The notes beneath the pieces are model-generated. The model was not told the DNA's origin. It saw only the letters and a program-made list of their open reading frames with translations, and did not search any database. Below, piece after piece: positions 1-26,290 of a stretch of DNA of 26,290 bases. Source of the DNA: a virus; IMG/VR virus record IMGVR_UViG_3300020731_000405, positions 1 to 26,290 of that record. The stretch is one strand, 5' to 3'. The position numbers and the translations under genes were made by a program. Within the stretch, counting starts at the first letter, position 1. Every line of letters begins with the position of its first letter.

Positions 1-672
1 AGTTTCTCCTTCAAAGGCTTGTGTGCCATCGTTGAAGAATTTCAACATAGCAAAACTATCTGCTGTGCTGTATACAGTCTTTGTAACTGATACAGTTGCT
101 AGCACTTTACCAGTGTTTACGCTAACAGCACGTAGACTAATGGTAACAATATCTTTACTATATTGTGTTTGTGGCCCAATGCCTAACCAACGATATGCCG
201 CGCCACCGCTTTCGCTTGAACTGTCATAACCAATAATGCCACCCTCTACAATGATGCCTGCAAATTGCAATGGCATTAATTGTTTGGCATTTGGGCCTTC
301 GTACATATCACGCATCTGCTTGATAATTGTACGTTCTTTAATCAAGTTATCAATGTTAACACGTTCAACAACATCAAACCATGTACCGTGTCCAACATCT
401 TGTAATGCGCTGATTAGGAATGGTTCAGCGCCTTGTGTGACTGCTGTGCTGAAACTGGCATAACTGCTAACTGCTTTACGTTGTCCAGTCATGTCTTTAA
501 AACTGTAAACTGCTACAGTAACCTTTGGACTGTTTGGAGGTTGTACTGTATCAAATTCTTTTTGTAATTTACGCTCGGCTACTTCTGGCTTGTATTCCAC
601 GCCCATCTTTTGTGTTACAGCACAACCACTTAATACTGATAAAATAGCTAGGGCAATTAATGTCTTTTTCAT
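1..672 (-). CDS. csgG: CsgG-type curli secretion channel lipoprotein (3' end cut by window edge)
   Basis: 224 codons are visible with no stop; the gene runs off the window start (E. coli CsgG is 277 aa). CsgG is the outer-membrane nonamer that exports curli subunits. The N-terminus MKKTLIALAILSVLSGC is a lipoprotein signal with lipobox LSGC, so Cys17 should be lipidated. Family features follow: DMTGQRK, then SFSTAV (the E. coli constriction-loop Phe56 is kept, Asn55 is Ser), ERVNIDNLIKERTII, IIVEGGIIGYDSS and GIGPQTQYSKD. It starts one base after the csgF stop, so the two are co-translated. Curli subunits CsgA/CsgB are not seen in the window. The family call is sure; the function in a phage is inferred, and could be secretion of a phage product or envelope permeabilisation. 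Confidence 0.93.
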   Translation of the reverse strand, partial: MKKTLIALAILSVLSGCAVTQKMGVEYKPEVAERKLQKEFDTVQPPNSPKVTVAVYSFKDMTGQRKAVSSYASFSTAVTQGAEPFLISALQDVGHGTWFDVVERVNIDNLIKERTIIKQMRDMYEGPNAKQLMPLQFAGIIVEGGIIGYDSSSESGGAAYRWLGIGPQTQYSKDIVTISLRAVSVNTGKVLATVSVTKTVYSTADSFAMLKFFNDGTQAFEGET

Positions 673-673
673 A

Positions 674-1141
674 TTAATGTCCTGTCATATTGAAAGAACC
701 AGTTGGAACAGTAATAGTACTTGATCCACTGGGTTGTGTAACTTGCATTACAATATTTGTTCCAGCCCAATACCAACTAATGCTTGTATTAGCATCGAAT
801 TGGAATGAACATGCCGCAGTACTTACACAAGTACTAGACGTGCCACTAAACATAGCGGTTGCTGTGTTTTGGCTAATCTGTGCATAAATGCGTGATTCTA
901 AATTGGTTAAAAACTGATTAATCGGTGTATTAGCCGCATCTGCTTTTGCTTGTTGTGCGGCCGCTTGTACTGCTTGATTAATTGTTTGTTGACGAGTATA
1001 TTGCTCGTTTTCTATAGTCAGTACGTATGTACCGTAACCGTTGCCGTTAAAGGCCGGACTTTTAAATGTAAAGTCGTTTAAAGGTGCCGCCATCGTTAGT
1101 GATGGCAACAATGACAATGCTACTAATAGCTTTTTCGACAT
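674..1141 (-). CDS. csgF: CsgF-type curli assembly factor
   Basis: 155 aa. The first 18 residues are a signal peptide ending SLTMA. The mature start has the pattern F-x-F-x-x-P-x-F-x-G-N (DFTFKSPAFNGNGYG), matching the CsgF segment that inserts into the CsgG constriction (E. coli FQFRNPNFGGN). A Gln/Ala-rich middle and INQFLTNLESRIYAQI match the family helix. The C-terminal half has a Cys pair (STCVSTAACSF) not in E. coli CsgF and ends in a beta-rich segment. It lies directly upstream of csgG with a one-base gap, so a CsgG:CsgF double-constriction pore is the natural product. GGGAG upstream of ATG is the likely ribosome site. The similarity is to the family pattern and to gene order, not to a run alignment. 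Confidence 0.82.
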   Translation of the reverse strand: MSKKLLVALSLLPSLTMAAPLNDFTFKSPAFNGNGYGTYVLTIENEQYTRQQTINQAVQAAAQQAKADAANTPINQFLTNLESRIYAQISQNTATAMFSGTSSTCVSTAACSFQFDANTSISWYWAGTNIVMQVTQPSGSSTITVPTGSFNMTGH

Positions 1142-1210
1142 GGTATTTCGCTCCCACTAAGTCTTGTATTGTTATTTACTTAACGGGACGAATTAATAAT
1201 AGTAGCGGTT

Positions 1211-1230
1211 TTCTTAATTTAGATTAAGAA
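1211..1230 (-). repeat. AT-only hairpin upstream of csgF
   Basis: TTCTTAAT, loop TTAG, ATTAAGAA is a perfect 8-bp inverted repeat just after the stop of the PD-(D/E)XK-like gene. The stem has almost no G or C and no U-tract follows on the minus strand, so it is a weak terminator at best; an RNA-processing or mRNA-end hairpin is equally possible. Confidence 0.4.
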
Positions 1231-1234
1231 CTAT

Positions 1235-2854
1235 TTAGATTTTAGGAGCGTAGGCGTGTGCTAAGTTTGCGTTAGGATCAGGAGCATACTCTGTTGGTAA
1301 TGCACTATTACCTTGTGTAGCCGGTGCAGTAGCAGTGTGTTTTACTGGCGTCTTTTTAGCTGGTTTATCAGCATGTTGTGATACAATAGGTTTGTTTGCC
1401 ACTGGAGCAGGTTTTTCTACTTTCTTTCTAGGTAATTGCGTAACTGGTACTGTTGCTAGTTCATCTAAGAAGTCGCCGCCTTCTACTAAAGTTCTTACAG
1501 TATTACCTGCTTTACTATGAACTGTTCTTGCTTTAAACAATACATGTTCTTTACCATCAACTAAACCATGCACAATAACACCCATACCTCCAGCTGTTAC
1601 TCTAGCATGTAAATCTGTTGTTTCTAACTTTTTAGCAAGTTCTTGGTCAATCTTCATTAGATGATAACCTGGTGTGCCTGGATCGACTATTAATTTAACA
1701 ATATCTATAGTATCTGATTTACCAGTTGCTTCATCATAGTTGTTAGCATACCGTATTAGGCCTTGACCAAATGATTGAATTAACGCCATTTCTTTTTGTA
1801 CGCTCTTACCACCAGTTAGTCGTAATACTTTTGGAACTACTTGCTCCCAGCACTTACGTAATGCGTTTATATGTTCTTCGTTAGTAGTACCCCATAGATT
1901 GGCATACTTACTAACATCCTCATTAAACACAATTTTAAAGAAATTTTGATGTTTTTTCCAATCGTGACCTGTAGCTTGCCCTAACTGACTAGGTCCCGTC
2001 TTAACACTTAATAGATTAATGCGTTTACCGTCAATATCCATTAATAAGTCTGCTTTAGTTCCTTTTTGGTCGCTTTGACCATCGCACAATACTTCAATAG
2101 TATTTTGATTAGGATCCTTAGCAGTTATTTCTATACCGTGTTTAATCTTTGGATTATTGTGTGCGTATTGTATAGCTGATAATATTGTGCCCTTTACATC
2201 TTCAGGGAACGATTGGTTGCTTTCAATAGTAGCCATTAAATTTACAAAACTAGTTACGCTACGGCCTGGTGCTACTATTATAACTTTAATTACATCTTTC
2301 TTACCAGTTTTGTGATTGATAGTGCCTTGATAGTCTAATTTTAAAGAATCTAATACTTTTCCTTTAGCATTAGTACGAGTAGATTTTATGAATTTTTTAG
2401 CTAGATTTACAAATTCAATTACATTAGAATCTTCACCTAATTTGATAAACTTAGCGGCTACAGCAACCGCTAGAGATATTTCTCCAATATCCCCAATATT
2501 GTAATCTAATCCTTCTTCCTTACCTTTAATGTTCGGAGTTTTATCAATCCAGCTCAATGGAATTTGTGGATATTTTTTGTTGGTAGTGTATAGGAATTTA
2601 ATATCGCTAGGTAAATCTAAATATTTTTTAGCATTTAAACGGCCAGCGCCTGCATTTAATATATTAGTTAATCTTTCTACTTCGGTAGGTTTTAACTGTA
2701 TAGTAGGTCCGCCAACTGTAGCGGCGCCCGATGGAGTCAAAGTTAAAGGCTTTTTAGCTTTAACTAAGTTAATTAAATTTTGAACGTATTTGGTATGTAA
2801 TCCATCCCATTTCAGGGCAGTTTCGTTCAGTTGAATAATGTCTAATACACGCAT
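1235..2854 (-). CDS. Phage protein with PD-(D/E)XK-like nuclease core and low-complexity tail
   Basis: 539 aa, not matched to a named family. Residues 119-137 (YNIGDIGEISLAVAVAAKF) form a GE-type helix. Residues 267-287 carry a D-x(n)-S-x-K pattern (Asp269, Ser283-Val-Lys285) inside KADLLMDIDGK and LLSVKTG, followed by a Gln/Gly-rich turn; this is how divergent PD-(D/E)XK endonuclease folds look, with the usual Glu replaced by Ser. Residues 470-539 are Pro/Ala/Lys/Thr-rich and probably disordered. The N-terminus MRVLDIIQLNE resembles those of several proteins near 22-25 kb and has an L-x-E site. A late promoter, TATAAATA, ends 7 bases before ATG, so its mRNA may be leaderless. Nuclease activity is an inference. 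Confidence 0.6.
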   Translation of the reverse strand: MRVLDIIQLNETALKWDGLHTKYVQNLINLVKAKKPLTLTPSGAATVGGPTIQLKPTEVERLTNILNAGAGRLNAKKYLDLPSDIKFLYTTNKKYPQIPLSWIDKTPNIKGKEEGLDYNIGDIGEISLAVAVAAKFIKLGEDSNVIEFVNLAKKFIKSTRTNAKGKVLDSLKLDYQGTINHKTGKKDVIKVIIVAPGRSVTSFVNLMATIESNQSFPEDVKGTILSAIQYAHNNPKIKHGIEITAKDPNQNTIEVLCDGQSDQKGTKADLLMDIDGKRINLLSVKTGPSQLGQATGHDWKKHQNFFKIVFNEDVSKYANLWGTTNEEHINALRKCWEQVVPKVLRLTGGKSVQKEMALIQSFGQGLIRYANNYDEATGKSDTIDIVKLIVDPGTPGYHLMKIDQELAKKLETTDLHARVTAGGMGVIVHGLVDGKEHVLFKARTVHSKAGNTVRTLVEGGDFLDELATVPVTQLPRKKVEKPAPVANKPIVSQHADKPAKKTPVKHTATAPATQGNSALPTEYAPDPNANLAHAYAPKI

Positions 2855-2873
2855 AGTGTAATATTTATACTAT
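2853..2873 (-). repeat. Short inverted repeat around late promoter and start codon
   Basis: On the minus strand ATAGT and ACTAT flank TATAAATATTAC, with the AT of the 2854 start codon as the end of the downstream arm. The stem is only 5 bp, plus 2 bp past a mismatch. Read-through RNA could fold over the start; RNA from the enclosed promoter could not. Confidence 0.4.
2862..2869 (-). promoter_or_regulatory. T4-type late promoter TATAAATA
   Basis: A perfect TATAAATA octamer on the minus strand ends 7 bases before the ATG of the gene at 1235-2854. It overlaps the stop codon of the bilin reductase gene. Transcription would begin at or next to the start codon. Confidence 0.65.
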
Positions 2874-3551
2874 TTCAGGGAACAGGCATTCCTGGATGAA
2901 AACCTGCACATCTTCTTCGTTTAGGCCTAAACTAGCCATAACACGTGGTGTATGCGGGTTACATTTTTGATTTTGTGCGTAGTAGTTCTGTGCGTATTTT
3001 GTACTCACTACTGTGTTGTTTGTCTCGTCTACAGATTCTAAATAGTGTGCTAGTGTATCCTTGGCCATAGCAATAATTTGCTCTAGTTCTTTGTCACTTT
3101 GTACGTTACCCGCGGCTACCATGCTTTTACTAAAAATATTAGTAGCCCATTCTGGAAGTTCGCGTTCTCTGCGCCATTCTAATCGTTTAACATACTCGGC
3201 AAACCATTCCATCATAGGATGATTAGGGTCTCCAGCTTTTGAGTAATCGTGGAAACAGCCAGTAATTTTATTCTTACCAGCTACAACATCAAATCCGTAA
3301 ATTGGGGCAGGGTTATGTAAATGTGGGAAGATGCAACAATGCATCATCCATAGTCCTTTAGTTTCACGAGCATCAACCACATCAACGTGAGCACGGCGAT
3401 ACTTAAAACTAGTCCATACCCGATTAACCCAGCCAGGTTGGTTAAAACGATCCATCCCAGGCTCGTCGATTTCGATGCCAGTACGATCAAAACTTTCCTC
3501 CAATAGATGCTGAATATCTATTAGTGTATCCCATACTTTACTTGAAGTCAT
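2865..3551 (-). CDS. Ferredoxin-dependent bilin reductase (PcyA/PebS/PcyX family)
   Basis: 228 aa from the ATG at 3551; a TTG two codons earlier also fits but is less likely. The family reduces biliverdin with electrons from ferredoxin. The core WMMHCCIFPHLHNPAPIYGFDVVAG, split here as MMHCCIFPHLHN (His71) and PIYGFDVVAG (Asp88), aligns with the PcyA segment holding the catalytic His and Asp; CFHDYSKAGD and LPEWATNIFS follow. The start lies inside the end of the heme oxygenase gene (14-base overlap), giving the substrate-producing enzyme directly upstream. The product (phycoerythrobilin, phycocyanobilin or other) cannot be read from sequence. Cyanophages carry ho1-pebS and uncultured marine phages carry ho-pcyX; the rest of the window favours a proteobacterial host, which fits the PcyX case best. 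Confidence 0.87.
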   Translation of the reverse strand: MTSSKVWDTLIDIQHLLEESFDRTGIEIDEPGMDRFNQPGWVNRVWTSFKYRRAHVDVVDARETKGLWMMHCCIFPHLHNPAPIYGFDVVAGKNKITGCFHDYSKAGDPNHPMMEWFAEYVKRLEWRRERELPEWATNIFSKSMVAAGNVQSDKELEQIIAMAKDTLAHYLESVDETNNTVVSTKYAQNYYAQNQKCNPHTPRVMASLGLNEEDVQVFIQECLFPEIV

Positions 3552-4089
3552 TGGCAATTACCAACATATCTTTAAAAAATTCTGTTGCAAATTCAAAACA
3601 TACTTTTGCTTCATCTGCCATATCGTCACTAATACGTTCACGTATTGCAACTTTAAGTGCTTCAGGGTCTGCAAACTGATACATACGGCCAGCACCTGGA
3701 ACCTTTTTAGCAATCATTTGTCCGCCTGCCAGGTCACCCATATGACGTACATAAATGTGTGCCATTAGTTTTTTAGGATCATCTTTAATGCTGAAAATAT
3801 GATCTAAATATTTTTTAACTGTAGGTGCAATCTTTGGTTCTTCGTCCGAATCTCTACCCCACAATTCTCTAAAATCTTCTAGTATAGCAGGAGCTCTGCG
3901 AATGTCAGGCAAGCCATGCAAGATTTGATGTGGCATGGCACAAACTTCTAACAGTTCGTACATAGGGTGTTGATTTTTTAAGTATGTAGCATATAGTTTA
4001 GGATCTATGCTACCAGAAAACAATATTTTTACAAACTCTTGTCTTTCTGCGTTAGTGTGTGCATCTTTAGTTAGATCACGTAAGCTCAT
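3538..4089 (-). CDS. hemO: Heme oxygenase (biliverdin-forming)
   Basis: 183 aa, shorter than cyanobacterial HO-1 (about 240) but complete across the fold. It opens heme to biliverdin, CO and Fe2+. His11 in LTKDAHTNAER is the proximal heme ligand, and HIYVRHMGDLAGGQMIAKK (residues 111-129) is the distal helix with the flexible Gly-rich bend (Gly118, Gly122, Gly123). Its ATG overlaps the clpS stop by 4 bases, and its 3' end overlaps the bilin reductase, so clpS, heme oxygenase and reductase are translated from one message. Electrons would come from ferredoxin. Phage use could be bilin synthesis, iron release from host heme, or both. Confidence 0.94.
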   Translation of the reverse strand: MSLRDLTKDAHTNAERQEFVKILFSGSIDPKLYATYLKNQHPMYELLEVCAMPHQILHGLPDIRRAPAILEDFRELWGRDSDEEPKIAPTVKKYLDHIFSIKDDPKKLMAHIYVRHMGDLAGGQMIAKKVPGAGRMYQFADPEALKVAIRERISDDMADEAKVCFEFATEFFKDMLVIANDFK

Positions 4090-4388
4090 TCTTCCTCCAA
4101 CTTGATTTGGAGTGGGAATCCATTAGCACGAGCGACTGTAGTTGCTTCAACTGCTTTTGCTTCTGCGATTTCAAAACTATAAGTTCCAGCGATACCGCTA
4201 CCTGTTTCGTGAACTTGCAACATAATATCACGAGCAGTGACATCTGTATGATGGAATATTTCCACAAGTATTCCTACTACAAAATCCATCGGGGTTGCTT
4301 GGTCATTTAGAAAAATAACTTTCCAACGCTTAGGTTCTGTAACTAATACTTTGACCTTTTCATCTAGTTGGATATCTGTTCCTGGCAT
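4086..4388 (-). CDS. clpS: ClpS, ClpAP protease adaptor
   Basis: 100 aa, usual family length. ClpS binds the ClpA N-domain and delivers N-degron substrates. The core is clear: KRWKVIFLNDQATPMDFVV, with the substrate-pocket N-D, then IFHHTDVTARDIMLQVHETG with the conserved M-x-x-V-H-x-x-G, and a final AEAKAVEATTVARANGFPL. Start context CGGAGATTACCATG gives a GGAG site. It follows hsp20 after a 58-base gap that holds a hairpin, and overlaps the heme oxygenase start. A phage ClpS could redirect host proteolysis to particular N-terminal residues or compete with the host adaptor; which one is not visible. Confidence 0.95.
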   Translation of the reverse strand: MPGTDIQLDEKVKVLVTEPKRWKVIFLNDQATPMDFVVGILVEIFHHTDVTARDIMLQVHETGSGIAGTYSFEIAEAKAVEATTVARANGFPLQIKLEEE

Positions 4389-4407
4389 GGTAATCTCCGT
4401 TTCTTAA

Positions 4408-4436
4408 AGTAGGGGGAAGTGCCCTTCCCCGCTACT
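4408..4436 (-). ncRNA. Strong intergenic hairpin between hsp20 and clpS
   Basis: GGGGAAG, loop TGCC, CTTCCCC is a perfect 7-bp GC-rich stem, extended by AGTAG/CTACT with one bulged base. No U-tract follows on the minus strand, so it looks more like an RNA-processing or partial attenuation element than a classic terminator. It separates hsp20 from clpS and the genes after it. Confidence 0.6.
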
Positions 4437-4446
4437 ATTATTTACA

Positions 4447-4866
4447 TTATTTAATTTCGATTTGACGTGGTTTGAGTGCTTCTGGAACAATACGTTCTAT
4501 AGCAATACGCAACATTCCATCTTTAACTTCCGCACCACGAACTTCCATATACTCAGCTAGAGTAAATGTTTGTTCGAAATTACGAGCAGCCAGCCCTTTA
4601 TGCAAGTATTCTTTTGTACCTGCAATTTCGGCCTGTACACCACGGATACGTAATTGATCCTGATCTACTTCCACTGTAATTTCATCCTTTGTAAAGCCTG
4701 CGACAGCCACTTCGATACCGTAGTGGTTTTCGTCAAACTTAACAATGTTATGTGGAGGATAGTTGCTAGTACCATTTAATCGTGCATCAAAAATGCGATC
4801 AAATCCTACTAGTGCTCTACTTAGATTGGCTAGAGCTTGTGCGTCTATAGTTCTTAATTGTGTCAT
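4447..4866 (-). CDS. hsp20: Small heat-shock protein, Hsp20/IbpA type
   Basis: 139 aa, close to IbpA length. The alpha-crystallin domain spans about residues 37-127: YPPHNIVKF at the start, a beta-core ending QLRIRGV, then YLHKGLAARNFEQTFTLAEY, the IbpA signature, and KDGMLRIAIERIVP. The C-terminus KPRQIEIK holds an I-x-I motif for oligomer assembly. It holds unfolding proteins for DnaK, whose gene is next upstream. It has its own consensus sigma70-type promoter (4930-4958) and a 5' hairpin. Its leader, GCTTAATAAAGGAGAAAAT before ATG, nearly repeats that of dnaK. Hsp20 genes are common in T4-like marine phages. Confidence 0.96.
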   Translation of the reverse strand: MTQLRTIDAQALANLSRALVGFDRIFDARLNGTSNYPPHNIVKFDENHYGIEVAVAGFTKDEITVEVDQDQLRIRGVQAEIAGTKEYLHKGLAARNFEQTFTLAEYMEVRGAEVKDGMLRIAIERIVPEALKPRQIEIK

Positions 4867-4895
4867 GATTTTCTCCTTTATTAAGCAAGAACTCT

Positions 4896-4921
4896 GTAGG
4901 GCCCGACCATCGGCGCCCTAC
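4896..4921 (-). ncRNA. 5'-leader hairpin of hsp20 mRNA
   Basis: GTAGGGC and GCCCTAC form a perfect 7-bp stem with an inner CCG/CGG step and a small loop. Transcripts from the adjacent promoter (+1 near 4923) would begin almost at this stem. It could protect the 5' end; the Shine-Dalgarno lies about 20 bases after it, so it is not a simple ROSE-type thermometer. Confidence 0.6.
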
Positions 4922-4929
4922 TTGTTTAA

Positions 4930-4958
4930 ATTATACTACCTTTTACTCTGTGTGTCAA
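4930..4958 (-). promoter_or_regulatory. Consensus sigma70-type promoter for hsp20
   Basis: TTGACA, exactly 17 bases, TATAAT on the minus strand, matching the bacterial consensus at all 12 positions. The -35 contains the TGA stop codon of dnaK. Predicted +1 is near 4923, giving a leader of about 57 bases with a hairpin and an AAAGGAG site. Likely read by host RNA polymerase. Confidence 0.88.
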
Positions 4959-6850
4959 ACTTCTTTGAATTCTGCATCAACCGTTTCTCCACCGTCTTTT
5001 GGTGCATCTGTTGGTTGAGCTTGTTTAGCCGCTTCTGCCGCTTGTTTCTTTTCAAACAATGGCTTGGCCGCTTCAAAAGTTTTAGTAACGCTTTCTTGGA
5101 TCTTCTCTTTGTCGTCTCCAACAACTGCTTCGTCAACAGCTTTCAAACTATCTTCGATTGCAGTTCTTTCATCTTCGCTGAGTTGATCTTTGAACTCACT
5201 AAAATCTTTCTTCAAATTGTGTGTAGCCGCTTCAGCATTGTTACGTGCTTCAACTAGGTCACGCAATTTCTTATCAGCTTCTGCGTTAGCTTCAGCTTCT
5301 TGTACCATCTTTTGGATTTCTTCTTCTGTCAAACCGCTATTAGCTTTAATAGTGATTTTGTTTTCTTTTCCAGTGTTTTTATCCTTAGCTGATACATTCA
5401 AAATACCATTAGCGTCAATGTCTAATGTTACTTCGATCTGTGGAGTGCCGCGTGGTGCTGGTGCAATACCTTCTAGGTTGAATTCACCTAACAGTTTGTT
5501 ATACTGCATCATTTCACGTTCACCCTGACCAACTTTAATAGTTACAGCTGGTTGATTGTCATCTGCTGTTGAAAACACTTGTGAGTGTTTAGTTGGGATT
5601 GTTGTATTCTTGTTAATCAACTTAGTAAAGATACCGCCCATTGTTTCGATACCTAAACTTAGCGGAGTAACGTCTAACAACAGAACGTCTGTCTTGTCGC
5701 CTGCTAGAACAGCACCTTGTACTGCGGCGCCTGCGGCAACTGCTTCATCTGGGTTAACGTCTTTACGTGGAGCCTTACCAAACAGTTTCTCAACTGCTTC
5801 TTGTACTTTAGGCATACGTGTTTGGCCACCAACTAGGATAACCTCATCGATGTCGTTAGCTGTAACCTTAGCATCTTTCATAGCTGTTTTACATGGCTCG
5901 ATTGAACGTTGAATTAAACTTTCAACCATTGCTTCAAACTTGCTACGTGTAATAGTCACATTCATGTGTTTAGGACCAGTAGCATCTGCTGTGATGTATG
6001 GCAAGTTAACTGCTGTGCTTTGTGCTGAAGATAATTCAATCTTAGCCTTTTCAGCAGATTCTTTCAAACGTTGTAGTGCAAGAACGTCTTGTTTTAAATC
6101 GATACCGTTTTCTTTCTTGAACTCATCAACTAAGAAATCCATAATGGCTTGGTCAAAGTCTTCACCGCCTAAGAATGTATCGCCGTTTGTTGATAATACT
6201 TCGATTTGCTTGTCGCCATCGATGTTAGCAATTTCAATAATTGAAATATCAAATGTACCACCACCTAAGTCGTATACAGCAATCTTACGATCTTTCTTAT
6301 CTGTCTTATCAACACCATATGCTAGTGCGGCCGCTGTTGGTTCATTGATGATACGCAATACTTCTAGTCCAGCAATACGTCCAGCATCCTTAGTTGCTTG
6401 ACGTTGGCTATCGTTAAAGTAAGCAGGTACTGTAATAACTGCTTGGGTTACTGTTTCGCCCAAATAGTCTTCAGCTGTCTTTTTCATTTTGCGTAGAACT
6501 TCTGCACTTACTTGTTGTGGAGCAAGTTTTTGATCGTTGGCTTCGATCCAAGCATCACCATTGTCTGCCTTAATGATTGCATAAGGCATTAAGTCGATGT
6601 CCTTCTGGACTTCTTTTTCTTCGAACTTACGTCCGATTAAACGCTTGGCCGCGTAAATTGTATTTTTGGGATTTGTGACTGCTTGTCGTTTTGCTGTTGC
6701 ACCTACAAGAACTTCGTCTTTAGTATATGCAATGATTGATGGTGTTGTTCTAGCACCTTCGCTGTTTTCGATTACTTTAGCTTTTCCGTTTTCTAGAATT
6801 GCTACACAGCTATTTGTTGTACCTAAGTCGATACCAATGATTTTACTCAT
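4955..6850 (-). CDS. dnaK: DnaK (Hsp70) chaperone, full length
   Basis: 631 aa, close to E. coli DnaK (638). The ATPase domain has [12 protein letters not shown] (residues 5-16), [13 protein letters not shown] and [11 protein letters not shown]. The substrate domain has the linker region [19 protein letters not shown] and [19 protein letters not shown]. The C-terminal lid ends with an Ala/Lys/Gln-rich tail and VDAEFKEV, the acidic end typical of proteobacterial Dna[20 protein letters not shown] and KADNGDAW look betaproteobacterial, suggesting acquisition from the host lineage. No dnaJ or grpE is in the window, so host co-chaperones are presumably used. Start is set by AAAGGAGAAAATT before ATG. 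A late-type promoter and a hairpin lie upstream. Confidence 0.98.
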
Positions 6851-6884
6851 AATTTTCTCCTTTAATTAAGCGAGTATATTTTGT

Positions 6885-6897
6885 GGGCACCTTGCCC
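6885..6897 (-). ncRNA. Leader hairpin of dnaK
   Basis: GGGCA, loop CCT, TGCCC, a perfect 5-bp stem about 35 bases before the dnaK ATG. Position relative to the ribosome site resembles the hsp20 leader hairpin, and the two genes share the leader GCTTAAT(T)AAAGGAGAAAAT. Confidence 0.4.
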
Positions 6898-6933
6898 TTT
6901 GTACTAAACCCTTACGGCGTTCTAGCACATAAT

Positions 6934-6941
6934 TATTTATC
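6934..6941 (-). promoter_or_regulatory. Late-type promoter GATAAATA upstream of dnaK
   Basis: GATAAATA on the minus strand, 84 bases before the dnaK ATG, in the gap after the S11 peptidase gene. One base off the T4 consensus; the same GATAAATA variant occurs before three other gene starts here. Confidence 0.5.
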
Positions 6942-6951
6942 TCTGATATTT

Positions 6952-7689
6952 CTAATTTGCGTATTTTTGAGCAATAAATTCTGCTTCAGGAATTCTTGTA
7001 TGTGTGTTTTTACTGCCCAACACTACAACAATTCTACGCCCTACATCAGTATCAAGCATCATAACTATGCAACCACCCGAGGCATTAATAAAACCCGTCT
7101 TGCTTACTATAAATTTATACTTTTTGCCTATGATGGGGTTAGTATTGTGAAAAATTATCCATTTGTTACGTACTCGTATTTTAACTTCGCTCATTTGGGC
7201 GGCGGCCACAATTTCAGGATAGTTACTTGCAGATTGTACTAATTTGATTAATTCCTCTGCGGTACTGACATTCATAATACTGAGTCCTGTAGGTTCTACA
7301 AAACTGGTATTTGACAATCCTAATAGTCTGGATTTTAAATTCATGGCCCTGATACATCCAGTATTGCCTGTAGGATAATGGTCGCATAATAGTACTGCGG
7401 CCTTGTTATCAGACTTTACAAGTGCAAGATTTATAAGTTCTTGTCTGGTATATGGGCCTATGTATTCGGCTAAATCTTGGTGTTGATCTAACACAATCAT
7501 AACGGTCATTAGTTTGCTGATACTGGCAATACTGCGAACCTGATCTATGCGTTCACCTTGTAATATATGCCCATCACCATCAGCCACTAACCAACTTTTA
7601 GCAGTTAGTTGTGGCCAATCAAATGCGTAAGTATTACAAGATGCAACTAATAGACTTAGATAGATTCCAAGTTTTCTATAGTTGACCAT
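6952..7689 (-). CDS. Secreted S11-family D-alanyl-D-alanine carboxypeptidase/endopeptidase
   Basis: 245 aa with a signal peptide (about residues 7-22, ending SCNTYA). All three penicillin-binding motifs are present: S-x-x-K as Ser56-Ile-Ser-Lys59, SDN at 93-95, and KTG at 197-199. These define the DacA/PbpG serine peptidase group that trims or cleaves peptidoglycan peptides in the periplasm. It lacks the C-terminal beta domain and amphipathic anchor of PBP5, so it is closest in size to PBP7 cores. Its start overlaps the MazG-like gene by 34 bases. A role in lysis, DNA entry or wall remodelling is possible; a signal-peptide form argues for action during infection rather than in the virion. Confidence 0.88.
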   Translation of the reverse strand: MVNYRKLGIYLSLLVASCNTYAFDWPQLTAKSWLVADGDGHILQGERIDQVRSIASISKLMTVMIVLDQHQDLAEYIGPYTRQELINLALVKSDNKAAVLLCDHYPTGNTGCIRAMNLKSRLLGLSNTSFVEPTGLSIMNVSTAEELIKLVQSASNYPEIVAAAQMSEVKIRVRNKWIIFHNTNPIIGKKYKFIVSKTGFINASGGCIVMMLDTDVGRRIVVVLGSKNTHTRIPEAEFIAQKYAN

Positions 7690-7991
7690 TTTTTTAGTTT
7701 CTCAATCTTAGCACGTTTAGCAAGTTCTAAAGACTCTGGATTAATTACATCCATCTTGATTAAAATATCAATCATGGCTTGTAGGTCTCCGATTTCTTCT
7801 TCTAAATGTTCTCGATTAGTTTTAGGTTTACCAGGTTTAAAATTATCAATACCAAATCTATGGCACTTACTAATTGCTTGAATTACCTCGGCACATTCTT
7901 CTGAGAGAATGTTCATTACTTCACGTTCTTGACTATTCATTTTATGGACCTTTGGGAAATCAATTGGGTTATCTGTATTTGTATAGTGCAT
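7656..7991 (-). CDS. MazG-like nucleotide pyrophosphohydrolase
   Basis: 111 aa from the ATG at 7991, chosen because it starts 2 bases after the exonuclease stop; a longer upstream reading would overlap that gene heavily. The all-alpha NTP-PPase signature is present: ILSEECAEVIQAI (E-E-x-x-E) followed by HLEEEIGDLQAMIDIL (E-x-x-D). This family hydrolyses NTPs or dNTPs to monophosphates; in phages it is proposed to clean the nucleotide pool or lower alarmone levels. It sits between the exonuclease and the S11 peptidase in one short operon under the promoter at 8581-8609. Confidence 0.82.
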   Translation of the reverse strand: MHYTNTDNPIDFPKVHKMNSQEREVMNILSEECAEVIQAISKCHRFGIDNFKPGKPKTNREHLEEEIGDLQAMIDILIKMDVINPESLELAKRAKIEKLKKWSTIENLESI

Positions 7992-7992
7992 A

Positions 7993-8574
7993 TTATCTCT
8001 GATTTGCAAATGGTGCAATATAAGCACCGTCCTTAGTTGTACTAGTACGCAAAGTGTTATAAACATTTTGAATACCTACTGCTTGATTCCACGCATCTTC
8101 TAACGCATGGTGAGCTGTTACTGGAGGACGTTGTGGATTGATACCTAAGTCAAATGCTGTACGAACATCACGTACTTCCCAAAACTTCCAAGGTATTGCC
8201 TTGTTAATTTTACGGAACACATGTTCGCAAATGATAATATCAAAACAACTACCATTTGACCAAACACGCTTTGCACCCCAGCAGAACTTATACAATTGAG
8301 CAAAAGCATCAACGATATCAATTCTTCCTTCAGGGTCAAACGCGGCGGCTTGCGCTTCTTTACTTTGATTGGCCCACCAAGCAATGGTATCATCGCTTGT
8401 TGTTAATCCAATTCTGTCACAACTATCAAGATCTACTTTGACGTAGAAACTCTGCATCTCGGGTTCTTTAAGTTCGGACCCAAACGGATCAAACTTAACA
8501 GCGCCGATTGTAAGGATGGTTGCGTCTGGAGTTGTATTTAGAGTCTCCAAATCTATCATAATGTCAGTAAGCAT
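7993..8574 (-). CDS. DEDDh 3'-5' exonuclease (DnaQ-like fold)
   Basis: 193 aa. MIDLETL near the start gives the first D-E pair, ILTIGAVKFDP follows, a middle Asp lies in WSNGSCFDIIICEH, and AHHALEDAWNQA near residue 160 gives the final H-x(4)-D. This arrangement matches the Rv2179c/ExoVIII-like branch of the DnaQ superfamily, which includes phage DexA-like enzymes acting on single-stranded ends or RNA. Predicted transcription starts at the A of its ATG: TATAAT, six bases, ATG, with no room for a Shine-Dalgarno. A second ATG at 8559 is possible but would also lack a ribosome site. It heads the exonuclease-MazG-peptidase group. Confidence 0.88.
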   Translation of the reverse strand: MLTDIMIDLETLNTTPDATILTIGAVKFDPFGSELKEPEMQSFYVKVDLDSCDRIGLTTSDDTIAWWANQSKEAQAAAFDPEGRIDIVDAFAQLYKFCWGAKRVWSNGSCFDIIICEHVFRKINKAIPWKFWEVRDVRTAFDLGINPQRPPVTAHHALEDAWNQAVGIQNVYNTLRTSTTKDGAYIAPFANQR

Positions 8575-8580
8575 ACAAAC

Positions 8581-8609
8581 ATTATAGCAGACTTAGACAC
8601 TTATGTCAA
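8581..8609 (-). promoter_or_regulatory. Consensus sigma70-type promoter, predicted leaderless
   Basis: TTGACA, 17 bases, TATAAT, a full consensus match, with the S21 TGA stop inside the -35. Six bases separate the -10 from the exonuclease ATG, so +1 falls on the A of ATG. An imperfect stem (about 10 bp with a 2-base bulge) can pair the spacer with codons 2-5 in read-through RNA. Confidence 0.88.
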
Positions 8610-8842
8610 TACATTTTTTTAGGTAATTGCTCTTTTTCGAGCTTCTTTTTATACCTGTTAATAGCGGCAGACTTTTTACGTTTGCGCTCAGTTGTTGGTT
8701 TTTCGTAAAACTCTTTTTGTCGTAATGTGTCCAGCACACCACTCTCTTCTACTTTTCTTTTAAATCGACGTAATGCCTGAGTAACGTTCTCATTTTCCTT
8801 TAAAGTTACTCGATTGCCGTCAAATCTTTTATTCTGACTCAT
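8606..8842 (-). CDS. rpsU: Ribosomal protein bS21
   Basis: 78 aa from the ATG at 8842, which has AAGGA four bases upstream; an ATG 30 bases earlier is possible. The body [19 protein letters not shown], then [20 protein letters not shown], is the bS21 family throughout. bS21 sits on the 30S platform by the anti-Shine-Dalgarno and affects initiation. The first 14 bases overlap the preceding unknown gene. Phage bS21 copies are known in several marine phage groups and are thought to swap into host ribosomes to favour phage messages. That is of extra interest here because several phage mRNAs appear leaderless. Confidence 0.95.
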
Positions 8843-9242
8843 CTGTTCCTTCATCTCCTTCTTGTTGTTCAAGATTGTTAATAATCCATTCTAGGTCATA
8901 TATACGATTTTTATTAATCAAATTATATGGCGTAATTTCATCTTTAGTTATGTAATGTGTATTTGGTTGTGCTAAAAGATAAGTTACAAACAATTTGGTA
9001 GTAGGATCACAGTTATCAATATCAATGATAGTGATGTCGCATTGATTGGCTACGCTTAATAACCAATCAATATCCTGTTCGTCATCATCGTATACAAATA
9101 CGTTAATTTCATCTAAGTTATGACTTAAGATTGTTTGGAACTGCTGTTTAACATATACAGACGGTTTTACTAGTAAGTAACCAATGTTTAAATTAAACAG
9201 TTTGTCCGGTGGTGTTATTAAGTTGATTTTTCCTAAGCTCAT
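8829..9242 (-). CDS. Unknown phage protein upstream of bS21
   Basis: 137 aa from the ATG at 9242; five more codons back to a TTG are possible. I do not recognise a family. It has no signal peptide or membrane segment. Alternating hydrophobic strands and acidic loops ([17 protein letters not shown], then [13 protein letters not shown]) look like an alpha/beta fold such as a Rossmann-type or TOPRIM-like domain, but no motif settles it. The C-terminus is acidic ([13 protein letters not shown]). It overlaps the preceding ORF by 50 bases and bS21 by 14, so it belongs to the same message. Confidence 0.65.
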
Positions 9243-9480
9243 GTATTCGTTCTTCAAAAATTTCTAATTTGTCTTCTGTAAAATCTGTAAATCTAGGTCC
9301 ATTAGTTTTTATATATTCGACAAATTTATATAACTCTTGTTCTGCATCTTGATCTACTACAACATCTTGAAACTGATGTGCGCCATACTCTATATATAAT
9401 TGATCAATTGGTTGATGTCCATTCCTGGCAACTAGTCTTGACCATAATGCGTTAGACGTAGACTGCTCTTGATTTTGCAC
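9193..9480 (-). CDS. Unknown ORF, probable -1 frameshift extension of the upstream membrane protein
   Basis: 95 aa counted from a GTG at 9480; no good ATG start and only a poorly spaced AGGA. Its frame stays open upstream through 20 more codons (starting DLHDQGSDGT) to the A9 run at 9541-9549 in the 3' end of the membrane protein gene. A -1 slip on A-AAA-AAG there would give one protein of about 488 aa. Alone it is a charged, soluble helical domain ([34 protein letters not shown]) with no family I recognise. Independent start at GTG after the upstream stop remains possible. Confidence 0.6.
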   Translation of the reverse strand: MQNQEQSTSNALWSRLVARNGHQPIDQLYIEYGAHQFQDVVVDQDAEQELYKFVEYIKTNGPRFTDFTEDKLEIFEERIHELRKNQLNNTTGQTV

Positions 9481-9485
9481 ATATC

Positions 9486-10658
9486 CTACGATCGGTTCTT
9501 GATTTGTATTTGTCCCGTCGGATCCTTGATCATGTAAGTCTTTTTTTTTGAGCCGTCCTCTTCCGAGTATACTGGCATCTCTGCACCATCTGTATTAATA
9601 TAAGATTCTCCGCGGGCTACACGTTCTTGCACAGTTTCTTCATCAGTAGTTTCTGTTTCTGCTACTGCGGCCTTTTCAGCTTCTTCGATCATACGATTCC
9701 ATTGCTCAATAGGCATAGGAATTTCTGATTCTTCTTGTTCTGTTATAGGAGCAGGGTCTGGAAATAATTCTGGTAATGGTTCCATATCTTTGAGCATGGT
9801 CATTGAATACTGGTCCACTGGCGGAGTTACTGTTGCTGAAGGAGTGACACCTATAATAGTGCCATCACTATCTTGTAATAACCCGACACCTTTTTCTTCT
9901 TGTTCTTTAGTCCATGCAAATGTCATTTGACTTGCAAGTAACATAATAACTGCTAGTGGATCAAACACTATAACAATCATTATGATGATCCATGTTACTG
10001 CACGTTCGAGCATGCTTGCATCTGGGGTAGTTCCATAGATAAAGGCAGCGATATACTTAATTGGGCCAACTTCGGCATCGACCTTACGTACCTCTGCACG
10101 TATTGGAGCCGCTTCGTCGTTAAGACTAGCAATAAGTTTCTGCTGGGACTCAATGTCTTTGGCAAGTGAAGCCCTGTCCTTCTGCTGACTCTTACGTACA
10201 GCGTTGGCTTTGTCGGCACCTTTTTCATCCGACGAGCGACCCATGATTTGGTCCACCGCCTCATCCATCTGTTTAAGTTGCTTGCGGTCGGCTTCGATAT
10301 TCTCTTTGGCAGTTTTGATCTTTTCATCAAAGATAGCGATTTTGCTTTGTACATCGCCGGAAACAAGATTTTGGTCATTGTGTGCTTTCGAAAGGAATCC
10401 AAAGATACCCATTGAGGTAATAAGCATTAATACAATGACTGCGACCGTCATGTATATTTTCATGAAACGTGGAGCACGTTCCCAATTTGCTTTTAGCCAA
10501 CTAGCGCAAACTAGTTTACCAACTTCTAATGCTGAACCCATAACTATGATGGGAATGACTGCGGCAGAAAATATAGCGGTCAAACCTACTACGGAATAGT
10601 AGATTGCGACCGCTGATATTGTTAAGCCTGTTAATAGGAGTAAATAGGCTAAAATCAT
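9486..10658 (-). CDS. Four-helix membrane protein with coiled coil and slippery 3' end
   Basis: 390 aa. Predicted membrane helices lie at about residues 3-25, 27-48, 67-90 and 221-243. Residues 103-200 form a long charged coiled coil (DEKIKTAKENIEADRKQLK and on) between helices three and four. The C-terminal 130 residues are acidic and Pro/Glu-rich. T4-like cyanophages carry membrane proteins of this general plan with no known function; I assign none. Codons 371-373 are AAA-AAA-AAG in the A9 run; the 0 frame adds 17 residues after it while the -1 frame enters the next ORF. A GAGGA sequence 9 bases before the heptamer could pair with 16S rRNA, as in the dnaX frameshift site. Confidence 0.72.
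   Translation of the reverse strand: MILAYLLLLTGLTISAVAIYYSVVGLTAIFSAAVIPIIVMGSALEVGKLVCASWLKANWERAPRFMKIYMTVAVIVLMLITSMGIFGFLSKAHNDQNLVSGDVQSKIAIFDEKIKTAKENIEADRKQLKQMDEAVDQIMGRSSDEKGADKANAVRKSQQKDRASLAKDIESQQKLIASLNDEAAPIRAEVRKVDAEVGPIKYIAAFIYGTTPDASMLERAVTWIIIMIVIVFDPLAVIMLLASQMTFAWTKEQEEKGVGLLQDSDGTIIGVTPSATVTPPVDQYSMTMLKDMEPLPELFPDPAPITEQEESEIPMPIEQWNRMIEEAEKAAVAETETTDEETVQERVARGESYINTDGAEMPVYSEEDGSKKKTYMIKDPTGQIQIKNRS
9540..9549 (-). promoter_or_regulatory. Candidate -1 frameshift slippery site (A9G)
   Basis: Frame reads TCA-AAA-AAA-AAG, containing the heptamer A-AAA-AAG used by dnaX and many IS3-type elements. GAGGA lies 9 bases upstream. The -1 frame after it is open through the ORF at 9193-9480. 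No strong downstream stem was seen. Confidence 0.6.
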
Positions 10659-10668
10659 CCGTAAACTT

Positions 10669-11277
10669 TTATAGTGTTGTTCCGCTAATTTGGGTTACAG
10701 TTACGTCTGCAAAAATATTAGCTGGAACATCTGGTTGAACAATAGTTACAGGGCTTTGGAATTCTTCATAAGTTGAAGGATTGTAAACACGATAACTGCG
10801 AGTTTCGCCGGCGGCTAGGCCACGAATAAATCCACCCACTACCAAATCACGGATTGCTTGTGCTGTTTGAGTGTAAGATGAAGTTGCTGTAGAACCGTTG
10901 TAACTAGTTGCAAGTGCCTTTTGTAAACCAGGCAATACAAATGAATCACGATCGTAAACGACAGTGAAAGCTACACCAGTTGGTTGGTTATCAGCTACAG
11001 TATTACCTGAGCTAGTTACTACTACGTTTTCGATGCGGCAATCTGCCAATAAACCTAGTTGTTCGATAATTGCGTTCCAACGTATATTGCCACGTGCTAA
11101 ACGTAGTGCGCTGACAGTAGTGCTAGGTTTGGTTGCAAATGTATCCCAGTTGTAAGGGTTGATTGCTCCGTTGTTATTGCCGTCGGCAGTAGCGTATGTG
11201 CCAGTGCTGGCAGTCCATTGTACACGGTAGTAACCGGGTGTTAATTGATTTGAATCTTGTTGATATCCTGATGCCAT
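10669..11277 (-). CDS. Probable virion structural protein
   Basis: 202 aa, no signal or membrane segment. Rich in Thr, Ser, Asn, Gly and Tyr with alternating beta-type segments (YYRVQWTASTGTYATAD, FTVVYDRDSFVLPGLQ, ETRSYRVYNPSTYEEF), as in tail or decoration proteins. Family not recognised. It is preceded by AGGAGC before ATG, by a GATAAATA late-type promoter at 11302-11309, and by a 12-bp inverted repeat with a TATAAT in its loop, so it can be transcribed both early and late. Its stop is 10 bases before the membrane protein gene. Confidence 0.6.
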   Translation of the reverse strand: MASGYQQDSNQLTPGYYRVQWTASTGTYATADGNNNGAINPYNWDTFATKPSTTVSALRLARGNIRWNAIIEQLGLLADCRIENVVVTSSGNTVADNQPTGVAFTVVYDRDSFVLPGLQKALATSYNGSTATSSYTQTAQAIRDLVVGGFIRGLAAGETRSYRVYNPSTYEEFQSPVTIVQPDVPANIFADVTVTQISGTTL

Positions 11278-11301
11278 ATTATGGGCTCCTATTATATTAG
11301 G

Positions 11302-11309
11302 TATTTATC
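11302..11309 (-). promoter_or_regulatory. Late-type promoter GATAAATA
   Basis: TGATAAATAC on the minus strand, 24 bases before the structural gene start and directly after the downstream arm of the 12-bp inverted repeat. The same TGATAAATA string precedes the tailspike gene. Confidence 0.6.
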
Positions 11310-11352
11310 AGTAAAACGTCTATGTTGCATTATAGCAGGCAGACGTTTTACT
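11310..11352 (-). repeat. 12-bp perfect inverted repeat with promoter in the loop
   Basis: AGTAAAACGTCT and AGACGTTTTACT, 19 bases apart. TATAAT lies in the loop and the upstream arm fills most of the -35/-10 spacer. No U-tract follows, so it is not a clear terminator for the gene at 11367. It may be an operator or an RNA hairpin in read-through transcripts. Confidence 0.7.
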
Positions 11353-11357
11353 AACAA
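11329..11357 (-). promoter_or_regulatory. Sigma70-type promoter TTGTTA-17-TATAAT
   Basis: Perfect -10 and a 4/6 -35 at 17-base spacing on the minus strand; +1 near 11322, leader about 45 bases. It overlaps the 12-bp inverted repeat. Confidence 0.55.
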
Positions 11358-11366
11358 GTTTTTTGG

Positions 11367-11708
11367 CTATTTAAAAATAATCATAGCCATTAGGCCCGCT
11401 TGGATAAAAAATCCAAACCCAATAGTTACAATGTTTAAAAAATCCTTTTGAATTGCGGCTTTGATAAAAAAGCAAAACAATCCAGACCAGGCAAATAATA
11501 CCAAGTCTACAGGTGGCATTTTTTCAGTTAAACCTGTCAAAACTGCCAAGAGTGTAGGGATAGTGGCTAAATGCAATAAAATTACAGCAACCCAACCCAT
11601 AGTTTCTGCTGAAACGTGAGGTGCATGTTCTTTGATGTTTTTGACCCATAAATCCAAATCAAAAAAATCGTGTACTTGCTTTTTAATAACATCCATGTTC
11701 ATATTCAT
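11367..11708 (-). CDS. Small three-helix membrane protein, possible holin
   Basis: 113 aa. A 35-residue amphipathic N-terminus (DFFDLDLWVKNIKEH) is followed by three hydrophobic segments at about 36-60, 67-84 and 91-112. Size, helix count and position directly downstream of the SleB-type hydrolase (8-base gap) suit a holin, but no holin family signature is visible, and small membrane proteins of unknown role are common in phages. AAGGAATAGC before ATG supports this start; the next two Met codons (positions 3 and 5) are alternatives. Confidence 0.62.
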   Translation of the reverse strand: MNMNMDVIKKQVHDFFDLDLWVKNIKEHAPHVSAETMGWVAVILLHLATIPTLLAVLTGLTEKMPPVDLVLFAWSGLFCFFIKAAIQKDFLNIVTIGFGFFIQAGLMAMIIFK

Positions 11709-11716
11709 GCTATTCC

Positions 11717-12247
11717 TTAATTATAGAAAAGGTGATGGCCGATTTTGGCCACGGGCTTTTTATTCCACCCTGGGTTGACATAATCCCCGTGAAAATACAG
11801 GGCGTTCTTTAAGTCTGGTAGTCGGAATCCTTCCAATAGGACTTTCTTTGCTACTTCCATGGATTCTGTGTACATTGGTCCATTCATTGGCTTCATAGCA
11901 CTAGGACCTTCACAATACCAACTAAATTGGCACATGACTTTTTCGTACACTACATTTTTTTGATATACAACCTTACAGATGTCGCTAGGAAATTGTCCGC
12001 TTTCTGTACGATTGATTGTGACTTGTGCAACTGCTACTTTACCTTCAAAAGGTTCAGAGCCTGCTTCGTGATATATGTTACGAGCTAGACAATCTAATTG
12101 GGCTTGTCTCATTTGTGCTGTAACTGGGCTCGCTGTTTCTCGAGCTTGTTTTAAATGTTCAAATTTCTGAGTAACTGTGATTTGAACTACTCCTACTATT
12201 GCCAGGATAGCCAGGCAATTTATTACTAGTTTGATAATGCGTATCAT
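11717..12247 (-). CDS. SleB/CwlJ-type cell-wall hydrolase with N-terminal membrane anchor
   Basis: 176 aa from the ATG at 12247, set by AAAGGAGAAAAAA; the reading frame is open further upstream but that part has no start signal. Residues 8-25 are a hydrophobic signal or signal-anchor. The Hydrolase_2 domain spans 48-176: LDCLARNIYHEAGSEPFEGK with the catalytic Glu61, AVAQVTINR, CKVVYQK, CQFSWYCEG, YFHGDYVNPGW and KIGHHLFY. The family cleaves peptidoglycan glycan strands. With the small membrane protein after it, this could be the lysis enzyme; the anchor suggests export by Sec rather than need for a holin. The S11 peptidase at 6952 is a second wall enzyme. Confidence 0.9.
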   Translation of the reverse strand: MIRIIKLVINCLAILAIVGVVQITVTQKFEHLKQARETASPVTAQMRQAQLDCLARNIYHEAGSEPFEGKVAVAQVTINRTESGQFPSDICKVVYQKNVVYEKVMCQFSWYCEGPSAMKPMNGPMYTESMEVAKKVLLEGFRLPDLKNALYFHGDYVNPGWNKKPVAKIGHHLFYN

Positions 12248-12378
12248 TTTTTTCTCCTTTACGCTGGATGAGGTGTCGCTACCACCGTCATATGTTAATA
12301 TATGGCTGTATCCGTTTCTCCTTAACAAAAAGCCGTTTGCCCCAAAACCCTTCGGGGACAATATATAGTTATCCTCTG

Positions 12379-12393
12379 TATTACCAGGTAATA
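12379..12393. repeat. Palindrome TATTACC-A-GGTAATA
   Basis: A perfect 15-base palindrome in the 171-base gap upstream of the SleB-type gene. Candidate protein-binding site. The rest of the gap holds a late-type octamer at its far end and a short GC-rich repeat near 12340, with no credible ORF. Confidence 0.4.
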
Positions 12394-12415
12394 TACTATT
12401 ATTTCAAATGGGCGA

Positions 12416-12423
12416 TATTTATC
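12416..12423 (-). promoter_or_regulatory. Late-type promoter GATAAATA upstream of the hydrolase
   Basis: GATAAATA on the minus strand overlapping the stop codon of the preceding gene, about 170 bases before the hydrolase ATG. Late timing would fit a lysis gene. Confidence 0.5.
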
Positions 12424-12817
12424 TCCTCATTCGGGAAATATCTACTGCCTCTTCATCACTAAAAACCGGCACTGCGTTGCTTTTATGCATGGTTGCGATG
12501 CCTTTTACTTTTGTGCCAGTGTACACTTTGGCTGGTGCTAGTGTAGCATTACCGCCGCCTGTATCTCTACTCTTAATATGAGCAGTAGTATTACGGCCTT
12601 CTGGAATCTTTAAGCTATAAGTAGAACTTAAACTTGGAGCACTCATAGCACGAGTACGCTTCTTGTCTTCTGCTTCTATAGCCCAACGCTTTTGAAGCTC
12701 TTTCCAAGATTCTTCCAATTCTCTAGCCTTTCTAGCATGTTCTGCCGAAGCAAATTTCTTTTTGCCTTTTTTCTTGCCTGTAGTACTAAGCCACGGACCT
12801 TCTAAATGCATACTCAA
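12419..12817 (-). CDS. Unknown basic phage protein
   Basis: 132 aa counted from a TTG at 12817; that TTG is 7 bases after GGAG, while the ATG two codons later (12811) is 13 bases after it, so the TTG may be the true start. The first 60 residues are strongly basic and helical (KKKGKKKFASAEHARKAREL, ESWKELQKRW); the rest is Ser/Thr-rich and likely disordered. No family recognised. Its Shine-Dalgarno lies inside the downstream arm of the inverted repeat at 12825-12870, which also encloses its promoter. Confidence 0.66.
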   Translation of the reverse strand: MSMHLEGPWLSTTGKKKGKKKFASAEHARKARELEESWKELQKRWAIEAEDKKRTRAMSAPSLSSTYSLKIPEGRNTTAHIKSRDTGGGNATLAPAKVYTGTKVKGIATMHKSNAVPVFSDEEAVDISRMRR

Positions 12818-12824
12818 AATAAAT

Positions 12825-12870
12825 CTCCAAAAGTTATAACAATGCTAATAGTATAGCACCACTTTTGGAG
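12825..12870 (-). repeat. 10-bp inverted repeat that contains the Shine-Dalgarno
   Basis: CTCCAAAAGT and ACTTTTGGAG, 26 bases apart. On the minus strand the downstream arm carries the GGAG ribosome site of the gene at 12419, the loop carries TATACT, and the upstream arm lies in the promoter spacer. Read-through RNA can hide GGAG; RNA begun at +1 (near 12843) lacks the upstream arm. Confidence 0.75.
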
Positions 12871-12878
12871 ATTGTCAA
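12850..12878 (-). promoter_or_regulatory. Sigma70-type promoter TTGACA-17-TATACT
   Basis: Perfect -35, 5/6 -10, 17-base spacer on the minus strand, just after the stop of the secreted-protein gene. Drives the basic protein gene at 12419. Confidence 0.82.
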
Positions 12879-12879
12879 C

Positions 12880-13197
12880 TTAGTTTGGAACTAATGCACT
12901 TCTATAGCAATTACAGTTTGCATCCAAAATAGCTTCCCAGTGATAACCATATGGAGGTTGCGGAGGAACTACTTGGGGTGCTGGATAAACTGGTTGTGGT
13001 TGTACCACTACAACATCTGGACGTCTAGGTTGTGCTAGTTCATATCCAATTACTCCACCGATTACACTTGGTACTACCCAACCAAATCCTGGACGGTAAA
13101 CATAATGTCCGCCTCCATGATGCCAGCCATCGGCGTAGGATACTGCACAGAAACTTAACCCTGCACACAGTATAAAAGTTGTCAGAATTTTTTTCAT
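12880..13197 (-). CDS. Small secreted protein, Gly/Pro-rich
   Basis: 105 aa with a clear signal peptide (MKKILTTFILCAGLSFCAVS, cleavage probably after YA). The mature part has HHGGGHYVYRPGFGW, a short Gly-rich hydrophobic stretch (SVIGGVIGYELAQ), then a Val/Gln/Pro repeat (VVVVQPQPVYPAPQVVPPQ) and a Cys pair near the end (NCNCYR). Proteobacterial genomes hold many envelope proteins of this make-up; none has a firm function I can transfer. It was probably picked up from a host. The start has GGTGAT upstream and lies 23 bases after the H1-like gene. Confidence 0.7.
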   Translation of the reverse strand: MKKILTTFILCAGLSFCAVSYADGWHHGGGHYVYRPGFGWVVPSVIGGVIGYELAQPRRPDVVVVQPQPVYPAPQVVPPQPPYGYHWEAILDANCNCYRSALVPN

Positions 13198-13220
13198 TTT
13201 ACATCACCCAATAATTAATA

Positions 13221-13412
13221 TTATTTTGTTTCTTTACGAGCATTTTTAACTGCTGTAACATCATTACGTGTTTCTTTGCAAAGTTTAGCTAATTCTTGTA
13301 AATGCTTACGGACACGAGTTCCTGCGGCACCGACTTCTTTATCATAAAACTTTTCAAAATCACCTTCCATTGCTTCTACTAATGCTGTGAATTCTGCGTA
13401 TTTGTTTGCCAT
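13221..13412 (-). CDS. Histone H1/Hc1-like DNA-binding protein
   Basis: 63 aa from the ATG at 13412, set by AAAGGAGAAGTAAA. The pattern GAAGTRVRKHLQELAKLCKE (residues 28-47) and the short helical plan match the Hc1/H1-like family found in Chlamydia and many Bacteroidetes, in which AAGTRxRK-x-L-x-EL is conserved. It is basic at the C-terminus (VKNARKETK) but lacks the long Lys/Ala tail of the bacterial forms. Such proteins bind and compact DNA. In a phage it might help pack DNA, shield incoming DNA or silence host DNA; the sequence does not tell which. Confidence 0.72.
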   Translation of the reverse strand: MANKYAEFTALVEAMEGDFEKFYDKEVGAAGTRVRKHLQELAKLCKETRNDVTAVKNARKETK

Positions 13413-13431
13413 TTTACTTCTCCTTTGTGTA

Positions 13432-14319
13432 TTATGGATTTTTTGTAACACCCTTGAGGATGTTCTTGATACTCGCCAATTCTGGCGGTAAAGTTGCAAG
13501 CTCTGATATCAGCTGATCTAATGCACTTGGATTCTGTGCATAGTACGCATACTGAGTTGCTTTTTCGATTATGGAATAAGGATCCACTGCATGTATACCT
13601 TGATTGTTAGCCATATTAGTTAATGCAGAAATATTGGCTTCAATGTTAGTTAATGCCTGACCTGCGGCCGCTAATGGGCCAACTGCCGCCATCAAATATA
13701 TAGGGTTTGATGGATCTGATTTTTGTGGCATGCTGACATAAAATTCTGCACTCACTCCTGGAACAACATAATCGACAATAAATGTTCCTGGCAATATGCC
13801 TGGGCCTACTAACAACATACCTGGACGAGGATCAGCTTGTAACGATGGCACAGTTGGAGTACATGTCAGTGTACCATATCCGCCGGCCATAAATGTAATA
13901 GGACCATCGTTGTTAGGGAATTGACTAGAAATAGTAATTGATGTGGTACTATTAATTGTAGCAATTTTTGTAAGCCCACCGAAGTATCCAGTATTTGGAG
14001 CAGGTGCCACTGCTAGATTAGTTAACACCATTCCAGGCAACATTTTTGCTACAGCTGATGGATCTAATCCTGATACTACCGAACCTGTAACAGTTCCAGT
14101 TACACTGGCTAGCTGACTTATAGGTTGCACCGGTGCAAAGATGCCTGCAAAAATATAAGTACATTCGCTTAAATTTTCTAGCGAATTAGCAATACGTTCC
14201 AAATATGGATGATAAGCAAATGCTACACCCGCACTAGGAACTGTAACTGGTACGGTTGAAATTAAACCCGTTAACGATGCAAGGGGTAATGTAGGGATTA
14301 AGGGTCTTATGTATGCCAT
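13432..14319 (-). CDS. Beta-rich structural protein
   Basis: 295 aa, no signal peptide. The middle (residues about 70-210) is built of segments of the type MLPGMVLTNLAVAP, INSTTSITISSQFPNNDG and PRPGMLLVGPGILPGT, resembling a beta repeat (P-G-M-x-(V/L)-x-G-x-G) that also occurs twice in the tailspike at 19011. The last 85 residues are helical (ALTNIEANISALTNMANN). The gene follows the LSm-like gene after 2 bases. A virion or tail-fibre-associated protein is the best guess. Confidence 0.55.
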   Translation of the reverse strand: MAYIRPLIPTLPLASLTGLISTVPVTVPSAGVAFAYHPYLERIANSLENLSECTYIFAGIFAPVQPISQLASVTGTVTGSVVSGLDPSAVAKMLPGMVLTNLAVAPAPNTGYFGGLTKIATINSTTSITISSQFPNNDGPITFMAGGYGTLTCTPTVPSLQADPRPGMLLVGPGILPGTFIVDYVVPGVSAEFYVSMPQKSDPSNPIYLMAAVGPLAAAGQALTNIEANISALTNMANNQGIHAVDPYSIIEKATQYAYYAQNPSALDQLISELATLPPELASIKNILKGVTKNP

Positions 14320-14321
14320 GA

Positions 14322-14618
14322 TTAAGCAGTAGCCAACTTGATACCTGTAGTCTGTTGAATATAAGTATCTGCGGCATCCTTCATTGTAGGTGCTAGTACC
14401 ATTACGGTACCTTTAAAGATATCAATATCTAAATCAGGGTCAGTTGTAAACAAAAAGGGAACTAAGGCTACACCTTTTTGACTTGCGGTTAGTACCAACG
14501 GTTTACTAACTTTAATGGACGTTGGAGTTTCTTCAACTAATTTAGCGACAATTTCTTCGCCCGCAGTTGTTTTAATTGTTACTACTTCACCTGGAGTGAT
14601 ACCTTTATTGATTAACAT
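14322..14618 (-). CDS. Small LSm/Hfq-like beta-barrel protein (fold inferred)
   Basis: 98 aa. GEVVTIKTTAGEEIVAKLVE, then TSIKVSKPLVLTAS, has the strand pattern and Gly-x-Glu turn of the Sm1 motif, and LFTTDPDLDIDIFKGTVMVL could be the Sm2-like second half. T4-like marine phages commonly have proteins of this sort near structural genes. RNA binding like Hfq is possible but not shown: the Hfq-specific residues are not evident. Start ATG follows AGAGGAAAAAC and overlaps the glutaredoxin stop by 14 bases. Confidence 0.6.
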   Translation of the reverse strand: MLINKGITPGEVVTIKTTAGEEIVAKLVEETPTSIKVSKPLVLTASQKGVALVPFLFTTDPDLDIDIFKGTVMVLAPTMKDAADTYIQQTTGIKLATA

Positions 14619-14847
14619 GTTTTTCCTCTTCGAAATGTTTTTTGAGTTCTGTAAACCCGCCTATTAATTTATCGTCTAAAAATATTTGCGGAACGGTTCT
14701 GGCATTAGGTACTGCTTCTAATAATTGTTCTTTTGTCCAATCTTTATTAACGTTACGTTCTTCAAATTCGATTCCTTTCATTTTGAGCAAGTTTTTTGCT
14801 TGATCACAAAATGGGCAGGCATTTTTACTCCATACAATAGCTTTCAT
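14605..14847 (-). CDS. grx: Glutaredoxin
   Basis: 80 aa from the ATG at 14847, set by AAAGGAACATAT; an upstream in-frame start would extend into nrdB and is not needed. The active site is Cys-Pro-Phe-Cys (residues 11-14, KNACPFCDQAK), with the cis-Pro loop RTVPQIFLDD and the glutathione-site GGFTEL. It re-reduces NrdA after each turnover, which explains its place after nrdB. A TTGACT-18-TATAAT promoter lies at the end of nrdB, so it can also be transcribed alone. Confidence 0.95.
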   Translation of the reverse strand: MKAIVWSKNACPFCDQAKNLLKMKGIEFEERNVNKDWTKEQLLEAVPNARTVPQIFLDDKLIGGFTELKKHFEEEKHVNQ

Positions 14848-14859
14848 ATATGTTCCTTT

Positions 14860-14889
14860 ATTATAGTGCAGGTAATGAATCGTAGTCAA
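14860..14889 (-). promoter_or_regulatory. Sigma70-type promoter TTGACT-18-TATAAT before glutaredoxin
   Basis: 5/6 -35 and perfect -10 with an 18-base spacer; the -10 includes the TAA stop of nrdB. Predicted +1 is about 6 bases before the glutaredoxin ATG, inside the ribosome site, so the leader would be very short. Confidence 0.55.
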
Positions 14890-15961
14890 TAGTGTCGCTC
14901 ATAACACCAATGACATAGTTAGTTGATTCGTTTTCCTGTAGTGCTGTTTGTTTTTTACTTGTATCACTGTGCTTGTTAAACCAAGGGATTGGGGTAGACT
15001 TTGGAGCAGGTTGTTGATACTTGATGCCAATATCCTTAAGGGCACCTACTGCTGTGTAGTCTACAAATTCTTTAAGGATGTTAGCGTTGAGTCCGATAAC
15101 TGGTCCTTTTTGGAATAGATAATCGGCCCATTGTTTTTCTTCTCGAATTACATCCATGTATAGTTGATATACTTCTTGCTCGTACTCTGCTTTAACTGCG
15201 GCAAAGCGAGGATCTTCTTTGACCACTTGATTAATCAAGAAAGCCGTCCAACCTTTATGTAGTAACTCGTCTTGTAGGATCAAACTGATAATGTTACCAT
15301 TACCAATAAAGATTTTATTCTCTACCATGGCCAAACTAGTAGCAAAACTAACCATAAAGCGGAAAGCTTCTAATGCATAGCTAGCGTGTAATGCTAGATA
15401 GATTGCTTTAATGTGAGTTGTTTCGTTGACTTTTTCGCCAGCTTCTTTACGACAGTTAATTTGATGTAATGCTTCGTAATAGTTTCCTACACTGCTAGCC
15501 ATATCAATAATAGCCTGTGTATCATGGATAGTGTTAAACACTTCTTTAGGCACGTTATAGATATTACGAATGATATGGCTGTAACTACGACTATGGATGT
15601 TTGTTTCGAAGAATGTCCAGTTGTAAACTAGTGCTTCTAATTCTGGTAAACTAATTACAGGAGCAAACACTTGGCTTGGGCCACGTCCTTGTAAACTGTC
15701 TAAGGCTGTTTGTCTTAATAGATTACTGGTAAAGATATGTTTAACAGCATCGCTAGCGTCTTTAAAGTCATTTGCATCTTTGCTTAGACTAATTTCTTCT
15801 GGAACCCAAAAGAAGCCACGTGCAGTTTTTTCAAAGTCTGCAATCTTGTTGTATTTGACTTCTTCGAAACGTTGTATGGTAACAGGCCCAGCTGGGTCTA
15901 GAAACATCTTACGTGATAGATAGTCTGTCTTTGTGTTTAAATTATACTGAGCTTGACTCAT
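14861..15961 (-). CDS. nrdB: Class I ribonucleotide reductase beta subunit
   Basis: 366 aa, family length (E. coli NrdB 376). It forms the diiron-tyrosyl radical that NrdA uses. Asp88 (ALDSLQGR), Glu119 and His123 with radical Tyr127 (FFETNIHSRSYSHIIRN), then a Glu in YALEAFRFMVSF and Glu/His in LQDELLHKGW give the metal ligands. Compared with E. coli E-T-I-H the first helix has one extra residue (E-T-N-I-H); the His-to-Tyr spacing is unchanged. The C-terminus, ending DTIDYDSLPAL, should dock on NrdA. ATG overlaps the iscU stop by 4 bases. Order nrdA-iscU-nrdB-grx is compact and co-transcribed. Confidence 0.97.
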   Translation of the reverse strand: MSQAQYNLNTKTDYLSRKMFLDPAGPVTIQRFEEVKYNKIADFEKTARGFFWVPEEISLSKDANDFKDASDAVKHIFTSNLLRQTALDSLQGRGPSQVFAPVISLPELEALVYNWTFFETNIHSRSYSHIIRNIYNVPKEVFNTIHDTQAIIDMASSVGNYYEALHQINCRKEAGEKVNETTHIKAIYLALHASYALEAFRFMVSFATSLAMVENKIFIGNGNIISLILQDELLHKGWTAFLINQVVKEDPRFAAVKAEYEQEVYQLYMDVIREEKQWADYLFQKGPVIGLNANILKEFVDYTAVGALKDIGIKYQQPAPKSTPIPWFNKHSDTSKKQTALQENESTNYVIGVMSDTIDYDSLPAL

Positions 15962-16335
15962 TGTTGTCTCTTTTTGTAATCTTCTATTGCGGCTTTGATA
16001 GCGTCCTCGGCTAAGATACTACAATGTATCTTTACTGGCGGTAGAGCAAGTTCTTCAGCGATGTCGCTATTTTTGATAGCTTGCGCTTCATCCAGTGTTC
16101 TTCCTTTGACCCATTCTGTAACGAGTGAACTAGAAGCGATTGCGGAACCGCATCCATATGTCTTGAAACGAGCATCTCTAATAATACCATCTTCGACCTT
16201 TATTTGTAATTTCATCACATCACCGCATGCAGGGGCGCCTACCATGCCAGTGCCAACACCTTGCTCGTCTTTGGCAAAACTACCTACGTTACGAGGATTC
16301 TCATAATGATCGATAACTTTGTCTGAGTAACTCAT
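15958..16335 (-). CDS. iscU: IscU iron-sulfur cluster scaffold
   Basis: 125 aa from the ATG at 16335, with GAGG 8 bases upstream; the length and first residues (MSYSDKVIDHYENPRNVGSF) match E. coli IscU (128). All three cluster Cys are present: Cys37 (APACGDV, with Asp39), Cys62 (YGCGSAIASSS) and Cys105 (KIHCSILAEDA), and LPPVK at 98-102 is the HscA chaperone-binding motif. It should build 2Fe-2S clusters using host IscS and HscAB. Neither subunit of class Ia reductase needs Fe-S, so the likely client is ferredoxin, which would serve NrdB radical upkeep, heme oxygenase and the bilin reductase. Confidence 0.96.
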   Translation of the reverse strand: MSYSDKVIDHYENPRNVGSFAKDEQGVGTGMVGAPACGDVMKLQIKVEDGIIRDARFKTYGCGSAIASSSLVTEWVKGRTLDEAQAIKNSDIAEELALPPVKIHCSILAEDAIKAAIEDYKKRQQ

Positions 16336-16475
16336 TTCCAAGTCCTCACAGCAATCCAGTGTTGAATACGTTGTATGCGCCAAGCTAGCCATGCAGGTAC
16401 TTGACAAATTCTTTTTCCACTAGGTGTGTATAAAACATTATTACTGTCTACACCCATTAGTCCAATAGCTATCAT
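16332..16475 (-). CDS. 47-aa ORF between nrdA and iscU
   Basis: MIAIGLMGVDSNNVLYTPSG begins it and VRTWK ends it. Its ATG overlaps the nrdA TGA (ATGA) and its TGA overlaps the iscU ATG (ATGA), so it is joined to both neighbours by stop-start coupling. It holds one Cys and a Trp/Arg-rich half (PAWLAWRIQRIQHW). No family recognised. Perfect overlap at both ends, with no spare bases, argues that it is translated; the Trp/Arg helix could bind a partner or a membrane surface. Confidence 0.6.
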   Translation of the reverse strand: MIAIGLMGVDSNNVLYTPSGKRICQVPAWLAWRIQRIQHWIAVRTWK

Positions 16476-18814
16476 AATTTACATGCCTCACAATCATCTT
16501 CAAGTTCTTCGTAATGGTAACCATTTACTTGAACTCCATTTACCTGTGTCATTTCTGGTGTAGGTTCTTCTACCATTTTACTGCCAGCTTTGTTAATCAA
16601 ACTATAGTAGAATGTTTTTAATCCCCACATATGAGCTTGCATTAAATTCTTAGCAATAAGCGTAGTTGGAACTTTACGGTCTGCCCAGTGTGCTGGATTG
16701 TAAAAAGTGTTTGTACTTATGCTTTGATCAACGTAGGCGGCAAGAACTGAAGCAGTTTTTAAATAACCATCGCAGTCTTTTTGCTCCCACATCAATTGAT
16801 ATTTGTTTTTAAGTTTATGATATTCAGGTACCACTTGAACAAATGATCCAGCCTTTGATTCTTTAACACTAATCAAACTCATAGGCATTTCGATTCCATT
16901 AGTGCTGTTTATAACAACACTACTGCTTTCAACTGGTGCAATAGCCATTAAAGTAGCGTTGCGAACTCCATACTGTTTCATATTAGCACGTAGTGGTTCC
17001 CAGTCAAGTTCTGGAGTAAAGTCGGCAAGCTCATTTACACCGTTAGCACGGCGTTCCCAAGGAAATTCACCTTGTCCGTAACGGGTGTGTTGGCTATCAA
17101 CACATGCGCCACGTTCTTTGGCTAACTCTACTGTTGCTTCTGTTAAATAAAACGCTTGATGTTCCATCCACGATTTTACATCTTGTAAGGCATCTTTTTC
17201 GCCATACTTGAGTCCACGCTTTGCATGCCAATAGGCTAGATTAGTTACACCAATGCCTAGTGGTTGGATTTCATCATTGCTTAACTTAGATTGAATAGAT
17301 AAAAAGTCCTGGTAATCCAAAATATTACAAAGGCTACGTTGAAGAATACGACAAGCACGACGCATGTCTTCAGGATTTCTAAAAGCACCCCAATTAATAC
17401 TACCAAGAGTACACAGAGCAATTCGACCATCCGCGTCATCAAGACGTTTAAAAGGTTTTGTAGGTAATAGTATTTCACAGCAAAGATTACTTTGGTAAAT
17501 TGTATGATACTCGGGATCAAATGGTCCTTGGTTCATAACATTGTCAATAAACACAAGATAGATACGACCTGTATCTGTACGTTCTTTTAAGATGCCGCCT
17601 TTGAATACATCTTCGGCATTCATAGTTTTCTTACGCAAGTCTTTACGCTTTTCATACTTGACATACAGTTCTTCAAACAATGCAGTATTTTTGTAAAATG
17701 CTTCGTACAAGTCTGGAACTTCATTAGGATCGAAGAATGTAATATTTTCCTTGTTCTTAAAGCGGCGCCAAAAGAATGCAGATAGTACTACACCATAGTC
17801 CATGTGTCGTACACGAGTTTCTTCAGTGCCTTGATTATTTTTAAGAACGATAAGGTCATCAAACTGATGATGCCAAATAGGATAAAACACAGTGGCACTA
17901 GCGTTGCGAATGCCGCCTTGTGAACAACTTCTTAAATCTCCAAACCACTTCTTCAAGAATGGAATCATGCCAGTGTGCATAATCTCGCCGCCTCTAATAG
18001 GCGAACCTAGTGGGCGTAGACGTCCAATCTCCAAGCCAATGCCAGCACGTTTGCTAGCATACTTGGCCATCATTTCACCTGAAGCGAAAATGCTATCAAG
18101 ATCATCATCGCTACGGATGAGTACACAGGAACTGAACTGTTTAGTGGGAGTGCCAAGACCAGCAAGAACTGGAGTAGCGAGAGTAAACAAACCATCACTG
18201 GCGGCATTGTAATACTCTTTAATATAACGCATCCTAGCTGTGTTAGGTTCTTCTTTATGGAACACAGTAGCCGCGGCCACAATGTATCTAATTTGAGGAG
18301 TTTCATAAGTTTCCTTTGTCGCACGGTTGCGTACCAAATACTTTTCAATTAACTGCTCAATAGCCGCATAACCATATTGTTCATCTTTACTATGATCCAA
18401 CATGTCATTCATCTTATTCCAATCGTCTTCAGTATACCACTCGAGTAATTCGGGTGTATATAAACCTACTTCGACATTTTTCTTTACGATGGAATATAAA
18501 TGAGGAACTTCATATTGACCATATACATCTTTACGTAGCATACTCAAACGTTGTTTGCCTGCTACATATTGATAATTGGTGTGACCTACATCTGGATTAT
18601 GTTCAACGTCGATCAAATCTACAATAGCACGAAGAGTGATACTATCAATTTCTTCTGTAGTAATCCCATCGTAAAAATTTACTTGGGCTTTGATCTCAAT
18701 CATAGATTGACTAACGTCTGCAATACCCTGGCACACCTTTGCCACTTGTGCCTGCCATTTTTCAATTGTTAATGGCTCTTTTTGTCCGCTTCTTTTAATT
18801 ACTGTAATATTCAT
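16472..18814 (-). CDS. nrdA: Class I ribonucleotide reductase alpha subunit
   Basis: 780 aa, family length (E. coli 761). Residues 1-95 form the ATP-cone allosteric domain (TVIKRSGQKEPLTIEKWQ). Catalytic set: Cys230 (QFSSCVLI), Asn443-Cys445-Glu447 (SNLCCEILLPT), Cys468 (ALCTLGSIN), and the radical-path Tyr736-Tyr737 (KTFYYSL). The C-terminal swinging arm ends Cys775-x-x-Cys778 (DDCEACKL), the pair that glutaredoxin reduces. With NrdB it converts NDPs to dNDPs for phage DNA. A TATAAATA late promoter lies 39 bases before the start; an early promoter for the operon is not evident in the same gap. Codon and base use match the neighbours. Confidence 0.98.
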   Translation of the reverse strand: MNITVIKRSGQKEPLTIEKWQAQVAKVCQGIADVSQSMIEIKAQVNFYDGITTEEIDSITLRAIVDLIDVEHNPDVGHTNYQYVAGKQRLSMLRKDVYGQYEVPHLYSIVKKNVEVGLYTPELLEWYTEDDWNKMNDMLDHSKDEQYGYAAIEQLIEKYLVRNRATKETYETPQIRYIVAAATVFHKEEPNTARMRYIKEYYNAASDGLFTLATPVLAGLGTPTKQFSSCVLIRSDDDLDSIFASGEMMAKYASKRAGIGLEIGRLRPLGSPIRGGEIMHTGMIPFLKKWFGDLRSCSQGGIRNASATVFYPIWHHQFDDLIVLKNNQGTEETRVRHMDYGVVLSAFFWRRFKNKENITFFDPNEVPDLYEAFYKNTALFEELYVKYEKRKDLRKKTMNAEDVFKGGILKERTDTGRIYLVFIDNVMNQGPFDPEYHTIYQSNLCCEILLPTKPFKRLDDADGRIALCTLGSINWGAFRNPEDMRRACRILQRSLCNILDYQDFLSIQSKLSNDEIQPLGIGVTNLAYWHAKRGLKYGEKDALQDVKSWMEHQAFYLTEATVELAKERGACVDSQHTRYGQGEFPWERRANGVNELADFTPELDWEPLRANMKQYGVRNATLMAIAPVESSSVVINSTNGIEMPMSLISVKESKAGSFVQVVPEYHKLKNKYQLMWEQKDCDGYLKTASVLAAYVDQSISTNTFYNPAHWADRKVPTTLIAKNLMQAHMWGLKTFYYSLINKAGSKMVEEPTPEMTQVNGVQVNGYHYEELEDDCEACKL

Positions 18815-18852
18815 TTCTGTCGCTTTGCAAGTTAGATAAGTTGTTTAGGAAG

Positions 18853-18860
18853 TATTTATA
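18853..18860 (-). promoter_or_regulatory. T4-type late promoter TATAAATA upstream of nrdA
   Basis: Perfect octamer, followed by CTTCC; the leader would be about 35 bases. The 196-base gap 18815-19010 holds this promoter and the tailspike terminator, with no ORF. Confidence 0.75.
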
Positions 18861-18918
18861 GATTCAAAACCAACTCGCGAAAGATATTTTACCTCTTGGA
18901 TTTTTATAATAAAAATGC

Positions 18919-18960
18919 AGAGATACAGCCGGTTCTTATACACCCGGAGACTATATCTCT
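18919..18960 (-). terminator. Terminator-like nested hairpin after the tailspike gene
   Basis: AGAGATA and TATCTCT (7 bp) enclose a CCGG/CCGG stem with an 11-base loop. On the minus strand the stem is followed by GCATTTTTATTATAAAAAT, a T-rich run that is itself a palindrome, consistent with intrinsic termination between the tailspike and the nrdA late promoter. Confidence 0.6.
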
Positions 18961-19010
18961 CTTCTAAAGTTAATTATATACGTGTTTTTAAGACAAGTCT
19001 ACCGGTTTGA

Positions 19011-21062
19011 TTACAAAACGGCAGAATAAGAATACAGTAACACACCTGTATCGTTTGTAGCAGTATTTGAATAATTAATAACCAAACTGTTGTTTTGTAT
19101 TTGGGCACTGAATTGTAATAGAACATCGTTAGTAGCTGTTCCAGTCCAATCATATTCGTCTGTCAGTTGTACTGCTTGATTTTTGGTATCACACATTACA
19201 GAAATTACGCCTCTACGGCTTTGTGCAATATAGGTACTACGGTATACATAATTGATTACAAAGTTTACACCATCGGTTGGAATAGGTAATCTAAATGCAA
19301 ACGTTGGACTTGATATGTTAGTAATCTGTACTTGTTGCATTCCATATGATGTATAACTTACATAGCCGCTTACTTCTGGATAGTATGGAACACTGAATGT
19401 TAATGTACCACTTGGAGTTGTTGCTGGAGGAGTTGTAAGCACAAGAGTAGTACTGTTGGTTACGCTCGAAACTAACTGTGTGCCATCGAATCCTGTTCCA
19501 GTAACAGCCATGCCCTGGTAAATGCCTGTGGTACTAGCCACTACCAATGTAGTTCCGCTAGAGCCAGCAATCGTATATGTAGTATTGATATAAGGAACAG
19601 TAGTTGCCAAATCACCTGGGCGATCACTTTGGTCGTTGATACTAGCGTTGCCAGCAACACCAAAATAAATTTGTGGGAATGCCGCAGAGATTCTATTTGA
19701 TCCGCCGTTATTACCTACATTATACAAACGTGTATTTCTAGTTGTGTTACCAGTACCAAACGTTACATACACAGCTTCTTGTTTAACATTTTCAAAACGG
19801 CTGTCTGCTATTTCGTTATTGCATGGACCATATAACTGACCTGCACTTACTCCATCAGTTGTAGGACCAAATGCAAAACCTTGTTGTACATTATAAACAT
19901 ACATGTCTTGGAATGTGTTGTTGATAATGTCGTAGTTTGATAATACTCCGTAACCGAATCCGCCAATACCAACATCTTTAAAAATGTTTCGTTGACATGT
20001 TACTAAACGACTAAATGCAGTCATAATAATACCAGCACTAGTAGCATAGAACGCATTTGCCCATGAACCTGTAATAGAAATATTTTCAAAGCGACTATCA
20101 CGAACAGCATCCAAACGCAAACCTGCATCAATAGCAGTATTCATGAACAGTGTCATGTTCTTGATAGTAATGTTGCGTGGTTGATTTAGATAAGTTGGAG
20201 CAGGCGCCGCATTAGCTGTAAAGGTCAATGTACCAGATGGAGTGCTGTCAGGATTACCACTAATAGTAATAGTGCTAGAGTCAACTACGCTAACAATAGT
20301 CTGCGCACTGATAAATCCTGTGCCAGTAATTACCATGCCAGGCACTAGCCCTGTTGTGCCATTCAATGCATCGCTACGTGATAGTTTTACAGTTGTACCG
20401 CTTGAACCTAATGCTACATACGTGGCTTTTTCCACAGTAGACATTGTGAATATATTTGGTACTCCAGCTGAAGCAGTATCATTTACAAACTGGAAAACAG
20501 GACCAGTTCCGTTATTTTGAATGATAGTCTTGTCTTTGTCTACACCTTCTAGTGTAGCATAGCTAGGAATATAAATTGTGCTAGAAACTATGTAAGTTCC
20601 TGCTGGGAAGAATAATTTTACTCTGCTAGCAGTATTGCTAACATTAATAGGATTTAAGAATAGTTGATTAATGGCCAATTGAATTGTGGCGGTGTTATCA
20701 GTAACACCATCACCCACTGCACCAAAGTCAGCTATGCTTGGATTTTCATCTAGTTTAGATTGTGTAGCACGAACGTATGGATAGTTTGCACCAAGCACAC
20801 CAGTTTGAATAGAATAATCGTCTTTTTTGTACTGGTATGTAATTAAGTCGAGAATGTTGCCATTAGCACCTAAATCATTAGCTGTAAGAATTTTAGTGTT
20901 GCCAACATACGGCGCACCTTCTGCTACACTACCGTTTCCGATGTATAAGTTTTGACTATCGATTCCCCATGCCATTTCGCCGGAAGCTAACTGAGGTAAT
21001 CCGCTTCCGGAATTTTCTTTGCCACGTCTCACTTGTATGCGACTTATTTGCACTACAGCCAT
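19011..21062 (-). CDS. Tailspike / tail fibre with pectate-lyase-type beta-helix
   Basis: 683 aa. Residues 4-50 (SRIQVRRGKENSG, LASGEMAWGIDSQNLYIGNG) are the short N-terminal domain found on many phage fibre and host-recognition proteins. Residues 108-200 have IADFGAVGDGVTDNTATIQ and FFPAGTYIVSSTIYIP, the pectate-lyase-3 entry to a right-handed beta-helix that runs to about 475. Two related beta inserts, at about 216-281 and 498-557, share P/Q-G-M-x-(V/I)-T-G-T-G-F and S-G-T-L-T-F. The last 120 residues are a beta-rich tip. It likely binds or degrades host surface polysaccharide. ATG follows AGAGGATTAAATT, and a GATAAATA late promoter lies upstream. Confidence 0.88.
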   Translation of the reverse strand: MAVVQISRIQVRRGKENSGSGLPQLASGEMAWGIDSQNLYIGNGSVAEGAPYVGNTKILTANDLGANGNILDLITYQYKKDDYSIQTGVLGANYPYVRATQSKLDENPSIADFGAVGDGVTDNTATIQLAINQLFLNPINVSNTASRVKLFFPAGTYIVSSTIYIPSYATLEGVDKDKTIIQNNGTGPVFQFVNDTASAGVPNIFTMSTVEKATYVALGSSGTTVKLSRSDALNGTTGLVPGMVITGTGFISAQTIVSVVDSSTITISGNPDSTPSGTLTFTANAAPAPTYLNQPRNITIKNMTLFMNTAIDAGLRLDAVRDSRFENISITGSWANAFYATSAGIIMTAFSRLVTCQRNIFKDVGIGGFGYGVLSNYDIINNTFQDMYVYNVQQGFAFGPTTDGVSAGQLYGPCNNEIADSRFENVKQEAVYVTFGTGNTTRNTRLYNVGNNGGSNRISAAFPQIYFGVAGNASINDQSDRPGDLATTVPYINTTYTIAGSSGTTLVVASTTGIYQGMAVTGTGFDGTQLVSSVTNSTTLVLTTPPATTPSGTLTFSVPYYPEVSGYVSYTSYGMQQVQITNISSPTFAFRLPIPTDGVNFVINYVYRSTYIAQSRRGVISVMCDTKNQAVQLTDEYDWTGTATNDVLLQFSAQIQNNSLVINYSNTATNDTGVLLYSYSAVL

Positions 21063-21081
21063 AATTTAATCCTCTTTAGGA

Positions 21082-21089
21082 TATTTATC
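21082..21089 (-). promoter_or_regulatory. Late-type promoter GATAAATA upstream of the tailspike
   Basis: TGATAAATAT on the minus strand 19 bases before the tailspike ATG; its TGA is the stop of the nuclease gene at 21088. Position suits a late gene with a short leader. Confidence 0.65.
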
Positions 21090-21804
21090 AGTTTTGTTTG
21101 TAGTACTGTTCCACCCTATTCCACCACTGTTTTTCCCAATGATCAAACATGTCTGGAGTTAAAATAAACTCCTGATAAGCAGGTTCTCCCCAAACTAGTG
21201 GGCTAATTTCAGGAGGTTTAACGCACATAAACACAACACCTTTGCGTATGTTGGTTCCGTGTACTTCATTATGTGCCAGGGCATAGGCAACCATCTGTAA
21301 GTAGTAATCTTCAATCCATTCTTCCTTTTTAGGCTTATTAGATTGTTTATGATCCATAATTGCTGGATCATTTAAATGTAATCCTACACAGTCCGTAGTG
21401 CCAGCATATAATCCAGGAAAATATAAGGGTACTTCTACACCCCATACTTCATTAACATTAACTAGGCCGTTTTCAATAATGTGTTTGGCCATCTTATGGC
21501 TTTGTACACTATATGGATTAGTTCCTGGTGGATTAATTGTGCCTTGTACAATATAGTCTTCTAGGAACTTGTGCATACGTGTTCCGCGACCAGCGGCTTC
21601 AGTTACAATTTCTTGTGCCTTTGTTTCGCCTACACGTTTTTTCCATTCAAGCAGAGCTTGCACCTTTTCCCAAGGTTTAGTTTTATCTAATATAGTAGTT
21701 ACTGAGGGGAGTTTGTTACCGTCTGGCGTTGCGTATAATCGCTTGCCTTCTACGCTTTCTCTATTAATAGGTGCGTAGTTATATTTTTCTTTGAGTAGAG
21801 TCAT
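21088..21804 (-). CDS. RecB/Cas4-type PD-(D/E)XK exonuclease
   Basis: 238 aa. PSVTTILDKTKPWEKVQALLEW at the N-terminus is usual for this group (given here only as the PSVTTIL segment plus a W-rich helix). GRGTRMHKFLEDYI (residues about 72-85) carries the helix His, YAGTTDCVG gives the first catalytic Asp, and AIMDHKQSNK gives D-x-K, followed by the Gln/Tyr motif WIEDYYLQMVAYA. T4-like marine phages often have such a nuclease, probably for recombination or end processing. Predicted +1 of its promoter coincides with the A of ATG, and the ATG lies in a 9-bp inverted repeat. Confidence 0.88.
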   Translation of the reverse strand: MTLLKEKYNYAPINRESVEGKRLYATPDGNKLPSVTTILDKTKPWEKVQALLEWKKRVGETKAQEIVTEAAGRGTRMHKFLEDYIVQGTINPPGTNPYSVQSHKMAKHIIENGLVNVNEVWGVEVPLYFPGLYAGTTDCVGLHLNDPAIMDHKQSNKPKKEEWIEDYYLQMVAYALAHNEVHGTNIRKGVVFMCVKPPEISPLVWGEPAYQEFILTPDMFDHWEKQWWNRVEQYYKQN

Positions 21805-21830
21805 GGAGTAATTTTACAATCACTCCATGA
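21801..21830 (-). repeat. 9-bp inverted repeat containing the nuclease start codon
   Basis: TCATGGAGT and ACTCCATGA, 12 bases apart. The loop holds TAAAAT; the downstream arm holds the ATG; the upstream arm lies in the promoter spacer. Same plan as the repeat at 12825-12870. Confidence 0.78.
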
Positions 21831-21839
21831 ATTTGTCAA
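21811..21839 (-). promoter_or_regulatory. Sigma70-type promoter TTGACA-17-TAAAAT, predicted leaderless
   Basis: Perfect -35, 5/6 -10, 17-base spacer. The -10 ends 6 bases before the nuclease ATG, so +1 is the A of ATG. It starts 3 bases after the end of the preceding ORF. Confidence 0.82.
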
Positions 21840-21841
21840 CT

Positions 21842-22087
21842 TTATTGAGCGGATGCGGCATGTTTAGCTGTGCGATCTAGTATGTCTTCGCCTGCTTCTC
21901 CGCCTTGATCAGGTTCAGCTTGATGTGTTTTTAATTTAAGACCATTAGTGCCATAGCTTTGCACAAGTTGATGGAATGGTTGTTTTTCTGGAGGTTGTTG
22001 CTCTTCTGCTTTCCAGATAGCATCAAATTCACGATAACCAATTGGTTGGGATCCACCTAATTCTTGAGCAATGGCTTCCCAACGCAT
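21842..22087 (-). CDS. Unknown ORF, probable -1 frameshift extension of the 359-aa protein
   Basis: 81 aa from the first ATG (22087), which has no well-spaced Shine-Dalgarno. The frame is open 28 codons further upstream (VINEELDPLQFELQGILSNA and on) and meets the A9 run at 22172-22180 exactly, so a -1 slip would make a fusion of 468 aa. The ORF reads as a soluble domain (RWEAIAQELGGSQPIGYREF, AIWKAEEQQPPEKQPFHQLV) with a disordered, acidic tail. No family recognised. Separate translation from 22087 is the alternative. Confidence 0.6.
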   Translation of the reverse strand: MRWEAIAQELGGSQPIGYREFDAIWKAEEQQPPEKQPFHQLVQSYGTNGLKLKTHQAEPDQGGEAGEDILDRTAKHAASAQ

Positions 22088-22167
22088 TGGAGCAGGACTA
22101 CCTTTACGAATTGCATTTGATAAAATGCCTTGTAATTCAAATTGTAAAGGGTCTAGCTCTTCGTTAA

Positions 22168-23247
22168 TTACTTTTTTTTTGATGCTAACAGGATACCTAA
22201 GCGACGTGCATACTCTGCACCTTCGCGCATTTCTCTACCTGCTGGTGCGGCTGGTCCTTCTTCTGGAGCTCCGCCTACTTCTGCTTCAGCACCGCCCATT
22301 GCACCTGCTTCAGCACCGCCACCTAATTCTAAATCTGATGGTGTTGCTGTTGGTTCTTGACCCATCATTTCTCCGCCGCCTTCGCCTGATACAATTTGCA
22401 TACCAGAACTCAATGCACCGCGTGTTTTTTCCAATGCTGAGTAAATCTCTTCTAGTGCTGGACGTACAGCTTGTGTATACTGTTCAGCAACATCGCTACC
22501 TAATTCTTCTCTGATAGAATCTAATAATTGTAATAACTGTTCAGCTTTCATAGCTGATACGTCATCTAACCAATCAGTGATACGATCAACCATGTCTTTT
22601 GTAGACATAATGATCTTAGCTTTTTCTTCTTCACCTTCTTGTAGGTATACGATATGATTAGCAGTTGCTTCGCTTAGATCGTAGCGCAACATTAATTCGC
22701 TAGCTAATTCGTCTTGATCGCTTTCGCCTAGGTCAATTCTTCTAATAGCATCAGCAATCCAACGTGTTGGTACTGAGTGCTCCTTAGCTTTAGTTGCCAT
22801 TTTAGCAAAATAAATGTCTTTACCATGATCCATGCTTTCATCCGCCTTTTTGTTTTTGTTATTTAACATACCGCGTTTGTTAGCGGTTGCCCATGCAATA
22901 TTTTCTGCGTCTTTCTTAGACTTTCCAGATTTTTCTTCACTCTTTTCAACGTGTTTTACAAAACGGTCTACCTTAGCACCTTCTTCCATAGCTTGTTCAC
23001 GTTGTAAAATTTCTGCTGTGATAACATCATGTAACATACGAGTCTTTTGATATTGTGGATTTGCTGTAACACTATCAAAACTTTCACTAACTTCAAACTG
23101 GCTCATTTCTGTACGCAATTTGTTTTGTGCATCGTGTAACTGCTGGTCGGTAAATTGTTCCAATTTTAACTTGTAACCGATATTACGGGCCATGTTCTCA
23201 TTAAGAACCGAGCTAGTTATTGGTTTTGAAAGATCTCTAATTTGCAT
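22168..23247 (-). CDS. Phage protein of unknown function with slippery 3' end
   Basis: 359 aa, no membrane segment. Helical N-terminal half; KSEEKSGKSKKDAENIAWAT (residues about 100-119) is a motif seen in many unrelated phage proteins. Residues 270-340 are Gly/Glu/Ala-rich and disordered (GGGAEAGAMGGAEAEVGGAP). The N-terminus MQIRDLSKPITSSVLNE resembles a T4 capsid-targeting peptide with an L-x-E cleavage site. The last codons are TCA-AAA-AAA-AAG-TAA, a slippery heptamer touching the stop. A TATAAATA late promoter lies 26 bases upstream with AGGA in the leader. A structural or internal head protein is plausible. Confidence 0.68.
   Translation of the reverse strand: MQIRDLSKPITSSVLNENMARNIGYKLKLEQFTDQQLHDAQNKLRTEMSQFEVSESFDSVTANPQYQKTRMLHDVITAEILQREQAMEEGAKVDRFVKHVEKSEEKSGKSKKDAENIAWATANKRGMLNNKNKKADESMDHGKDIYFAKMATKAKEHSVPTRWIADAIRRIDLGESDQDELASELMLRYDLSEATANHIVYLQEGEEEKAKIIMSTKDMVDRITDWLDDVSAMKAEQLLQLLDSIREELGSDVAEQYTQAVRPALEEIYSALEKTRGALSSGMQIVSGEGGGEMMGQEPTATPSDLELGGGAEAGAMGGAEAEVGGAPEEGPAAPAGREMREGAEYARRLGILLASKKK
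22171..22180 (-). promoter_or_regulatory. Candidate -1 frameshift slippery site (A9G) at a stop codon
   Basis: A-AAA-AAG followed at once by TAA in the 0 frame; the -1 frame continues for 109 codons. Same TCA-AAA-AAA-AAG codons as the site at 9540-9549. No strong downstream stem seen. Confidence 0.6.
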
Positions 23248-23272
23248 GATGTTGTCCTAAGCTATCATTGTG

Positions 23273-23280
23273 TATTTATA
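23273..23280 (-). promoter_or_regulatory. T4-type late promoter TATAAATA
   Basis: Perfect octamer 26 bases before the 359-aa gene, overlapping the end of the preceding gene. Confidence 0.75.
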
Positions 23281-23755
23281 CAAAAGACCAACGAAAGAGC
23301 CTTGAAATTTGTTCCTTGTATAAGTCTGCCATATGTTTACTGTGTTCTAACTTATTTAACATTATTAAGTAATGCTCGTAATCTTTTGTTTTGTTAAGAT
23401 TGTGCTGGCAAACTAGGGTAGTGGAGTAATGACTCCAGTACTTGCTGTCCATCATTTTAATTTCATTAAAGCGTTCTAATTGCATTTTAGACAATGCTTT
23501 AGCGGCCACAATAGCACAGCTTTTTAAGTTAAATTCACCGTGGCTATCTGGGCCAGTACGCTTAGTATAGATATACCAAAGTTTACCCTTGCCTTCTTTA
23601 ATAATGTAATCTTTATAAGTTACACTACCGTCAGGCAACGGCACTATAGGCATGATGTTTTTAAAACTTATATCAAAACTATCTGTGAGTTTTTCAATAT
23701 CAGGCTTAGGTGCTGATTTCTTTTTAGGTTTATAAGGGCGTGTTTTGCTGGTCAT
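23276..23755 (-). CDS. Unknown basic phage protein
   Basis: 159 aa. A Lys/Pro-rich first 20 residues (TRPYKPKKKSAPKPD) precede a compact alpha/beta domain: YKDYIIKEGKGKLWYIYTKR, FNLKSCAIVAAKAL, then helices rich in Tyr, His and Leu (DYEHYLIMLNKLEHSKHMAD). No family recognised and no catalytic motif visible. It overlaps the preceding small gene by 26 bases and has only a weak ribosome site, so translation is probably coupled. Confidence 0.62.
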   Translation of the reverse strand: MTSKTRPYKPKKKSAPKPDIEKLTDSFDISFKNIMPIVPLPDGSVTYKDYIIKEGKGKLWYIYTKRTGPDSHGEFNLKSCAIVAAKALSKMQLERFNEIKMMDSKYWSHYSTTLVCQHNLNKTKDYEHYLIMLNKLEHSKHMADLYKEQISRLFRWSFV

Positions 23756-23945
23756 TGGCTACTACTCTTGGATTATCTGTACCAATCTTAGTTACCAGAC
23801 TTTTGCGAATGAGGCCTTCGATTCTGAAACGTTCTGTTTCGCTAAGTGTGTTAAGTGGAACCGGCTTTTTTAGTTTAGCTAAAATAGCCGCTTCTTCATT
23901 AGTAGTGAATATACCAAACTCACCTAGTAATTCATTTATTCTCAT
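23730..23945 (-). CDS. Small helical protein, winged-helix-like
   Basis: 71 aa. NEEAAILAKLKKPVPLNTLS then ERFRIEGLIRKSLVTKIG reads as helix-turn-helix followed by a wing, a pattern found in many small DNA-binding and some phage structural proteins. No family confirmed. The first residues MRINELLGE fit the N-terminal pattern shared with neighbours and contain L-x-E. The ATG overlaps the previous stop by 4 bases. Confidence 0.55.
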   Translation of the reverse strand: MRINELLGEFGIFTTNEEAAILAKLKKPVPLNTLSETERFRIEGLIRKSLVTKIGTDNPRVVANDQQNTPL

Positions 23946-24355
23946 TTACCGCTCAACTTGGCTAGGATTTTTTTAAGTAGGAAAATTTCTTTGCTACTAG
24001 CAGGCGCATCAGCATCGCCATCTGCTGGATCTTCTGCTACTTTTAAATCTTGCCCTACTTGGATTTGATTTTGTGGATTGTTGGCATCTTGTTGTCCATC
24101 AGGTGTACCAGCCGCTGGTGCAGGTGCGCCTGGTGCTCCTGGAGTAGGTGCTCCTGGAGTAAGATCCAATACTTTCTGATTAGGATTGTTATCTGCCTGA
24201 CGAACTGTATTGCTTGTAGTAATTTCCATGCCATTAGGTAATTTACCTGTAATTGTACCTGGAGTATTGCCGCTAGGTGGAGTAAATGCTGTTACTTTTA
24301 AAGGCATCCCTTTAAGGTCATTTTCCAATCCTTCCACTATTTCTTTAATTTTCAT
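23942..24355 (-). CDS. Pro/Ala-rich phage protein
   Basis: 137 aa. Residues 18-62 look like a small beta domain (PLKVTAFTPPSGNTPGTITG, LPNGMEITTS). Residues 65-120 are low-complexity, with PGAPTPGAPGAPAPAAG, and the end is a short basic helix (EIFLLKKILAKLSGK). The start MKIKEIVEG carries I-x-E. It is coupled by 4-base overlaps to the genes on both sides. Function unknown. Confidence 0.58.
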   Translation of the reverse strand: MKIKEIVEGLENDLKGMPLKVTAFTPPSGNTPGTITGKLPNGMEITTSNTVRQADNNPNQKVLDLTPGAPTPGAPGAPAPAAGTPDGQQDANNPQNQIQVGQDLKVAEDPADGDADAPASSKEIFLLKKILAKLSGK

Positions 24356-25044
24356 ATCATATTCTCCAGGCTTAAATTGGAGTCCGTTAATCGTTGTAAA
24401 TGTCTGTGCAATTTGTCTATCTTACCACGGCCTCTTAGTAGTTTGTATGCTAAATTTTCAATACTAAATTCACCACCTGCATCCAACCCTGCTTGTCGTA
24501 GACGTTTAAGATCTGCAATTACATCTTGTACTGTATTTAAGTCATCTGACTGTAGAGCTTTGTTAATCATACTGCTATAATTACGTGCTTTTTGACGAAC
24601 TTCTTTATCTTCTACGTTAGGTTTACGATTAGATGGCTTACTGAGCCATTTATTATCTAATATACTATAAATGCCGGCACTGTGATGTGGTTGCAGTTCG
24701 TCCTGCACATATACTTCTACATCTATATTGTGTATTTTAATAGCGTGTTTAAAATTGTAATTGTTTTTCTTAGCATCGTACAATTCACGTATTGCTGGAT
24801 TCTCAGGCATGGTTACTACTAGGTGTAGATCTATGTCACTATGATCACCATAACCGTAACTAGCATTACTGCCACTAATAGTTACATCTTTTAATTTGAT
24901 TGGGAGTGCTATAAACTTAACAAAATCTTTGGCAATGTTTAATAGCTTCAGCCTTACGTCATGACGTAAGGTTGTGCCTATCCATAATTTGGGATTGAGT
25001 TTAGTGTTATAGTGTACGGCTTGTACGAATTCTTGAATCTGCAT
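24352..25044 (-). CDS. Nucleotidyltransferase-fold protein
   Basis: 230 aa. ISGSNASYGYGDHSDIDLHL (residues about 56-75) is the G-S-x(n)-D-x-D signature of the pol-beta nucleotidyltransferase superfamily, and NIDVEVYVQDE supplies the third Asp. The C-terminal half is helical. This fold adds nucleotides to proteins, RNA or small molecules; the target is unknown. The N-terminus MQIQEFVQAVH is like the T4 internal-protein signal MKTYQEFIAEA, so it may be a packaged protein delivered with the DNA. The ATG sits at the end of a 7-bp inverted repeat around a late-type promoter, with no Shine-Dalgarno. Confidence 0.78.
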   Translation of the reverse strand: MQIQEFVQAVHYNTKLNPKLWIGTTLRHDVRLKLLNIAKDFVKFIALPIKLKDVTISGSNASYGYGDHSDIDLHLVVTMPENPAIRELYDAKKNNYNFKHAIKIHNIDVEVYVQDELQPHHSAGIYSILDNKWLSKPSNRKPNVEDKEVRQKARNYSSMINKALQSDDLNTVQDVIADLKRLRQAGLDAGGEFSIENLAYKLLRGRGKIDKLHRHLQRLTDSNLSLENMI

Positions 25045-25061
25045 TCAGTATTTAACTGAAT
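25043..25061 (-). repeat. 7-bp inverted repeat over the start of the nucleotidyltransferase gene
   Basis: ATTCAGT, loop ATTTA, ACTGAAT; on the minus strand the AT of the start codon ends the downstream arm and TAAATA is the loop. Same plan as 2853-2873. Confidence 0.6.
25049..25056 (-). promoter_or_regulatory. Late-type promoter GTTAAATA, predicted leaderless
   Basis: CAGTTAAATAC on the minus strand, ending 3 bases before the ATG at 25044. The identical string precedes the gene at 25995 by the same distance. Confidence 0.45.
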
Positions 25062-25462
25062 TACAGGCCTAGGAACTTAAGAATCTTTGGAAGGTCCATT
25101 GCATGTACCCATCCAGCTCCAGCGGCAAATGCCAAGCCAGCTAAGGAGTACTTGATCCATTTTTCTTTGACTTTTTCTAGTTCTTTGATTTTACCAGCTA
25201 ATTCAGCGTGTTGTGCTGATTGTTGTGCGTTTAGATTATCGGCATGCTCATAGTACTTGGCCGCATTGTATCGATATTCAGCTGTCATGTTTTCTAGTTT
25301 GGCCATAACGCCATCGCGGGTTTGATCCAAACAATCGTGCATTTCTTTGACATCACTTTTGAGATCGGTGATTTTTTCGCCGACGTTTTCGACTTTGGTT
25401 TCTAATATACTTACACGTTCTGGTAATGTTGCTAGTTGAGCAACTGCTTCTTTTGTGGCCAT
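25061..25462 (-). CDS. Coiled-coil protein with C-terminal membrane segment
   Basis: 133 aa from the ATG at 25462, set by GGAG six bases upstream; an ATG 12 bases earlier contains that GGAG. Residues 10-100 are almost all coiled coil (ERVSILETKVENVGEKITDL, AELAGKIKELEKVKEKW). A membrane helix lies at about 103-121 (YSLAGLAFAAGAGWVHAM). Unrecognised; the plan suits a spanin-like, tail-tube or membrane-anchoring role. The 128-base gap upstream holds an AATAAATA (25555-25562) and a 4-bp hairpin, nothing stronger. Confidence 0.66.
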   Translation of the reverse strand: MATKEAVAQLATLPERVSILETKVENVGEKITDLKSDVKEMHDCLDQTRDGVMAKLENMTAEYRYNAAKYYEHADNLNAQQSAQHAELAGKIKELEKVKEKWIKYSLAGLAFAAGAGWVHAMDLPKILKFLGL

Positions 25463-25590
25463 TAGGCTCTCCATTAAAGTTTAGTACGTCCGCTCAGGAC
25501 TGCGCCTAAAAAATGTATGATTGCCTAAATGTTTATTGTAAAGTGCCTACTTTTTATTTATTAGAATCAACCAATAGTAAAAGTACTAGA

Positions 25591-25995
25591 TTACTTTCTT
25601 ACATGAAATACAATATTACTTCCAGGGTCTTCAGTATTAAACACTGCGTACTGTTGTTCCATTGATTCATTAAGGCCATTGATGTAGGGCACTAACATAA
25701 AATCTTCTTTGAGCAAGCCTACAGGATCTCCGTTTTTTTCATACAAGTGATCTCTTTCAGTATACCAATCAAACCGCCACACACGAATTATATCATCCGT
25801 ATCGAACCCTACCAGTCTACCTGAAACTTCCATGGGGTCGGGGCCATACCGATATGTTACATTACTACGTATACCTAGTGTTTGTAATACTGTATTAAAG
25901 TTTTGTTCTTGCCAGCGTTCTTTTTGTTTGCCTGGCTCGTTACGATACTGCCCAGTGTGAGTAATGTCTACTAGAGTGTATAACTTATATTCCAT
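25591..25995 (-). CDS. Unknown conserved-looking phage protein
   Basis: 134 aa from the ATG at 25995. MEYKLYTLVDITHTGQYRNE opens it; the phrase LYTLVDIT-x-TG and NFNTVLQTLGIRSN are ones I associate with T4-like marine phage proteins of unknown function. The rest is beta-rich with Asp/Trp motifs (DDIIRVWRFDWYTERDHLYE). No signal peptide, no known catalytic motif. The frame is open upstream but runs through a terminator, so the short form is right. No Shine-Dalgarno; a late-type promoter ends 4 bases before ATG. Confidence 0.66.
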   Translation of the reverse strand: MEYKLYTLVDITHTGQYRNEPGKQKERWQEQNFNTVLQTLGIRSNVTYRYGPDPMEVSGRLVGFDTDDIIRVWRFDWYTERDHLYEKNGDPVGLLKEDFMLVPYINGLNESMEQQYAVFNTEDPGSNIVFHVRK

Positions 25996-25999
25996 CGTG

Positions 26000-26007
26000 T
26001 ATTTAAC
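26000..26007 (-). promoter_or_regulatory. Late-type promoter GTTAAATA after a terminator
   Basis: CAGTTAAATAC on the minus strand, ending just before the ATG at 25995. Only about 33 bases separate the upstream terminator from this ATG, so a promoter must lie here if the terminator works, and the leader must be nearly absent. Confidence 0.55.
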
Positions 26008-26029
26008 TGCGTACTTAATACAAGCCAAC

Positions 26030-26050
26030 AAAAAAGGACCCGAAGGTCCT
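26030..26050 (-). terminator. Intrinsic terminator with UUCG loop
   Basis: On the minus strand AGGACC-TTCG-GGTCCT followed by five more T. A perfect 6-bp GC-rich stem, stable tetraloop and T-run make this the best terminator in the window. It ends transcription of the partial gene at 26089. Confidence 0.92.
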
Positions 26051-26088
26051 AATTTGCTTCCCATCCCTGAGAATGTACTTAATTTTAA

Positions 26089-26290
26089 TTAAGCGATTGT
26101 AACACCGTTACCTGCACCAACTGTTAACAATGTAACCACTGCTGTAGCACCAGAACTTTGGTTCAAATGTGCATTGATATAACCAGCGATAGCTGTTTGA
26201 ATAGCTGTGTAGCTTGGTGAGCTTGAAGCAACGCTTGTACCGTCAGCTAATGTATCGCCAGAAACAGCAACTAAGAAACCAACTGAACCG
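26089..26290 (-). CDS. Probable virion protein, C-terminus only
   Basis: 66 residues before the stop are visible; the start lies past the window end. Composition is Gly, Ala, Ser, Thr and Val with alternating strands (VGFLVAVSGDTLADGTS, AGYINAHLNQSSG, VTLLTVGAGNGVTIA), as in phage fibre or decoration domains. Followed by a strong terminator about 40 bases after its stop, typical of an abundantly expressed structural gene. No family can be named from this piece. Confidence 0.6.
   Translation of the reverse strand, partial: GSVGFLVAVSGDTLADGTSVASSSPSYTAIQTAIAGYINAHLNQSSGATAVVTLLTVGAGNGVTIA

Follow-up and report, generated by a model that had tools for sequence, protein, structure and literature searches.

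Genes e, soc and 49 of phage T4 and the intron-borne I-TevI gene, as well as mobE of Aeh1, are known to be translationally gated (PMC3014915, PMC2988022). In the T4 cases, longer RNA forms a hairpin that hides the Shine–Dalgarno (SD) sequence or the AUG, and RNA begun at a local promoter is missing the hairpin's 5' strand; the local promoter is a late one (TATAAATA, located in the hairpin loop at gene e, TATAAATACCTTCTATAAATACTTAGGAGGTATTATG), and the arrangement blocks early and middle RNAs. A different pairing of promoter and stem, the promoter early stem-loop (PeSL) of RB49-type phages, is reportedly described in Arbiol 2010 and Comeau 2014 (both cited in PMC4503421). PeSL stems have a terminator role; they accompany a sigma70 promoter, exist only in read-through RNA and, in RB49, lie wholly within the spacer between the −35 and −10 hexamers, with the SD outside.

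The window analysed here, a stretch of 26,290 nucleotides, comes from a freshwater phage of the T4 type and carries at position 12825 an inverted repeat built around a promoter. Both here and at a second site, at 21801, a hairpin predicted in the longer RNA hides a start element (the SD at 12825, the AUG at 21801), the −10 hexamer lies between the arms, the inferred local RNA lacks the 5' arm, and relatives show compensatory pairing, at 12825 in a subset of them. Unlike in the T4 late gates, the promoters are of the sigma70 type (TTGACA-17-TATACT at 12825 and TTGACA-17-TAAAAT at 21801), and at 21801 the message appears to be leaderless, with the AUG alone hidden. The site at 12825 shares with PeSLs a sigma70 promoter and a stem confined to read-through RNA, but its arms flank the −10 hexamer instead of lying together inside the spacer. 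We propose, with a probability of about 0.7 on the comparative evidence below, that 12825 is a cis-acting RNA gate tying translation of the gene to its own sigma70-type promoter.

Anatomy and predicted folding of the 12825 site

The inverted repeat is perfect, as originally predicted, and longer than the 10 bp then claimed, comprising 13 bp with arms 26 nt apart (Table 1). Read on the minus strand, the site runs TTGACA-ATCTCCAAAAGTGGTGC-TATACT-ATTAGCATTGTTATAACTTTTGGAGATTTATTTTGAGTATG, and the predicted promoter and layout (a spacer holding one arm, a loop carrying the −10 and a second arm containing GGAG) were all found in place. The promoter scores 11/12 against the consensus, with a 17-nt spacer and an extended −10; the last base of its −35 hexamer is also the first base of the 5' arm, and GGAG stands seven bases ahead of the TTG start of the 132-aa gene. 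By our own estimate, a perfect 13-bp inverted repeat within ~70 nt is expected ~0.03–0.05 times per 26 kb, before an enclosed 11/12 promoter and an SD are also required.

Table 1 Features of the promoter-associated hairpins in the window (all on the minus strand).
Feature	Position	Strand	Remarks
12825 site: −35 hexamer TTGACA	12873–12878	−	in place in ~100 distinct homologous upstream regions
12825 site: 5' arm AATCTCCAAAAGT, within the −35/−10 spacer	12861–12873	−	13 nt, 100% complementary; covaries with 3' arm among relatives
12825 site: −10 hexamer TATACT, extended (TG before), in hairpin loop	12850–12855	−	
12825 site: predicted transcription start, between the arms	12843	−	from the usual distance to −10
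12825 site: 3' arm ACTTTTGGAGATT, holding the SD GGAG (12825–12828)	12822–12834	−	
Putatively gated gene for a conserved basic phage protein of 132 aa, phrog_27048	12419–12817	−	TTG start 12817–12815; ATG in relatives
21801 site: −35 TTGACA, exonuclease gene promoter	21834–21839	−	
21801 site: 5' arm TCATGGAGTGATT of the predicted start-codon-hiding hairpin	21818–21830	−	92% complementary; covaries in relatives
21801 site: −10 TAAAAT, part in loop, part in 3' arm	21811–21816	−	
21801 site: 3' arm AATTACTCCATGA, holding ATG	21801–21813	−	predicted +1 = A of ATG
Putatively gated phage exonuclease gene, phrog_298	21088–21804	−	PD-(D/E)XK-like, below Pfam cut-off
Hairpin ATTCAG-TTAAATA-CTGAAT, late-promoter-like loop	25043–25061	−	z −3.0; ATG 25042–25044 in and beside 3' arm
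Hairpin over TTGACA-17-TATAAT and start codon, 193-aa exoribonuclease-like gene	8542–8601	−	−27 kcal/mol, z −7.4
Inverted repeat around TTGTTA-17-TATAAT	11305–11357	−	17 nt, 88%; z −7.2; overlooked in the original prediction

Folding was predicted to differ between the two kinds of transcript: −26.7 kcal/mol (z −2.6) for RNA reading through the site, versus −5.5 kcal/mol (z +0.5) for RNA begun at 12843. In a near-identical relative (L002), the predicted accessibility of the SD was 0.00 in read-through and 0.24 in local RNA. The corresponding values at 20 °C were 0.04 and 0.27 across the 20 best armed loci, and a swapped spacer raised that of read-through RNA to 0.33; the SD of the local RNA is thus predicted to be only partly free. 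Read-through RNA is plausible at 12825, because the entire neighbourhood reads on the minus strand and only one base separates the −35 hexamer from the end, at 12880, of the upstream gene on that same strand.

Family and structure searches with the 132-aa protein gave no usable match, and its structure model is of low confidence. The C-terminus of phrog_27048 is strongly conserved (KVKGIATMHKSNAVPVF) across hundreds of freshwater phage contigs, some of them >340 kb. When the 12–14 kb stretch was compared with annotated phages, DNA similarity returned no match, and protein matches were confined to PhiW-14, ACP17, BUCT-ZZ01 and C48C1, for which the comparison covered the gene surroundings.

Covarying pairing upstream of two unrelated genes

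Four scans of viral contigs yielded several hundred matches to the 132-aa gene, corresponding after removal of duplicates to 138 distinct upstream regions, 101 of them with a recognisable promoter. The spacer measured 17 nt in all 101, the distance from the end of the −10 to the start codon was 25–33 nt in nearly all, and the promoter kept its position even where neighbouring genes varied. Stems between the spacer and the SD region scoring at least 10 were present in 16 of these promoters, compared with 1.0 expected after swapping spacers between clusters, which is an imperfect null. Mean duplex energy lay 4.5 to 7.6 SD below that null with clustering at 70–90% identity, which lessens the dependence among related loci and does not remove it.

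Pairing was bimodal among these relatives. The 3' arm AACTTTTGGAG and its variants recurred frequently, because the SD lies within it, and the 5' arm was the variable partner. Arms were diverse (CTCCAAAAGT, CCTCCAAACTT, ATCCAAAATTGTT, CTCCTAAAA, CAAATTCCTAAA and others), each complemented over the SD. According to the original prediction, the gate would be refuted if related phages did not conserve the pairing of the arms; pairing was in fact kept through compensatory change, in the case of 12825 in a subset only. Some 60–75% of the promoters had no arm, many of them downstream of the same abutting gene. As the promoter is kept and the arm absent in most relatives, the gate must be either dispensable or recently gained at the 132-aa gene, and judged by these alignments it is optional there. 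In 20 of 20 armed loci a same-strand gene ends ≤36 nt from the −35 hexamer; the idea that arms occur only where such a gene abuts proved uninformative, nearly all loci having one. A second, small palindrome, centred on the −10 hexamer (CTAGTATAATACTAG, AGACtgtataataAGTCT), was seen upstream of the 132-aa gene in L053, L060, L072, L122, L200 and others, frequently at loci lacking the long arm.

The exonuclease gene at 21801, which the original prediction had listed as a recurrence of the same plan, has a sigma70 promoter, a hairpin with a fold z-score of −5.4 and strong covariation, and is, by sequence comparison, the strongest case. In 49 distinct promoters of this gene, only 5–8 nt separate the end of the −10 hexamer from the ATG, a distance that predicts a leaderless message; a hairpin arm is predicted to hide the AUG itself. 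Stems scoring at least 10 were found at 24 of the 49 (1.75 expected) and in 13 of 34 clusters. Across 23 loci that could be aligned free of gaps, the register of the arms slides between 41 and 47 with pairing kept; at least 11 of 12 Watson–Crick pairs were formed in 10 of the 23, as against 0.12 by swapping, and position −3 is occupied by GC, AT, CG and TA in different loci. The 3' arm covers −9 to +3 in most loci and shifts as far as +3 to +17 of the ATG; it falls inside the coding sequence in L482, L485 and L471 and straddles the ATG in L434 and its kin. As far as these alignments indicate, the constant feature is pairing of the region around the start codon in read-through RNA. A U-tract was sought downstream of the exonuclease hairpin and none was found, which makes a terminator unlikely at 21801.

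Symmetric arms around a promoter have the classic look of an operator, and the repeat could be read as two DNA half-sites flanking the −10 hexamer and bound by a dimeric phage or host repressor. The mismatches within the stems bear on this reading. With G–U and A–C weighted alike in the scoring, the 132-aa gene stems contained 14 G–U and 2 A–C mismatches (swap null 145:143, p = 0.002) and the exonuclease stems 26 and 4 (null 331:199, p = 0.003), the p-values being approximate since related loci are not independent. An excess of G–U this far above A–C, inexplicable for a duplex site, indicates that it is pairing in the mRNA strand that has been kept, rather than a DNA operator. Furthermore, arm sequence, register and distance to the promoter vary freely between close relatives, and the position of the 3' arm follows that of the SD or start codon and not a fixed helical phase. 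Given the G–U bias and the sliding arms, in place of symmetric mismatches and a fixed geometry, we rejected the operator and regard it as highly improbable.

A simpler possibility is that complementarity between an AT-rich spacer and the SD region is fortuitous, as the lack of an arm in most relatives of the 132-aa gene might suggest. Pure chance was rejected on the spacer-swap tests; the existence of multiple arm families, the stronger covariation at a second gene and the excess of −10-enclosing repeats over control sites reported below argue in the same direction, leaving coincidence scarcely credible.

Related elements in the window, in freshwater phages and in T4

Three further sites in the window had been predicted to follow the same plan. 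At 25043 the hairpin is present, and the sigma70 promoter is not: the loop, TTAAATA, is late-like. Its arms covary, appearing as ATTCTG/CAGAAT in L500 and as GGGAT/ATCCC around an ATAAATA-like sequence in L513, and the site looks like a T4 late gate in leaderless form. At 2853, no structure rose above shuffled sequences (z −0.4), and the motif there is late-like (TATAAATA), so the claim for this site was dropped. The recurrence at 8581, predicted as imperfect, has a strong fold and a different geometry, with the 3' arm in the coding region, the −10 hexamer in the stem and the AUG in the loop; it is poorly kept, one of three compared relatives being partly similar. The repeat at 11305–11357 lies upstream of a 202-aa gene whose SD is well outside the arm, and L240 and L242 carry arms of other sequences there, with compensating changes. 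A late-like GATAAATA follows it at 11302–11309, and a late-like ACTGATAAATA is conserved after the 3' arm in the window interval 11301–11357 (minus strand). Elsewhere in the window, positions 4955–6850 (minus strand) encode a 631-aa protein whose best annotated phage matches are the chaperone DnaK (~68% identity, full length).

Across all fetched loci (835 distinct sigma70-like sites), inverted repeats enclosing the −10 hexamer with a score of at least 11 numbered 19, versus 1 in a control of the same composition. They are of two kinds: in one the 3' arm lies over the SD or start, and in the other it runs into a run of T with the SD outside. Judged by sequence, the latter resemble terminators whose loop carries a promoter, for example AAAGCCTCTG...CAGAGGCTTTtt in L202 and AAACAACCATTG...CAATGGTTGTTTtttt in L038. 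A sigma70 −10 hexamer inside the loop of an intrinsic terminator was observed at L202:3325, L126:3584, L038:2442, L043:4463, L285 (minus strand, 184777 of G003) and L259:7724. Such freshwater elements (L043, L038:2442, L202, L285, L259:7724) resemble 12825 in having the −10 in the loop and a stem only in read-through RNA; they differ from it in the run of T after the stem and the SD outside, and probably stop read-through transcription instead of hiding the start. Stems wholly inside the −35/−10 spacer, as in RB49-like promoters, were seen in three large freshwater phage records (G001 at 106282, G002 at 311353 and 311805, and G003 at 147172 and 7551). In RB49 itself, a scan found 12 promoters with a stem inside the 17-nt spacer, which are PeSL-type elements, and no −10-enclosing stem with a score of at least 9.

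The original prediction had set the sigma70-type promoter at 12825 against T4 gates that use late promoters, a contrast that did not survive a scan of T4. Sigma70 early promoters with the −10 hexamer in a hairpin loop were found at regB, alt.-3, dmd and mobD.2 (AF158101 near 62740, 123032, 20553 and 57932). At regB and alt.-3 the SD lies in the 3' arm, as at 12825, with a predicted folding energy of −23 kcal/mol for the read-through RNA; the genes and hosts are unrelated to those of 12825, however, and T4 early −35 boxes read TTTAC(A/T). Among regB upstream regions from 13 further phages, stems over the SD with scores of at least 11 and altered sequences were present in Mosigvirus NBG1, Moon, UTK0003, Q7622 and JS10, and none was found in SP18, TG1, avDM5 or SP1; the hairpin thus covaries across T4-like genera. 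No U-tract follows the regB hairpin, the next sequence being AATAAC. The early promoter that drives the gene closes after 2–3 minutes, and RegB's own cleavage controls the gene (PMC3014915). The regB section of that review of T4 post-transcriptional control mentions no hairpin gate (PMC3014915), and a 1986-type T4 record (X04567) marks the regB inverted repeat as a potential stem-loop/terminator, not as a gate. A search for an early-promoter gate at regB found no description in the literature covered, which left out most subscription journals.

These elements bear on whether 12825 could itself be an intrinsic terminator or insulator with a promoter in its loop, a compact composite like the PeSLs of T4-type phages, in which read-through RNA would be ended, local RNA would pass and hiding of the SD would be secondary. 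The 3' arm at 12825 is followed by TATTTTGA (5 T of 8), several armed relatives have T-rich tails, the same phages contain clear examples of a promoter inside a terminator (L202, L038, L285, L259), and X04567 labels the T4 regB stem-loop a potential terminator. On the other hand, the 12825 stem has only 4–5 G–C pairs and a loop of 26–31 nt, and the armed relatives L012, L118, L134, L036 and L180 lack a good run of T. Neither the exonuclease hairpin nor the regB hairpin is followed by a U-tract, coding sequence or AATAAC standing there instead, and the arms of the 12825 family sit over GGAG(G). Termination as the main function of 12825 seems unlikely to us, although with its T-rich tail this hairpin may act in part as a terminator.

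In several hairpins of the same geometry (11357, L043, L202, and T4 dmd and mobD.2) the arm does not include the SD, and the use of those hairpins must therefore extend beyond hiding of the start. Stems of 11–17 bp present in read-through RNA only, some of which leave the SD uncovered (11357, dmd, mobD.2), might instead be processing or decay signals, such as RNase III sites, that lower expression by cleavage and not by hiding. Where an arm covers the SD or AUG, however, it follows those elements while its sequence changes, a placement that hiding predicts and cleavage does not; we consider a processing role very unlikely at 12825.

A proposed gate for early genes

The gate as originally predicted, in which read-through RNA hides the SD or AUG and local RNA lacks the first arm, is favoured by the comparative evidence: the anatomy of the site, its conserved promoter, strand-specific covarying pairing, the predicted occlusion, reappearance of the plan at genes unrelated to one another, and a matching design in T4 at regB and alt.-3. 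From these we infer the following scheme, with its transcription starts, read-through RNA, block of translation and timing logic. Transcription from the local promoter would start between the arms of the hairpin. RNA arriving from upstream, where genes on the same strand end a few bases from the −35 hexamer, would carry both arms and fold, burying the SD (12825) or the leaderless AUG (21801) and giving little or no protein, while locally begun RNA, devoid of the first arm, would allow the ribosome to enter. Protein synthesis would then be limited to the time when the early promoter is firing, and the long polycistronic RNAs of other times would not contribute to it.

Because the promoters at 12825 and 21801 are of the sigma70 type, the timing logic would be the reverse of that of the T4 late gates, and because this is the early kind, served by host sigma70, the gates probably have a purpose opposite to that of the gate at the T4 lysozyme gene. 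A late-promoter gate would keep its gene silent until late, and a sigma70 gate would silence its gene after the early promoters have shut and long RNAs have come to prevail, so that synthesis would probably be confined to the early phase. RegB and the exonuclease would be proteins wanted only early. We lean slightly towards a general class of such own-promoter-only early gates in T4-type phages, comprising the phrog_27048 gene, the leaderless exonuclease gene, T4 regB and alt.-3, in which later read-through would be silenced and the leaderless form would hide the AUG alone. The device as such is already known; what is new is its recurrent, covarying use with sigma70-type promoters and the leaderless, AUG-hiding form. 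No prior description of a sigma70-promoter gate was found in the literature searched, outside which most subscription journals lay, and we make no claim of priority.

If the proposal is true, shut-off of early genes would act not only at their promoters but also on all other RNAs running across them, which could not be translated; this simple rule, which needs no protein, would make a gene obey only its own promoter. The textbook T4 late-gene device would be extended to early genes, with a leaderless, AUG-hiding version added, and the device may explain why synthesis of RegB in T4 is so tightly restricted to the early phase. Phage operon maps would, in that case, overestimate the number of genes translated from long transcripts.
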